Source: Thioalkalivibrio sulfidiphilus (GTDB lineage Bacteria > Pseudomonadota > Gammaproteobacteria > Ectothiorhodospirales > Ectothiorhodospiraceae). From it: a stretch of DNA of 64,000 nucleotides. How positions within the stretch are numbered: position 1 is the stretch's first letter; each line of letters begins with the position of its first letter. Both the position numbers and the translations under genes were made by a program. This document shows, one piece after another, positions 1 through 64,000 of this stretch. The notes below the pieces were generated by a model. The model saw only the letters and a list, made by a program, of their open reading frames with translations, did no database searches and was not told the DNA's origin. The stretch lies in the NCBI RefSeq assembly GCF_000377945.1, contig NZ_KB898930.1, positions 1 through 64,000 on the forward strand, read 5' to 3'.

Positions 1-50
1 CCCCCCACCGACACCTTGATTGCCTAACGACTATTTGAAGGAGACATACC

Positions 51-359
51 ATGTCCAGCATTCGTGTACGTGCTCAGCTCGCCGGCGACACCACCACCGT
101 GCGTGCCCTGATGAGCCACCCCATGGAGACCGGCCAGCGCAAGAACAAGGCCGGTGAGCCCATCCCCGCCCACTACATCAAGGAAGTGGTCGCCGAGGTC
201 AAGGGCAAGAACGTGCTGACCGCCTACTGGGGTCCGGCCATCTCCCGCAACCCCTACCTGTCGTTCCAGTTCACCGGCGCCGCCGCCGGCGACACCCTCA
301 AGATCTCCTGGGTCGACAACAAGGGCGAGACCGATTCCACCGAAGTCCAGGTGGGCTAA
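51..359 (+). CDS. soxZ: Thiosulfate-oxidation carrier subunit SoxZ
   Basis: SoxZ pairs with SoxY to form the periplasmic SoxYZ carrier that holds sulfur intermediates during thiosulfate oxidation. The 102-residue length and the immunoglobulin-like all-beta sequence (start MSSIRVRAQL, then SHPMETGQRKNKAG, end DSTEVQVG) match the family well. A purine-rich ribosome site (aaggag) lies about 7 bases before the ATG. SoxY would be expected immediately upstream but is outside the window. A strong hairpin terminator follows 16 bases after the stop, so soxZ is probably the last gene of its operon. SoxZ itself has no signal peptide; it is normally co-exported with SoxY. Confidence 0.95.
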   Translation: MSSIRVRAQLAGDTTTVRALMSHPMETGQRKNKAGEPIPAHYIKEVVAEVKGKNVLTAYWGPAISRNPYLSFQFTGAAAGDTLKISWVDNKGETDSTEVQVG

Positions 360-375
360 GTCTCAAAGCCTAAAG

Positions 376-405
376 GCCGGGTCCCGAAAGGGACCCGGCT
401 TTTTT
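376..405 (+). terminator. Rho-independent terminator after soxZ
   Basis: A perfect 10-bp GC-rich stem (376–385 with 390–399) closed by a GAAA loop is followed by six T residues (400–405). Confidence 0.93.
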
Positions 406-540
406 GTGCCTGCTGGAACATACCGAACCCCATGCTCTCGCAGAGGCGCTGGGAAATCCAAAGCGTCAGGACTACTCCCCGCGTCTCCGCGTCCCGGCGA
501 GAGAATCATGTTTCATCGTATCGGGTTATCATCCAACACC

Positions 541-1206
541 ATGGATTCACCACGCCGCCTCGAAACCCTCCAGATCGACACCGGTCCCGAGCCCCGCACC
601 GCCATCCTCTGGCTGCACGGCCTGGGTGCCGACGGCCATGACTTCGAACCCCTGGTCCCCGTGCTGCGCATCCCGCAGGCCACGCCGGTGCGCTTCGTGT
701 TTCCCCATGCCCCGGTGCGGCCCGTGACCGTCAACGGTGGCATGACCATGCGCGCCTGGTATGACCTGCTGAGCCTCTCGCCGCTCAGGGAATCCGGGCC
801 GGACCTGCGTGAATCCGTGTCCGCCATCGAGGCCCTGGGTCGACAGTTGCGCGCGAGCTGCCCCCGGCTGCTGCTGGGCGGCTTTTCCCAGGGGGGCGCC
901 GTGGCCCTGGCCACGGCCCTGTGCACCGAGCTGCGGCCGGAGGGGGTGTTCGCCCTCTCCGCTTACCTGCCGAACCTCACCCATGCCGGCCTCGAGCCCC
1001 TGGCCGGTCCGCGCACCTGCGCCATCTTCCAGGCCCACGGCCACGCGGACCCCATCATCCCCCTGACCGCAGCCAGGGCGGCGACCCGGGCCCTCGATGA
1101 CCTGGGACTTTCGGTGGAATCCCACGAGTACCCCATGGCGCACCAGGTCTGCGAGGCGGAGATCTCCGATCTGCGCGCCTGGTTTCTTGCGCGCCTCTCC
1201 GACTGA
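541..1206 (+). CDS. Alpha/beta-hydrolase carboxylesterase (phospholipase/carboxylesterase family)
   Basis: A 221-residue serine hydrolase of the small carboxylesterase / acyl-protein thioesterase family, hydrolysing carboxylic esters in the cytoplasm. Visible motifs are the oxyanion-hole LHGLGADG near residue 26, the nucleophile elbow GFSQGG with Ser116, Asp170 in HGHADPIIP and His201 in PMAHQVC, giving a complete catalytic triad. I start at the ATG at 541 because the family begins about ten residues before the first strand; an in-frame ATG at 508 would add 11 residues without family similarity. It is a monocistronic gene between the soxZ terminator and a c-di-GMP gene. The physiological substrate is unknown. 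Confidence 0.9.
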   Translation: MDSPRRLETLQIDTGPEPRTAILWLHGLGADGHDFEPLVPVLRIPQATPVRFVFPHAPVRPVTVNGGMTMRAWYDLLSLSPLRESGPDLRESVSAIEALGRQLRASCPRLLLGGFSQGGAVALATALCTELRPEGVFALSAYLPNLTHAGLEPLAGPRTCAIFQAHGHADPIIPLTAARAATRALDDLGLSVESHEYPMAHQVCEAEISDLRAWFLARLSD

Positions 1207-1441
1207 TCCCTTTCTTCCGGCCAGAAAAACACCGGTTTCGGCCCCGAATGCCCGTTATCCCTGACGGGCGGTGTTGGCGATTTCAGGTCTTCAGGGCATA
1301 GTGAGTCGGTAGGACGATAGAAAATATAAAAAGTACGCCTGATCAGGGACGTATCGAGAATATGAGCGTGTTTTCCCTGCCTTTGACGCAGGGAAACCCG
1401 GTTTCTGACCGGGCAAACACCCTTCTGGAGGAGACACCGGG

Positions 1442-3862
1442 GTGAAGGACAATCAGGTGCCATTCGCCGAAAGACCGCAGTCGCCGGTCTTCACGGCCCG
1501 TTCCCACAGCACCATCCTGGTCGGTTTCGGCATCGTGCTGTGCCTCATGGCGATCATGATCGTATTGGGTCTCAGCCGCATGGCCCACGTGCAGGACCGG
1601 CTGGAACGCATCGTCCACGAGCACAACGTCAAGACCGAGCTGCTGGGCAACATGCGCAATGCCGCCCGGGAACGCTCCGTGACCCTCCTGCGCCTGGCCA
1701 TCACCACGGACCCCTTCGATCTGGATGCGGGCATCATGGACTTCCGCCAGGAGGCCTCGGAATTCATGGTCAACCGCGGCCGCCTGACCCAGATGAGCCT
1801 GAGTGCACGGGAAGAGGCCCTGCTGGAGGATTCCCGAGGCCTGACCAGCCGCGCAGTCCTGGCCCAGGAGACGGTGCTCGAGCACATCCTGAATGGCGAG
1901 GCCGAGCACGCCAATCGGGTCCTGCTGGAACAGGCCATCCCCTTGCAGGGTGCCGTGCTCACTAACCTCGACGCCCTGCTGGCGCTGCAGCGGGAAGCGG
2001 GCGAAGCCATGGTCGAGGAGGCTGCCGCGCGCTACCGCTCCGCCGTGATCCTCATGAGCCTGCTGGGACTGGCGGCGCTGCTCCTGGGCGCACTGGTAGG
2101 CCGAACGGTGGGCCTGCGCACGGCCAGGGTGGAAGCCGATCTCTATCGGGAGAAGGAACGGGCCCAGGTGACCCTGCACGCCATCGGCGACGCGGTGATC
2201 ACCACCGACACCCAGGGCCTGGTGGATTACCTGAACCCGGTGGCCGAACACCTCACCGGCTGGCGCAATCACCTGGCCCGTGGCCGTTCCCTGGCGGAGG
2301 TGTTTCGCACCTTCCACGAGGGCAGCGGCGAACCCGTCCCCCATCCGCTCATCCATGCGGTTCCCGATGCCACCGCCTCCAGCCTGCACCAGGGCGTGGT
2401 GCTGGTTTCCCGCGATGGCCGTGAGTTTGCGGTCGAAGAGGTCTCCGCACCCATTCGCGACCGCGACGGCCATGTGATCGGCGCGGCCCTGGTGTTCCGG
2501 GATGTCACCCAGGCCCGGGAAATGGCGCGCAAGCTCTCCTGGGCCGCCACCCATGACAGCCTCACGGGCCTGGTCAACCGCGCCGAATTCGAGCGCCGCC
2601 TGGACCTCATGGTCACCACCGCCCGCCAGGAAGGGCGCGGCCATGCGGTGCTGTTCATGGACCTGGATCAGTTCAAGCTGGTCAACGACACCTGCGGCCA
2701 CGCCGCAGGCGACGAGCTGCTGCGCCAGCTCACCCGCCGCCTCCAGGGGCAGCTGCGGGACAACGATACCCTGGCACGCCTGGGCGGAGACGAGTTCGGC
2801 GTGCTGCTCGAGGGCTGCCCCATGGAGCGGGCCGGGCAGATCGCGGAGACCCTGCGCGCCACGGTCGCCGAGTTCCGCTTCCAGTGGCAGGAGAAGATCT
2901 ACACCGTGGGGGTGTGCATCGGCGTGGCGCCCATCGATGAGCATATCAAGAGCGTGGCCAGCCTGATGAGCGACGCGGATGCCGCCTGCTACCTGGCCAA
3001 GGAACAGGGCCGCAACCGCATCCACATCATCCAGCACGGCGACCAGGCCCTGAGCCGGCGCCAGGGAGAGATGAACTGGGCCCAGCGCATCAACGAGGCC
3101 CTGGAGCGGGATCGCTTCTGCCTGTATCACCAGCACATCGTGCCGGTGTCCGGGAACGAGCCGCCCCACACGGAGGTGCTGGTGCGCATGCTGGATGAGG
3201 ACGGCGCCATCATCGCGCCCATGGCCTTCATCCCCGCGGCGGAACGCTACGGCCTGATGCCGGCCATCGATCGCTGGGTCATCGCGCGGGTCCTGAACCA
3301 CCTGCGCATCCCGGGTCCGCGCCCGCACGGGCTCTACGCCATCAATCTCTCGGGGCAGTCCCTGTGCGACAACCAGATGCTGGACTACATCCTCGACATG
3401 CTGGCGCGCACCGGCGTGGAACCCGCCCGGGTCTGCTTCGAGATCACCGAGACCACCGCCATCGCCAACCTGACTCAGGCCGAGCGTTTCATGTCGGCAC
3501 TGAGAAACCTGGGCTGCCGCTTCGCCCTGGACGACTTCGGCGCCGGCATGTCCTCCTTCGGCTACCTGAAACAGCTCAAGGTGGACTTTCTCAAGATCGA
3601 CGGCAGCTTCGTGCGCGACATGAACGAGGACCCCATCAACCGGGCCATGGTGGAAAGCATCAACCACATCGGCCATATCATGGGCATCCAGACCATCGCG
3701 GAATGCGTGGCCCACGAGGCGGTGATGGACCACCTCAAGGCCATCGGCGTGAACTACGGCCAGGGCTTCGGCCTGCACATGCCCGCGCCCCTGGAACCTG
3801 CGGCCCTGCCCGGGCACGCCGACAATGTCATTCCCCTGAACACAAAAAAGGCCGGGGCCTGA
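1442..3862 (+). CDS. Membrane GGDEF/EAL cyclic-di-GMP turnover protein
   Basis: An 806-residue inner-membrane protein that makes and/or degrades c-di-GMP. Order: TM helix (~24–46), helical periplasmic segment (~50–198), second TM (~201–220), PAS (~240–358), GGDEF (~365–530), EAL (~545–795). GGDEF residues 448–452 are intact, with an RxxD inhibitory site (RDND, 439–442) five residues before. In the EAL domain the signature reads EVL (578–580), a variant found in active enzymes; NLSG (635–638), FEITET (666–671), loop-6 DDFGAG (697–702) and LKID (717–720) are kept. Both activities are therefore possible. The GTG start is supported by a GGAGGAGA ribosome site. The stop codon lies inside the argH terminator hairpin. 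Confidence 0.93.
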   Translation: MKDNQVPFAERPQSPVFTARSHSTILVGFGIVLCLMAIMIVLGLSRMAHVQDRLERIVHEHNVKTELLGNMRNAARERSVTLLRLAITTDPFDLDAGIMDFRQEASEFMVNRGRLTQMSLSAREEALLEDSRGLTSRAVLAQETVLEHILNGEAEHANRVLLEQAIPLQGAVLTNLDALLALQREAGEAMVEEAAARYRSAVILMSLLGLAALLLGALVGRTVGLRTARVEADLYREKERAQVTLHAIGDAVITTDTQGLVDYLNPVAEHLTGWRNHLARGRSLAEVFRTFHEGSGEPVPHPLIHAVPDATASSLHQGVVLVSRDGREFAVEEVSAPIRDRDGHVIGAALVFRDVTQAREMARKLSWAATHDSLTGLVNRAEFERRLDLMVTTARQEGRGHAVLFMDLDQFKLVNDTCGHAAGDELLRQLTRRLQGQLRDNDTLARLGGDEFGVLLEGCPMERAGQIAETLRATVAEFRFQWQEKIYTVGVCIGVAPIDEHIKSVASLMSDADAACYLAKEQGRNRIHIIQHGDQALSRRQGEMNWAQRINEALERDRFCLYHQHIVPVSGNEPPHTEVLVRMLDEDGAIIAPMAFIPAAERYGLMPAIDRWVIARVLNHLRIPGPRPHGLYAINLSGQSLCDNQMLDYILDMLARTGVEPARVCFEITETTAIANLTQAERFMSALRNLGCRFALDDFGAGMSSFGYLKQLKVDFLKIDGSFVRDMNEDPINRAMVESINHIGHIMGIQTIAECVAHEAVMDHLKAIGVNYGQGFGLHMPAPLEPAALPGHADNVIPLNTKKAGA

Positions 3863-3875
3863 CAAGACCCCGGCC
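3844..3875 (-). terminator. Rho-independent terminator of argH
   Basis: An 8-bp GC stem (3850–3857 with 3868–3875) is followed on the minus strand by six T residues (3844–3849). It lies 17 bases past the argH stop and overlaps the stop codon of the convergent GGDEF/EAL gene. Confidence 0.85.
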
Positions 3876-3891
3876 GTCCTCACCGCACCCT

Positions 3892-5295
3892 TCAGCCCTT
3901 TAACGGCATCAGCTTCGCCCGGGCGGCGCGGATGCGCGCGCGCACCTGCGCCGGCGCCGTGCCGCCGTGCACGTTGCGGGCGGCCACGGAGCCTTCCAGG
4001 GTCAACACCTCGAACACGTCCTGCTCGATGGTCTTGGAGAACTTGCGCAGCTCATCCAGGCTCATCTCGGCGAGATCTTTTCCGGTCTCCACACCGTGGC
4101 GCACGGCGCGGCCCACCACCTCATGGGCGTCGCGAAACGGCATGCCGCGACGCACCAGGTAGTCGGCCAGGTCCGTGGCGGTGGCAAAACCTCGGCTGGC
4201 GGCGGCGCGCATGACCTCGGGCCGCACCTGGATGTGGGGCACCATGTCGGCGAAGGCGCGCAGGCTGCCGGCCAGGGTGTCCACGGTGTCGAACAGGGGT
4301 TCCTTGTCTTCCTGATTGTCCTTGTTGTAGGCCAGCGGCTGGCCCTTCATCAGGGTGAGCAGGGCGATCAGGTTGCCGTTGGCCCGACCGGTCTTGCCGC
4401 GCACCAGCTCGGGCACGTCCGGGTTTTTCTTCTGGGGCATGATGGAGGAGCCGGTGCAGAAGCGGTCCGGCAGGTCCACGAAGCCGAACTGGGCGCTGGC
4501 CCAGAGGATCAGTTCCTCGGAGAAGCGCGACAGGTGGGTCATGATCAGCGCGCCGGCGGCGCAGAACTCGATGGCGAAATCCCGGTCGCTGACCGCATCC
4601 AGGGAGTTGTCGGTCACGGCATCGAAACCCAGCAGCTCGGCAGTGTAGTGGCGGTCAAGCGGGTAGGGGGTGCCGGCCAGGGCGGCGGCGCCCAGGGGCA
4701 GCACGTTGACCCGCTTGCGGCAGTCGGCCAGGCGACCGTGGTCGCGCTCCAGCATCTCGAACCAGGCCATCATGTGATGTCCGAAGGTGACAGGCTGGGC
4801 GGTCTGAAGATGCGTGAAGCCGGGCATGATGGTCTCCGCCTCGCGCTCGGCGAGATCCACCAGCCCAACCTGCAGGCGACGGATCTCCTGCATCAGGCCG
4901 TCGATGGCCTCACGCAGGTAGAGGCGGATGTCGGTGGCCACCTGGTCGTTGCGTGAACGTCCGGTGTGCAGCTTCTTGCCCACGTCGCCGATGCGCTCGA
5001 TGAGCCGCGCCTCCACGTTCATGTGCACGTCTTCCAGTTCCACGGACCAGGCGAAGTCGCCGCGCTCGATGTCCGCCAGGATGGCATCCAGCCCGTCGTG
5101 GATCTTGTCGCATTCCTCCTCGGTCAGCACACCCACCCGCGCGAGCATGCGCGCATGGGCCTTGGAGCCCTGGATGTCGTGACGGTAGAGGCGCTGGTCG
5201 AAGCTCACGGAGGCGGTGAAGGCCTCGACGAAGGCATCGGTGGGCTCGGAAAAGCGACCGCCCCAGAGCTTGTCGCCGGAGTGCTGGGTACTCAT
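3892..5295 (-). CDS. argH: Argininosuccinate lyase
   Basis: ArgH catalyses the last step of arginine synthesis, splitting argininosuccinate into arginine and fumarate in the cytoplasm. The 467-residue product has the typical start (KLWGGRF near residue 10) and the fumarase/aspartase-superfamily signature [12 protein letters not shown] with its catalytic serine loop. The start at 5295 ([15 protein letters not shown]) is chosen over an upstream in-frame extension because homologues begin just before KLWGGRF. It is divergent from the AlgZ-type kinase, the same argH–algZ–algR–hemC neighbourhood known from pseudomonads. It ends at its own terminator. Confidence 0.97.
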
Positions 5296-5420
5296 GGATG
5301 ATCCTCGCTGGTCTGAACCCAACATTATACCCAGTCCCTTGGACTCTCGCGCCGGCAAGAACACCGACACTTCCCAAGCGTCCCCGCGCGCTTCACACTA
5401 GCCGATGGGGAGGATACCGA

Positions 5421-6515
5421 ATGACCGAGGAAAAGCAGTCGGCCCAGGGGACAGGCAACGGTGCGGACGCGGGTGCGTTCCTGCCCAACTTCTGCTCCAG
5501 TCACACCCTGTTCCTGGTGGTGCTCATCGCCCAGCTGCTGGCCTTCATCCTGGCGCTGGCGCGAGGGCCCGCGCCGGAGGGTTTCTGGGTGGCGCTCGCG
5601 TTCACCTCGCTGTTCGTGCAGTGGGTGGCGCTTGGTACCGTGCTGGTGCTGTGCTTGGCCCGTCGTAGTCTGATCCCCCTGCCGCCCCTGCAAGCCGCCG
5701 GCGCCGCCTGGCTGATCGTGCTGGTGGTGACGGTGATCTTCTCCCTGCTGGCGCTGTGGACCGGCGGCTCCCTGGGTCTGACGCCCCACATGCCGGTCTC
5801 CGACCACCTGGGTTTCCTGGGTCGCACGGTCTCCATCAGCGCCATCGTCAGCGCCGTGGCCCTGCGCTATCTGTACGTGCAGCACCAGTGGAAGCAGAAC
5901 GTGGAGGCCGAGGCGCGCTCCCGTATCCAGGCCCTGCAGGCGCGTATTCGTCCCCACTTCCTGTTCAACAGCATGAACACCATCGCGAGCCTTACCCGCT
6001 CGCGCCCCGAGGCGGCCGAGATGGCCGTGGAGGACCTGGCCGACCTGTTCCGCGCCACCCTGACCGACAAGGACACCCTGACCCTGGGCGAGGAACTGGA
6101 GCTGGCGCGCCGCTACATACGCATCGAGGCCCTGCGCCTGGGCGATCGCCTGAACGTCCACTGGCAGCTGGACGAAGCCCTGCCCATGGACTATCCCATG
6201 CCGGGATTGGTGCTACAGCCGCTGGTGGAGAATGCCATCTACCACGGCGTCGAGCCCCTCACCGAGGGCGGCGAGATTACCATCGGCTTGAGTCTTTCCG
6301 ACAAGAACCTGAAGATTGAGGTGGTCAACCCGCTGGCGCCGCCCCGCAACCGGCGCAAACCGGGCAACCGCATCGCCCAGGACAACATCCGCCAGCGCCT
6401 GGATCTGGCCTTCCGCGGCCAGGCACTGATGGAAGTGAACGAAGAGGCCGACCGTTACCGGGTCATCCTGGTCCTGCCAAGGAGGAATGTTGATGAAAGT
6501 ACTGGTCGTCGATGA
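5421..6515 (+). CDS. algZ: LytS/AlgZ-family membrane sensor histidine kinase
   Basis: A 364-residue sensor kinase of the His_kinase (PF06580) type that partners with the LytTR regulator encoded next. Four TM helices are visible (~30–48, 54–80, 93–114, 132–152), then the phospho-acceptor region RPHFLFN (His179) and an N-box VENAIYHG (269–276). The usual glycine-rich ATP-lid is degenerate (GNRIAQDNIRQRL); atypical kinase motifs are also known for Pseudomonas AlgZ/FimS. The start at 5421 follows a GGGGAGG ribosome site. Its 3' end overlaps the regulator gene by 23 bases, indicating translational coupling. The symbol is by analogy with the argH-algZ-algR context. Confidence 0.87.
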   Translation: MTEEKQSAQGTGNGADAGAFLPNFCSSHTLFLVVLIAQLLAFILALARGPAPEGFWVALAFTSLFVQWVALGTVLVLCLARRSLIPLPPLQAAGAAWLIVLVVTVIFSLLALWTGGSLGLTPHMPVSDHLGFLGRTVSISAIVSAVALRYLYVQHQWKQNVEAEARSRIQALQARIRPHFLFNSMNTIASLTRSRPEAAEMAVEDLADLFRATLTDKDTLTLGEELELARRYIRIEALRLGDRLNVHWQLDEALPMDYPMPGLVLQPLVENAIYHGVEPLTEGGEITIGLSLSDKNLKIEVVNPLAPPRNRRKPGNRIAQDNIRQRLDLAFRGQALMEVNEEADRYRVILVLPRRNVDESTGRR

Positions 6516-7224
6516 CGAGGCCCCGGCCAGGGAGCGCCTGGTCTCCCTGCTGGAATCCCTCAGCCAATACGAGGTCTGCGGCACCGCCGCCAACGGCGTG
6601 CAGGCCGTTCGCCTGGCCCAGGAGACCCAGCCGGACATCGTGCTCATGGACATCCGCATGCCCGGCATGGACGGCCTCGAGGCGGCGCGCCACATCTCCC
6701 AGATGGACACGCCGCCCGCCGTCATCTTCGTCACCGCCTACGAGGAACACGCCATCGAGGCCTTCGAGACCCACGCCGTGGGCTACCTGCTCAAGCCCGT
6801 GCGCGGCGAGCGGCTCAAGGCGGCCCTTGAGGCGGCCAGCCGGCCCAACAAGGCGCAGATGGGTGCGCTGGGCGGAACCGTGGGTCAATCCAGTCGCAGC
6901 CACATCTGCGCCCGGGTGCGCGGCAACCTGGAGCTGATCCCGGTGGAGGACATCCACTTTTTCCAGGCGGACCAGAAATACGTCACCGTACGCCACACGG
7001 GCGGCGAGGTGCTCATCGAGGAACCGCTCAAATCACTGGAAGAGGAGTTCGCCGACAACTTCCTGCGCATCCACCGCAACGCCCTGGTGGCAAAGCACAG
7101 CTTCGGCGGCATGGAGAAGAACGCGCAGGGGTGTTTCGAGGTGGTGCTCAAGGGCACCGGAGAGCGCCTGGAGGTGAGCCGCCGTCACGTGGCCGAGGTG
7201 CGCAAGTTCCTCAAGTCCCTGTAG
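6493..7224 (+). CDS. algR: LytTR-family response regulator (AlgR-like)
   Basis: A 243-residue DNA-binding regulator with an N-terminal receiver domain (acidic pair at 7–8, phospho-acceptor Asp53 in LMDIRMPG, Lys in YLLKPV) and a C-terminal LytTR domain (~138–243, including FFQADQKYVTVRHTGG and FLRIHRNALVA). In pseudomonads AlgR controls alginate, type IV pili and other surface traits; whether those targets exist here is unknown. GGAGG at 6481–6485 gives ideal spacing to the ATG at 6493 rather than the ATG at 6487, so I use 6493. It overlaps the kinase gene. Confidence 0.9.
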   Translation: MKVLVVDDEAPARERLVSLLESLSQYEVCGTAANGVQAVRLAQETQPDIVLMDIRMPGMDGLEAARHISQMDTPPAVIFVTAYEEHAIEAFETHAVGYLLKPVRGERLKAALEAASRPNKAQMGALGGTVGQSSRSHICARVRGNLELIPVEDIHFFQADQKYVTVRHTGGEVLIEEPLKSLEEEFADNFLRIHRNALVAKHSFGGMEKNAQGCFEVVLKGTGERLEVSRRHVAEVRKFLKSL

Positions 7225-7269
7225 TCGGCAGACCCCGGGCCTAAGCGCGGCGGTATGACTGGCTGCGGC

Positions 7270-7359
7270 GTTCGCGGCGGGGTCGCCGCTACTACGCGGG
7301 GCAACCCCGTTGCTGGGCGGCAGCGCGTGTCCGGTAGGAGCGGCGACCCCGCCGCGAAC
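7270..7359. repeat. 21-bp inverted repeat (REP-like) after algR
   Basis: Two 21-base arms (7270–7290 and 7339–7359) are exact reverse complements containing the core GCGGCGGGGTCGCCGC. They fill the 3' gap between algR and the convergent thioredoxin gene. The intervening bases and the rest of 7225–7469 hold no gene I can see. Confidence 0.8.
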
Positions 7360-7469
7360 TGGCAGGCCCGGATGGGCGCAGACTCAGGCTCGGGTCTGCT
7401 ACGGGGTGGTGCCGTCGGATCTGCACAAGCACCTGAATGGGCCGACCATCGCCGGCCATGGAATCACGT

Positions 7470-7979
7470 TTACTGGGCTGCGGCCAGTTCCCCATGGCCG
7501 CGCTCGGCCATGGCCTGTTCGGCCTCATCGATGGCCCGGTCCAGGTAGCCGCCGTAGAAATCCACGGTCTTCAGACCCACCACCGGGCGGGACAGCAGTT
7601 CGCCCTCGGGGCTCAGCACCACCACCGTGGGGGCCAGGCGGGCGCCGTAGCGGGCGGCCAGTTCATGGGTGCGGATCTCCTGACCGTCGAAATCGATCAC
7701 CGTTCTGCGGTCCATGGACAGCTTGCGGATCAGCACCCGGTCTTCGTAGGCGCCACTGCGGATCATGGGCTTGAGGAATTCCTCCTCCGCCACCCGGCAG
7801 TAGGGGCAGGCGTGCAGGGCGAACTCCACCAGGATCGGCAGGCCATGGGCCGCCTCCTCGCGCAGGTCGGTGATCTCGCGCAGCAGTTCGCCCTCGGCGT
7901 CCCGGCTGCCCGACTGGGCCCAGGTCACCACGCCCAGCAGGGCGGCCAAGACGATCAGTGCGCGGAACAGGTTCTTCAT
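7470..7979 (-). CDS. Periplasmic thioredoxin-like protein (CPYC active site)
   Basis: A 169-residue thioredoxin-fold protein with an N-terminal signal or anchor segment (MKNLFRALIVLAALLGVVTWAQ) and a redox motif CPYC (Cys58, Cys61) followed by the family cis-proline region (LAPTVVVL). It resembles SoxW/thioredoxin_2-type periplasmic reductants. Such proteins can maintain Sox carrier or cytochrome thiols, and this organism has SoxZ, but the gene is not linked to sox here and the role is an inference. The CPYC motif is glutaredoxin-like rather than the CGPC of classical thioredoxin. It is transcribed divergently from hemC. Confidence 0.75.
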   Translation of the reverse strand: MKNLFRALIVLAALLGVVTWAQSGSRDAEGELLREITDLREEAAHGLPILVEFALHACPYCRVAEEEFLKPMIRSGAYEDRVLIRKLSMDRRTVIDFDGQEIRTHELAARYGARLAPTVVVLSPEGELLSRPVVGLKTVDFYGGYLDRAIDEAEQAMAERGHGELAAAQ

Positions 7980-8009
7980 CAGTCAATCCCGTGGTCAGGC
8001 ATAAATGGA

Positions 8010-8015
8010 TATAAT
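8010..8015 (+). promoter_or_regulatory. Candidate -10 box upstream of hemC
   Basis: A perfect TATAAT lies 75 bases before the hemC ATG, in the divergent gap with the thioredoxin gene. No convincing -35 hexamer is seen at the usual distance, so it is only a candidate. Confidence 0.4.
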
Positions 8016-8089
8016 CGCCTATTTGCCTCGTAGGACGCCATGGGGCAGCCTTAAGTTCAATCCGCTCTTCAACCTGGACGCCCACATTC

Positions 8090-9040
8090 ATGCCCCTGGA
8101 CACCCTTCGCATCGCCACCCGCAAGAGCCCGCTGGCCGTCTGGCAAGCGGAACACGTCGCCGCCCTGGTGAAGGCCCACCATCCCGGAGTGCGGGTCGAG
8201 CTGGTGGGCATGACCACCCAGGGTGACCGCATCCTGGACACCCCGCTCGCGAAGGTGGGCGGCAAGGGCCTGTTCGTGAAGGAGCTGGAGAACGGCCTGC
8301 TGGAGGGTCGCGCCGATATCGCCGTGCACTCCATGAAGGACGTGCCCATGGAACTGCCCGATGGCCTGTGCCTGCCGGTGATCCTGGACCGGGAGGACCC
8401 CCGGGACGCGTTCGTCTCCAACACCTACCAGAGCCTGGACGAGCTGCCCCGGGACGCCCGGGTAGGCACCTCCAGCCTGCGCCGCCAGTGCCAGCTGCGC
8501 CACGACCATCCCCATTTCCAGATCCTCGACCTGCGCGGCAACGTCAACACCCGCCTGGCGAAGCTCGACGCCGGCGAGTTCGACGCCATCATCCTGGCCG
8601 CCGCGGGTCTCAAGCGCCTGGGTTTCGAGGCGCGCATCGCCTCGGAGATCACCCCGGAGCAGAGCCTGCCCGCCATCGGCCAGGGGGCCATCGGCATCGA
8701 GTGCCGGGAGAACGACCCGGATGTCATGGCCCTGATCGGCAATCTGGACGACCCGGACACCCACGTGCGCGTGGCCGCCGAGCGGGCCATGAACGCACGC
8801 CTCAACGGCGGCTGCCAGGTGCCCATCGCCGGCTACGCGGAACTCACCGACGCCGACACCCTGCGCCTGCGTGGCCTGGTGGGTGAGCCGGACGGCAGCC
8901 TGATCCTGCGCGCCGAGCTGTCCGGCCCCCGCGCCGAGGCCGAGGCCCTGGGCCGGGCCGTGGCGGATCTCCTGCTCCACGAGGGCGCCGGCCCGATCCT
9001 GGCCGAACTGGGCCTGGGCCCGGACGCGGACCGGTCATGA
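8090..9040 (+). CDS. hemC: Porphobilinogen deaminase (hydroxymethylbilane synthase)
   Basis: HemC polymerises four porphobilinogen units into hydroxymethylbilane in heme, siroheme and corrinoid synthesis. The 316-residue sequence has the typical N-terminus ([15 protein letters not shown]), the arginine-rich substrate region [11 protein letters not shown] (126–136) and the dipyrromethane-cofactor cysteine in [10 protein letters not shown] (Cys242). It overlaps hemD by the ATGA quartet at 9037–9040, and the hemC-hemD-hemX-hemY run is a standard gammaproteobacterial operon. Confidence 0.97.
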
Positions 9041-9855
9041 GCCAGCCGCAGCAGCAAGCCGTCATCGGACCGCTCAAGGGTGCCGGCGTGCTGGTGACCC
9101 GCCCGGCCCACCAGGCCGAGGCCTTCTGCCGCATGATCGAGCAGGCCGGAGGCGTGCCCCTGCGCTTCCCGGTGCTGGAGATCCTGGAGCCCCGGGACAG
9201 CGGCCGGCTGGACGCCCTGATCGACCGGCTGGACGCGTTCGACATCGCCATCTTCATCAGCCCCAACGCCGTGTCCATGGCCGTGAACCGCATCCATGCC
9301 CGGCGCCCCTGGCCGGAGCATCTGCGCATTGGCGCCGTGGGCCAGAAATCCGCCCAGGAACTGGCCCGGGCCGGCCATCCGGCCCACATCTGTCCGCCCC
9401 GGCGCTTCGACAGCGAGGCCCTGCTGGAAGAACCCGAATTGCAGGACGTGGCCGGCAAGCGCATTGTGATCTTTCGCGGCGACGGCGGACGCGAACTGCT
9501 GGGGGATACGCTAAAAGAACGGGGAGCAGTGGTGGAATATGCCGAGGCCTACCGGCGCGGCCGCCCCGATGCGGACACGGGCAAACTCATGATCCACTGG
9601 TCCCGGGGCGAACTGCACCTGGTGACCAGCACCAGCAGCGAGGGCCTGCGCAACCTGTTCGACATGGTGGGCAAGCTGGGCCGCATGTGGCTGCGCAAGA
9701 CGCCCCTGCTGGTGGGCGCGCCGCGCATGGTGGAGACGGCACGGGAACTGGGCTTCAAAGGCGACCCCTGGGTGGCCGAGGACCCCAGCGATGAATCGAT
9801 GATGCAGGCAGTGTTGCAATGGGCAAAGGCCCGGGAGCCGCAGCATGAGCAATGA
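9037..9855 (+). CDS. hemD: Uroporphyrinogen-III synthase
   Basis: HemD cyclises hydroxymethylbilane with inversion of ring D to give uroporphyrinogen III. The 272-residue protein shows the two-lobed family pattern: [23 protein letters not shown] at the start of lobe one, [11 protein letters not shown], then [15 protein letters not shown] and [12 protein letters not shown] in lobe two. Sequence conservation in this family is low, so assignment rests on these segments and on its position between hemC and hemX. Its end overlaps hemX by 11 bases. Confidence 0.93.
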
Positions 9856-11131
9856 CAAGGACAAGGACAAGGACAAGGGCGCAGGCGCCGAGGACAAGGC
9901 CGAGGCCGCCGTCACCGGCAGCGAGTCCGCCACGACCGAATCCTCCAGCGCCAAGCCTGGCGCGTCCCCCGCCGCCGAATCCAGGCCCGGCCGCAAGGGC
10001 GGCGCCAGGAAGGGCGAACCCAAGCCCGAGCGCACCGCCTCCGCTGTAGCCGGCGGCAAGGAAGAACCCACGGTGAGCAAGTCCACCCCCACGCCGGCGA
10101 AACCCGCCGACACACCGGCCCGCGCCGCTTCCCCCGCCCGCGGCCAGTTCGCCGCCCTGCTGATCGCCAGCCTGGCCTTCCTGCTGTCCCTGGGCGTGGG
10201 CGCCGCCCTGTTCTACCTCTGGCAACAGGGCGAAGACGTGCGCACGGACCAGGCCCGCCAGCTGGAACGGCTCTCCGCCGAGCTGCAGGCCCGGGATGAG
10301 CGCCTGGGCCGGCTCGATGCGGGGCTGGGGCGCGAGACCGCCAGCCGCGAGGAATTGTCCGCGCGCATCGACACCCGCCTCGGCACGGTGGAGCAGGGCC
10401 TGACCCGGCTGCAGGATCGCACCACCCGCCAGGAGCGGGGCTGGCAGCTCATGGAGGTCAAGCACCTGCAGCGCATGGCCGCCCATCGCCTGCGCCTGAT
10501 GGACGACCCGGACGGCGCCCTGCGCGCCCTGGCGGCCGCCGACGAGATCCTGGCCGAGCTGGGCGATCCGCGCCTGCTGCCGGTGCGCGAGGCCATCGCC
10601 GCCGAGGTCCAGGCCCTGGAGGACATGGCCCGCCCGGACATCCCCGGCATTGCGCTGCGCCTGGAGCGCCTGGCCTCGGAGCTTCGCCCGATCCCGCTCA
10701 AGGGTCAGGTCCCTCAGGACGTCGGCCTGGGCGCCGAGGACCGGGGCCTGATCGCCGGCGAAGGCGCCGACGCGGAGGCCCCCTGGTGGGTGCAGGCCTA
10801 CAGCGAGATCCGCGCCGCCCTGTCCGAGCACATCTCCATCCGACGCCATGCGGAGCCCATCCGCGGCCTGCCCGATGCCGAGGTGGAACTGTTCCTGCGC
10901 CAGCTCCTGACCCTGCGCCTGGAGGCCGCGCGCATCGCCGTGCTGCGTCGCGACGACGCCGAATTCCAGCGCCATCTGGACGGGGCCACCGCCCTGCTGG
11001 ACGAGCATTTCGACGCCGCGGCAGGGGCCGGCCTGCGGGAGCGCCTGCAGGCCCTCAAAGGGGTGACCCTGCGCCCCGAGCCGCCGGACATCAGCGGCTC
11101 CTTCACCCTGCTGGACGAGCTGGAAGGATAA
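9845..11131 (+). CDS. hemX: HemX-family membrane protein
   Basis: A 428-residue single-pass inner-membrane protein of the HemX family, often annotated as uroporphyrinogen-III C-methyltransferase but without the methyltransferase fold. The first ~95 residues are low-complexity (a DKDKDKDKG run, then Ala/Pro/Lys/Ser rich), followed by one TM helix (~98–122) and a long helical, probably coiled-coil periplasmic part (ARQLERLSAELQARDERLGRL onward). Its role in heme synthesis is not settled. It sits between hemD and hemY in the same operon. Confidence 0.88.
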   Translation: MSNDKDKDKDKGAGAEDKAEAAVTGSESATTESSSAKPGASPAAESRPGRKGGARKGEPKPERTASAVAGGKEEPTVSKSTPTPAKPADTPARAASPARGQFAALLIASLAFLLSLGVGAALFYLWQQGEDVRTDQARQLERLSAELQARDERLGRLDAGLGRETASREELSARIDTRLGTVEQGLTRLQDRTTRQERGWQLMEVKHLQRMAAHRLRLMDDPDGALRALAAADEILAELGDPRLLPVREAIAAEVQALEDMARPDIPGIALRLERLASELRPIPLKGQVPQDVGLGAEDRGLIAGEGADAEAPWWVQAYSEIRAALSEHISIRRHAEPIRGLPDAEVELFLRQLLTLRLEAARIAVLRRDDAEFQRHLDGATALLDEHFDAAAGAGLRERLQALKGVTLRPEPPDISGSFTLLDELEG

Positions 11132-11137
11132 GCCCCC

Positions 11138-12310
11138 ATGCTGCGCCTGCTGTTCCTCCTGCTCATCGCCCTGCTGGTCACCGCCGGGGTGACCCACTTC
11201 TTCCTCACCGAGCCGGGCTACGCCCTGCTGGCCTACGGCAACCTGAGCGTGGAGACCTCCCTGGCGGTCTTCCTGGTGGCGCTGGTGCTGCTGTTCTTCG
11301 GCCTGTACCTGCTGCTGCGCCTGCTCACCCGTCTCTGGGGCCTGCCCGGCGGGGTGCGTGATATGCGCCGACGCCATCAGGCCGAGGCCGCCCGGCGCGG
11401 TCTCAACCAGGGCCTCATCGAGATGGCCGAGGGCCGCTGGGAACGGGCCGAGAAGCTCCTGGTGCGCTCCGCGCGCCGTTCCCAGACCCCGCTGATCCAC
11501 TGGCTGAGCGCCGCCCGCGCCGCCCAGATGCTGGGCGCCTACACCCGCCGGGATCACTACCTGGCCGAGGCCAGCCGCTGCGAGTCCGGCTCCGACGTGG
11601 CTGTGGAGCTGACCCAGGCGGAGCTGCAGATCGCCCACGGCCAGCATGAACAGGCCCTGGCCACCCTCAACCACCTGAACGAGCTGGTGCCCCGGCACCG
11701 CTACCTGCTCAAGCTGCGCGCCCGGCTGCACGAACGACTCAACGACTGTGCCGCCCTGTTCGAGCTGCTGCCGGAACTGCGCCGCGCCAAGGTCCTCCCG
11801 GAGACGGACCTGGCGGACATGGAAAACCGCGCCACCCGGGAACTGCTCGCCAAGGCCGCCGATGCCGACGCCGTGCGCCGCCTCTGGGAGCGGCTGCCTC
11901 GGGATGCCCGCCACCGTCCGCGGCTGGTGGAGGCCCATGCCCGGGCCCTGATCCGCCTCAAGGAGATCAACCAGGCCGAGCACCTGCTGCGCAGCGCGCT
12001 CAAGTCCGGCTGGGACGAGGGCCTGGTGCATCTCTACGGCACCCTGCCGGTGGAAGACCCTGCCCGGGCCCTGGAGACCGCCGAGGGCTGGTCGAAGCAG
12101 CACGGCCGGGACGCCGCCCTGCTGCTGACCCTGGGCCGCCTGGCCCGACGGGCGAAGCTCTGGGGCAAGGCCCGGGCCTACCTGGAGGCCAGCACCGGCC
12201 TGCGCCCGCTTCCTGAGACCTACCGGGAACTGGCGGAACTGCTGGAAGAGATGGGCGAGAACGAGCGTGCCCAGGCCTGCTATCGGGATGGCCTGCGCCT
12301 GGCCGAATAA
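11138..12310 (+). CDS. hemY: HemY-family TPR membrane protein
   Basis: A 390-residue protein with two N-terminal TM helices (~1–22 and ~42–66) in the HemY_N pattern and a C-terminal all-helical TPR-like region (~85–390). It is the proteobacterial HemY (protoheme IX synthesis-associated), not the Bacillus coproporphyrinogen oxidase of the same name. It begins six bases after hemX and is the last gene of the hemCDXY operon; a palindromic repeat follows within five bases of the stop. Confidence 0.9.
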   Translation: MLRLLFLLLIALLVTAGVTHFFLTEPGYALLAYGNLSVETSLAVFLVALVLLFFGLYLLLRLLTRLWGLPGGVRDMRRRHQAEAARRGLNQGLIEMAEGRWERAEKLLVRSARRSQTPLIHWLSAARAAQMLGAYTRRDHYLAEASRCESGSDVAVELTQAELQIAHGQHEQALATLNHLNELVPRHRYLLKLRARLHERLNDCAALFELLPELRRAKVLPETDLADMENRATRELLAKAADADAVRRLWERLPRDARHRPRLVEAHARALIRLKEINQAEHLLRSALKSGWDEGLVHLYGTLPVEDPARALETAEGWSKQHGRDAALLLTLGRLARRAKLWGKARAYLEASTGLRPLPETYRELAELLEEMGENERAQACYRDGLRLAE

Positions 12311-12314
12311 AGGC

Positions 12315-12380
12315 AGTGGCAAGTCTCAAGTGGCAAGGTAGACCGTTAAGGCTTTCCCTTGCCACTTGAGACTAGCCACT
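12315..12380. repeat. Inverted repeat of the 'ccacttgagacttgcc' family
   Basis: Two 24-base arms (12315–12338 and 12357–12380) match as reverse complements with one mismatch. The same word family recurs at 20454–20477 and 23779–23854. The hairpin lies between the convergent hemY and ferredoxin-reductase genes and could act as a transcription barrier. Confidence 0.8.
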
Positions 12381-13401
12381 AGCCACTTCCTTTCTCCCCG
12401 TACTCGAAGGAATCGAAATACAGCTGCTCCTCCGGCAGGCCGGCGGCGGCGAACGCGGCCCGGGCGGCCTGGATCATGGGCGGCGGGCCGCTCATGTAGA
12501 CGTCGAAGCCGGCGAGGTCCGGATACTGGCGCAGCAGGGCCTCGTGCACGAAGCCGGTCTCGCCCGTCCAGGCATCCTCGGCCTGGGGCTCGGAGAGCAC
12601 CGGGGTGTAGCGGAAATTATCGTGGGCCTCGGCCCACTGCCGGGGCAGGGCATCCATGTACAGATCCCGCTTCGCGCGCACACCCCAGAACAGGTGCAGG
12701 GGGCGCGCCACGCCGATCTCGAAGGCGTGTTCCAGGATGGCCTTGAGCGGGCCGAAACCGGTGCCGCCGCCCATCAGCAGGACAGGGCGCTCGGACTCTT
12801 CCCTCAGGAAGAAGCTGCCCAGGGGGCCCTCGATACGCATCAGGGCCTTTTCCTTCATCTCGCCGAACACCTGGTCGGTGAACACGCCGCCGGGCACGTG
12901 GCGCACGTGCAGCACCAGGAACTCGTCCCGGTGCGGGGCGTTGGCCAGGGAGAAGCTGCGCCGGCGGCCGTCCTTGAGCAGCACGTCGATGTACTGTCCC
13001 GCCAGGAACTGCAGGCGCTCGGTGGCCGGCAGCTTGAGCTGCATCTCCATCACGTCGTGGTTCAGCCGGTTGAGCTTCACCACCCGGCAGGGCAGGGTCT
13101 TGATGACGATGTCCCGGGCCGCGCCGATCTCGCGCACCTCGATCTCCAGGTCACTCATGGCGATGGCCTGGCAGAACAGGGCCTTGCCCTCGGCCTCGTC
13201 CTTCTCGCTGAGCGCCGGCGGGCGCTTCGGGCCGTGGTCCACCTCGCCGGACAGCACCCTGCCCAGGCAGGAACCGCAGGCCCCGTTGCGGCAGCCGTAG
13301 GGCAGGGCGAAGCCCTGGCGCAGGGCCGCCTCCAGGATGGTCTCGTCGTCCTCGGCCTCGAACACGTGACCGCTGGGCCGGATGGTGATCTCAAAGCTCA
13401 T
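12379..13401 (-). CDS. Ferredoxin-type flavin reductase (CDP-6-deoxy-3,4-glucoseen reductase family)
   Basis: A 340-residue NAD(P)H-dependent electron-transfer protein with an N-terminal plant-type [2Fe-2S] domain (Cys37, Cys42, Cys45 in GCRNGACGSC and Cys77 in ALFCQ), an FAD domain with RRRSFSLANAP, and an NAD domain with MGGGTGFGPLKAI. It matches the AscD-like reductase group also used in aromatic-ring oxygenases; no 3,6-dideoxyhexose genes are nearby, so the partner is unknown. The start at 13401 is supported by AAGGAA upstream; an extension to 13452 looks unrelated to the fold. Confidence 0.85.
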   Translation of the reverse strand: MSFEITIRPSGHVFEAEDDETILEAALRQGFALPYGCRNGACGSCLGRVLSGEVDHGPKRPPALSEKDEAEGKALFCQAIAMSDLEIEVREIGAARDIVIKTLPCRVVKLNRLNHDVMEMQLKLPATERLQFLAGQYIDVLLKDGRRRSFSLANAPHRDEFLVLHVRHVPGGVFTDQVFGEMKEKALMRIEGPLGSFFLREESERPVLLMGGGTGFGPLKAILEHAFEIGVARPLHLFWGVRAKRDLYMDALPRQWAEAHDNFRYTPVLSEPQAEDAWTGETGFVHEALLRQYPDLAGFDVYMSGPPPMIQAARAAFAAAGLPEEQLYFDSFEYGEKGSG

Positions 13402-13491
13402 GGGGGGGTTCCTTGATGCGCCCGGCCGGGCGGCCGGGGAGTGTAGAATCAAAGCCCGCTATTCTCGCCCATCTGCGCAAGGGGAAAAACC

Positions 13492-14382
13492 TTGGAACCT
13501 GTAGTGATCATCGGCTGTGGCGACGTGGGCCTGCGCGCCGCCCGGCAACTCATGGCCCGCGGCCGCGAGGTCCTGGCAGTGGTGCGCAGCACCGAGCGCG
13601 CCGAGCGCGCCGAGCGCCTGGCGGCCGAGGGTATCCCCGTGCACCGTGCCGACCTGGACATCCCGGAACAGGCGGCCGACATCCCCCTGGCAGGCAGGCC
13701 GGTGATCTACCTGGCCCAGCCCCCGGAGCCGGGCATCAGCGATCCGCGCATGGGCGGCTTCCTCGCCACCTGCGCGGCGCAGCCCCCGGCGCGTATCGTC
13801 TACGTGAGCACCACGGGCGTGTACGGCGACCAGCGGGGCGCCGAGGTCACCGAGGAGACCCCCACGCAACCCCAGACCGACCGGGCCCGCCGGCGCATGG
13901 ATGCCGAGAACCAGCTACGCGCCTTCATGGCCGCGCACGGCACGCCGGTGGTGATCCTGCGGGTGCCGGGCATCTACGGCCCCGGCCGCCTGCCCCTGGA
14001 GCGCATCCGCAACCGCACCCCGGTGGTCTGCCCCGACGAGGCGCCGCCCGGCAACCGCATCCACGCCGAGGACCTGGCCAGCCTGTGCATCGCCGCCCTG
14101 GAGCGGGGCGAACCCGGCGACGTGTTCAACGTGGGCGACGGCCAGCACGCCTCCATGACCGACTTCATCTACACCGTGGCCGACCTGGCGGGCCTTGAAC
14201 GCCCCCCCTGCGTGCCGCTCTCCGAAGCGGACAAACACATCTCCCCGGCCATGATGTCCTTTATCCGCGAATCCAGAATCATCAAGGCGGAAAAGGGCCT
14301 CCAGGCCCTGGGCGTCCAGTTGCGCTACCCCGACATCGAATCCGGCATCCGGGATGCCCTGCGGGAGGAGCCTGACCTGTAG
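13492..14382 (+). CDS. NAD(P)-binding extended-SDR family protein (YeeZ-like)
   Basis: A 296-residue Rossmann-fold protein starting with VVIIGCGDVGLRAARQL, a GxGxxG dinucleotide site, with STTGVYGDQRG (Tyr near residue 105) in the catalytic region and an epimerase-like C-terminus. It resembles YeeZ-type NAD-dependent epimerase/dehydratase proteins, whose substrate is unknown. The start codon is TTG at 13492, with AAGGGG about eight bases upstream; no in-frame ATG or GTG fits better. The stop codon TAG lies inside the first arm of a REP-like repeat (14379–14400). Confidence 0.78.
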   Translation: MEPVVIIGCGDVGLRAARQLMARGREVLAVVRSTERAERAERLAAEGIPVHRADLDIPEQAADIPLAGRPVIYLAQPPEPGISDPRMGGFLATCAAQPPARIVYVSTTGVYGDQRGAEVTEETPTQPQTDRARRRMDAENQLRAFMAAHGTPVVILRVPGIYGPGRLPLERIRNRTPVVCPDEAPPGNRIHAEDLASLCIAALERGEPGDVFNVGDGQHASMTDFIYTVADLAGLERPPCVPLSEADKHISPAMMSFIRESRIIKAEKGLQALGVQLRYPDIESGIRDALREEPDL

Positions 14383-14448
14383 GTCGGCCTTCAGGCCGAC
14401 AACGGCGGTCTCCATACGCATCGGTCGTCGGGCTGAAGCCCGACCCAC
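14379..14448. repeat. REP-like pair 'gtaggtcggnctt/aagnccgacc'
   Basis: Two palindromic units in opposite orientation (14379–14400, 14427–14448). Each is a self-complementary GTCGGNCTTCAGNCCGAC-type hairpin. The same family occurs at 38468–38532, 42517–42583 and 51651–51668. The first unit contains the stop codon of the upstream SDR gene. Confidence 0.82.
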
Positions 14449-14461
14449 GCCGCTGCTTTTT

Positions 14462-14491
14462 CTTGCCTCTAGCAACTTGCCTCTTGTCTCT
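14462..14491. repeat. Short 'cttgcctct' repeats
   Basis: Two copies of CTTGCCTCT (14462–14470 and 14476–14484), the second continuing into a TTGTCTCT tail to 14491. On the other strand this reads agagacaagaggcaag, the word also seen at 26091–26124. Confidence 0.6.
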
Positions 14492-14497
14492 GCCCAC

Positions 14498-14537
14498 AAA
14501 AAAGCCCCGCCCCTCCTTTGAGGGGCGGGGCTTTTTT
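14498..14537. terminator. Bidirectional terminator between SDR gene and DUF4168 gene
   Basis: A perfect 12-bp GC-rich stem (14504–14515 with 14520–14531) has six A residues on its left and six T residues on its right, so it can end transcription from both convergent genes. Confidence 0.92.
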
Positions 14538-14544
14538 GTGCGGC

Positions 14545-14958
14545 TTACATGCGCTCTTCGGCCATCTGCTGGACCCGCTGCATCATGGCCGGGTCGGACT
14601 GCAGGGCCATGGCCACCTGGTTGTACTCCTCCACGTTCAGGCCCTTGTCCTCCACGGCGCTGATCATTTCCTCCTGGGCCTCCTGCTGCATGGCCTGGGC
14701 CTCGGCCTCGTCCTCCACGCCCTGCAGGCGCTCTGAGAAGTCCTGGCGGATCTCCTGCACGGCCACGAAGGCGTCCACGAAGCGGTCCAGGGTCTGGGGG
14801 TCGATCTGCGCACCCTGCTGCTCCATGCCGGCCGGCGGCTGGGCGCCGTAGCTCGGGTCACCCTGCTGGGGCTGGCCCTGGGCATGGGCGGCGGCGGAGA
14901 AACCGAAGGCGGCGGCGAGGGCAATGGCGAGGGGAAGCTTGCGGAATGTCTTGGGCAT
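14545..14958 (-). CDS. Exported DUF4168-type protein
   Basis: A 137-residue secreted protein with a clear Sec signal peptide (MPKTFRKLPLAIALAAAFGFSAAAHA, predicted cleavage after AHA), a Gln/Pro/Gly-rich linker and a helical, Gln/Glu-rich C-terminal domain (TLDRFVDAFVAVQEIRQDF... VAMALQSDPAMMQRV) of the DUF4168 type. The function of this family is unknown. It is monocistronic with its own terminator and is read convergently with the SDR gene. Confidence 0.75.
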   Translation of the reverse strand: MPKTFRKLPLAIALAAAFGFSAAAHAQGQPQQGDPSYGAQPPAGMEQQGAQIDPQTLDRFVDAFVAVQEIRQDFSERLQGVEDEAEAQAMQQEAQEEMISAVEDKGLNVEEYNQVAMALQSDPAMMQRVQQMAEERM

Positions 14959-15141
14959 GGATCCTCCGGATCGTTGCTGTGAATGTTCACCGTATACGTT
15001 GCAGACACCATGCCAGCCCTTTCCCGAGCCACGGCATCCCGTACAACTTCATGTTTATCAATGCTTTCTCGCCCGGGTCTCTGGCGGGCAGCTTGGCCCG
15101 AAAGCCGTGTCATCCTGACACATGGGTCAGCCCGGACCGTG

Positions 15142-16495
<1,354 letters not shown>

Positions 16496-16503
<8 letters not shown>

Positions 16504-17953
16504 GGTCGGCCTCCCGGGGCAGGCTGAGGGTGAAGCGGGCGCCGCCCAGGGGGCTTCGGTCCACGACAAGCATGCCGCCGTGCTCACTCACCGCCCCGAG
16601 GGCCACGGACAGGCCCAGGCCCGTGCCCTCGCCCACCGCCTTGGTGGTGAAAAAGGGCTCGAACAGCCGCGCACGCACCGACGGTTCGATGCCCGGTCCG
16701 TCGTCTTCCACCACCACCCGGGCCTGCCGGTCATCATGGGACCAGGCCACGCGCACCCGGGAACGGGCCGCCTGAACGGCATTGCGCAGCAGGTTGCCCA
16801 GGGCCTGCTCCAGGCGAGGCCGGTCCAGGGGCAGGGGCGGCATCTCGCCGCCGTCCTGCACCTCCACCGCCACCCGGCCGCCCCCCTGGGTCACACGTCG
16901 CGCCTCGGCGCGCACCAGCGCCGGCAGGGATTCCGGGCGCCGATGCAGGGGATTGCGCCGACCGAAGTCCATCAGCTGGCGCACGATGCCACCCATGCGT
17001 GCCACCTCGGCGCGAATCTCGCCCAGGTCGGCCTTGAGGGGGTCGTCGTCCGTCAGCCGGCGCAGGCCGCGTTGCGCCTTGCCATCGATCACCCCCAGGG
17101 GTGAGCCCAGCTCGTGGGCCACGCCGGCGGCCAGCTGGCCGATGGCGGCGAGCTTCTCCGATTCCCGCAGCCGCGCCTCCAGGGCCCGTTGTTCGTCCTG
17201 CTGCCGGGCCAGGGCCGCCTCGGAACGCTCGGTGCTGTCCAGCATGGCGTTCATGGCCTTGGCGAGACCGCGCAGTTCCTGGGGCCCGGCGGGCGTGACC
17301 CGGCAGCGCCGCTCACCGGCGGTCACCCGGGCCATGGCCTTGACCATCTGGTCCACGTGCCGGCCCACGGCGCGCTGGTGGCCCAGCACGACCACACCCA
17401 GGAACAGCAGGGTGAGCCCCGCCAGCAGGGCCAGGGCCTGGCCGCGCAACTGTGCCAGGTCCTCCCGGAAGTCCGCCCCGTGGCGGGTCACCTGGAGCAG
17501 GCCGTTGATGCGCCCGCCGGCATCGGTGAGCGGCAGGAAGAAGGAATACACCGGGCCGCCGGGCTGTTCCTGGTAGAGCCCCTGGCTGCCGCCGATGGTC
17601 AGGTCCCGGGCCTGCTGGCGGATGGCCATGGAGGGGCTGCGCGGACCGCTGGCGGCCACCAGCTCCCCGGCGGCGTCGTAGACATAGGCGCCGTAGACCT
17701 GGTCGATGCGAAAGGCGGAATCCAGGGACTGCTGCACGCTGCCCCGCCTATCCCGTTCCAGGGCATGGCTCAGGGGCAGCTGGATGGCCCGGGCCACCAG
17801 CTCGATGTCCTGCTGCATGCGCGCCTCCAGGCGCGCCTCCACGGCGCGCAGTCCGGAGGCGCCCACCAGCAACATCACCCCCAGCAGGGGCAGTAGCACG
17901 AAGGCGAGCAGGGCGGTGCGAAGACTGACGGGAGAAACGGAAGGCAGACCCAT
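16496..17953 (-). CDS. Membrane sensor histidine kinase partner of the NtrC-type regulator
   Basis: A 485-residue kinase with TM1 (~12–33), a periplasmic sensor segment (~35–168), TM2 (~171–191), HAMP (~192–245), HisKA with GVAHELGSPL (His280) and a HATPase domain (N-box NLLRNAVQAA, then VVEDDGPGIEP and GTGLGLSVA). I prefer the ATG at 17953, which has AGGGGA upstream, over the ATG at 17977. It is the first gene of a two-gene minus-strand operon with the regulator. The ligand is unknown. Confidence 0.9.
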
Positions 17954-18039
17954 GAGAAGCGGTCCCCTGGAATGCATGGGTGTGCCATTTTAGCACACTG
18001 GCATTTTGGGCTTCGAAAGGGGCCTCTGTTGAAAGGCCT

Positions 18040-18119
18040 CAACGCAAAGGCGCAAAGACGCAAAAAAGATCTTCTGATTAAAAGCTTTGCGTTCTTTGCG
18101 TCTTCGCGCCTTTGCGTTG
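18040..18119. repeat. 25-bp inverted repeat 'caacgcaaaggcgcaaagacgcaaa'
   Basis: The arms at 18040–18064 and 18095–18119 pair with one mismatch around a 30-base AT-rich loop. It occupies the gap between the histidine kinase start and the YqaA gene end. Similar 'cgcaaag/gcgaagg' words are seen in the nested palindrome at 21474–21582. Confidence 0.8.
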
Positions 18120-18142
18120 AATGCTTTTTGACCGGACGCCGC

Positions 18143-18601
18143 TCACCCCGCCACCGGGATCAGCCACAGCAGCAGGGCATAACGGGCCGCCTTGCCGATG
18201 GCGATGGCCAGGGCGCTGAGCCAGAAGTTCACCCGCAGCCAGCCGGCGGCCAGGCACAGGGGGTCACCGATGACCGGCAGCCAGGACAGCAGCAACACCG
18301 GCCAGCCGAAGCGGCGCACCCGCTCGAGGGCCTTTTCCTGCTCCGCCCTGACCAGCCGCCGGGCCGGGTAGCGGGTGGCGATCCACCGGCCCAGCCACCA
18401 GTTGGTCAGGCCGCCCAGAGTGTTGCCCAGGGTCGCCACCCACAGCAGGTTCCAGGGATCGAAGCCGCTCAGGCGCGAGGCGGCCAGCACCCCTTCCGAG
18501 GAACCCGGCAGCAGGGTGCTGGAGACGAAGGCGCTGGCGAACAGCACCCACAGGGCGTTGTCCTCGTTCCACCAGTGCTCGGGTCGCCACCAGTCGCCCA
18601 C
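18143..18601 (-). CDS. yqaA: YqaA-family (DedA-like) inner-membrane protein
   Basis: A 152-residue polytopic membrane protein of the small YqaA branch of the DedA/SNARE-associated (VTT) family. Recognisable parts are FVSSTLLPGSSEGVL, TLGNTLGGLTNWWLGRW and the GWPVLLLSWLPVIGDPLCLAAGWLR block containing the family proline/aspartate pattern. DedA-type proteins are linked to lipid scrambling and membrane homeostasis; the exact role of YqaA is unknown. It is the last of three closely spaced minus-strand genes. Confidence 0.85.
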   Translation of the reverse strand: MGDWWRPEHWWNEDNALWVLFASAFVSSTLLPGSSEGVLAASRLSGFDPWNLLWVATLGNTLGGLTNWWLGRWIATRYPARRLVRAEQEKALERVRRFGWPVLLLSWLPVIGDPLCLAAGWLRVNFWLSALAIAIGKAARYALLLWLIPVAG

Positions 18602-18614
18602 CGGGCCGTGCGCC

Positions 18615-18989
18615 TCAGAACCGCCCGCCGTCCAGCATCAGCAGGGTGCAGTCGTGCACCCAGGCGATGCCTGCCCCGTCCAGGGCGTCTTCCAGCTCGG
18701 CGGACTCGGTGCCCGGGTTGAGGATCACCCGCTGTGGCGCCAGGGCCAGGATGGCGTTGATCTCCTGCGCGCTTCTGGCCGGTCCCAGGTACAGGGCCAG
18801 CGTGTGCACCGGCTCGTCCACCTCGTCGAGCCGCTGGCGCACCGGCCAGCCGCCGATCTCCCCGGGACGCGGACCCACCGGGATGACCCGGTGGCCATGG
18901 CGGGTCAGCGCCAGGATGGCCTTGTGGGCGAAGCGTTCCGGCTTGGGGCTCGCCCCCAGCACCAGCACGGTTCGGGACTCGTTGCCCAT
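18615..18989 (-). CDS. CoA-binding domain protein
   Basis: A 124-residue Rossmann-fold protein of the CoA_binding_2 type (TVLVLGASPKPERFAHKAI at the nucleotide-binding start; ALAPQRVILNPGTESAELED toward the end). Such single-domain proteins resemble the N-terminal domain of succinyl-CoA synthetase alpha and have no defined reaction. The start at 18989 has CAGGAG eight bases upstream; the upstream in-frame extension is low-complexity and rejected. It is co-directional with the lipoprotein gene 13 bases upstream. Confidence 0.8.
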   Translation of the reverse strand: MGNESRTVLVLGASPKPERFAHKAILALTRHGHRVIPVGPRPGEIGGWPVRQRLDEVDEPVHTLALYLGPARSAQEINAILALAPQRVILNPGTESAELEDALDGAGIAWVHDCTLLMLDGGRF

Positions 18990-19002
18990 GGAAACTCCTG
19001 GT

Positions 19003-19479
19003 TCAGAAGGGCCAGTCGGCCCGGTCGGGGCGGCGCCAGACGATGTCCACCGCCTGCCAGTCACCACCGCGGGTCTCGCGCAGGGTGAAGTCGAAGCGGT
19101 GCAGGTCGGCGCGCAGCAGGCCGATGTCCTGTTCCGGGAAGGGCCGCCCGGCCATGGCCACGTACACGGTCACCGTGGCCAGGCCCGGTTCGGGGAAACC
19201 GATCTCGCCCACCCGGGTGAACAGGTGCACCGACTGGTGACGCAGGAACAGCACCCGCAGGACGTTCACCAGGTCGCCCTTCTCCCGGCCCTGGGCATCC
19301 CGGTAATCGTCAGCGATCAGATTGCGCAGGGCGGAGAGATCCCGGGCCTCGGCGGCCTCCCGGGCCTCACTGACCAGGGCACGGATGCGCTCCTCCGGCG
19401 GCGGCAACTCCCGGCCGCAGCCGGAGAGGACCAGGGCCAGCAGCAACAACAGGGGCAGAAGCGTGCGTCGGGGATGCAT
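19003..19479 (-). CDS. Putative lipoprotein with NTF2-like C-terminal part
   Basis: A 158-residue protein with a lipoprotein signal (MHPRRTLLPLLLLLALVLSGC, lipobox LSGC, acylated Cys21). The mature part has a helix followed by beta-rich sequence (VNVLRVLFLRHQSVHLF, TVTVYVAMAG, FDFTLRETRGGDWQAVDIVWRRP) suggestive of an NTF2/SnoaL-like fold. I do not recognise a specific function. It is followed closely by the CoA-binding gene, and an alpha/beta-hydrolase lipoprotein lies upstream. Confidence 0.65.
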   Translation of the reverse strand: MHPRRTLLPLLLLLALVLSGCGRELPPPEERIRALVSEAREAAEARDLSALRNLIADDYRDAQGREKGDLVNVLRVLFLRHQSVHLFTRVGEIGFPEPGLATVTVYVAMAGRPFPEQDIGLLRADLHRFDFTLRETRGGDWQAVDIVWRRPDRADWPF

Positions 19480-19498
19480 GGCGGGGAATTGTACGGGA

Positions 19499-20470
19499 TC
19501 AGGCGGGGCAGTGACGGTTCACGGCGTATTCACTTCGCTCGCCATCCAGCCAGGCGAGGATCTCCCCGGCCACGGCCTCCCGGTCCGGGCCGTGCAGCAG
19601 CAAGTACGGCCAGTGGTCGCGGATACGCAGGTCCACCTCGCCGGTGGCGTGACGCCGCACCAGGTGACAGATGGCCTCCTGGCGGATGGTGCGGTCCGGC
19701 TTGCCGTAGAGCACTAGCATGGGCACCCGCACCCGGTCCGCACGCCGGGAGGCGGTCTCCGCCAGCCACACCAGTCCCACATAGGTATCGGTACGGATGC
19801 GACGCAGCACCTTCGGATCGTCCCGGAAACGGGCCACCGCCTCCGGTGCCAGCACGCCGTCGTAGTCCTGGCGGATGGGCACCGTGAGTCCCGGCGCGAG
19901 TCGCTCGGACAGCCACAGCGCCCCGTCCCAGAAGGGCTTGGCGGGGATCCCCTCGCGCACCCCGGGGGCGGCGAGGATCAACCCCGCCACCGCCGGCGCC
20001 TGCCCATCGCCCATCAGCGCCAGGGCCACGGATCCGCCCATGCTCTCGCCCATCAGGTACACGGGCAGGCCCGGTTGTTCACGGTTGATCACCGCGACGA
20101 GATCGCGCACGTCATCGAGCATGGCCTGCTCGCCGGCCCAGTAACCCCGGTGCGGTGCCTCGCCGAAACCCCGCTGGTCCATGGCCACGAGATCTATGCC
20201 GCGCGAAGCGAACCAGGGCCCCAGCTGATCGTAGGCGCCGCGGTAGTCCCGGAAGCTGTGCAGGGCGACGATCACCGCCCGGGGCGTCTCGGCCACGAAG
20301 CGGCTCACCGGCAGCCGCGCACCGTCCCGGGCGATCAGCGCACCGTCCTCGATCACCGGCGTCTTCACCGCCTCACCCGGCGCCACCCGCACCGGCACGC
20401 AGGCGGCGAGCATGACCAGGACCCCCGCCAGCAGGCCCGCTTTCCATCCTTGCCACTTGAGACTTGCCAC
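19499..20470 (-). CDS. Alpha/beta-hydrolase lipoprotein (lysophospholipase-like)
   Basis: A 323-residue serine hydrolase with a lipobox near residue 24 (VLVMLAAC), so probably tethered to a membrane. The core shows ALHSFRDYRGAYDQLGPWFASRG, nucleophile elbow GESMGG and a terminal RDHWPYLLLHGPDRE region, as in monoacylglycerol lipase / lysophospholipase proteins. The start is a GTG at 20470 that lies inside a dispersed repeat (ccacttgagacttgcc family), so the first residues MASLKWQGW are repeat-encoded and the true start is uncertain. No good ribosome site is visible. Confidence 0.78.
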   Translation of the reverse strand: MASLKWQGWKAGLLAGVLVMLAACVPVRVAPGEAVKTPVIEDGALIARDGARLPVSRFVAETPRAVIVALHSFRDYRGAYDQLGPWFASRGIDLVAMDQRGFGEAPHRGYWAGEQAMLDDVRDLVAVINREQPGLPVYLMGESMGGSVALALMGDGQAPAVAGLILAAPGVREGIPAKPFWDGALWLSERLAPGLTVPIRQDYDGVLAPEAVARFRDDPKVLRRIRTDTYVGLVWLAETASRRADRVRVPMLVLYGKPDRTIRQEAICHLVRRHATGEVDLRIRDHWPYLLLHGPDREAVAGEILAWLDGERSEYAVNRHCPA

Positions 20471-20477
20471 TTGAGAC
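20454..20477. repeat. Tandem 'ccacttgagacttg' repeat
   Basis: Two adjacent CCACTTGAGACT words (20454–20465 and 20468–20479), the same element as at 12315–12380 and 23779–23854. Here it overlaps the start codon of the hydrolase gene. Confidence 0.7.
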
Positions 20478-20482
20478 TGCTT

Positions 20483-21019
20483 TCACAGACCCAGCTTGCC
20501 CAGCCGCGCCGGCTCCAGGATCTCGATCCAGTAACCGTCCGGGTCGGTGACGAAGGCCACGTCCTTGAGGGCGCCGTCCTCGGGGCGCTTCACGAATTTC
20601 ACCTGGTTCTGGTCCAGCCATTTCACGGCGGCATCCAGGTCCGGCACGGCGAAGCAGATGTGGCCGAAACCCTGGGGCTCGGCGTTGCCGTCGTGGTAAT
20701 GGAAGTCCGGGTCGTTCTCGGTGCCGTAGTTGTGGGTCAGCTCCAGGATGCCCCGCTGGGAGAAGGTCCAGCGGGTACGCTCGCCCACCTCCTCGGGCAC
20801 GGTCTCGCCCTCGTCCAGGGCGGCGAGGAAGTATAGGGAGAAATCCAGTTCCGGAAAGTCCAGCTTGCGCAGCAGTCGCATGCCGAACACCCGGCTGTAG
20901 AAGGCCAGTGAGCGCTCGGGATCCTTCACCCGCAACATGCTGTGGTTGAGGCGAAAGCCGCGGGTCTCGGGGGCGGGGGTTTCGGTCATGCCGGGCTGAT
21001 GTTCGGTCTTAAAGCTCAT
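20483..21019 (-). CDS. gloA: Lactoylglutathione lyase (glyoxalase I)
   Basis: GloA isomerises the methylglyoxal–glutathione hemithioacetal to S-lactoylglutathione for detoxification. The 178-residue protein has both vicinal-oxygen-chelate modules and the four metal ligands in their usual contexts: His in LNHSMLRV, Glu in GILELTHNYG, His in GFGHICFAV and Glu in GYWIEILEP. It is the long form with the family insert (YFLAALDEGETVPEEVGERTRW). The start at 21019 has GAGG nine bases upstream; later ATG at 20989 is possible. It is divergent from ppnP. Confidence 0.93.
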   Translation of the reverse strand: MSFKTEHQPGMTETPAPETRGFRLNHSMLRVKDPERSLAFYSRVFGMRLLRKLDFPELDFSLYFLAALDEGETVPEEVGERTRWTFSQRGILELTHNYGTENDPDFHYHDGNAEPQGFGHICFAVPDLDAAVKWLDQNQVKFVKRPEDGALKDVAFVTDPDGYWIEILEPARLGKLGL

Positions 21020-21132
21020 GGATGGCATCCTCATCTATCGTGTGTCCGTTGTTTCACTGACCCCGAATAGGGCAGCGGGTTTCATGGGCTCATGGCATAC
21101 TTTCGCACCGCCAACCCTGTGGAGCCTAATCC

Positions 21133-21414
21133 ATGTTCAAGACCAACCAGTATTTCGACGGCAAGGTGATGTCCATCGCCTTCCAGACCGAGAGCCTGCC
21201 CGCCACCGTGGGCGTGATGGCCCCGGGCGAGTATGAATTCGGCACCGCCGAACGGGAGACCATGACCGTGGTGAGCGGCGCGCTGACCGTGAAGCTGCCT
21301 GGCCATGATGACTGGATTACCTTTGCCCAGGGCGACAGTTTCCAGGTGCAGGCCAAGGAGAAGTTCCAGCTCAAGGTGGCGGTGGACACCGCCTACCTGT
21401 GCCTCTACGGCTGA
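21133..21414 (+). CDS. ppnP: Pyrimidine/purine nucleoside phosphorylase (DUF1255)
   Basis: A 93-residue single-cupin protein matching PpnP (formerly YaiE/DUF1255), which phosphorolyses several nucleosides. Length and landmarks ([39 protein letters not shown]-like core) fit. It is a single gene, divergent from gloA, followed directly by a nested palindrome. Confidence 0.93.
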
Positions 21415-21426
21415 CCATCTGTTCCC

Positions 21427-21624
21427 TGTAGGAGGCCCGACCCAGGGCCGAATGGTGGCGCATGCAGAAAACAAGCGAACCGCGAAGGACGCCAAGGTAT
21501 GCGCGAAGGTCGCCAAGCGTCTGACATTGAAAGATCGTCCTCGTGCCCTTGGCGCATGCCTTCGCGTCCTTCGCGGTTCGCTATTGTGTCTTGAGTCATT
21601 CGGCCCGGGGTCGGGCCTCCTACA
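21427..21624. repeat. Nested long palindrome (two repeat elements, one inside the other)
   Basis: Outer arms 21427–21454 and 21597–21624 (core taggaggcccgaccc) enclose inner arms 21474–21492 and 21564–21582 (agcgaaccgcgaaggacgc). Both pairs are near-perfect reverse complements, so the ~200 bases can fold into one long interrupted hairpin. The structure looks like one repeat element that received another inside it. Confidence 0.8.
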
Positions 21625-21948
21625 GGCAGGCTTTCATTGCACGACTTCCTAACCATGCCTGTGCCCTGTCGCCTCGGCACACTGTATTTGTGCAGAGCGC
21701 ATGTTCGTCGTGATGTTTCCAGTCCGCCGCTTCCGTCCCTCTTGCACGCAGTCGTGATGCTCGATGAGTTCACCGAAGAATCCCGTTTCGATCCTTTTTT
21801 CCACACCGATGCGCGCTGTGGGCCGCGCTGATCATGCATTCTGTTGCGTGAGTTTTTAGCGGTTTTCCTCAACGTGTTATAGACTCCTGTTGACCACGCC
21901 CTCACCGGCGTTGAAAAAACATCCAAATTCACACGTCTGGAGTCCTAC
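21625..21948. other. Gene-free stretch upstream of the histone-like gene
   Basis: I see no coding gene here. The last ~110 bases are AT-richer (TTTTTAGCGG, GTGTTATAGA) and probably carry the promoter of the histone-like gene, but no -35/-10 pair with correct spacing stands out. Confidence 0.5.
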
Positions 21949-22410
21949 ATGGCCGTCAAAAAGAAAGCCCGCAAGAAGCCCCAGAGGAACGTCGCCCCCG
22001 GTACCGTTTTCGGCCGCGCCATCGAACGCGCCGGTAAGGACGTCGAACGCGCCGAGGCGAAGATCGCTTCCGCCAACAGCAAGCATGCGAAGTTGGCCGA
22101 GCGCGTCGAGAAGGCCAAGGCCCGCGTCGCCGCCACCAGCGGCAAGGCCAAGGAAGCCGCCCGCAATGCTCTGGCGAAGGCCAATGATGAAGTGCGCAAG
22201 GCCAAGGAAGCCGTCAAGGGCGCGATCGCCGAGCACAAGCAGCTCAGCAACTGGATGTCGCAGCTCATGGCTCGCGCCACGCGCCTGGAGAAGGCCGCCG
22301 AGCGCGAACTGGGCAAGATGGAAACCGCCCTGGCGAAGAAGCTGCGCGCCGCTGCACGGCCCAAGCGTCGCCGCGTGAAGAAGAAGACCCCGACCCAGAG
22401 CGCGGGCTGA
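21949..22410 (+). CDS. Lys/Ala-rich histone-H1-like or AlgP-like protein
   Basis: A 153-residue highly basic protein with Lys/Arg-rich ends (MAVKKKARKKPQRN and PKRRRVKKKTPTQ) and a central heptad-like Ala/Lys/Glu helix (~25–125) expected to form a coiled coil. The composition resembles bacterial histone-H1-like nucleoid proteins and AlgP, so DNA or RNA binding is likely. It is not related in sequence to HU or H-NS. A TGGAG ribosome site lies seven bases before the ATG and a strong terminator follows, making it a single-gene unit. Confidence 0.65.
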   Translation: MAVKKKARKKPQRNVAPGTVFGRAIERAGKDVERAEAKIASANSKHAKLAERVEKAKARVAATSGKAKEAARNALAKANDEVRKAKEAVKGAIAEHKQLSNWMSQLMARATRLEKAAERELGKMETALAKKLRAAARPKRRRVKKKTPTQSAG

Positions 22411-22458
22411 CAGGGAAGGGGTAGAGTCCCTGACCCTACCCTGTCCCCGAAGATAGAT

Positions 22459-22503
22459 CACAGGGGGTGAACTACAGCGGTTCGTTCACCCCCTGTGCGT
22501 TTT
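22459..22503 (+). terminator. Terminator after the histone-like gene
   Basis: A perfect 14-bp stem (22459–22472 with 22484–22497) is followed by CG and four T residues. It also faces the end of the convergent tautomerase gene. Confidence 0.85.
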
Positions 22504-22522
22504 AACGGCCAGTCCGGACTGG

Positions 22523-22726
22523 CTATTCTCCCCGGGCGCGTCGCACGCTGATGCTCTCGCCGCCCACGCCCCAGTTGTCCGTGTCCACCTCCTCGATCAC
22601 CACCACGGTGGTCTTGGGGTTCTTGCCCAGCACATCCACCAGCAACTGCGTCGCGCCCTGGATCAGGGCCTGTTTCTGTTCACGGGTGGCACCCTCGCGG
22701 GTGATCTTGATGTTCACGTAGGGCAT
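22523..22726 (-). CDS. 4-oxalocrotonate tautomerase family protein
   Basis: A 67-residue tautomerase with the catalytic N-terminal proline directly after Met (MPYVNIKITREG) and the family GATQLLVDVLGKNPKTTVVVIEEVDTDNWGVGG segment. Such enzymes tautomerise enol/keto acids as homohexamers; the substrate here is unknown. It is the last gene of a minus-strand trio with the DUF1840 and ParA-like genes. Confidence 0.88.
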   Translation of the reverse strand: MPYVNIKITREGATREQKQALIQGATQLLVDVLGKNPKTTVVVIEEVDTDNWGVGGESISVRRARGE

Positions 22727-22750
22727 GGGCTGAAAACCTCCTGGGTTTAA

Positions 22751-23074
22751 CTACTTCGATTCCCACATGACGTACTGGCGGGACGCGGCGGCGGCCTCCA
22801 AGAGCTCGATCAGCGGCAGGGCGCGATGTTGAAGCGGCACGGGAATCTCGTCCTCATCCTGCTCGGCCTCTTCTTCACCACGTGTGTCCCGGTGTGCGGA
22901 AAGTTCGCCGCGTTCCAGCGCGGCACGCAGGCTCTGCAGCGCCGCTGGCACATCCTGCGCATCCAGGGCACCGGGCACGCTGCCGCTGTGGCCCATGATA
23001 CGGATGAACTCCTGGGCCACATCACCGAAGAAGGTAAGGTCGCCGTGGGCTGGGGTCTTGAAGGTGATCAGCAT
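22751..23074 (-). CDS. DUF1840 family protein
   Basis: A 107-residue protein beginning MLITFKTPAHGDLTFFGDVAQEFIRIMGHSG, the characteristic DUF1840 start, with an acidic linker (EEEAEQDEDE) and a helical end. Function is unknown. It starts four bases after the stop of the ParA-like gene, suggesting coupled translation. The start at 23074 is chosen because the family begins at this methionine. Confidence 0.8.
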   Translation of the reverse strand: MLITFKTPAHGDLTFFGDVAQEFIRIMGHSGSVPGALDAQDVPAALQSLRAALERGELSAHRDTRGEEEAEQDEDEIPVPLQHRALPLIELLEAAAASRQYVMWESK

Positions 23075-23078
23075 GGCG

Positions 23079-23714
23079 TCAGGGCTGGCTACGTTTGCTG
23101 TTGAGCCAGCTGATGAGGGGCTTCCACTGCTCGCGGTCCAGGGCGGTGGCATAGGGGGCCATCTCGTGGATGCCGATGCCGCGCTCGGCGGCGCGGATGT
23201 AGTTCATGGAATCCCTCAGGTGGGTGAGGAAGGGTATCTTGAGGGTGCCTAGGAATGCCTCCAGTTCCCAGTAGATGTTGGTCACCTCGCGCGCCCGGTT
23301 GGCCACCAGGGCGAGCTTGACCTTCTTCCCGGAGACCGGCGCGGAGTCCTTCACCTCGTGGATGAATTTCGCCACCGCGCGCATGTCGATGGGCGAGGGC
23401 AGCACCGGGATGAGCACGGTCTCCGCACGACGCAGCAGCCCGCTCAGCTCCTTGCCGTGCACCGCCGCCGGGGAATCCATGATCATCACGTCCGCCTTGC
23501 GCACGCCCTTGAGCCCGTCATCGGCCGCGGCAATGCCATGGATCCTGGGCCGTCCCGCCCCGCGCGCCTCCAGCCAGGCGAGACTTGAACCCTGGGGGTC
23601 GAAATCGGCCAGCACCACGTCCTTGCCGGTACTCGCGTAATAGGCTGCAAGATTGGTCGCCAGCGTGGTCTTGCCTGAACCACCCTTGGCGTTGAGCACC
23701 ATGATGTGACGCAT
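23079..23714 (-). CDS. Orphan ParA/MinD-type ATPase
   Basis: A 211-residue deviant-Walker ATPase: KGGSGKTTLATNLAAYYA (motif at 10–17), DFDPQGSSLAWLEAR (Walker A'), and VMIMDSPA (Walker B). It lacks a ParB partner next to it, unlike the parA–parB pair at 42.6 kb, so it is more likely a subcellular-positioning or plasmid-type orphan ParA. The start at 23714 follows AGAGGGGA. It is co-transcribed with the DUF1840 gene. Confidence 0.85.
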   Translation of the reverse strand: MRHIMVLNAKGGSGKTTLATNLAAYYASTGKDVVLADFDPQGSSLAWLEARGAGRPRIHGIAAADDGLKGVRKADVMIMDSPAAVHGKELSGLLRRAETVLIPVLPSPIDMRAVAKFIHEVKDSAPVSGKKVKLALVANRAREVTNIYWELEAFLGTLKIPFLTHLRDSMNYIRAAERGIGIHEMAPYATALDREQWKPLISWLNSKRSQP

Positions 23715-23778
23715 GCGGATTCCCCTCTTGTTCGATTCGGCTTCAGGCCCGATCCAAGAGTGTGGACGATATAAGCGC

Positions 23779-23854
23779 AGTGGCAAGTCTCAAGTGGTTA
23801 GTGGCAAGGAAAACACGTCTGTCCTTGCCACTTGAGACTTGCCACTGGCCACTT
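23779..23854. repeat. Inverted repeat of the 'ccacttgagacttgcc' family
   Basis: The arms at 23779–23810 and 23822–23854 are reverse complements with small differences. The element separates ubiD from the ParA-like gene; its right arm touches the ubiD stop codon at 23853. Confidence 0.78.
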
Positions 23855-25316
23855 ATATCCCCAGCTTTTCCCACATCTCGTCGACGCGCCGCTTGACTGC
23901 CTCGTCCATGACGATGGGCGTGCCCCATTCGCGGGTGGTTTCGCCGGGCCACTTGTTGGTGGCGTCGAAGCCGATCTTGGAACCGAGGCCGGAGACGGGG
24001 GAGGCAAAGTCCAGGTAGTCGATGGGCGTGTTCTCGATCATCACCGTGTCACGGGCGGGGTCCATGCGCGTGGTCATGGCCCAGATCACGTCCTGCCAGT
24101 CCCGGGCGTTCACGTCCGCGTCGGTGACGATCACGAACTTGGTGTACATGAACTGGCGCAGGAAGGACCAGACGCCCATCATCACCCGCTTGGCATGTCC
24201 CGGATACTGCTTGCGCATGGTCACCACGGCGAGTCGGTAGGAACAACCCTCGGGCGGCAGGTAGAAGTCCACGATCTCGGGAAACTGTTTCTGCAGGATG
24301 GGGATAAACACCTCGTTGAGGGCCACACCCAGGATGGCCGGCTCGTCCGGTGGACGGCCGGTGTAGGTGCTGTGGTAGATGGGATCCCTGCGCGAGGTGA
24401 TGCGCTCGATGGTGAACACCGGGAACTGGTCCACCTCGTTGTAGTAGCCGGTGTGGTCGCCGAAGGGCCCTTCCGGTGCGGTATCTCCCGGATGGATCAC
24501 CCCTTCCAGGACGATCTCGGCGGAGGCGGGCACCAGCAGGTCCGAGCCCAGGCACTTGACCAGTTCGGTGCGCGAACCGCGCAGCAGCCCGGCGAAGGCG
24601 TGTTCCGAGAGGCTGTCGGGCACCGGGGTCACCGCGCCCAGGATGGTGGCCGGATCGGCGCCCAGGGCCACGGCCACGGGGAAGGGCTCACCGGGATGCT
24701 TCTCACACCAGTCGCGAAAATCCAGGGCGCCGCCCCGGTGGGACAGCCAGCGCATGATCACCCGGTTGGGTCCGATCACCTGCTGGCGGTAGATGCCCAT
24801 GTTCTGGCGTTCCTTGTGGGGCCCCTTGGTGACCACCAGTCCCCAGGTGATCAGCGGTCCGGCATCGCCGGGCCAGCAGGTCTGCACGGGGATGCTCGAG
24901 AGATCCACCTGGGTGCCTTCCCTTACCAGATCCTGGCAGGGCGCGCTGCCCACCTTCTTGGGCGCCATGTCCAGCACCTTCTTGAAGATGGGCAGGGTCT
25001 TCCAGGCCTCCTTCAGGCCCTTGGGCGGATCCGGTTCCTTGAGGAAGGCCAGCAGCTTGCCCACCTCACGCAGGGCCTCCACGGAATCCTCGCCCATCCC
25101 CAGGGCCACACGACGGGGCGTGCCGAACAGGTTGCCCAGCACCGGCATGGTGTGTCCCTTGGGATTCTCGAACAGCAGGGCGGGGCCGCCGGCGCGCAGG
25201 GTGCGATCGCAGATCTCGGTCATCTCGAGATGCGGATCCACCTCCACGCCGATGCGTTTGAGTTCACCCAGGGCTTCGAGCTGGGCAATGAAGTCTCTCA
25301 GGTCTCGGTATTTCAT
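23853..25316 (-). CDS. ubiD: 4-hydroxy-3-polyprenylbenzoate decarboxylase UbiD
   Basis: UbiD uses prenylated FMN to decarboxylate polyprenyl-4-hydroxybenzoate in ubiquinone synthesis. The 487-residue protein starts [22 protein letters not shown] and shows family blocks such as [37 protein letters not shown] and [12 protein letters not shown]. The start at 25316 is the family start; the in-frame upstream region overlaps xthA. The ATGA overlap with xthA implies coupling. The flavin prenyltransferase UbiX is not in the window. Confidence 0.96.
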
Positions 25317-26080
25317 AGCGCGAACTCCGCCACCACGGGTGCATGATCGGAGGGGCGTTCCCATCGTCTCGGTTCCACATCGATCATGCAGGCGGTGCAG
25401 GCCTCGGTGAGCGCCGGGCTTGAGAGGATCAGGTCGATGCGCAGGCCCAGGTTGCGACGGAAGCCCGCCGCACGATAGTCCCACCAGGAGAAGCTCTGCT
25501 CCGGTTGCTCGAAGCGGCGAAAGCAGTCGCTCAGGCCCAGATCGAGGATCTTTTTCAGGGCCTCGCGCTCGGGGGTGGAGCAGAGGATCTTCTCGTGCCA
25601 GGCCTCGGGGTCGTGCACGTCCCGGTCCTCGGGGGCGATGTTGAAGTCGCCCAGCACCACCAGTTTTTCGTGGCGCTTCATCTCCCCGGCGATGAAACCG
25701 GTCACCTTGTCCAGCCAGTCCAGCTTGTAGGCGTATTTCTCCGAACCCACTTCCGAGCCATTGACCACGTAGAGGTTGATCACCCGCACGCCGTCCACGG
25801 TGGCGGCGAGGATGCGCCGCTGGGGATCGTCCAGCCCGTCGATGTCCGTGACCGGATCGAGCAGCTCATGCCTGGCCAGGATGGCCACACCGTTGTAGGT
25901 CTTCTGACCCGAGTACACGCAGTGATAGCCCGCCTCGCGGATGGCCTCCACGGGGAAGGCATCATCGGTGAGCTTGGTCTCCTGGAGCGCCAGCACATCC
26001 GGCTGCTGCGCGGCAATCCAGTCGAGCACCTGGGGCAGGCGCACCTTGAGGGAGTTGACGTTCCAGGTGGCGATTTTCAT
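25313..26080 (-). CDS. xthA: Exodeoxyribonuclease III / AP endonuclease
   Basis: XthA cleaves at abasic sites and removes 3' blocking groups during base-excision repair. The 255-residue protein begins [15 protein letters not shown] and carries the EEP-family residues LQETK (catalytic Glu), [20 protein letters not shown] and the final [10 protein letters not shown]. The start at 26080 is the canonical one. It overlaps ubiD by four bases. Confidence 0.95.
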
Positions 26081-26090
26081 CTGAAGCTCT

Positions 26091-26124
26091 AGAGGCAAGA
26101 GACAAGATTCAAGAGGCAAGAGAC
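26091..26124. repeat. Direct repeat 'agaggcaagagac' x2
   Basis: Two identical 13-base copies at 26091–26103 and 26112–26124 sit between prlC and xthA. The reverse-strand form occurs at 14462–14491. Confidence 0.7.
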
Positions 26125-26138
26125 TTCAAAAGCCGCTT

Positions 26139-28199
26139 TCATGCCGCCGCGCCCCTGGTCTCCTCGATCAGGCCCGAATGCCTCAGCAGGGCATCGATCT
26201 GAGGCTCGCGCCCCCGGAATGCCTTGAACAGTTCGATGGCGGGCGCGGAGCCGCCCTTCTCCAGTACGTTCTCCAGGAACGCCCGGCCCACCTCCGGGCT
26301 GAACAGGCCTTCCTCCTCGAAGCGGGCGAAGGCGTCCGCGGACAGCACCTCGGCCCACTTGTAGCTGTAATACCCGGCGGCATAACCGCCGGCGAAGATG
26401 TGGGAAAAGCTGTGCTGGAAGCGGTTGAAGGCCGGCGGTTTCACCACCGAGACCTCGGCGCGCACCTGGTCCAGGATCTCCTGGATCCGCGCACCGCGCG
26501 CAGGGTCGTACTCCCCGTGGATGCGCATGTCGAATAGGGAGAATTCCAGCTGGCGCACCATCTGCATGGCCGCCTGGAAGTGCCGGGTCGCAATCAGCTT
26601 GTCGAACAACGCCTGCGGCAGCGGTTCTCCGGTTTCATAGTGTCCGGCGAACAGATCGATGGCTTCCTTCTCCCAGCACCAGTTCTCCATGAATTGGCTG
26701 GGCAGTTCCACCGCGTCCCACTCCACGCCGTTGATGCCGGCGATGTCCGGATAGTCCACCCGGGTGAGCATGTGATGCAGGCCGTGGCCGAACTCGTGGA
26801 ACAGGGTGATCACCTCGTCATGGGTGAACAGCGCCGGCTTGTCGCCCACCGGCGGGGTGGAGTTGCAGGTCATAAAGGCCACGGGGATCTGTACCCGGTC
26901 GCCGTCGCGCACCCGGTTCATGCACTCGTCCATCCAGGCCCCGCCGCGCTTCTTGGGACGGGCGTAGAGATCCAGGTAGAACTGTGCCCGCGGTGTGCCG
27001 TCGGGATCACGGATCTCGTAGAAGCGCACGTCCGGGTGCCACACGTCCACCCCGTCCACTTCCACGATGCTCACCTGATAGAGACGCTCCACCAGCCGGA
27101 ACAGGCCGGGCACCACCCGGTTCACGGGGAAGTAGGGCTTGAGGTCCTCCTGGGACAAGGCATAGGCATGCTGGCGTAGCTGCTCGCTGGCATAGGCGAT
27201 GTCCCAGGCCTGCAGGTCGTCGAGGGCGAGCTTCTCGGCGGCAAAGCGGCGCAGCTCGTCCAGTTCCTGCTCGGCGCGGGGCTTTGCCCGTGCCGCCAGG
27301 TCCCTGAGGAAATGCACCACCGCTTCGGGTGATTCGGCCATCTTGGTGGCCAGGGACAGTTCCGCGTAGTTCCTGTAGCCGAGCAACTGGGCCTGTTCAT
27401 GGCGCAGGGCCATGATCTGTTCCATGAGGGCGCTGTTGTCGTACTTGCCATCATGGGGCCCCTGGTCGGAGGCCCGGGTCACGTAGGCGGTGTAGAGCTC
27501 CTTGCGCAGCTCACGGTCCTCGGCATGGGTCATCACCGCGTGGTAGGCGGGGAAGTCCAGGGTGATCAGCCAGCCTTCCTGCTCGGCGTGGCGGGCGGCC
27601 TGGGCCAGCATGTCCAGGGCGGAATCGGGTAGTCCGGCAAGGGCCGCTCGGTCCATCACCGGTTTCTTCCAGGCGTGGGTACTGTCCAGGATGTTCTCCT
27701 CGAACCGGGACTGCAGGTTGGACAGCTCCTGGGCAATGGCCTTGTAGCGGGTCTTCTTGTCGGCCGGCAGATCCACGCCGCTTAGGTGGAAATCCCGCAG
27801 TGCATCACGCACCACCTTGCGCTGGGCCTCGTCCAGGCCCTCGGCGCCTGGACCCTCGTTCAGGGACTTGTAGGCCGCGTAGAGGGCCGTGTTCTGGCCG
27901 ATCTCGGTGCCGTAATCGGAGAGCTTGGGCAGGCAGGCATTATAGGCGGCACGCAGCTCCTCGCTGTTGACCACCGAGTTCATGTGCCGCACCGGTGACC
28001 AGGCCCGGTTGAGCCGATCCTCCAGCAGGGACAGGGGGTGCACCAGGTTCTTCCAGGTAAAGTCACCGTCCCGCTCCAGGAGCCTGGCGATGGCGGCCCG
28101 GTTCTCGGCCAGCAGGGTATCGATGGCCGGTTCCACGTGTTCGGGTCGGATTTGGCTGAAGGCCGGCAGGCCTTCCTGCTTGAGCAAGGGGTTTTCCAT
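26139..28199 (-). CDS. prlC: Oligopeptidase A (M3 metallopeptidase)
   Basis: A 686-residue cytoplasmic zinc peptidase that degrades signal peptides and other oligopeptides. The zinc motif HEFGH starts at His468 (TLFHEFGHGLHHML), and the N-terminus (MENPLLKQEGLPAFSQIRPEHVEPAI) is characteristic of PrlC/OpdA. The start at 28199 is the family start; the upstream extension is not conserved. It appears to be transcribed alone, or with xthA-ubiD across a 58-base gap containing a short repeat. Confidence 0.96.
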   Translation of the reverse strand: MENPLLKQEGLPAFSQIRPEHVEPAIDTLLAENRAAIARLLERDGDFTWKNLVHPLSLLEDRLNRAWSPVRHMNSVVNSEELRAAYNACLPKLSDYGTEIGQNTALYAAYKSLNEGPGAEGLDEAQRKVVRDALRDFHLSGVDLPADKKTRYKAIAQELSNLQSRFEENILDSTHAWKKPVMDRAALAGLPDSALDMLAQAARHAEQEGWLITLDFPAYHAVMTHAEDRELRKELYTAYVTRASDQGPHDGKYDNSALMEQIMALRHEQAQLLGYRNYAELSLATKMAESPEAVVHFLRDLAARAKPRAEQELDELRRFAAEKLALDDLQAWDIAYASEQLRQHAYALSQEDLKPYFPVNRVVPGLFRLVERLYQVSIVEVDGVDVWHPDVRFYEIRDPDGTPRAQFYLDLYARPKKRGGAWMDECMNRVRDGDRVQIPVAFMTCNSTPPVGDKPALFTHDEVITLFHEFGHGLHHMLTRVDYPDIAGINGVEWDAVELPSQFMENWCWEKEAIDLFAGHYETGEPLPQALFDKLIATRHFQAAMQMVRQLEFSLFDMRIHGEYDPARGARIQEILDQVRAEVSVVKPPAFNRFQHSFSHIFAGGYAAGYYSYKWAEVLSADAFARFEEEGLFSPEVGRAFLENVLEKGGSAPAIELFKAFRGREPQIDALLRHSGLIEETRGAAA

Positions 28200-28372
28200 G
28201 GCGGGTCTTGGGATCTCGATCAGACGGATGTGAACGACCGTCCACTTTAACACGCGGCTTTCCAGCGCCGTAATGTCCCTGCTCCCTGGACTGATATGTG
28301 CGCAGCGATGGAATAAGACATGGTCGGGATGCATCTTATCTTTTCGGCACCAAAACCAATGCTGTGATTTTC

Positions 28373-28388
28373 CTCACATATTTCCCAG
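28373..28388. promoter_or_regulatory. CRP/Vfr-like binding site
   Basis: The sequence has perfect TGTGA and TCACA half-sites separated by six bases. It is centred about 90 bases upstream of the expected start of transcription of the PstS-like gene. Binding by a CRP-family protein is inferred. Confidence 0.55.
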
Positions 28389-28435
28389 AAATGTGACGAT
28401 CAGCGGCTGTTTGCTACCGTCTGGACATGGACACA

Positions 28436-28464
28436 TTGTCAACAGCCAAGACAAATACTTTAAA
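28436..28464 (+). promoter_or_regulatory. Sigma-70 promoter of the PstS-like gene
   Basis: TTGTCA (28436–28441) and TTTAAA (28459–28464) are separated by exactly 17 bases, about 60 bases before the start codon. Confidence 0.65.
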
Positions 28465-28523
28465 TAGAGACATAAATCACATTAAAAGCGCGAACTGCGC
28501 CACACTACCAAAGGGTGATGAAC

Positions 28524-29399
28524 ATGATGCGCAAAATCGTTCTTGCAGGCCTGCTGGGCCTGACTGCCAACCTGGCCTACGCCGAAACCACGCTCTCCTG
28601 GGCCGGTTGCGGTATTTCCCGCCACGCCTTCATGGAAGAACTGTCGGTCGCCTTCAAGGAACAGACCGGCATCTCCATCGACCTGGTCGGTGGCGGCGCC
28701 ACCCGCGGCATCCGCGAAACGGTCTCCATGGGCGCCGACATGGGCGGCACCTGCCGTCTGCCCCTGGATGGCAACGATGCCGAGGTGGGCGTAAACCTTG
28801 AACCGGTCGCTTGGGATGCCCTGGTAGTGATGACCCACAAAGATGTCCCCGTGGACAACATCACCATTGAACAGCTGCGTGACCTGTTCCTGGGCCGGAT
28901 CACCAACTGGAGCCAGCTGGGCGGTCCCGATCAACCCATGCTGGTCTATGCGCGTCAGGGCAAGACCTCCGGTGTCGGTTTTGCCAAGCGCCGCCTGATC
29001 TATGCAAACCTGGACCAGGAATTCACCGCCACCCAGTTCTTCGCCTCCAGCGGTCCCCTGGAGCGCGCCATCGAGGCGACCCCCTGGTCCATCGGTGTCA
29101 CCGGCATCAGCTCAGCCCAGCGCCGTGACGTGAAGATCCTCAAGCTCGACGGTCTCGAGCCGAGCTACGACAACATCCGCACCGGCGCCTATACCCTCTA
29201 CCGCCCGCTCTACGTGGTATCCAACCCCAACAACCCCAAAAACGCCGAGGTGCAGCAGTTCATCCGCTTCGTGGGTACCCGCCAGGGTCGCGATGTGCTC
29301 CGCTCCAACGGCTGCGTGCCCTACACCGACGCCCTGGCCCTGATCATGAAGCAGCTGGACCAGGAACGCCGCGCCCGCGACATGGGTCTGTACAACTGA
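28524..29399 (+). CDS. PstS-like periplasmic anion-binding protein
   Basis: A 291-residue exported substrate-binding protein of the PBP-like_2 (PstS/phosphate) type. It has a Sec signal peptide (MMRKIVLAGLLGLTANLAYAE) and the family patterns GGGATRGIRETVSMGADMGG, LVVMTHKDVPVDNITIEQLRDLFLGRITNW and GKTSGVGFAKRRL. No pst permease or ATPase genes are adjacent, so it may act as a stand-alone scavenger or in sensing. SD AAGGG at 28511–28515 best fits the ATG at 28524; ATG 28518 and GTG 28515 are alternatives. It ends at a terminator shared with gyrB. Confidence 0.8.
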   Translation: MMRKIVLAGLLGLTANLAYAETTLSWAGCGISRHAFMEELSVAFKEQTGISIDLVGGGATRGIRETVSMGADMGGTCRLPLDGNDAEVGVNLEPVAWDALVVMTHKDVPVDNITIEQLRDLFLGRITNWSQLGGPDQPMLVYARQGKTSGVGFAKRRLIYANLDQEFTATQFFASSGPLERAIEATPWSIGVTGISSAQRRDVKILKLDGLEPSYDNIRTGAYTLYRPLYVVSNPNNPKNAEVQQFIRFVGTRQGRDVLRSNGCVPYTDALALIMKQLDQERRARDMGLYN

Positions 29400-29422
29400 T
29401 TGTCTGAGCCACACAAGCCCAC

Positions 29423-29451
29423 AAAAAAGCCCGGATCTCCCGGGCTTTTTT
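29423..29451. terminator. Bidirectional terminator between pstS-like gene and gyrB
   Basis: A 6-bp GC stem (29429–29434 with 29440–29445) is flanked by six A residues on the left and six T residues on the right, serving both convergent genes. Confidence 0.82.
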
Positions 29452-29492
29452 GTGCCCGGCAACCGGGCGTTTTCCTGATAATATCTTCAAAA

Positions 29493-31919
<2,427 letters not shown>

Positions 31920-31964
31920 TTATCCTCTGGTCATACAGTCGCCCATTATACCACCGACCGCTCT

Positions 31965-33047
31965 TCAATCCCCGACCCGAAGGGTTCCATGTTCCACGTG
32001 AAACATCTGCCAGGAATCCCAGCCTGACAGGGGAACCTGATCCGACTCGATGGCCGTGACGAAGACCTGCGCGCCCAGACCCTGCAGGCACTCCATCAAC
32101 CAGCCCCGGTGTCTTGCATCCAGTTCCGCCGGCAGGTCATCCACCAGGACTACCGGTGGTAGTCCCTGTGTGTCCCTCAGCCAGAGGGATTGGGCCATCT
32201 TGAGCAGCAGCACCACGGATTTCTGCTGCCCGCGGGACGCCACCTGTGCCACAGGCCGTCCATCGAGGCGGCACTGTAGTTCTGCACGATGGGGGCCGAC
32301 CTGGGTGAATCCTGCCGAACGGTCCCGTTGAACGGACTGCGCTAAGGCCTCCGCTAGCGAGATATCGGGACTCCAGCCCCTGCGGTACTCAAGGACGAGA
32401 CCTGAAGTCTCGGGCAGCGCCTGCTTGAGCGAATCCAGGTAGGGCAGGAGTACCTTGAGGTGCCTGGCACGCGCCAGATCCAGTGCACAGCCCGCCTCGC
32501 CCAGGGCCGTGTCCCAGGCCGACAGCAAGCTGGCTGAGGACCGGTCCCGGAGCGCGGCATTTCGCTGGCTCAGCAGGTGACGGTAACGTCGCCAGTGATC
32601 GTGGTAGGCCGGATCAGTATGGAAGCAGCCCCAATCCAGGAAGGCACGGCGGTAACCGGGCCCGCCGCTGACCAGCAGATGGCTTTCCGGGTGCATGACC
32701 TGGAGCGGGAGCAGGCGGGCCAGGTCCGCGAGACTGCGCACGTTCTCGCCACGGATGCGCGCGGTCGTGGAGTCCCTGGTTTTGCGGATGCCCACCGGCC
32801 AGGGTTCGCCGCCGCCAGTAGATTGGATGCGGGCGACCACTTCGACGGCATCGCCATCGGGCGCGAGAAGGGGAGACAACTGCCGGGTACGGAATGAATG
32901 GCCGGTGGAGAGGAGATGGATGGCTTCCAGCAGGCTGGTCTTGCCGGCACCGTTCAGACCATGGACGAGGTTTAGCCCGGGCACGGGATCCATGCGCACG
33001 TGACGCAGGATCCGCAGGCCTCGGACTTCCAGCCGGCTGAGGGTCAT
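31965..33047 (-). CDS. recF: Recombination/replication-repair protein RecF
   Basis: RecF is an SMC-like ATPase that helps load RecA at gapped DNA. The 360-residue protein has Walker A GLNGAGKTSLLEAI near residue 31, the signature ASRGQQKSVVLLLKMAQ and Walker B VVLVDDLPAELD. It is flanked by dnaN 31 bases upstream and gyrB 48 bases downstream. The C-terminal codons for MFHVEHG contain a parS-like palindrome. Confidence 0.97.
   Translation of the reverse strand: MTLSRLEVRGLRILRHVRMDPVPGLNLVHGLNGAGKTSLLEAIHLLSTGHSFRTRQLSPLLAPDGDAVEVVARIQSTGGGEPWPVGIRKTRDSTTARIRGENVRSLADLARLLPLQVMHPESHLLVSGGPGYRRAFLDWGCFHTDPAYHDHWRRYRHLLSQRNAALRDRSSASLLSAWDTALGEAGCALDLARARHLKVLLPYLDSLKQALPETSGLVLEYRRGWSPDISLAEALAQSVQRDRSAGFTQVGPHRAELQCRLDGRPVAQVASRGQQKSVVLLLKMAQSLWLRDTQGLPPVVLVDDLPAELDARHRGWLMECLQGLGAQVFVTAIESDQVPLSGWDSWQMFHVEHGTLRVGD
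31990..32005. promoter_or_regulatory. parS: parS-like ParB-binding site within recF
   Basis: The 16-base word TGTTCCACGTGAAACA matches the consensus TGTTTCACGTGAAACA at 15 of 16 positions. It lies ~11 kb from parAB and ~2.4 kb from the dnaA–dnaN gap, as expected for an origin-proximal centromere. On the coding strand it encodes part of MFHVEH. Confidence 0.88.
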
Positions 33048-33078
33048 GGGTATCCGGGCAGGTGGCCCGGATCAGCGA

Positions 33079-34179
33079 TCAAAGGCGCATGGGCATGACC
33101 ACGTAGAGCGCATCCGTGGCGCCCGGGTCACGCATCAGCACGCTGGAGTTGGCATCCTTGAAGGTGGCCTCGATCACATCACCTTCGACGGTGTTGAGCA
33201 CATCCAGCAAATAGGTCACGTTGAAGCCGATCTCCATGGCAGTGCCGGAGTACTGGGCCTCGATCTCGTCCTCGGCCTCTTCCTGCTCCGGGTTGTGCGC
33301 CTGGATGCGCAGCAGTCCGTCACCGAGTACCAGCCGGATGCCCCGGTATTTCTCGTTGGAGAGGATCGAGGCGCGGGCCAGGGCCTTGCGCAGGGCTTCC
33401 CGCTCGACCTTCATGACCTGGTCGCCATCCTTGGGGATCACCCGGTCGTAGTCGGGGAAGCGGCCATCAATCAGCTTCGAGGTGAAGCGCAGCCGGGGCA
33501 GGGTGGCCCGGATGTGATTGGCACCGATCTGCAGGCGCACCGGATCATCACTGTCCTCCAGCAGACGTAGCAGTTCCTGCACGCCCTTACGCGGGATGAT
33601 CACCTGCTGGGAGGAGGCGGTGTCCACCGTGGTATTCAGCTCACACAGGGCCAGGCGATGACCGTCGGTGGCCACGGTACGGATCACGTTCTGACCCACC
33701 TCCAGCATCAGGCCGTTCAGGTAGTAGCGCACATCCTGGTTGGCCATGGCAAAGCTGGTGCGCAGGATCAGGTGGCGCAGTTCCCGCTCCGTGAGGGTGA
33801 GCTCCTTGCTGCTGGAGATCTCGTCCAGGGCAGGGAAGTCACCTGCGGGCAGGGAACTCAGGGTGAAACGTGCCCGACCGGAAGTAATCACCACCCGGTC
33901 GCCCTCTGCCTGGACATCCAGGCTTGCCTCGTCCGGCAGTGCCCGGCAGATGTCCAGCAGTTTCCTCGCGGGGACCGTGGCCTCGCCGGGCGTGGCATTG
34001 ACCTCGCTGGCCTCGGCGACCAGCTCCACTTCCAGGTCAGTACCTGTCACGCTCAAACTTCCCGAGTCAGCCTTGATCAGCACATTGGCAAGAATGGGCA
34101 TGGTCTGACGGCGCTCCACCGCACCGATGACCTGCTGAAGGGGTTTGAGCAGGTCTTCTCGCTGGATGCTGAATCTCAT
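33079..34179 (-). CDS. dnaN: DNA polymerase III beta sliding clamp
   Basis: The 366-residue clamp subunit encircles DNA and tethers polymerase III. It starts MRFSIQREDLLKPLQQVIGAVERRQTMPILANVLI and ends LYVVMPMRL, both typical. The start at 34179 is the canonical family start, and the longer open frame extends uselessly into the origin region. It follows dnaA and precedes recF. Confidence 0.98.
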   Translation of the reverse strand: MRFSIQREDLLKPLQQVIGAVERRQTMPILANVLIKADSGSLSVTGTDLEVELVAEASEVNATPGEATVPARKLLDICRALPDEASLDVQAEGDRVVITSGRARFTLSSLPAGDFPALDEISSSKELTLTERELRHLILRTSFAMANQDVRYYLNGLMLEVGQNVIRTVATDGHRLALCELNTTVDTASSQQVIIPRKGVQELLRLLEDSDDPVRLQIGANHIRATLPRLRFTSKLIDGRFPDYDRVIPKDGDQVMKVEREALRKALARASILSNEKYRGIRLVLGDGLLRIQAHNPEQEEAEDEIEAQYSGTAMEIGFNVTYLLDVLNTVEGDVIEATFKDANSSVLMRDPGATDALYVVMPMRL

Positions 34180-34431
34180 GGCTGGGTCCCGAATAGTTAT
34201 TAAGTGTTTATAGGATGATGATAGTAATAAGCACGGCTGATTGACAGGTATAAGTCGTTTTATTCTTTTGGTATCAATGCCTTGCTGATGTTCCGGCTGT
34301 GGGCCGAGGGTGATTATCCTGCTCAACAGCCTGTGCATGAATTGTGGATAACTCTCGACGAGCGCGCTGTCCCCGGTTTCCACACAGCTTGTCCACAGCT
34401 TTGTTCGCGATCGTTTATCTTGCTACGAGAC
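34180..34431. other. oriC: Candidate replication origin (dnaA–dnaN gap)
   Basis: This 252-base gap holds an AT-rich stretch (about 34190–34275) next to DnaA boxes: a perfect TGTGGATAA at 34343–34351 and TTGTCCACA at 34389–34397 (one mismatch), with further weak TTATC-type words. Divergent gene orientation around dnaA and a nearby parS-like site support an origin here. The gap upstream of dnaA also has a perfect DnaA box, so the origin could extend there. Confidence 0.65.
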
Positions 34432-35805
<1,374 letters not shown>

Positions 35806-35874
35806 GATCTGGGGTCTCCGGGGAGGATTCGTGGACTTCGGGTGAGGGCAAGAGTCTACCCCCGACCCGAAGAC

Positions 35875-35883
35875 TTATCCACA
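35875..35883 (+). promoter_or_regulatory. Perfect DnaA box upstream of dnaA
   Basis: TTATCCACA lies 70 bases upstream of the dnaA start, in the dnaA/rpmH divergent gap. It may serve autoregulation of dnaA or origin function. Confidence 0.75.
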
Positions 35884-35914
35884 CCCCTGAAAAGTCCTGA
35901 AAGCCGCGTCAGCA

Positions 35915-35943
35915 TTGACACGGGGCCCCCGACTGGTTACTTT
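35915..35943 (+). promoter_or_regulatory. Promoter of rpmH-rnpA
   Basis: A perfect TTGACA (35915–35920) and TACTTT (35938–35943) are separated by 17 bases, about 58 bases before rpmH. Confidence 0.7.
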
Positions 35944-36000
35944 AGCCGGCTTTGGCCTGGCGGGGGTGTCCTGCCGGCGCCGCAGACACGGTCGAACGTC

Positions 36001-36135
36001 ATGAAAAGAACATTCCAGCCCAGTACTCTCAAGCGCAAGCGCACCCATGGTTTCCGTGCCCGCATGGCTACCCGCGGCGGCCGCAAGGTCCTGGCCGCCC
36101 GTCGTGCCAAGGGTCGCGTCCGGCTCTGCCCCTGA
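36001..36135 (+). CDS. rpmH: 50S ribosomal protein L34
   Basis: The 44-residue basic protein [22 protein letters not shown]... is a textbook L34, including length. It is the first gene of the plus-strand rpmH-rnpA-yidD-yidC cluster and is divergent from dnaA. The end RLCP differs slightly from the common RLSA or RLTV. Confidence 0.98.
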
Positions 36136-36181
36136 CGCCTGATCGCTGCAAAAGTCTGAAAGCTCCATCCTGATCGCGACC

Positions 36182-36538
36182 GTGGACCAGGGCTTTCCCC
36201 GGTCCGTCCGGTTGACACGACCTGAGCAGTACAAGCAGGTCTTCGGCGACGCGCGCAAGCTCAGCGACGCAGGTTTCACCCTGCTGGTGCGGGACAACGG
36301 TGGAGACAGCGCCCGCCTCGGGCTGGCCATCTCCAAGAAGTGCGCCCGGCGCGCCGTGGACCGGCAACGCATCAAGCGCCTGGTGCGGGAAACATTCAGG
36401 CAGCACAGACAACACCTGGCCCCGGTGGACGTGGTGGTCATGTGCCGGCCGACGGTCACCGGCTGGGACAACGCCCGGATCCGCGCCTCCCTGGAGCGAT
36501 TCTGGGCAAGGTTGAGCACCCCATGCGCAAACCCCTAA
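36182..36538 (+). CDS. rnpA: Ribonuclease P protein component
   Basis: RnpA is the protein cofactor of RNase P, which matures tRNA 5' ends. The 118-residue basic protein shows [15 protein letters not shown] and the RNA-binding helix block [29 protein letters not shown] (RNR-type motif). The start is a GTG at 36182; no ATG fits. Its end overlaps yidD by 16 bases. Confidence 0.95.
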
Positions 36539-36771
36539 TCCTGCTGATACAGGCCTACCGTCTCCTGCTGAGCCCCTTCCTGGGTCAGCACTGCCGATTC
36601 ACGCCCAGCTGTTCCTGCTACGCCATCGAGGCCATCGAGCGCCACGGTGCCCTGCGCGGCACCTGGCTGACCGTCACGCGCCTGGGACGTTGCCATCCCT
36701 GGTGCGAAGGCGGGTATGATCCCGTACCCGATACCGACACCTCCCCTTCAAAGACCCACACAAAGAACTAG
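36523..36771 (+). CDS. yidD: Membrane protein insertion efficiency factor YidD
   Basis: An 82-residue protein with the YidD pattern: [54 protein letters not shown]. YidD assists YidC-dependent membrane protein insertion. The ATG at 36523 lies inside the end of rnpA, and yidC follows eight bases after the stop. Confidence 0.95.
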
Positions 36772-36778
36772 GCCGGCC

Positions 36779-38452
36779 ATGGATAACCTTCGCCCCGTAC
36801 TCTACCTGTCGATGCTGTTGGTGCTGTTCCTGATCTGGCAGGCCTGGAACCGCGATTACGGCCCCCAGCCGGTGGCCGCCCCCGGTGCCCAGGAACAGGT
36901 GATGGAGCGCGATGGTGTTCCGGCACCGCCGGCGGACGTGCCCGATGCACCGGTCTCCGAGGCCATGGACGCGCCCATTGAAGTGGCGCCCGCGGAACCG
37001 GACCGCCGCCGCATCCGGGTGGTGACCGACGTGCTGGATATCGAGATCGACACCCGCGGCGGTGACCTGGTGCGGGCCGACCTGCCCACCTATCCGGTGA
37101 GCCTGCGCACTCCCGACCAGCCGATTCGCCTGCTGGATGAACGCATTCGCCAGTACGTGGCCCAGTCCGGTCTGATCCACGACCGGGTGCCCGGGATCTC
37201 CGGTGAGGGCCGCGCGCCCAGCCACCACGCCATATTCCAGGCCGAACGTGATGAGTACCGCCTGGCCGATGGCCAGAACGAGCTGCGCGTGCCCCTGACC
37301 TGGACCAGCGAGGATGGTGTGCAGGTGACCAAGACCTACACCTTCCGTCGCGGCGACTTCCTCATCCATGTGGACCACGCGGTGCGTAACAACAGCGACC
37401 AGCCCTGGGTGGGTCGCCAGTACCGGCAGATCCGCCACGGCAGTACCCCGAGCCGTGAATCCTGGTTCCTGTACACCTTCACCGGCGTGGCCTATCACGA
37501 CGGCCGCTACGAGAAGCTGTCCCTGGAGGACATGGCCGGCAGGTCCCTGGACAAGGATGTGCAGGGTGGCTGGATCTCCATCATCCAGCACTACTTCCTG
37601 ACCGCCTGGGTGCCCTTCGAGCACGAGATCAACCAGTTCTACACCCGGGTGCTGGGCACACCGGCGCGCCCCGAGCATATCATCGGCATGCGCTCCGAAC
37701 CCCAGACGGCGGCCCCCGGCGAGGAGACGGTGTTCACCAGCCGATTCTGGGTGGGTCCCAAGGAGCAGGCGGCACTGAAGGCCATCCAGCCGGGGCTGGA
37801 ACTGACCGTGGACTACGGCATGCTGTCCTTCCTGGCGAAGCCGCTGTTCTGGGTGCTGGACTGGATCCACAACGTGGTGGGCAACTGGGGCTGGGCCATC
37901 ATCATCCTGACCATCCTCATCAAGCTGGTGTTCTACAAGCTCTCCGAGACCAGCTACCGCTCCATGGCGAAGATGCGCGCCGTGCAGCCCAAGATGATGC
38001 AGCTCAAGGACCGTTACGGCGACGACAAGCAGCGCATGAACCAGGCGCTCATGGAGCTGTACAAGAAGGAGAAGATCAACCCACTGGGCGGCTGCCTGCC
38101 GATTCTGGTGCAGATCCCGGTGTTCATCGCCCTGTACTGGGTGCTGCTGGAAAGCGTGGAGCTGCGCCAGGCGCCGTGGATCCTGTGGATCCAGGATCTC
38201 TCCGTGCGTGACCCCTACTTCATCCTGCCCATCCTCATGGGCCTGACCATGATCGCCCAGTACAAGCTCAACCCGGCGCCTATGGACCCGATCCAGCAGA
38301 AACTGATGATGGCCCTGCCGTTCGTGTTCACCGTGTTCTTCGCCTTCTTCCCGGCGGGCCTGGTGCTGTACTGGTTCGTGAACAACCTGCTGTCCATCGC
38401 CCAGCAGTGGTACATCACGCGCAACATCGAGAAGGCCGGCAAGAAGGGCTGA
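36779..38452 (+). CDS. yidC: Membrane protein insertase YidC
   Basis: YidC inserts and folds inner-membrane proteins alone or with Sec. The 557-residue protein has an N-terminal TM helix (RPVLYLSMLLVLFLIWQAW), a large periplasmic beta domain (~70–345) as in Gram-negatives, and the C-terminal insertase core starting at LAKPLFWVLDWIHNVVGNWGWAIIILTILIK. The start at 36779 is the family start (MDNLRPVLY). A REP-like repeat follows the stop. Confidence 0.97.
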   Translation: MDNLRPVLYLSMLLVLFLIWQAWNRDYGPQPVAAPGAQEQVMERDGVPAPPADVPDAPVSEAMDAPIEVAPAEPDRRRIRVVTDVLDIEIDTRGGDLVRADLPTYPVSLRTPDQPIRLLDERIRQYVAQSGLIHDRVPGISGEGRAPSHHAIFQAERDEYRLADGQNELRVPLTWTSEDGVQVTKTYTFRRGDFLIHVDHAVRNNSDQPWVGRQYRQIRHGSTPSRESWFLYTFTGVAYHDGRYEKLSLEDMAGRSLDKDVQGGWISIIQHYFLTAWVPFEHEINQFYTRVLGTPARPEHIIGMRSEPQTAAPGEETVFTSRFWVGPKEQAALKAIQPGLELTVDYGMLSFLAKPLFWVLDWIHNVVGNWGWAIIILTILIKLVFYKLSETSYRSMAKMRAVQPKMMQLKDRYGDDKQRMNQALMELYKKEKINPLGGCLPILVQIPVFIALYWVLLESVELRQAPWILWIQDLSVRDPYFILPILMGLTMIAQYKLNPAPMDPIQQKLMMALPFVFTVFFAFFPAGLVLYWFVNNLLSIAQQWYITRNIEKAGKKG

Positions 38453-38467
38453 TGGGCCTGGTTCCCC

Positions 38468-38532
38468 GTAGGTCGGCCTTCAGGCCGACAGCGATGTGCG
38501 CCTGGCCCCGCAAGTCGGCCTGAAGGCCGACC
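38468..38532. repeat. REP-like pair after yidC
   Basis: Two oppositely oriented GTCGGCC(TTCA/TGAA)GGCCGAC hairpin units (38468–38489 and 38514–38532), the same family as at 14379–14448. Confidence 0.82.
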
Positions 38533-38551
38533 CACGGTATCCGGATCTTCC

Positions 38552-39892
38552 ATGGCCGATTCCCCCGAGGACACCATCGCCGCCATCGCCACGCCCCCGG
38601 GCTTCGGCGGGGTGGGGGTGGTGCGGGTCTCCGGTCCGAGGGTCACCGCCGTCGCCAAGGCCCTCCTGGGCCGAGTCCCCGCCCCCCGTCATGCCACCTA
38701 CGCACCTTTCCTGGGCGAACAGGGCGAGACTCTGGACGACGGCATCGCGCTGTTCTTCCCCGGCCCCCGTTCCTACACCGGAGAGGACACCCTGGAACTC
38801 CAGGGCCATGGCGGCCCGGTGGTGCTCGACCTGCTGCTCACCCGCTGCCTGTCCCTGGGCTGCCGCGCGGCCCGGCCCGGGGAATTCACCGAACGGGCGT
38901 TTCTGAACGGTCGCCTGGACCTGGCCCAGGCGGAAGCGGTCGCCGATCTCATCGAGGCCGGCTCCGCCCAGGCGGCGCGCTCGGCAAGACGCGCCCTGGA
39001 AGGTGCGCTCTCCCACGAGGTGAATGACCTGCTGGATGCCCTGACCGGCCTGCGGGTCTCGGTGGAGGCGGCCCTGGATTTTCCCGACGAGGACGTGGAC
39101 ATCCTGCGCGAGGCGCAGGTGCAGGCGCGTCTTGAAGATCTGTCCGGGAGAATCGATCGGCTCATCCGGGGCGCCGCCCAGGGCGCGCTGCTGCGCGAGG
39201 GCCTGCGCCTGGTGATCGCCGGGCGGCCCAACGCCGGCAAGTCCAGCCTGCTCAACCGCCTGGTGCGCCGCGAGGCGGCCATCGTCACCCACATCCCCGG
39301 CACCACCCGGGACGTGTTGCGCGAGACCGTGAGCCTGGACGGCCTGCCCCTGCACCTGGTGGACACCGCAGGCCTGCGCGACTCCGACGACCCGGTGGAA
39401 CAGGAAGGCATCCGCCGCGCCTGGGCCGAGATCGAGGCCGCCGACGCGGTGCTGCTGGTGGTGGACGACGCCTTGGGGGAGGGCGAGGAGGAGGCCGCCA
39501 TCCGCGCGCGCCTGCCCGCCCATCTACCGGTGATCTGCGTGCACAACAAGATCGACCTCACCGCCCGGGCGCCGGGCGAGCAGGGTGGCATCCTCTACCT
39601 CAGCGCCCAGGACGGGCAGGGGGTGGACAGCCTGCGCGAGCATCTCAAGGCACGGGCAGGATTCTCCGGCGGCGAAGGCCTGTTCCTGGCCCGGCGCCGG
39701 CACCTGGATGCCCTGAGCCGCACCGTCGGTCACGTGGCCACCGCCCGGGATGCCCTGGCCGCCGGTGCCGGACCGGAGCTAGTGGCCGAGGACCTGCGCC
39801 TGGCCCAGGAGACCCTGGGCGAGATCACCGGACGCTTCTCCTCCGACGACCTGCTGGGTCGGATCTTCTCCACCTTCTGCATCGGCAAATAG
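38552..39892 (+). CDS. mnmE: tRNA modification GTPase MnmE
   Basis: MnmE with MnmG forms 5-carboxymethylaminomethyl (or aminomethyl) uridine at tRNA position 34. The 446-residue protein has the tetrahydrofolate-binding N-terminus ([21 protein letters not shown]), G1 GRPNAGKS (224–231), G3 [13 protein letters not shown] and the C-terminal CIGK with the active-site cysteine. MnmG is encoded 71 bases downstream. Confidence 0.97.
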
Positions 39893-39963
39893 CCGGTCCT
39901 TGGTGCAGACGGCCCCCCGGGCGTAAAATTCCAAGACTTTTCCTGCGAATAAGGTCCGGATGT

Positions 39964-41883
39964 ATGGGATTCGAAGCAAGCTATGACGTGATCGTGGTCG
40001 GCGGCGGCCACGCCGGGACCGAGGCGGCGCTCGCCTCGGCGCGCACGGGCGCGCGCACCCTGCTGCTCACCCACAACATCGAGACCATCGGCCAGATGAG
40101 CTGCAACCCGGCCATCGGCGGCATCGGCAAGGGACACCTGGTCAAGGAGATCGATGCCCTGGGCGGACTCATGGCCCGGGCGGCGGACCGGGGCGGCATC
40201 CATTTCCGCACCCTCAACAGCCGCAAGGGGCCGGCGGTGCGCGCCACCCGCGCCCAGGCGGACCGGGTGCGCTACAAGGCCGCGGTTCGATCCGTGGTGG
40301 AGAACACGCCGCACCTGTTCCTGTTCCAGCAGGCGGTGGATGACCTGATCGTGGAAGGCGAACGGGTCGCGGGCGTCATCACCCAGACCGGTCTGCGCTT
40401 TCGCGCCCCGGCCGTGGTGCTCACCGTGGGCACCTTCCTGGGCGGACGCATCCATGTGGGCGAGGCCCAGCATGCCGGGGGACGGGCCGGCGATCCGCCG
40501 TCCATCGCCCTGGCTGCGCGCCTGCGGGAACTGGCCCCCCGGGTGGGCCGGCTCAAGACCGGCACCCCGCCGCGCATCGACGGGCGCAGCATCGATTATG
40601 CACAGCTCACCGAACAGCCCGGCGACGATCCACGCCCGGTGTTCTCTTTCGTCGGCTCCCGGGACGAACACCCGCCCCAGGTGAGCTGCTGGATCGCGCG
40701 CACCACCGACCGCACCCACGGCATCATCCGCGGCGCCCTGCATCGTTCGCCCATGTACAGCGGCGCCATCGAGGGGGTGGGGCCGCGCTACTGCCCGTCC
40801 ATCGAGGACAAGGTGGTGCGCTTTGCCGACAAGGACAGCCACCAGGTGTTCATCGAGCCCGAGGGCCTGGACACCCACGAGGTCTACCCCAACGGCATCT
40901 CCACCAGCCTGCCCTTCGACGTGCAGTTCGAGCTGGTGCGCTCCATCCCCGGCTTCGAGCAGGCGCACATCACGCGCCCCGGCTATGCCATCGAGTACGA
41001 CTACTTCGATCCCCGGGACTTAAAGCCCAGTCTCGAGACCCGATGCCTCGCCGGCCTCTTCTTCGCCGGCCAGATCAACGGCACCACCGGTTACGAGGAG
41101 GCAGCCGCCCAGGGTCTGGTGGCGGGGCTCAACGCGGCGCGCAGCGTGCGCGAGCTGGCCCCCTGGTGCCCGCGCCGGGACGAGGCCTACATCGGCGTGC
41201 TCATCGACGACCTGATCACCCGGGGCACCGCCGAGCCCTACCGCATGTTCACCAGCCGCGCCGAGTACCGGCTCATGCTGCGCGAGGACAACGCGGACCT
41301 GCGCCTTACCCCCCTGGGCCGGGACCTGGGCCTGGTGGACGACGCGCGCTGGGCCGCCTTCTGCACCAAGCGCGAGGCGGTGGAGCGGGAGACGCAGCGG
41401 CTCGCCGCCACCCGCCTGGATCCGGAGCGCGTGGACCGGGAGGCCGCCGAGCGGGTCATCGGCGGACCTCTCAGCCGCGAGCAGAACCTGCTGGATCTGC
41501 TGCGCCGGCCGGAAGTGGACTATGCCGCGCTCATGGGCCTGGCAGGGGCAGGTCCCGGGGTGGAGGACCCCCTGGTGGCGGAGCAGGTGGAGATCGGCGC
41601 CAAGTACGCCGGCTACATCCAGCGCCAGCAGGACGAGGTGGCCCGCCAGCAGCGCCACGAGCATCTGGCCCTGCCGGAGGGCCTGGACTATGCCGCCATC
41701 ACCGGCCTGTCCATGGAGGTGCGCCAGAAGCTCGCCGCCCACCGGCCCCACACCCTGGGCCAGGCGGCGCGCATCCCCGGCGTGACCCCGGCGGCCGTAT
41801 CCCTGCTGCTGGTGCACATCAAGCGCCAGGGGGCCAACGGGCCGCAGTCACCCCGGCCCGATGACGGCCGCGCCCGGGCGTGA
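39964..41883 (+). CDS. mnmG: tRNA uridine-5-carboxymethylaminomethyl enzyme MnmG
   Basis: The 639-residue FAD protein partners MnmE. It starts with the dinucleotide fold [21 protein letters not shown] and has the family blocks [23 protein letters not shown] and [21 protein letters not shown]. It overlaps rsmG by the quartet GTGA, implying coupling. Confidence 0.97.
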
Positions 41884-42512
41884 CCGCACTCGACGAGACC
41901 GCCCGCGCGGACCTGGTGCGCGGAATGGAGGCACTGGGCCTGCCAGCGAACCTGGGCCAGCTGCTGGGTGCCTACCTGGAACTGCTGTTGCGCTGGAACA
42001 AGGCCTACAACCTCACGGCGGTGACCGAGCCCCGCCGGATGGTCACCCACCATCTCCTCGACAGTCTGGCAGTCCTGCCCTGGATACACGGTTCGCGCAT
42101 CGCGGATATCGGCAGCGGGGCTGGCCTTCCGGGCATCCCGCTGGCCATCGCCCGGCCGGATCTGACGGTGGTGCTGGTGGACACCGTGGGCAAGAAGGTG
42201 CGTTTCCAGAAACAGGCCATCCTGGAACTGGGTCTGGCGAATGCGAGCGCGGTGCACGCCCGGGTGGAAAACTATCGCCCGGATGAGCCCTTTGATACAG
42301 TCATCAGCCGTGCCTTTGCGGCCACGGCGGATTTCGTGGCCCTGGCCGGACACCTGGTGAGCGCCGGGGGAAGGATGCTCGCCATGAAGGGCCGCGATCC
42401 GGGCGACGAACTGAAGGCGCTGCCCGAACCCTGGGTGGTGGTGGACGTCCACCAGATCCGGGTGCCGGGTCTGACAGCCGAACGACACCTGGTGGAACTG
42501 CGCCGAAACTGA
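41880..42512 (+). CDS. rsmG: 16S rRNA 7-methylguanosine methyltransferase RsmG
   Basis: RsmG methylates G527 of 16S rRNA. The 210-residue SAM-dependent enzyme has [33 protein letters not shown] and the SAM site [21 protein letters not shown]. The start is GTG at 41880, overlapping the mnmG stop. A REP-like repeat and parA follow. Confidence 0.95.
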
Positions 42513-42516
42513 CCCG

Positions 42517-42583
42517 CAGGTCGGGCTTCAGCCCGACAGCAGTGGTTTTGACAGGCAGCATATCGGGCTGAAGCCCGACCTAC
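42517..42583. repeat. REP-like pair between rsmG and parA
   Basis: The units 42517–42537 and 42562–42583 are opposite copies of the GTCGGGCTTCAGCCCGAC element. Confidence 0.82.
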
Positions 42584-42630
42584 GGATGCCGTGCAGGTGT
42601 CCGAATGAAGATCACGATGAGGGTACACCC

Positions 42631-43425
42631 ATGGCCAAGATCCTGACCATCGCCAACCAGAAGGGCGGGGTGGGCAAGACCACCACCAGCGTCAACCTGG
42701 CGGCTTCACTCGCGGCCACCAAGCGCCGGGTGCTGATGATCGATCTGGATCCCCAGGGCAATGCCACCATGGGCAGCGCCGTGGACAAGCACGACCTGGA
42801 ATTCACCAGCGGTGACGTACTCATGGGCCGCACGCCGATACGCGAGGCCATCCAGTACGTGGAGGCGGTGGGCTACAGCATCCTGCCGGCCAATGCCGAC
42901 CTCACCGAGGCGGAGGTGAGCCTGATGCAGGCGGAGCGCCGCGAGTTCCGGCTCAAGGAGGCCCTCGCGCCGGTGGTCGCCGAGTTCGACTACATCATCA
43001 TCGACTGCCCGCCGTCCCTGAACATGCTCACGGTCAACGCCCTGGTGGCGGCCACCGGCGTGCTGATCCCCATGCAGTGCGAGTACTACGCCCTGGAAGG
43101 CCTCTCGGCCCTGACCCGCACCATCGAGAGCATCCGCCAGTCCGTGAATCCGGACCTGCAGGTGGAAGGCGTGCTGCGCACCATGTACGACCCGCGCAAC
43201 AACCTGGCCACCGATGTCTCCGCGCAGCTCGAGCAGCACTTCGGCGAGCGGGTCTACCGCACCATCATCCCGCGCAACGTGCGTCTGGCCGAGGCGCCCA
43301 GCTACGGGCTGCCGATCCTCCTGTATGATAAGCCGTCCCGCGGCGCCATGGCCTACCTGGCCCTGGCCGGCGAGATCCTGCGACGGGAGCGCGGCACCAC
43401 GCCGGCCCCCGCCGCCAGCGCCTGA
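42631..43425 (+). CDS. parA: Chromosome-partitioning ATPase ParA
   Basis: ParA is a deviant-Walker ATPase that moves ParB–parS complexes during chromosome segregation. The 264-residue protein has KILTIANQKGGVGKTTTSVNLAASLA (motif 11–18), DLDPQGNATMGS and IIIDCPPSLNMLTVNALVAA. The ATG at 42631 has a GATGAGGG site upstream; an in-frame upstream ATG would run into the REP element. parB follows after 55 bases. Confidence 0.97.
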   Translation: MAKILTIANQKGGVGKTTTSVNLAASLAATKRRVLMIDLDPQGNATMGSAVDKHDLEFTSGDVLMGRTPIREAIQYVEAVGYSILPANADLTEAEVSLMQAERREFRLKEALAPVVAEFDYIIIDCPPSLNMLTVNALVAATGVLIPMQCEYYALEGLSALTRTIESIRQSVNPDLQVEGVLRTMYDPRNNLATDVSAQLEQHFGERVYRTIIPRNVRLAEAPSYGLPILLYDKPSRGAMAYLALAGEILRRERGTTPAPAASA

Positions 43426-43480
43426 GCATCACGCATCGCCACCCGCGCGAATTTCTCCGAAAAACCGAGACTGAAGAGCC

Positions 43481-44341
43481 ATGGCTAGAAGGAAGACCGG
43501 ACTGGGCCGCGGACTGGACGTGCTGCTGAGCAGCGCCGGCGCCGCCCAGCGTGAGCAGGAGGATTCCAACCTGCGCCAGATCCCGGTGGATCAGATCCGC
43601 CGCGGCAAGTACCAGCCCCGCATCCACATCAAGCAAGAGGCCCTCGAGGATCTGGCCGCCTCCATCCGCGCCCAGGGCGTGGTGCAGCCGGTGGTGGTGC
43701 GGCCCATGGGCCAGGGCTACGAGCTGATCGCCGGCGAACGGCGCTGGCGCGCCGCCCAGCTGGCGGGCCTGCACGAGGTCCCGGCGGTGGTGCGCGACAT
43801 CCCCGACCAGGCCGCCGCCGCCATGGCCCTGATCGAGAACATCCAGCGGGAGAACCTCAACCCCATCGAGGAGGCCCGCGCCCTGCACCGGCTCATCCAG
43901 GAATTCGAGATGACCCACCAGCAGGCGGCGGAATCCGTGGGCCGCTCCCGCACCGGCGTGACCAACCTGCTGCGCCTGCTGGAGCTGGGCGAGGTGGCCA
44001 GCCGACTGCTGGACGAGGGCCAGATGGAGATGGGGCATGCCCGCGCCCTGCTGGTACTGCCCGCCGAGCTGCAGGACGAGACCGCCCGCAAGGTGGTGGC
44101 CAAGGGCCTGTCGGTGCGCGAGACCGAGCGCCTGGTGCAGAACCTCCTGAAACAGGATCGTCACAAGACCGAGGTAAAGTCCCCGGCGGGCAACCCGGAC
44201 GTGCGCCGCCTGGAGGAATCCCTGTCCGAGCGCCTGGGCGCGCCCGTGAACATCCAGTACAACAACAAGGGCAAGGGCAAGCTGGTGATCCAGTACAACT
44301 CTCTGGATGAACTGGACGGCATCCTGGAGCACATCCGCTAG
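43481..44341 (+). CDS. parB: Chromosome-partitioning protein ParB
   Basis: ParB binds parS and spreads as a CTP-dependent clamp. The 286-residue protein has the basic N-terminus RRKTGLGRGLDVLLSS, the ParB/Srx domain (IRRGKYQPRIHIKQEALEDLAASIRAQGVVQPVVVRPM, with GYELIAGERRWRAAQLAG and ALIENIQRENLNPIEEA) and a helix-turn-helix (THQQAAESVGRSRTGVTNLLRLL). A matching parS-like site lies within recF. Confidence 0.97.
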   Translation: MARRKTGLGRGLDVLLSSAGAAQREQEDSNLRQIPVDQIRRGKYQPRIHIKQEALEDLAASIRAQGVVQPVVVRPMGQGYELIAGERRWRAAQLAGLHEVPAVVRDIPDQAAAAMALIENIQRENLNPIEEARALHRLIQEFEMTHQQAAESVGRSRTGVTNLLRLLELGEVASRLLDEGQMEMGHARALLVLPAELQDETARKVVAKGLSVRETERLVQNLLKQDRHKTEVKSPAGNPDVRRLEESLSERLGAPVNIQYNNKGKGKLVIQYNSLDELDGILEHIR

Positions 44342-44348
44342 ACCGCAT

Positions 44349-44378
44349 TTGACCGCATGATCAGCGTTCTCTTATAAT
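44349..44378 (+). promoter_or_regulatory. Promoter of the atp operon
   Basis: TTGACC (44349–44354) and a perfect TATAAT (44373–44378) are separated by 18 bases, directly after the parB stop. The leader to atpI is ~120 bases long and contains two G-runs (44447–44455, nine G; 44464–44470, seven G). Confidence 0.75.
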
Positions 44379-44505
44379 CCGGCGCCTTCAGACCGCCAGC
44401 GGTATTTCGCGAATGGACACGCGATTAGTGCCCTGGCGACGCTCCCGGGGGGGGGTCATAACCGGGGGGGAACAGCGAATTTGCCCGAAGACATAGAGAA
44501 CGCCC

Positions 44506-45671
<1,166 letters not shown>

Positions 45672-45723
45672 TTTGGCGCCAGCCCTGGTTCGCCGGGGCA
45701 GGCATTTTTGCAAACTGTTTTAA

Positions 45724-46023
<300 letters not shown>

Positions 46024-46084
46024 CGGAACTGACAGAACTCCAGTCATTCATCCGTTATGAACCGTCATACCAGGGGGTAGCAAC

Positions 46085-46555
46085 GTGAACATCAATCTCA
46101 CGCTGCTCGGCCAGATGATCACCTTCGGTTTGCTGGTGTGGGTCACGATGAAGTTCGTGTGGCCCCCCATCATCCAGGCGATGCAGGAACGTCAGAAGAA
46201 GATCGCTGACGGCCTTGCCGCCGCCGAGCGTGGCAAGCACGAACAGCAGCTCGCCGAGGAAAAAGCCAAGCAGGTCCTGCAGGAAGCCAAGCAGCAGGCC
46301 GCGGAGATCATCGCCCAGGCGCAGAAACGCGCCAACGAGATCGTCGAGGCCTCGAAGGATACCGCCCGCATCGAAGGCGAGCGTATCAAGGCAACCGCGC
46401 AGTCCGAGATCGAGCAGGAAGTCCACCGCGCGCGCGAAGAACTGCGCAAGCAGGTGGGTGCCATCGCAGTCGTCGGGGCCGAGCGTATCCTGAAGAAGGA
46501 AATCGATCCCAAGGCCCACGACCAGGTGATTCAGGACCTGGTGGCACAGATCTAG
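46085..46555 (+). CDS. atpF: ATP synthase F0 subunit b
   Basis: The 156-residue stator subunit has one N-terminal TM helix ([24 protein letters not shown]) and a long, charged dimerising helix ([33 protein letters not shown] onward). The start is GTG at 46085 with AGGGGG upstream. Confidence 0.96.
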
Positions 46556-46565
46556 GTGATTCCAT

Positions 46566-47102
46566 ATGTCTGAACTCACCACGCTTGCTCGGCCTTACGC
46601 CAAGGCGGTCTTCGAAGTGGCGCAGGGCGCCGGTGACCTGGCCCGCTGGTCCGACCAGCTGGGCTTCATGGCCGCCGTCGTCCGCGACCCCACCATGAAG
46701 GCCTTCCTGGACAGCCCGAAGCTCACCCGCGAAGCCGCAGCCGATACCATCATCGGTGTCTGCGAAGGCCGCATCGACGACCAGGGTAAGAACTTCGTTC
46801 GCCTGCTGGCCGAGAACGGCCGCCTGACCCTGCTCCCCGAGATCGCCGCCATCTATGAAGTGATGCGCGCCGAAGCGGAAGGCAAGGTGGAGGCGCTGGT
46901 CGTCTCCGCGCAGCCCGTCAGCGATGCGCAGAAGTCCGCCATTGCCCAGTCCCTCGCCAAGCGCCTCGGGCGCGAGGTGGAGCTGGTCTGCGAGGTGGAC
47001 GAGAGTCTCATCGGCGGTGCCGTGATCCGAGCGGGCGACCTGGTCATCGATGGTTCAGTGCGCGGGCGTCTGGAACGCATGGCCGCCAACCTGAGCCGCT
47101 AA
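46566..47102 (+). CDS. atpH: ATP synthase F1 subunit delta
   Basis: The 178-residue OSCP-type subunit links F1 to the b stator. It has [14 protein letters not shown] at the N-terminus and [38 protein letters not shown] at the C-terminus, both typical. It is ten bases after atpF. Confidence 0.96.
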
Positions 47103-47115
47103 GAGGATTTATCCA

Positions 47116-48657
47116 ATGCAACTCAATCCGACCGAAATCAGTGAACTGATCAAGAAGCGCATCGCCAGTTACGATGCGGCGGCTCAGGCGCGCACCGAGG
47201 GTACCGTGGTGAGCCTCTCCGACGGCATCGTGCGTCTGCACGGCCTGGCCGACGTGATGCAGGGTGAGATGATCGAATTCCCCGGCAACACCTACGGCCT
47301 GGCGCTCAACCTGGAGCGCGACTCCGTGGGCGCGGTGGTGCTGGGTGACTACAAGCACATCAAGGAAGGAGACACGGCGCGCTGCACCGGCCGCATCCTG
47401 GAAGTGCCCGTGGGCGAGGCCCTGCTGGGTCGCGTGGTGAACTCCCTGGGCATGGCGGTGGACGGCAAGGGTGCCATCGACACCAGCCTGACTTCCCCCA
47501 TCGAGAAGATCGCCCCCGGCGTGATCGAGCGTCAGTCGGTGGACCAGCCGGTGCAGACCGGTCTGAAGGCCATCGACGCCATGGTGCCGATCGGCCGCGG
47601 CCAGCGTGAGCTGATCATCGGCGACCGCCAGACCGGCAAGACCGCCGTGGCCGTGGACGCCATCATCAACCAGAAGGGCACCGGTGTGAAATGCATCTAC
47701 GTGGCGGTGGGCCAAAAGGCCTCCTCCATCGCCAACGTGGTGACCAAGCTGGAACAACACGGCGCGCTGGAGCACACCATCATCGTGGCGGCCACCGCCT
47801 CCGAATCCGCGGCCATGCAGTTCATCGCCCCCTACGCCGGTTGTGCCATGGGCGAGTACTTCCGTGACCGCGGCCAGGACGCCCTGATCATCTATGACGA
47901 CCTCACCAAGCAGGCCTGGGCCTATCGCCAGGTGTCCCTGCTGCTGCGTCGTCCCCCGGGCCGTGAAGCCTATCCCGGTGACGTGTTCTACCTGCACTCC
48001 CGTCTGCTGGAGCGCGCCTCCCGCGTGAACGCCGAGTACGTCGAGAAGTTCACCAACGGTGAAGTGAAGGGCAAGACCGGTTCTCTGACCGCCCTGCCGA
48101 TCATCGAGACCCAGGCTGGCGACGTGTCCGCGTTCGTGCCCACCAACGTGATCTCCATCACCGACGGTCAGATCTTCCTGGAAACTGACCTGTTCAACGC
48201 GGGTATCCGTCCGGCCATCAACGCCGGTCTGTCCGTGTCCCGAGTGGGTGGCGCGGCCCAGACCAAGATCATCAAGAAGCTCGGCGGCGGCGTGCGTCTG
48301 GCCCTGGCCCAGTACCGCGAGCTGGCGGCCTTCTCCCAGTTCGCCTCCGACCTGGATGAACTGACCCGCAAGCAGCTGGAGCGCGGCAAGCGCGTCACCG
48401 AGCTGATGAAGCAGGGCCAGTTCTCGCCCATGTCCGTGGCCGAGATGGCGTTCTCCCTGTTCGCCGCCAACGAAGGCTACCTGGACGACGTGGATGCCAA
48501 GAAGGTGGTGGACTTCGAAAAGGCCATGCTCGATTTCCTGCGCTCCAGCAAGACGGATCTGCTGGCCAAGATCAACGAGAAGGGTGACTACAACGACGAA
48601 ATCCAGGCCGGTATGAAGGCCGCTCTGGACGAGTTCAAAGCCAAGCACAGCTGGTAA
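47116..48657 (+). CDS. atpA: ATP synthase F1 subunit alpha
   Basis: The 513-residue non-catalytic nucleotide-binding subunit has the start [21 protein letters not shown]-loop GDRQTGKT (169–176), and [17 protein letters not shown]. It is next to atpH (13 bases) and atpG (12 bases). Confidence 0.98.
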
Positions 48658-48669
48658 GCGGGGTCACTC

Positions 48670-49530
48670 ATGGCAGGCGCAAAAGAGATCCGCACCCAGA
48701 TCAAGAGTATCAAGAATACTCAGAAGATCACCAAGGCCATGGAGATGGTGGCCGCCAGCAAGATGCGCAAGGCGCAGGATCGCATGCTGGCGACCCGCCC
48801 TTATGCGGAGAAGATCCGCCAGGTGATCGGTCACGTGGCGATGGCCAAGGCCGAGTACAAGCATCCTTACCTCGAAGAGCGTGAGGTCAAGCGGGTCGGC
48901 ATGATCATCATCTCCACCGACCGCGGTCTGTGCGGCGGCCTGAACATCAACCTGTTCAAGAAGGCCGTCCTTGCCATGCGCGAGTGGCACGACAAGGGTG
49001 TGGATGTGGATCTCTGCCTGGTGGGCAACAAGGCGCTGGGTTTCTTCAAGCGCCTGGGTGGCAACGTGGTGGGCAAGGTCAACCATCTGGGTGACCAGCC
49101 CCGCATGAACGACCTGATCGGCACCATCAAGGTCATGCTCGACGCCTACGACGAGGGCAGGATCGACCGCCTGGTCCTGGTGGAGAACGAGTTCGTCAAC
49201 ACCATGACCCAGAAGCCGCGGGTGACCACCCTGCTGCCCCTGGTGCCGAGCGAGGAAGACGAGCTCAAACACCACTGGGACTACATCTACGAGCCCGATA
49301 CCAAGCCGGTGCTGGATACCCTCCTGACCCGCTACATCGAATCCGTGGTGTACCAGGGCGTGGTGGAAAACGTGGCCTGCGAGATGGCCGCGCGCATGGT
49401 GGCCATGAAGTCCGCGTCCGACAACGCGGGTGACCTGATCAAGGAACTTCAGCTGGTCTACAACAAGGCCCGCCAGGCAGCCATCACCCAGGAAATCTCC
49501 GAGATCGTGAGCGGCGCGGCCGCCGTCTGA
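48670..49530 (+). CDS. atpG: ATP synthase F1 subunit gamma
   Basis: The 286-residue rotor shaft subunit starts [38 protein letters not shown] and ends [22 protein letters not shown], both hallmark regions of the family. Confidence 0.97.
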
Positions 49531-49564
49531 CCCTGGCCCGAACCCGACAGAATTGCAGACTTAG

Positions 49565-50956
<1,392 letters not shown>

Positions 50957-50969
50957 TCAGGGGTAACCC

Positions 50970-51395
50970 ATGGCCATGACTTTTCACGTGGATATCGTCA
51001 GTGCCGAGGAGTCCATCTACTCCGGCACCGCCCAGATGGTGGTCGCACCCGCCGAGGGCGGCGAGGTGGGCATCCTGCCCCGGCATTCCCAGTACATCGC
51101 CCAGCTCAAGCCGGGCGAGGTGCGGGTGAAGGTCAGCGACTCCGGCGAGGAGCACAGCATCTTCATCTCCGGGGGCCTGCTGGAGGTGCAGCCCCATGTG
51201 GTGACCGTGCTGGCCGACACCGCCGTGCGCGCCAAGGACCTGGACGAGGCCGAGGCCAAGGAGGCCATGCGCCGCGCCGAGGAAGCCCTGTCGGACCGCA
51301 AGGCCGACTTCGACTACGCCAAGGCCCAGGCCGAGCTGATCGAGGCCGCCGCGCGCCTGCGCATGATCGAGAAGCTGCGCCGCCACACCCGCTGA
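50970..51395 (+). CDS. atpC: ATP synthase F1 subunit epsilon
   Basis: The 141-residue rotor subunit has the N-terminal beta sandwich (FHVDIVSAEESIYSGTAQMVVAPAEGGEVGILPRHSQYIAQL) and a C-terminal helical hairpin involved in ATPase inhibition. It is the last atp gene and is followed by a long-stem terminator. Confidence 0.96.
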   Translation: MAMTFHVDIVSAEESIYSGTAQMVVAPAEGGEVGILPRHSQYIAQLKPGEVRVKVSDSGEEHSIFISGGLLEVQPHVVTVLADTAVRAKDLDEAEAKEAMRRAEEALSDRKADFDYAKAQAELIEAAARLRMIEKLRRHTR

Positions 51396-51419
51396 CGCGC
51401 GCAGACGTTGCAGGACCCG

Positions 51420-51475
51420 GGGGCGTGTCCCACCCGCACGGAACCATCCGCTGCCGGTGGATACGCCCCTTTTTT
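51420..51475 (+). terminator. Terminator of the atp operon
   Basis: A ~14-bp imperfect stem (outer arms GGGGCGT at 51420–51426 and ACGCCCC at 51463–51469) with a large loop is followed by six T residues (51470–51475). Confidence 0.75.
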
Positions 51476-51562
51476 GTGTCCGCCTGGCATGGCAGCCTGA
51501 TCCGAGTCGGGGTACGGGCGTCCCTTAACGTGTAAGTCGCGCAGCGACACCTTATATCATCT

Positions 51563-51595
51563 CCCTCTCCCAGTGGGAGAGGGTTGGGGTGAGGG
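51563..51595. repeat. Dispersed 'ccctctccc...gggagaggg' element
   Basis: An 8-9-bp self-complementary hairpin (51563–51583) is followed by TTGGGGTGAGGG, a repeat word widespread in gammaproteobacterial intergenic DNA. Confidence 0.65.
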
Positions 51596-51596
51596 G

Positions 51597-51668
51597 CGGA
51601 CATGGCGCGCCTTTAATGATGCAGGATGCCGCACGCGCCATGTCCGTTCGGTCGGGCTTCAGCCCGAC
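51597..51668. repeat. Palindrome and REP unit upstream of glmU
   Basis: CGGACATGGCGCG (51597–51609) pairs exactly with 51634–51646. A single GTCGGGCTTCAGCCCGAC unit (51651–51668) of the REP family follows at once. Confidence 0.72.
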
Positions 51669-51793
51669 AACGATGCCTGTCGCCGCCACCCGGACCAGTC
51701 GGATGCAAAGGCGGTAAACTCCCCCCATCACAGATCCCAGCGGACATCACCCCGCACTACATAGCTTCATCAGGAACACGTAGACTGTCAGGT

Positions 51794-53173
51794 ATGACGA
51801 CCCCCACCAGTATCCTCATCCTCGCCGCGGGCCAGGGCACCCGGATGCGCTCATCCCTGCCCAAGGTGCTGCAGCCCCTGGCCGGACGTCCGCTGCTCTC
51901 CCATGTACTGGAGACCGCCCGAACCCTCGATCCCCATCGCCTCGTCGTGGTCTACGGCCATGGCGGTGACCGGGTGCGCGAGGCCTTCCCCGAAACCGAC
52001 ATCCGCTGGGTGCACCAGGCCGAGCAGCGCGGCACCGGCCACGCCGTGCAGGTGGCCCTGCCGGAGACCGATGCGGATGACCGGGTCCTGATCCTCTACG
52101 GGGATGTGCCCCTGGTCCGTGGCGAGACGGTCAGGCGCCTGCTGACGCAACTGGATGAAGGGGCCGACCTGGTGATCCTCACGGCAGCGCTCAAATCCCC
52201 CACCGGCTACGGACGCATCCTGCGCGATGACAGCGGACGGGTGCAGCGCATCGTGGAAGAGAAGGACGCCAGCGATTCCGAAAGGCGCGTCAACGAGGTG
52301 AACACCGGCATCATGGCCGCGCGGTCCAGGGACTTCACCCGCTGGCTGTCGAAGGTGACGAACGACAATGCCCAGGGCGAGTTTTACCTGACGGACTGCG
52401 TCGCGCTGGCAAACACGGAAGGCAGGCGCGTGGAAGCAGTGGTCGGACACGAGGCCATTGAACTGATGGGCGTGAACGACAAGCGCCAGCTCGCCGAGCA
52501 GGAGCGCGCCTATCAAAGGCGTGAGGCGGAGCGCCTCATGGTCCAGGGTGTGACCGTCATCGATCCGTCGCGCCTGGATGTCCGCGGCGAGGTGGAGGCA
52601 GGACGGGACGTGTGCCTCGATGTGAACGTGATCCTGCAGGGTCGCGTGAAGCTCGGTGAGGGCGCCCAGGTGGGCGCCGGCTGCGTCATCATCGATTCCG
52701 AGATCGGCCCCGGGGTGCAAATCCTGCCGCACACGGTCATCGAAGGCGCGGTCATCGGCGCCGGTGCCAGCGTGGGTCCCTTCGCGCGCATCCGGCCCGG
52801 CACGCACACGGACAGCAACGCCAAGATCGGCAACTTCGTGGAAGTGAAGAACGCCCGGGTGGGCGAGGGCTCGAAGATCAATCACCTGAGCTACGTGGGC
52901 GATAGCGAATTGGGCCGCGACGTGAACATCGGCGCCGGCACCATCACCTGCAACTACGATGGCGCCAACAAGCACAAGACCATCATCGGTGACCGCGCCT
53001 TCATCGGCTCGAACACCGCGCTGGTGGCACCGCTCACCGTGGGCGAGGGCGCCACCATCGGCGCCGGGACGACACTGAACAAGGACGCCCCCCCGGGTGA
53101 ACTGACCGTCGCCCGCGCCAAGGCCATCACCATCCCGGGCTGGAAGCGCCCGGTGAAGAAACCGAAGGAATGA
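51794..53173 (+). CDS. glmU: Bifunctional UDP-GlcNAc pyrophosphorylase / GlcN-1-P acetyltransferase
   Basis: GlmU acetylates glucosamine-1-phosphate and then makes UDP-GlcNAc for peptidoglycan and LPS. The 459-residue protein has the uridyltransferase motif LAAGQGTRM with Lys24 (residues 10–24), a Rossmann-like N-half (to ~230) and a left-handed beta-helix C-half of hexapeptide repeats ([32 protein letters not shown]...), including [18 protein letters not shown]. The start at 51794 is the family start; the upstream in-frame extension overlaps repeat DNA. Confidence 0.97.
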
Positions 53174-53180
53174 AAAGCTT

Positions 53181-53278
53181 GGACAGGATTAACAGGATTT
53201 ACATGATGAAAAGGCGAAAGCGAGACTTATCATAAGCCGTTGGTCTTGATGGCCATGTTAATCCTGTAAATCCTGTCC
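53181..53278. repeat. Inverted repeat 'ggacaggatt(t/a)acaggatt' before glmS
   Basis: The arms at 53181–53204 and 53255–53278 are reverse complements with few mismatches. Downstream, TTCCACTTGTAT occurs twice (53292–53303 and 53313–53324). The whole glmU–glmS gap is repeat material. Confidence 0.75.
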
Positions 53279-53337
53279 ATTGGCTTTTCCGTTCCACTTG
53301 TATTTTGTCTCTTTCCACTTGTATCTAGAGCCTTCCT

Positions 53338-55164
53338 ATGTGCGGAATTGTCGGAGCCATCGCTGAACGCAACGTGGTCCCCATCCTGATGGAGGGCCTG
53401 CGACGACTGGAGTATCGCGGCTACGACTCCGCCGGCATCGCCGTGCGCGCGGACGATGGCCACATCCAGCGCATCCGCTCCGTGGGCAAGGTGGGTGAAC
53501 TGCAGCACCGGCTGGACGCACAGCCCCTGGTGGGCCGTCTGGGCATCGCCCACACCCGCTGGGCCACCCACGGCATCCCGGCCGAGCGCAATGCCCATCC
53601 GCACATGAGCGGCGAGCGGGTCGCGGTGGTGCACAACGGCATCATCGAGAACCACGCGGACCTGCGCGCCGAGCTGAGCGCACAAGGCTTCAGCTTCACC
53701 TCCGAGACCGACACCGAGGTGATCGCCCACCTGCTTGCCCATCACCTGGGTGAAGGCGAGGACCTGCTCAGCGCAGTCAGGTCCTCGACCAGCAGAATGG
53801 TCGGCGCCTATGCGCTGGCCGTCGCATGCCCCGACGAGGCCGAGCGGCTGATCGTCGCGCGCCTGGGCAGCCCGCTGGTGATCGGCATCGGCGTGGAGGA
53901 AAACTTCATCGCCTCCGACGTCTTCGCCCTGCTGCCGGTGACCCAGCGGTTCATCTTTCTGGAGGAAGGCGACATCGCAGAGATCCGCAGGGGTTCGGTG
54001 CGGGTGCTGGACGCCCAGGGCCATGAAGTCGAGCGCCCGATACGCATCTCCCAGCTCACGGCCGCCACCGCCGACAAGGGCCCGTACCGGCATTACATGC
54101 TCAAGGAGATCTTCGAGCAGCCCGCCGTGATCGCCGAGACCCTGGAGGGGCGCATCTACAAGGGCAGGTTGCTGGAGGAGAGTTTCGGCCACGAGGCCAA
54201 GCGGCTGCTGGATGCCGCGAAAGGCGTGCACATCATCGCCTGCGGCACCAGCTACCACGCCGGCCTGGTGGCCCGTTACTGGCTGGAAGAGGTGGGCGTG
54301 CCCTGCAGCGTGGAAGTGGCCAGCGAATTCCGCTACCGCCACGTGGTGGTGCCGAAGGACACCCTGTTCGTCACCATCTCCCAGTCCGGTGAGACCGCAG
54401 ACACCCTGGCGGCCCTGCGCGAATCAAAGAAGATGGGATATCTCGGCAGCCTCTCCGTCTGCAACGTGCCCGAGAGTTCGCTAGTGCGCGAATCAGACGT
54501 GGCCGTGATGACCCGCGCCGGCCCCGAGATCGGTGTGGCCTCCACCAAGGCCTTCACCACCCAGCTGGTGGCCCTGCGCCTGCTGGCCCTGGCCCTGGCG
54601 CGACGCCATGGCATGGACCGGGAAAAGGAAAAGACCCTGGTGGAGGAACTGGAGTCCCTGCCCCGCCAGGTGGAAGTGGCCCTGTCCCTGAGCGAGGCCA
54701 TCGAAGAGATGGCCAACGCCTTCGCCGAGAAGACCCATGCCCTGTTCCTGGGCCGTGGCACCTTCTATCCCGTGGCCATGGAGGGAGCGCTGAAGCTCAA
54801 AGAGATCTCCTACATCCACGCCGAGGCCTATCCCGCCGGAGAACTCAAGCACGGCCCCCTGGCCCTGGTGGACGCGGACATGCCCGTGATCTGCGCCCTG
54901 CCCAACGACCCGTTGCTGGAGAAGGTGCTCTCCAACCTCCAGGAGGTCCGCGCCCGCGGTGGTGAGCTGTTCCTGTTCAGCGACGAGCGCATCAGGATCA
55001 ACCTGGACCACTACCACAGCCTGACCCTGGCCGACATCTGCCCCAGCACCGCGCCCATCGTCTACACCATCCCGCTGCAGCTGCTGGCGTACCACACGGC
55101 CGTGCTCAAGGGCACGGATGTCGATCAGCCGAGGAATCTGGCGAAGTCGGTGACGGTGGAGTGA
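53338..55164 (+). CDS. glmS: Glutamine–fructose-6-phosphate aminotransferase
   Basis: GlmS makes glucosamine-6-phosphate, the entry to amino-sugar synthesis. The 608-residue protein has the N-terminal Ntn-type glutaminase with catalytic Cys2 (MCGIVGAI) and two SIS isomerase domains (IIACGTSYHAGLVARYW; LFLGRGTFYPVAMEGALKLKEISYIHAEAYPAGELKHGP), ending [13 protein letters not shown]. Its last ~70 codons (from 54955) are duplicated downstream at 55739–55949. The glmS 3' end is a known landing site for Tn7-like elements. Confidence 0.98.
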   Translation: MCGIVGAIAERNVVPILMEGLRRLEYRGYDSAGIAVRADDGHIQRIRSVGKVGELQHRLDAQPLVGRLGIAHTRWATHGIPAERNAHPHMSGERVAVVHNGIIENHADLRAELSAQGFSFTSETDTEVIAHLLAHHLGEGEDLLSAVRSSTSRMVGAYALAVACPDEAERLIVARLGSPLVIGIGVEENFIASDVFALLPVTQRFIFLEEGDIAEIRRGSVRVLDAQGHEVERPIRISQLTAATADKGPYRHYMLKEIFEQPAVIAETLEGRIYKGRLLEESFGHEAKRLLDAAKGVHIIACGTSYHAGLVARYWLEEVGVPCSVEVASEFRYRHVVVPKDTLFVTISQSGETADTLAALRESKKMGYLGSLSVCNVPESSLVRESDVAVMTRAGPEIGVASTKAFTTQLVALRLLALALARRHGMDREKEKTLVEELESLPRQVEVALSLSEAIEEMANAFAEKTHALFLGRGTFYPVAMEGALKLKEISYIHAEAYPAGELKHGPLALVDADMPVICALPNDPLLEKVLSNLQEVRARGGELFLFSDERIRINLDHYHSLTLADICPSTAPIVYTIPLQLLAYHTAVLKGTDVDQPRNLAKSVTVE

Positions 55165-55180
55165 AAGACGTCGCGACGCC

Positions 55181-55209
55181 TTGATGTCATGACGTCACGG
55201 CGTTATATT
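55181..55209 (+). promoter_or_regulatory. Promoter with overlapping operator of the toxin–antitoxin pair
   Basis: TTGATG (55181–55186) and TATATT (55204–55209) are spaced by 17 bases. An imperfect palindrome TGATGTCA/TGACGTCA (55182–55197) overlaps the -35 box, the usual place for autorepression by an antitoxin. Confidence 0.6.
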
Positions 55210-55231
55210 CATCGGCAAGAGGTACCATGCC

Positions 55232-55465
55232 ATGAATAGTGCAACCAAGCGCTCCACCATCTATTTCGACGAGCAGCTCCACGAGGCTCTGCGCCTGAAG
55301 GCTGCGCATACACATCAATCCATCTCCGAAATCGTCAACGACGCGGTGCGAGCGGCGCTGCTCGAGGATCAGGAGGACCTGGCGGCCTTTCAGGAGCGTG
55401 TGGCCGAGCCCACAATGACCTACGAAGAATTGCTCAACGACCTGAAGGCGCATGGCAAGCTATAG
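55232..55465 (+). CDS. Ribbon-helix-helix type antitoxin
   Basis: The 77-residue protein has the N-terminal RHH pattern (KRSTIYFDEQLHEALRLKAAHTHQSISEIVNDAVRAAL, strand then two helices) and an acidic C-terminal toxin-neutralising tail (LLEDQEDLAAFQERVAEPTMTYEELLNDLK). SD AAGAGG lies nine bases upstream. Its end overlaps the toxin gene by 14 bases. It would repress its own promoter through the palindrome at 55182–55197. Confidence 0.85.
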   Translation: MNSATKRSTIYFDEQLHEALRLKAAHTHQSISEIVNDAVRAALLEDQEDLAAFQERVAEPTMTYEELLNDLKAHGKL

Positions 55466-55715
55466 ACTTGCCTTCAGAAAATCCGTTGCCAAGGACCTGC
55501 GGCCGATTCCCAGCCGGGATATCGCCCGGATACTCAAGCGCATCGAGGCACTTGCAGACGATCCACGACCGTCCGATAGCCAGAAGCTTTCGGGCCAGGA
55601 ACGCTACCGGGTGCGCCAGGGCGTGTACCGTATCATTTACGAGATTGTGGATGATGAGCTGATCGTGACGGTCGTGAAAATAGGACACAGGCGAGAAGTG
55701 TACCGAAAGATCTGA
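55452..55715 (+). CDS. relE: RelE/ParE-superfamily toxin
   Basis: The 87-residue basic toxin has the RelE fold pattern: YRLAFRKSVAKDLRPIPSRDIARILKRIEALADDPRP, LSGQERYRVRQGVYRIIYEI and KIGHRREVYRKI, including the C-terminal Arg/Tyr residues used by mRNA interferases. It probably cleaves ribosome-bound mRNA, although ParE-type gyrase action cannot be excluded by eye. The pair is inserted between glmS and a duplicate glmS 3' end. Confidence 0.88.
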   Translation: MASYRLAFRKSVAKDLRPIPSRDIARILKRIEALADDPRPSDSQKLSGQERYRVRQGVYRIIYEIVDDELIVTVVKIGHRREVYRKI

Positions 55716-55949
<234 letters not shown>

Positions 55950-56042
55950 CCACCAGCGAAAGGCGTACCTTTGCTATAAAGAACAATAGGTTGCGATGGC
56001 GGGGGTGTGGTTTATGGGGTTGTATGAGCAACATCAGCTAAG

Positions 56043-56071
56043 TTAAGAGGCGATGTCATGTAACATATGCT
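56043..56071 (+). promoter_or_regulatory. Weak candidate promoter of the defence operon
   Basis: TTAAGA (56043–56048) and TATGCT (56066–56071) are 17 bases apart, each matching 4 of 6 consensus bases. The -10 box lies inside the palindromic operator. Confidence 0.35.
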
Positions 56072-56081
56072 ATGTTACATG
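56057..56081. promoter_or_regulatory. Palindromic operator upstream of the defence operon
   Basis: A perfect 11-bp inverted repeat, CATGTAACATA and TATGTTACATG, is separated by three bases. It lies 28 bases before the first operon gene, which encodes a ribbon-helix-helix-like protein, so autoregulation is likely. Confidence 0.75.
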
Positions 56082-56109
56082 AGTTGCGTAACAAGAGCGG
56101 GTTAAACTC

Positions 56110-56310
56110 ATGCCAGTGGGACACAGCGGACGGATCGTGATCGAGATCGATCCAGAGCTTAAGCAGGAACTCCATGCCACCCTTTCCAAGGAAGGGGTCA
56201 GCCTGAAACAGTGGTTCCTCGATAATGCTGAACAATACTTGCGGGAAAAGTCCCAACTCACACTCCCGCTACCGTTTGGAAATGACCTCAAGGAGGAGGC
56301 CTACTCATGA
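56110..56310 (+). CDS. Small ribbon-helix-helix-like regulator of the defence operon
   Basis: The 66-residue protein reads GRIVIEIDPELKQELHATLSKEGVSLKQWFLDNAEQYL, a short strand followed by two helices as in Arc/MetJ-type RHH repressors. It is the first gene of the operon, starts just after a perfect palindrome and overlaps the next gene by ATGA. Its likely role is repression of the operon. It could instead be a small structural partner of SspB. Confidence 0.6.
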   Translation: MPVGHSGRIVIEIDPELKQELHATLSKEGVSLKQWFLDNAEQYLREKSQLTLPLPFGNDLKEEAYS

Positions 56311-57233
56311 TGCGCTTTAACAGCGAAAAAACGGCATTCGGACGCCACGAGACCTTCCCCCTTCGTTACAGTTGGCTTACCAAGGGCATCCATGCGCTTT
56401 TGGAAGATTCCACCGTATTCCAATCCGATGAAGCCACCGTCACGCTTGGCGTGGGGAAGAACATGGTTTCTGCCATTCGATATTGGATAGAGGCAGCACA
56501 GTTAGCTGAGCGTCGTGATGGTCAGCTAATTCTTACGCAGATAGGGGAGGAACTTTTCAGTCCAGGCCATGGGTACGACCCCTATATGGAAGATGAGGCT
56601 ACCATTTGGCTGATTCATTGGTTGATTGCAACTAATGCCGAGCTCGCCACCGCCTGGTATTGGTTCTTTAATCGATTCCACAAGCCAGAGTTTACATCTC
56701 AAGAAGTAGGCGCAGCACTCGTGGACTTCGTAAAGAGCGATATCAAAACCCGAGTTGCCGCATCGACAGTGAAACAAGATGCTGCAATCCTACTTCGGAT
56801 GTATACGCAATCTAGCAGAAGTGCTCGCACCCCGCTGGAGGAAGCCCTTGATTCACCACTATCGTTGTTGGGTCTAGTTTCGCACCTGCCAGGTTCCAAG
56901 CGTTATCAGTCACGCCCCGACACGCGTGATGGTCTTCCGGTGGGAGTTTTCGCGTATGCCGTGGCGGATTACCTCCAGTTCACCAAGGCCAAAGAAGTGC
57001 CGATCGAGGAGTTGATGTATGGTCGAGCGGCTTATCCCGCAATCGGCGGCGTCTTCCGCCTAACAGAGGCTGGGCTGATCAGCAAGTTAGAGGAGATGGT
57101 GCGCGTTTTCCCAGGAGCGTATGAGACTCGAGAGACGGCGGGAGTCCATCAATTATATCTTCTCGAGGAGAAGCCGAAGATCTCCTATTTAGACCATCAC
57201 TACAGTGCCCACTACAGCGAGGTGGCCGCATGA
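56307..57233 (+). CDS. sspB: DUF4007 protein, SspB-like
   Basis: The 308-residue protein matches DUF4007 (FGRHETFPLRYSWLTKGIHALLED, VTLGVGKNMVSAIRYWIEAAQLAE, MEDEATIWLIHWLIATN), which includes SspB, the nickase of SspABCD DNA phosphorothioation systems. The N-terminal ~70 residues look like a winged helix. AGGAGG precedes the start and the gene overlaps both neighbours by four bases, so stoichiometric expression with the SspC- and SspD-like proteins is expected. Function is inferred from the family and the sspBCD order. Confidence 0.83.
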   Translation: MMRFNSEKTAFGRHETFPLRYSWLTKGIHALLEDSTVFQSDEATVTLGVGKNMVSAIRYWIEAAQLAERRDGQLILTQIGEELFSPGHGYDPYMEDEATIWLIHWLIATNAELATAWYWFFNRFHKPEFTSQEVGAALVDFVKSDIKTRVAASTVKQDAAILLRMYTQSSRSARTPLEEALDSPLSLLGLVSHLPGSKRYQSRPDTRDGLPVGVFAYAVADYLQFTKAKEVPIEELMYGRAAYPAIGGVFRLTEAGLISKLEEMVRVFPGAYETRETAGVHQLYLLEEKPKISYLDHHYSAHYSEVAA

Positions 57234-60200
57234 GCCTTGCCAATAAGGTCGCTGTTAATGCGTATTACACCCGTTCCATCAACTTAGAGCGTGATGCGAA
57301 CTCCACTGCAGTCGTCGGAGCGTATATCCCGACTTCGCGAGCCATTAAGACACTGGATCGTATCGCGGATTCCTTTGAGACAGCTCAAGCACCGCGTGCT
57401 TGGTCCCTGGTGGGCCCCTATGGTTCCGGCAAATCATCATTCGCGATTTTCCTCGCGCACCTGCTGGCGCGGGCTGATCAAGATGCTACAAAGTCAGCAG
57501 CAATGGTGTTGCGAAAAGCCAACGCCAAATTGGCTAAGCGTTTTGAGAGCTTCGGGAAAGACAGCCTTGGGCATTGCTATGTCCTGTTGACAGGCAGCCC
57601 TGAGCCACTGAGTAGCCGGCTGGCAAATGCGCTCGCTGAGTCAGCCGCATCTTACTGGTCAAACCGACCAGGCCGGGCCCCGAAAGTGGTTAAGGATCTA
57701 GCTGCTCTCGCTGCCAAGGCAGGAATTACGACTACGGACATTCTGGAAGGTGTTGAAGCACTTCAGGATGCCGTCGCCAAGGTTGGTGGTAATGGTGTAC
57801 TCATCGTCATCGATGAACTTGGAAAGTTTCTTGAGTATGAAGCAAGGCACTACGGAGCTAATGACATCTTCTTGCTGCAGGCTCTCGCGGAGCATGCCTG
57901 TGCTGGACACAAGGCCAACCTCACGCTTGTGGTCTTGCAGCATCAGTCTTTCGAGCATTACGCCAAGGGTCTTGGCGAGAACCTTAAGAACGAATGGGCC
58001 AAGGTGCAAGGCCGCTTCGAGAATATCCCATTCCTAGAGTCGACAGAGCAAACGCTGCGTGTCGTCGCTGCTGCGTTTACGCATCAGCTGAGCACCACTG
58101 ATCGAGCCGAGATCAAGGCAACTGCAACGAAGTGGTCAAATGATCTTGCAGCAGCCGGTGCGTTGCCGAGCATGTTGGATGAGAAGGCGGCTGCCGAACT
58201 CTTCACCAATTGCTATCCGATCCATCCGATCGCGGCCATCCTGTTACCGATTCTGTGCCAAAAAGTGGCTCAGAATGAGCGAACGCTATTCAGCTATCTC
58301 GGGAGCCAGGAGCCTCATGGCTTCCGTGACAGTCTAATGCGTTTGGAGAAGGTGGGTGATTGGATCTATCCCTGGGAGATCTACGAGTACTTCATTCTCA
58401 ACCAACCGGCGGCTGTATCCGATCACTACACGCATCGCCGTTGGGCTGAAGTGGTTACGGCTGTTGAGCGCCTTGGTGACGCTCCAGATATCGAGGGCCA
58501 GCTCCTTAAGACCATCGGGCTTTTCAACATCGTCGGCCCCCAAGGCGGATTCAAGGCTTCAAAAGTCCTGGTAGATCTTGCCCTTTCAAAGAAAACCGAA
58601 GTAAAGCGCGCCACTCAGGCGCTAATCTCCAAGTCGCTAATTCAATTTAGAACATTTAGCGGCGAATATCGCGTATGGCAAGGAAGTGATTTCGATCTAG
58701 ACGCAGCTGTTGATGAGCAGCGAGCAAAGCTCGGTCGATTCGAACTCGCGGAAGTTCTGAACCGTCGGCACGCATTGCTCCCAATAGTCGCCCGTAAGTA
58801 CACCATTCAGAGCGGGACACTCAGATACTTTGTCCCTGTGTTTGTCGATGCGAAAAGCTATAGAACCATTGCGCGGTGCGAAGATCAACCGCGGATAATC
58901 TTCTACCTGTCAGAGGGGCAGAATGACGAGAGTGTCTTCTGTTCAGATGTCATCAAGAATTTCGATGACTTAGATCTTGTCGTTCTACACAGGAATGCCA
59001 GTCTGCTAAGAGAAGCCGTTGCTGAGAACCTGGCGCTTGAAGCGGTTCAGCGTGAGGCGCAGGAGCTCCATGCGGATCCGGTCGCCCAACGGGAATTCAA
59101 AGATCGCTATGCTGCCGCCCAACTTGTTGAGCAACAGCTACTCAGCGCGTTGACTGAGCGACCAGCTCATAACCAATGGTACTGGCGAGGCGATCTCCTC
59201 ACTGTCACCACCAAGCGCCAATTCCAAGAAGCGCTCTCGTATATATTGCGTAGCGTCTTTCATAGCGCCCCTGCAGTTCGGAATGAGCTCATCAATCGAG
59301 ACAAGCTTTCCAGCCAAGCCGCCGCCGCAAGGAACAAACTGTTTGCGGCGATGATCGAGGCGGGTGACAAGGCAGATCTGGGAATCGAGAAGTTTCCACC
59401 TGAGAAGGCCATCTATCGTTCTCTATTGCGCGAGACCCGTTTGCATCAGATGACTGAACCGGGCGTTTGGTCATTTAGTGCGCCTACAAAGCGTTCACCC
59501 TTCTACCAGTCATGGAAGGCTATTGAAGAGTTCATGGCAACGACCGAGCGTGAGTCGCGTAGCTTCCAGGAATTGTTTGATGTGCTAGCCGGACCACCCT
59601 ATGGAATCAAGTCGGGTGTATTGCCGATTCTTGCGCTAGCGGCCAGCCTGGTATTCAAGGACGAGCTCGCAATTTATGAAAACCGAGCGTATGTTCCGTT
59701 CCTGTCACCAGAACACCTGGAGCGGTTGACCAAAACCCCTGACGCATTTCAGGTCCAGCGCTTCAGGATTGAAGGCGTACGTGCATCGCTGTTTGAGCAG
59801 TATTCCAGGGCTCTATTCAATGATGGCAGCCGCAAAACTGTCATCGAGATTGTACGTCCTCTTGCCAATTTCATTGGTGGATTGCCTGAATATGCGAAGA
59901 AGACCAAGAGTCAGACAATATCCGAAGATGCTAAAGCAGTGAGAACGGCATTCAATTTGGCGAAATCGCCGGAGCGCCTGCTTTTCAACGATCTGCCTGC
60001 AGCGCTAGGTTTTGATGTCAGCGCACTAGATACAAGCAAGAGTTTCGATCCAGAAGAATTTGCAGCGCGACTGCGAGACGCGCTGCGAGAACTCAAGAAT
60101 GCCTTCCCAAAACTTCTGCAGGCGCAGCAACGTCTGCTAGCGCAGGCGTTCCAACTCGACGCATCTACACCACTATCGGAGCTTCGAGTTAAATTGGCTG

Positions 60201-60730
60201 GGCGCTATGCAGGTCTGGAGGAGCTCACGGTCGACGTCGATGGACTAAGGGCCTTCCTCAAGCGCCTAACTAAGACTAGCGGCACGGACGAAGAGTGGCT
60301 GCAAAACCTCCTGATGTTTCTTGGCCAAAAGCCTCCTGAGAAGTGGGCCGACGCGGACACGAGCGAGGCGGAAGTTCGCTTGAGTGACTTTGCTTCCCGT
60401 ATTCTTGACCTAGAAACATTACGTCTACACTACGACAAGACAAGGAAGAAGGTTTCTGGTGATTTCGATGTTTACCTGCTGAAATCCCTCAAGCGAGGGG
60501 GTGAGGCTATTGAGGAGGTGGTCGCCGTTGACGCCAAACGTCATGAGGCTGTCCAGGTCGTCAAACGAGACCTTTTGGCATCTATTAGCCAGTATGCGGA
60601 TCACGAACTTCAGCTTGCCGCAGTCGCTGAATTCGTAGATGAGTTTCTTGCGGAATACAGACAGCAGCAGTCCTCAGAGCACAGAGCCACAAGCCGAGAC
60701 AAAAAGCTAAAGGACGCGCGAAATGAGTGA
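57230..60730 (+). CDS. sspC: Large P-loop ATPase, SspC-like
   Basis: The 1166-residue protein carries a Walker A GPYGSGKS (62–69) and a Walker B LIVIDE (191–196), followed by a long helical part with no other motif I recognise (about 700–1160 mostly alpha). The position directly between the DUF4007 and PAPS-reductase genes and the size match the SspC ATPase of phosphorothioation systems, where ATP hydrolysis is needed for modification. Large ATPases of BREX (BrxC/PglY) share this architecture, so the family assignment depends on context. It overlaps sspB by four and sspD by eight bases. Confidence 0.78.
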   Translation: MSLANKVAVNAYYTRSINLERDANSTAVVGAYIPTSRAIKTLDRIADSFETAQAPRAWSLVGPYGSGKSSFAIFLAHLLARADQDATKSAAMVLRKANAKLAKRFESFGKDSLGHCYVLLTGSPEPLSSRLANALAESAASYWSNRPGRAPKVVKDLAALAAKAGITTTDILEGVEALQDAVAKVGGNGVLIVIDELGKFLEYEARHYGANDIFLLQALAEHACAGHKANLTLVVLQHQSFEHYAKGLGENLKNEWAKVQGRFENIPFLESTEQTLRVVAAAFTHQLSTTDRAEIKATATKWSNDLAAAGALPSMLDEKAAAELFTNCYPIHPIAAILLPILCQKVAQNERTLFSYLGSQEPHGFRDSLMRLEKVGDWIYPWEIYEYFILNQPAAVSDHYTHRRWAEVVTAVERLGDAPDIEGQLLKTIGLFNIVGPQGGFKASKVLVDLALSKKTEVKRATQALISKSLIQFRTFSGEYRVWQGSDFDLDAAVDEQRAKLGRFELAEVLNRRHALLPIVARKYTIQSGTLRYFVPVFVDAKSYRTIARCEDQPRIIFYLSEGQNDESVFCSDVIKNFDDLDLVVLHRNASLLREAVAENLALEAVQREAQELHADPVAQREFKDRYAAAQLVEQQLLSALTERPAHNQWYWRGDLLTVTTKRQFQEALSYILRSVFHSAPAVRNELINRDKLSSQAAAARNKLFAAMIEAGDKADLGIEKFPPEKAIYRSLLRETRLHQMTEPGVWSFSAPTKRSPFYQSWKAIEEFMATTERESRSFQELFDVLAGPPYGIKSGVLPILALAASLVFKDELAIYENRAYVPFLSPEHLERLTKTPDAFQVQRFRIEGVRASLFEQYSRALFNDGSRKTVIEIVRPLANFIGGLPEYAKKTKSQTISEDAKAVRTAFNLAKSPERLLFNDLPAALGFDVSALDTSKSFDPEEFAARLRDALRELKNAFPKLLQAQQRLLAQAFQLDASTPLSELRVKLAGRYAGLEELTVDVDGLRAFLKRLTKTSGTDEEWLQNLLMFLGQKPPEKWADADTSEAEVRLSDFASRILDLETLRLHYDKTRKKVSGDFDVYLLKSLKRGGEAIEEVVAVDAKRHEAVQVVKRDLLASISQYADHELQLAAVAEFVDEFLAEYRQQQSSEHRATSRDKKLKDARNE

Positions 60731-61547
60731 GCGTAAGTACAATATCCAAGATGCCCTTAAGCGCACCGATGCCCGGCACGTTTTAGGGTTATCCGGTGGA
60801 AAAGACAGTGCCGCCTTGGCGGTTTACATCAAGGATCGCTATCCAGAACTACATGATCGAATGGAGTACTTCTTTTCCGACACAGGCGCTGAGCTTCAAG
60901 AGGTCTACGACGTTCTTGAAAAGCTCGAAGCTTACCTCGGAAAAGAGATAATTCGGCTCAGTAGCGGAAGGCCATTTGAGCATTGGTTAAAGGTCCATAA
61001 CGACTTCTTGCCTTCACCAAGACAGCGCTGGTGTACTCGCGTCATGAAGATTGAGCCCTTCGAGCGCTGGATTGGAACGGATGATGCCATTAGCTACATT
61101 GGTATTAGGGCTGACGAGTTCAGAGAGGGGTATATAAGCCACAAAGATAATATCAAAGCCGTGTACCCCTTCATTGAGGACGGGCTGGTACGGGACGATA
61201 TTTTTCAAATTCTAGAAGATTCTGTAGGTATTCCCGAATACTATAAATGGCGCAGTAGATCCGGATGCTATTTCTGCTTTTTTCAACGACAAGAAGAGTG
61301 GCTGGGGTTAAAAGAAGAACATCCTACCCTATTTGATATGGCAGTGAGCATAGAAAAAGAGGCTGGTAACGGGTACACCTGGGTTCAGGGACGAACGCTT
61401 GAGGAAGTCGCACAACACGCAATGAACAAGCGCAAGATGTTGGGGCCAAGAGCGACCAAAACGGCGGTACGCTGGCAGGACTCATTGCGTAGTGGTGAAG
61501 AAGATGATGACCCTGAAGACCAGTCCTGCTTGATATGTAGTTTGTAG
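60723..61547 (+). CDS. sspD: PAPS-reductase/DndC-like ATP pyrophosphatase, SspD-like
   Basis: The 274-residue enzyme has the PP-loop LSGGKDSAA (23–31), SDTGAELQEVYD, RWCTRVMKIEPF (Cys104) and SGCYFCFFQRQEEW (Cys182, Cys185). A further pair lies at the very end, SCLICSL (Cys269, Cys272). DndC and SspD activate the DNA backbone with ATP for sulfur insertion and carry an Fe–S cluster; the five cysteines here fit such a cluster. The sulfur donor (SspA/DndA cysteine desulfurase) is not in the window, so a housekeeping IscS may supply it. Confidence 0.85.
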   Translation: MSERKYNIQDALKRTDARHVLGLSGGKDSAALAVYIKDRYPELHDRMEYFFSDTGAELQEVYDVLEKLEAYLGKEIIRLSSGRPFEHWLKVHNDFLPSPRQRWCTRVMKIEPFERWIGTDDAISYIGIRADEFREGYISHKDNIKAVYPFIEDGLVRDDIFQILEDSVGIPEYYKWRSRSGCYFCFFQRQEEWLGLKEEHPTLFDMAVSIEKEAGNGYTWVQGRTLEEVAQHAMNKRKMLGPRATKTAVRWQDSLRSGEEDDDPEDQSCLICSL

Positions 61548-61561
61548 GTCTTGCTAATGCC

Positions 61562-61858
61562 GTGATAGAGATCAACAAATTTATGGATAAGAATCAGCTT
61601 AAAATCGATATCGAGCCGAAGAGAATAATAATTACATCTGAGCCATACGTTATGTATACAAAGCGCGGCTACCAAGCAGTGGTAGATGTCATAGAGAGCA
61701 GAAGTAAGCGAGACTATTTTATATATATATCCGCGCGTTCTTTGTCAGATCGATTAGAAGAGCTTAGGTTGATGAATAATAATAAACTGCATGGGCTTGA
61801 GATTTGGGTAAGAAAGGAGTCGGCTGAAAAAATGGCGGGATATATTGTAGAAGAGTAG
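61562..61858 (+). CDS. Small protein of unknown function in the defence operon
   Basis: A 98-residue protein rich in Lys, Ile and Glu (KIDIEPKRIIITSEPYVMYTKRGYQAVVDVI, then RDYFIYISARSLSDRLEELR) with alternating strands and helices. I do not recognise it. The start is GTG 61562 or ATG 61583. It lies 14 bases after sspD and four bases before the GIY-YIG gene, so it is cotranscribed. It could be a partner of the nuclease. Confidence 0.6.
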   Translation: MIEINKFMDKNQLKIDIEPKRIIITSEPYVMYTKRGYQAVVDVIESRSKRDYFIYISARSLSDRLEELRLMNNNKLHGLEIWVRKESAEKMAGYIVEE

Positions 61859-61862
61859 CAAT

Positions 61863-62195
61863 ATGTCTTGCGACCCTAGAAACGCCTCTCGGCCATTTAG
61901 ATTAAGTGAAATAGAAAGGCCTGAGTACCACGGCTATGGTATCTATGGTTTTTGGTATCGAGGGCGTTGCATATATATAGGGAAAGCGGAAGATCAGGTT
62001 CTGACAGAAAGATTAAAACAGCATTGGGCGAATTGTCATAATGATCTTCTAAAGCAATGGCTCGCCGCTAAACCAGGCGAAATCCGGTTCGTGGTAAAAA
62101 TGATCGACCACAAAGAACAGATACAAGTATACGAAAAGTTTTATATCAGAAGATTTCAGCCGATAACAAATAAAATAAGGTATCAAAGTAAATAG
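61863..62195 (+). CDS. Stand-alone GIY-YIG nuclease domain protein
   Basis: The 110-residue protein is a nearly bare GIY-YIG domain: GIY (26–28), YIG (38–40), Arg50 and His54 in TERLKQHW, Glu91 in VYEKFYIRRF and Asn103 in QPITNK, all expected catalytic or structural residues. GIY-YIG enzymes cut DNA phosphodiesters. Placed inside a phosphorothioation operon that lacks SspE and DndFGH, it is the only visible nuclease and could be the restriction effector. It is AT-rich relative to the core genome. Confidence 0.85.
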   Translation: MSCDPRNASRPFRLSEIERPEYHGYGIYGFWYRGRCIYIGKAEDQVLTERLKQHWANCHNDLLKQWLAAKPGEIRFVVKMIDHKEQIQVYEKFYIRRFQPITNKIRYQSK

Positions 62196-62226
62196 CTTAG
62201 CATTGTCCCATTTTTAAGGAGTCAAA

Positions 62227-63480
62227 ATGGCAACCGCAATACCTGCTATGAAAGGGAAGTTTGGTACGACAGAGTATTATTTAGTGACTATGCGTGCGAA
62301 AGAGCTTGCTGATCGTCTAATCATACCTAAGGAATTGGAAGATTGGGATGATATGTCGATTGAAGAGAGATTTCAGCGCGAAGTAAATTATGGGCGTGTT
62401 AAAAAGCACATAGCGCCATATCTTGCGCACGATGAGGATCGATTCTTTGGCGCGTTTATTGTTGATATTTACAATGGAGATAATGTCGAATTCGAGCCCA
62501 TTGATAACATAATAAGCAAATTGCCAGCGCTATATCAGCGAGCAGGTAGTGCTTTCGGATTTCTCTACTTTCAAGGTGATGAGGTATTAGTTCCCTTAGA
62601 TGGGCAACATAGACTTGCCGCGATTAAGTTCGCGATATCAGGAAAAGATGAGAAAGGAAAGGATATACCCGGTCTTAGTCCTAATATGGAGGTTGCAAGT
62701 GATCTTTGCACGGTGATCTTGCTCAAGCATGATCCAAGGAAGGCAAGAAAGATATTCAATAAAGTGAATAGGTATGCTAAGGCGACTTCAAAATCTGACA
62801 ATCTTATCACGGCTGATGATGATATCGTTGCGATAATAACGCGTGAGGAAGTGGCGGATAAAGTCATTCATGAGCGGCTTGTAAACTATGACTCTAATAC
62901 ACTCAATGCCTCATCCCCTTACTTTACTACCCTTTCCACTTTGTATGAGGCGACTGGTCTTATCCTTGAGGACACCTTTGGAAAGGTTGACAGAACGACA
63001 CTTCCTTCTCCCGCGGATCAGAATTTATACAGACAGGTTGTTCGTGAGCACTGGGAAACGCTGTGTCAAAAAGTAAGTCTGTTCGAGAATGCACTTCATG
63101 ATCCATCTGAGAATGGTGATGACAAGCGCAGAGAAATTCGGCGAGATTTTGTACTTGGCAAGCCGATAGCACAACTCGCTCTAGTGGACGCTGTGCTTAG
63201 ACTAAGGAGTGAGGAAAACGATGGCTCGCGTCTATCTTGGAATGAAGTAACAGAAAGAATAAACCTGGTAGATTGGAGATCAGATGCACCTTTATGGCAA
63301 GGTGTTTTGATGTCCGGTGATAAAGTGGTAACAGGTAAGCAGTCAGCTAAATTTGCTGCAAGATTTATCGCGTATTATCTAGGTCAGAAGACATTTCCTA
63401 AAGAGTTAGAGGTATTGCGCGATCAATACCGTGGTCATCCAGGTAATGAAGGAAAAGATTTACCTAAGCCCATAGCATGA
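62227..63480 (+). CDS. dndB: DGQHR-domain protein, DndB-like
   Basis: The 417-residue protein has the DGQHR motif (125–129, in VLVPLDGQHRLAAIKFA) of the DndB/DGQHR family, with KIFNKVNRYAKATSKSDNLITADDDIVAIITREEVA following. DndB represses dnd transcription and can tune modification; SspE also has a DGQR-type sensing motif, but SspE's HNH nuclease domain is absent. The gene starts 31 bases after the GIY-YIG gene behind AAGGAG and is the last recognisable gene. Codon use is AT-rich, unlike the core genes. The symbol is provisional. Confidence 0.78.
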   Translation: MATAIPAMKGKFGTTEYYLVTMRAKELADRLIIPKELEDWDDMSIEERFQREVNYGRVKKHIAPYLAHDEDRFFGAFIVDIYNGDNVEFEPIDNIISKLPALYQRAGSAFGFLYFQGDEVLVPLDGQHRLAAIKFAISGKDEKGKDIPGLSPNMEVASDLCTVILLKHDPRKARKIFNKVNRYAKATSKSDNLITADDDIVAIITREEVADKVIHERLVNYDSNTLNASSPYFTTLSTLYEATGLILEDTFGKVDRTTLPSPADQNLYRQVVREHWETLCQKVSLFENALHDPSENGDDKRREIRRDFVLGKPIAQLALVDAVLRLRSEENDGSRLSWNEVTERINLVDWRSDAPLWQGVLMSGDKVVTGKQSAKFAARFIAYYLGQKTFPKELEVLRDQYRGHPGNEGKDLPKPIA

Positions 63481-64000
63481 TTATGTTGTTGACGGATATG
63501 GAGGTCAGACCACGATAACCATTGGTATATTGTGTGAACGCCTTTCCTTCGGGTTGGGGTTCACACGTAGAGCGCCATTTCATGGATCGATAATGGCGCT
63601 CTTCTGGTGCCTATGAGGTTCTGTGCGTAGCTAGTCAGCAGAGCCGCGTCCCAAATGTATCTACGTCGCCACGTGCTTCTGATCCTCGATGATCAGGCTA
63701 GAACGTGGTCGGAGCATGGCAACATATTGATATATAGAGCCAAAGCCTTGCTTTGGGGCTGCGATTACTGCTTTGAGGGCAATTTCTGGGGGCAAAATGG
63801 CTCACCAAGGCCAACATGGCACCGTGTTCGGCGATCCGTCCAGTCATTGCATCTAATCTGCCACCCGCTTTTGGCCCAAATGGTGTCGTCATGACCCAGA
63901 ATCGATGATGCCTCTATCACGCCATCCAGCACGGAGGGGTTATTCTGATCCACCAGGGGCCTGATGGCCCGGATGGGGATTCCAAGAGTCATCAACACAG
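63481..64000. other. Unassigned right edge of the window
   Basis: I see no recognisable gene here. Short frames exist on both strands (for example minus 63998–63765), but none has a ribosome site and a recognisable motif. Apart from the two hairpins it may be a decayed gene or the start of a feature continuing beyond the window. Confidence 0.5.
63571..63600. terminator. Hairpins after the dndB-like gene
   Basis: A perfect 9-bp stem (63571–63579 with 63592–63600) is followed by CTTCT rather than a T-run. A second 8-bp stem, GTGTGAAC/GTTCACAC, lies at 63532–63539 and 63559–63566. They may terminate the operon or be parts of a mobile element end. Confidence 0.4.

Follow-up and report, generated by a model that had tools for sequence, protein, structure and literature searches.

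Among described regulators, the closest functional parallel to the one considered here is RptR, which the accessible portion of its report describes as a small first-gene repressor of modification or defence operons that acts at short palindromes on the -10 and is kept together with its site across species (PMC12255303). RptR itself is an all-α-helical protein of 79 aa that binds TAGCTA and is found mainly with type I restriction systems (PMC12255303). The other parallels are likewise taken from accessible portions of the cited papers. The ribbon-helix-helix (RHH) proteins Omega and PaaR are first-gene repressors that act in their own promoter on the genes behind them, although the genes they control are toxin-antitoxin pairs rather than DNA modification genes (PMC3874152). 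The C proteins of type II systems are autogenous control proteins encoded with a restriction-modification operon; they are helix-turn-helix proteins, and they mainly time the restriction enzyme (PMC12707154). BrxR and CapW, of the WYL type, illustrate how one regulator family can accompany diverse phage-defence systems (PMC9122601). Within phosphorothioation systems, DndB represses its operon via promoter repeats (PMC6186775); in Salmonella, repression of dndBCDE involves two direct repeats, each with TACGN(10)CGTA (PMC6186775, citing He et al. 2015). RHH domains have been described in DndE, in a different role (PMC10853773). DUF499 systems with DUF3780 have been named 'Type-2 BR' systems (PMC12839542), and RHH terms were not found in the accessible portion of that paper. 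In the literature searched, which includes the accessible portions of two Ssp papers and lies apart from most subscription papers and all bioRxiv preprints, we found nothing on transcriptional control of Ssp, nor any mention of an RHH protein controlling Ssp or of the ATGTNACAT operator described below.

We analysed a 64-kb stretch of Thioalkalivibrio sulfidiphilus DNA (contig NZ_KB898930.1, positions 1–64,000; hereafter, the window) in which an Ssp operon begins with a gene for a 66-aa protein that is predicted to adopt the RHH fold. From the comparisons below, we consider it probable that this protein is a self-repressing controller of RHH-sspB-sspC-sspD, acting via ATGTNACAT dyads on its own -10, and that the same cassette is common to other modification operons. 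Relative to RptR, the predicted protein has another fold and the conserved site is another one: it is a 66-aa strand-helix-helix protein rather than an all-α one, its site is ATGTNACAT rather than TAGCTA, and it heads several unrelated systems. Unlike the C proteins, the RHH controller usually precedes a modification enzyme, and its strand-helix-helix model is not that of an XRE-type helix-turn-helix protein. WYL-domain proteins are larger and have another fold than RHH proteins. DndB and its site are unrelated to the RHH protein and the palindrome.

The palindrome, the RHH protein and the Ssp operon

The proposed operator is the sequence TCATGTAACATA-TGC-TATGTTACATGA (56056–56082, assigned to neither strand), a palindrome that is perfect across 12+3+12 bases; the proposal draws on an inverted-repeat scan, on uniqueness in the genome and on conservation with the RHH family. 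A first-pass annotation of this DNA had described an 11+3+11 palindrome 28 bases before a small gene; the palindrome is there, with one base more in each arm, and the ATG of the small gene (56110) starts 27 nt past its end. The window contains three perfect inverted repeats whose arms reach 11 bases or more and whose loops do not exceed 8, whereas 20 dinucleotide shuffles average 0.2 such repeats; when arms of 12 bases or longer are required, the shuffles average 0.0. The two further repeats lie at 14495–14540 (21-base arms) and 29420–29454 (15-base arms).

The palindrome makes most sense as a pair of 9-bp dyads, not as a single site. Each arm holds one near-palindrome, ATGTAACAT (56058–56066) and ATGTTACAT (56072–56080), neither assigned to a strand, and 14 bp separate their centres. 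No other exact copy of ATGTNACAT exists in the window; a count of two (shuffle mean 0.42) is not striking in itself, since 6 of 100 shuffles reached two. The 10-mer ATGTAACATA, however, has just two copies in the full 3.05-Mb genome, one per palindrome arm, and since it is confined to these two arms we rejected the idea of a genome-wide regulon. Spacing of 14 bp between dyads recurs in four relatives (L044, L049, L013 and L034, allowing sites up to one mismatch), and spacings of 5, 9 and 19 also occur among relatives.

A scan for sigma-70-like pairs gave a weak -35 candidate, TTAAGA (56043–56048, forward strand), followed after a 17-nt spacer by a -10 candidate, TATGCT (56066–56071, forward strand), inside the palindrome. 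The earlier observation that the palindrome overlaps the best -10 candidate holds. This pair, the best at the locus, scores 8 of 12, which is weak, and a stricter promoter scan found no promoter at the locus. In the upstream regions of the 23 non-redundant relatives introduced below, the best promoter span overlaps sites in 18, where random placement expects 11.2, a moderate excess. The relatives' sites mostly overlap the -10 or come after it, rather than lying upstream of the -35.

The proposed controller is encoded at 56110–56310 on the forward strand. That it is an RHH-like protein of 66 residues, as first suggested from the letters alone, is borne out by the ORF, a strand-helix-helix model, structural matches and a conserved SGRIVIE strand. 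An AlphaFold2 model from 12 sequences has an extended N-terminus and helices at 15–28 and 32–46; as a monomer its pLDDT is 69, with core blocks at 83–85. VIA-align returned 16 structures at Z ≥2, of which 14 are, by name, RHH proteins at modest scores (Z 3.5–4.7). These 14 are led by NikR and include Arc, DinJ and CopG; the other two are SinR, which is not an RHH protein, and StnY. Foldseek gave nothing at E ≤0.001, and MatP, CdbA and Arc top its list. Nine residues (S6, R8, V10, E12, P15, K18, L25, W35 and F36) are invariant in the 23 family sequences, and the structural scores, modest as they are, agree with this conserved sequence.

Sequence libraries place the protein in no named family. 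No Pfam model passes its cut-off for the 66-aa protein, the nearest being ParD (15.4 bits, cut-off 27.3, E 0.026) and HicB (14.3 bits, cut-off 21, E 0.04); the Omega model has no match at E 0.1, and no helix-turn-helix model in Pfam or NCBIfam matched. Of the 23 family members scanned against Pfam, none rises above a cut-off (best, ParD at E 0.0069), and none matched PHROGs. The family has no entry above cut-off, or at a convincing E-value, in Pfam, NCBIfam or PADLOC; searches of the PDB by sequence gave weak matches only, and two queries of a phage collection gave no match. Because no curated family reaches its cut-off, the RHH assignment draws on the fold model, the structural matches and the SGRIVIE strand. 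It is the modelled fold alone that places the protein in the RHH (MetJ/Arc) superfamily, and we assign it to no named family; by these scans, its family has no representative at threshold in Pfam, NCBIfam, PADLOC or PHROGs.

The stop of the RHH gene overlaps by 4 bp the start of sspB (DUF4007; 56307–57233; PF13182 E 3.9e-79, PADLOC SspB E 7.8e-92), which is followed by the ATPase gene sspC (57230–60730; PADLOC SspC E 0) and the PAPS-reductase-like sspD (60723–61547; PADLOC SspD E 8.8e-103), all on the forward strand. An Ssp phosphorothioation system, named as such in the first-pass annotation, is thus recognised here by PADLOC models for SspB, SspC and SspD, with sspB-sspC-sspD in one operon. 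Behind sspD on the same strand lie genes for a 98-aa protein with no family match (61562–61858), a GIY-YIG domain protein (61863–62195; PF01541 E 2.4e-6) and a DndB-like DGQHR protein (62227–63480; PF14072 E 3e-40); the first two were not found in the seven other RHH-headed Ssp loci, and none of the three matched SspE in PADLOC (scan to 63.5 kb). The window's gene order was found in 1 of 47 genomes, which is the window's own, with no second bearer. Upstream lie two copies of the glmS 3′ end (207 nt, 94% identical; 54954–55160 and 55739–55945), with a ParD-like/ParE toxin-antitoxin pair (55232–55715) between them. The Ssp operon begins just past the second of these copies, a layout suggestive of insertion at the glmS end.

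Distribution of the RHH gene and of its site

Relatives of the 66-aa protein were drawn from a class sample (9 of 369 genomes matched at E 0.01, several of these matches being weak or HicB-like), a phylum sample (7 of 398 genomes matched), plasmids (20 records), viral contigs (8 loci) and sspB-anchored contigs. Three HicB-like proteins (L006, L007 and L010) were rejected as family members, because the matched stretch lies inside a longer protein; the upstream regions of L006 and L007 have no exact site. The operons behind the gene were classed from family scans of representatives, annotation and tblastn with the window's Ssp proteins, and the remaining loci by likeness of their first residues to a scanned member. 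On this basis, 28 RHH loci comprise eight Ssp operons, eight Eco57I-type N6-methylase operons, three DUF499/DUF1156 systems (one, L022, interrupted), six methylases on viral contigs (C5, D12, N6/N4 and mixed), two loci in which a PLD-helicase protein comes after a SAM-dependent methyltransferase, and one polysaccharide-export operon. The RHH stop overlaps the next start in 16 of the 28. In the Eco57I-type loci the next large gene is mostly on the opposite strand, so the common target of the cassette would be the modification gene. Among 5426 complete E. coli genomes, 28 contain 80% or more of a 1950-base query made up of the RHH and N6-methylase genes together with 146 upstream bases. For Ssp loci themselves the gene is a minority feature, present in 2 of the 12 DUF4007 loci of the class sample.

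The 28 relatives were reduced to 23 by dropping those with at least 80% identity across 45 N-terminal residues; one member with a degenerate strand (L046) was kept in the counts and left out of the tree. Within 120 bp upstream of the RHH gene, exact ATGTAACAT is found in 16 of the 23, whereas the best of any 9-mer in 100 shuffle sets was 4. Exact ATGTNACAT is found in 17 of the 23, and in 21 if one mismatch is allowed, but upstream of none of the 167 other genes in the same loci.

The association was also examined in loci anchored on the enzymes. Near the operon start, the motif A[TC]GTNAC[AG]T is present in 8 of the 9 loci that have an RHH gene and in 0 of the 22 that do not (Fisher p 1.1e-6), figures that include the window, source of the motif, among the nine, and that use a form widened after the DUF499 clade had been seen; with strict ATGTNACAT they are 5 of 9 and 0 of 22. 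Among 20 DUF4007 (SspB-type) loci, five have the RHH gene and four of these the site; the site is near sspB in none of the 15 that lack the gene, a count in which L018, whose single ATGTCACAT is some 8 kb away from sspB, ranks as lacking the site. Of two Eco57I-type loci in the class sample, L070 has both gene and site and L071 neither. Three DUF499 loci have both and six have neither, in a sample of 9 of 37 records, one additional fragment record (L079) having been dropped; two of the three RHH-bearing loci (L023 and L072) are near-copies. Conservation of the palindrome in related operons had been proposed as the check on the first-pass reading, and that reading withstands it: in different species and systems the site accompanies the RHH family, and loci without the RHH gene do not have it (0 of 22).

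The six DUF499 loci without this RHH family (L073–L078) have other small first genes, one annotated as XRE; by eye, others of them resemble unrelated DNA-binding proteins, as if the slot were variously filled. On a small viral contig (L069, 1262–1284), the exact 23-bp site lies inside a longer perfect palindrome. The translated part of that contig showed no RHH gene, and we therefore set this site aside as chance or as another factor's site.

Proposed control and alternative readings

We propose that the RHH protein, as a homodimer, would bind ATGTAACAT and ATGTTACAT, the dyads over the -10 of its own promoter, and that occupied dyads would shut off RHH-sspB-sspC-sspD and the genes after it. 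The overlapping stop and start codons would tie translation of the first enzyme to that of the controller. On entry into a repressor-free cell, expression of the operon would start high, so that modification could be set up quickly; as repressor builds up, expression would fall to a low steady state. Other modification operons would use the same RHH-plus-operator cassette. We infer repression by the 66-aa protein from the position of the sites, and we likewise infer its binding, the dimer or tetramer occupancy and the overshoot kinetics. The first-pass annotation had described a simple repressor loop for a costly modification system. Conservation of the site favours the loop, but it would not be peculiar to the 'costly' sulfur system, since the controller heads several unrelated modification systems. 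A role confined to modification is itself opposed by the polysaccharide-export operon, which is headed by a relative (L049, RHH gene at 422 of the reversed locus) with the site.

One alternative makes the DndB-like protein the binder of the palindrome, in parallel with repression of dnd operons by DndB, and leaves the RHH protein some other function. A DndB-family protein is indeed encoded in the same operon (62227–63480). However, the palindrome does not match TACGN10CGTA, and the site tracks the RHH gene rather than the DndB-like gene: the latter is in no non-Ssp locus tested, while ATGTNACAT is present in most of them, and it is absent from the seven other RHH-headed Ssp loci, where the site is mostly there. 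We rejected this binder, which we regard as very improbable. The palindrome might instead act as a leader RNA hairpin, an attenuator or a terminator, since its arms could pair into a 12-bp stem closed by a 3-nt loop. The scan called no terminator-like site at the palindrome, though, and with the best -10 inside it the palindrome is probably at or before the transcript start. Because relatives keep the 9-mer and not the long stem, some with a single dyad, we rejected the hairpin too, and see hardly any chance that it applies.

The sites may also activate instead of repress, by analogy with C proteins at low concentration. In such a dual activator-repressor, like those of type II systems, a low level of the RHH protein would activate at one dyad and a high level would repress at the second. 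Two dyads are present at several loci, and L071, the Eco57I-type locus without an RHH gene, has in the same slot a small ORF recognised by eye as helix-turn-helix-like. Activation of this kind is nevertheless unlikely given that the sites are mostly on or past the -10 and not upstream of the -35, and that several relatives have one exact site only. The RHH regulators Omega and PaaR are, in the accessible portion of their report, strictly repressors (PMC3874152). We favour repression by the RHH protein from dyads on its own -10.

Few systems are known for how modification operons switch on in a new host and then throttle. The occurrence of the same RHH-plus-site cassette before several chemically unrelated modification systems looks like a portable, self-limiting on/off control of defence genes. 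One small protein and a defined 9-bp site, common to phosphorothioation and methylation operons, make the proposal readily testable, and the RHH gene with ATGTNACAT offers a sequence handle for modification operons that current libraries miss.

Co-change of site and protein, and possible exchange of systems

In the DUF499 clade, both half-sites change together, giving a symmetric change from ATGTNACAT to ACGTNACGT; the site is ACGTCACGT in L022, L023 and L072, and ACGTAACGT in L054. The two clade members in the alignment carry N in place of G7 and R in place of K33, residues that occur in none of the other 21 sequences; by eye, L054 retains G7 and shares R33. The sole RHH-bearing locus in which the enzyme-anchored motif was missed (L046/L063) has lost the SGRIVIE strand, and no exact site is left. 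Judged from these sequences, site and protein appear to have changed together, in few independent cases.

One locus, L044, carries what appears to be a scar of exchange. Its RHH gene and two-dyad site are followed by 31 codons whose encoded residues are 71% identical to the start of SspB; the sspB frame soon ends, and a methyltransferase gene and a gene for a protein beginning like the PLD-helicase protein of L043 come next. This is most simply read as replacement of an Ssp operon, with the controller in front of it left as it was. In the family tree, system labels change 7 times (minimum 5), against a shuffled mean of 16.1, and are thus clustered. Only 5 of its 24 inner branches are starred, and the tree is too poorly resolved to count transfers; we therefore argue exchange from the sspB scar and not from the tree.

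Phosphorothioation, adenine-methylation and cytosine-methylation operons share ATGTNACAT, so that on one reading a resident controller would silence an incoming, unrelated system with the same site. It is possible, if rather doubtful at present, that RHH gene, operator and promoter form a portable cassette beneath which systems are exchanged, that the shared ATGTNACAT creates 'incompatibility groups' that cut across system types, and that the DUF499 clade, with ACGTNACGT, is a second such group. If so, cross-silencing is predicted between unrelated defence systems. Two plasmid loci, L022 and L079, carry cut-down remnants of the DUF499 operon, and the RHH gene of L022 has a group II intron gene behind it.

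Follow-up and report, generated by a model that had tools for sequence, protein, structure and literature searches.

The ssp operon of Thioalkalivibrio sulfidiphilus described here ends in a gene for a DGQHR-motif protein. This raises the question of whether the protein senses phosphorothioate (PT) marks together with a neighbouring nuclease, restrains that nuclease, or regulates the operon in which it lies. The first-pass annotation had left it between a modification sensor working in trans with the adjacent GIY-YIG protein and a repressor of the operon. We therefore considered the locus, the relatives of the protein, its predicted fold and the genes that accompany it elsewhere. Throughout, the window means the whole stretch of DNA analysed, 64,000 nucleotides in length.

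Organization of the ssp locus

The Ssp context proposed for the gene was confirmed by PADLOC matches to SspB, SspC and SspD in the same operon, all on the forward strand. The operon contains sspB (56307..57233; DUF4007, PF13182 E = 3.9e-79, PADLOC SspB E = 7.8e-92), sspC (57230..60730), which encodes a BrxC-like AAA+ ATPase scoring 1449.5 bits with the PADLOC SspC model, and sspD (60723..61547), whose PAPS-reductase-like product matches PADLOC SspD with E = 8.8e-103. A 98-aa ORF (61562..61858, forward strand) follows, with gaps of 14 bp to sspD and 4 bp to the gene of a GIY-YIG nuclease; neither a family match nor a homologue in the related loci was found for it. The GIY-YIG gene (61863..62195, 110 aa) and the DGQHR gene (62227..63480, 417 aa from an ATG start) complete the series on the same strand, and no other recognised PT effector is present at this locus.

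In front of the operon lies an inverted repeat, which had been placed at 56057–56081. The palindrome is real and spans 56056..56082, with perfect 12-bp arms (56056-56067 and 56071-56082) around a 3-nt spacer; in shuffled versions of the window, chance would give no such match, and it is a likely operator. Just past it, a 66-aa ORF that was missing from the first ORF list (56110..56310, forward strand) heads the operon and overlaps the start of sspB. Its product is ribbon-helix-helix (RHH)-like, with weak ParD/HicB similarity (Pfam ParD, 15.4 bits, E = 0.026, below the cut-off). The region downstream of glmS is a common integration site, and the ssp island appears to be inserted there. As a separate observation on this flank, a 207-nt duplication (94%) of the glmS 3′ end occupies 54954-55160 and 55739-55945, and the two copies flank a ParE-like toxin gene (55452-55715).

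The DGQHR protein and its motif

Translation of the ORF bore out a 417-aa protein with the DGQHR motif at residues 125-129 (D125 to R129; 62599..62613, forward strand). By profile it is a member of the DndB family, matching PF14072 over residues 5-386 with E = 3e-40 and 138.8 bits (gathering score 29.1), and it also matches TIGR03187 (DGQHR) with E = 2.8e-30. In the alignment of relatives, all 77 homologues have the DGQHR motif and Gln50 unchanged, so the motif is not a chance string. Gln50 belongs to the Q50-R51 codons (62374..62379, forward strand), whose aligned counterpart in DUF262 proteins is the YQR motif. The C-terminal part is without an HNH signature, as had been noticed: no HNH or DUF1524 profile matches the protein, GmrSD_N matches only below threshold, and the C-terminal half of the AlphaFold2 model is helical.

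A conserved pair with a GIY-YIG nuclease

The product of the gene upstream matches PF01541 (E = 2.4e-6) and retains residues Y28, Y38, R50, E91 and N103, which make up an intact catalytic set. Across 64 GIY-YIG sequences, the GIY, YIG and Arg positions are kept in every one, Glu in 62 and Asn in 46. The AlphaFold2 model of this protein (pLDDT 91.2) matches UvrC GIY-YIG domains (Foldseek E = 1.1e-4). On its motifs, its catalytic Arg and Glu and its predicted UvrC-type fold, the partner classifies as a putative GIY-YIG nuclease.

The two genes belong together well beyond this genome. In the first genome search, the genes of the two best relatives (G092 and G016) were each immediately preceded by a short GIY-YIG-like ORF, and the same was true of three plasmid loci whose annotation gives no more than 'hypothetical protein + DndB/DGQHR protein'. 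Single-sequence scans of genome contigs and viral contigs returned zero relatives; a profile scan succeeded. It covered one genome per species, used an alignment of six GIY-linked DGQHR proteins as query and gave 80 loci, which represent a chosen subfamily because all six query proteins were GIY-linked, although the presence of the neighbour is not thereby forced. In 65 of these 80 loci the DGQHR gene is immediately preceded by a GIY-YIG ORF in the same orientation, the two genes usually overlapping or nearly touching; three further loci have a GIY-YIG remnant (L053, L066) or an intact copy displaced by one gene (L070). Beside canonical dndB, a GIY-YIG gene was found at none of the 10 genes in the same set. 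The organisms with these loci include Spirochaetota, Deinococcota, Actinomycetota, Chloroflexota, Bacteroidota, Bacillota, Pseudomonadota and one archaeon. The partners also diverge together: the mirror-distance rho between GIY-YIG and DGQHR proteins is 0.80 (n = 65 loci), with a maximum of 0.145 among shuffles, and within the 30 Ssp loci it reaches 0.85, compared with 0.46 for SspD and the DGQHR protein. One Clostridial subclade of nine loci (L024-L032) keeps the DGQHR protein but lacks the GIY-YIG gene.

Several other arrangements were seen in these loci. Some members of the Clostridial subclade lie near CxC-ATPase/PLD-helicase genes. A large GHKL-type ATPase (797-817 aa) is encoded directly upstream of the GIY-YIG gene in L035 (5013-7466) and L069 (5047-7440), and similar genes occur in L033, L062, L073 and the viral contig L096. 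Three viral contigs of 45-200 kb (L097-L099) encode distant DGQHR-motif proteins, whose genes have neighbours encoding about 650 and 710 aa, in an order that is conserved. Apparent GIY-DGQHR fusions in L018 and L037 were rejected as artefacts of ORF calling. In L023 (7314-9083), a DUF262 N-terminal part is joined to a DGQHR protein without its first 68 positions; this looks like an in-frame deletion or an assembly chimera of a DUF262/GIY/DGQHR cluster.

The pair accompanies three kinds of PT system

Fifty-nine of 70 GIY-DGQHR pairs lie near a PT module, whether Ssp, Dnd or type-4 BREX. By context, 30 are with Ssp, 12 with Dnd, 9 with type-4 BREX and 8 with mixed or partial PT modules; for the remaining 11, none was detected within the stretch read. 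The type-4 BREX genes at pair loci were verified by the PADLOC BrxC, PglZ, BrxL and BrxP models. On the tree of DGQHR proteins, the type of PT system switches at least 8 times. Because of these switches and the co-divergence of the two proteins (rho 0.80-0.85), the pair appears, as judged from sequence comparison, to move as one cassette between modification systems.

Predicted structure and likeness to SspE and DndI

The AlphaFold2 model of the DGQHR protein is of high quality (pLDDT 93.8). As a whole, it gave no Foldseek match with E below 0.001. When the same matches were re-aligned, ParB/Srx proteins came out on top: ParB-CTP/CDP structures led with Z from 7.6 to 7.0, followed by PadC, Noc, SspE (5.1) and sulfiredoxin, and unrelated chains reached at most 4.2. 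A Z under 8 is modest and that of SspE is middling; nevertheless, the leading rows all belong to one superfamily. The protein is thus predicted to consist of a ParB/sulfiredoxin NTPase-type domain (about residues 8-187) and a helical C-terminus. A sequence search of solved structures returned no relatives of either the DGQHR protein or the GIY-YIG protein.

In SspE, the PT pocket is formed by Tyr30-Gln31 and the NTPase Arg lies within DGQQR (PMC9646914; see also PMC13251355 and, for DndI, PMC11662687). The structural comparison with SspE that the first-pass annotation had called for turned out partly in its favour, with a predicted ParB/Srx fold and SspE among the matches (Z 5.1). At the Tyr30-Gln31 columns, Gln is present in 77 of 77 proteins, and Tyr is replaced by Phe49 in the window and mostly by Ile or Leu elsewhere, in an alignment that is itself weak (hhalign probability 25 for the profile alignment of the DGQHR family with DUF262 proteins). 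If these proteins have a PT pocket, the replacements of Tyr mean that it would not be the same as that of SspE.

Taken together, the pair shares with SspE and DndI, which combine a DUF262 ParB-like NTPase with a DUF1524 HNH domain, the predicted ParB/Srx domain, the DGQ(Q/H)R motif, a preceding QR motif, linkage to PT-modification genes and the coupling of a sensor/NTPase to a nuclease, predicted here from sequence. It differs in being two genes, in having GIY-YIG instead of HNH, in drawing its sensor from the DndB family rather than DUF262, and in that the PT-pocket Tyr is not conserved.

A probable two-gene restriction effector

These results suggest that the DGQHR and GIY-YIG proteins probably form a two-gene restriction effector plugged into PT systems. 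The DGQHR protein would be the regulatory subunit of a two-chain effector. Its ParB/sulfiredoxin domain (about residues 8-187) would bind and probably hydrolyse nucleotide via the DGQHR motif, the protein would respond to the PT marks that SspBCD puts on DNA, and the partner would likely dock on its helical C-terminal half. As the nuclease, the GIY-YIG protein would damage DNA without the host mark, so that two chains would share the work of the single chain of SspE and DndI (a DUF262 NTPase/sensor plus an HNH nuclease). That the two proteins bind each other, hydrolyse NTP, sense PT, cleave DNA and defend against phages is inferred, with SspE and DndI as the models for the mechanism. Several findings count against this reading: the PT-pocket Tyr of SspE is not kept, 19 of 19 sampled proteobacterial Ssp loci have no such pair, the Clostridial subclade does without the nuclease gene, 11 pairs came without a PT module in the stretch read, the alignment with DUF262 proteins is weak and the Z for SspE is middling. 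The earlier suggestion of a sensor in trans with the GIY-YIG protein gained strong genomic support from the adjacency in 65 of 80 loci, the rho values of 0.80-0.85, the occurrence at three kinds of PT locus and the predicted ParB/Srx fold listing SspE, with PT sensing itself a prediction.

Could the DGQHR protein instead be an inhibitor or antitoxin that holds the GIY-YIG nuclease back until infection, without reading PT? A tight, co-diverging two-gene cassette is also the form of toxin-antitoxin pairs, and modification-independent restraint would account for the presence beside three PT systems as well. However, it leaves the specific association with PT loci unexplained, the NTPase-type motif is strictly conserved, and a pure antitoxin would be unexpected in the nuclease-less Clostridial subclade. 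We consider this explanation unlikely.

The DGQHR protein is distinct from DndB

The effector reading assigns the DGQHR protein a role apart from that of DndB, which represses dnd operons; for Salmonella, the DndB box is known (PMC4507180), and Cys29 is needed there for DndB regulation. In a maximum-likelihood tree of 92 proteins, nine canonical DndB rows split off at 100/100, and the window protein falls among the GIY-linked proteins, beside members from Spirochaetia, Truepera and Acidimicrobiia with 55-60% identity. It misses the DndB regulator equivalog TIGR03233 (94.6 bits, cut-off 328). In at least 5 Dnd loci (L012, L038, L044, L058 and L087), a canonical dndB coexists with a DGQHR protein of the window's kind, and because of this separate dndB the window protein is, by sequence criteria, not DndB. 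The two share PF14072, the DGQHR motif, the QR motif and a ParB-like N-domain, whereas the window protein exceeds the 355-position TIGR03233 model by about 60 residues and belongs to a separate clade with a GIY-YIG partner that co-occurs with canonical dndB in the same loci. Distinct signature residues, namely FF at 73-74, G117xE119 and R174, also set it apart. At the DndB Cys29 column the window protein has Met and 0 of 83 clade members have Cys, although this is a weak criterion, with Cys29 in just 4 of 9 canonical DndB rows.

The other role proposed earlier for the protein, repression of the operon, lost ground against this background. It would make the protein a DndB-type repressor acting on the ssp operon at 56056-56082, with the GIY-YIG gene as a separate effector, and it can draw on the common Pfam family, the real palindrome and the repression of dnd operons by DndB (PMC4507180). 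Against it stand the separation from canonical DndB in the tree (100/100), the score of 94.6 against 328, the coexistence with dndB in Dnd loci, the Cys29 position, the absence of the DndB box TACGN10CGTA from the window (a box that may differ between species), and the conserved GIY-YIG partner, which it does not explain. Moreover, the RHH-like ORF adjoins the palindrome; being a small DNA-binding-like protein at the operon head, it is a more economical repressor candidate than the product of the operon's last gene, with its identity resting on a sub-threshold match. Repression by the DGQHR protein is thus improbable.

Position of the putative effector pair in Ssp loci

If the pair is an effector, it should be viewed against what other Ssp loci carry. 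We compared 19 proteobacterial genomes picked solely for having sspD. Beside sspD, these loci often hold an SspE-like DUF262 protein, FGH-like modules, or a trio of DEAD-helicase, GHKL-ATPase and PLD genes, and the GIY-DGQHR pair was found in 0 of the 19. In the window, it sits near the post-sspD slot, 3′ of the 98-aa ORF. Since none of the 19 sampled loci has the pair and the slot there often holds other effectors, only a minority of Ssp loci would have it in this position, which otherwise holds restriction genes. Neither an FGH-like module nor a helicase/GHKL/PLD trio nor a DUF262-HNH protein turned up in the rest of the genome that contains the window; a DndH-like match falls in a frame of 770 aa, about as long as a housekeeping FtsK, and the one DUF262 protein (347 aa), on another contig, has no visible HNH region.

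Like SspFGH and DndFGH, the pair would be a PT-linked restriction module adjoining the modification genes. Those systems, in contrast, are three-gene modules with an FtsK-like translocase, and no sequence relation to the pair was seen. The DEAD-helicase/GHKL-ATPase/PLD trio was observed near sspBCD in 6 of the 19 sampled loci (L121, L123, L124, L127, L130 and L131) and also at L007, L014 and L065. Its assignment as SspFGH was dropped, SspH being described as FtsK-like (PMC8092258); the trio may be another PT effector.

A role of the pair in modification rather than restriction, in which it would nick DNA or limit NTP and so allow PT to be inserted or kept low, has some precedent in the suggestion that DndB limits PT incorporation or is a nuclease giving DNA access (PMC10853773), but is improbable, as SspBCD and a desulfurase modify DNA without the pair in studied strains (PMC8092258) and the sampled Ssp loci with other effectors lack it.

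Implications for orphan sspBCD loci

GIY-YIG nucleases and DndB have each been noted near Dnd genes (PMC10853773); a description of the GIY-DGQHR pair as such was not found in the open-access literature searched. The standalone URI (GIY-YIG) nucleases of Dnd neighbourhoods likewise place a GIY-YIG nuclease near PT genes, but they are described as backups that stand alone at the edge of the locus, in some cases encoded on the other strand (PMC10853773), whereas the gene described here is directly upstream of the DGQHR gene and also occurs in Ssp and type-4 BREX loci.

In a survey of 2,678 sspBCD loci, about 84% were without sspE and sspFGH, and further restriction counterparts were proposed (PMC8092258). 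The GIY-DGQHR cassette is a concrete, testable candidate for some of these missing counterparts. Tentatively, and with less confidence than for the effector role itself, we propose a portable PT-gated GIY-YIG effector with a split ParB-like sensor, which may serve Ssp, Dnd and type-4 BREX systems and be the restriction partner of some orphan sspBCD loci. If this is true, the combination of ParB-like sensor and nuclease seen in SspE and DndI would also exist in a split, two-gene form with another type of nuclease, and a single effector could serve several PT machineries.
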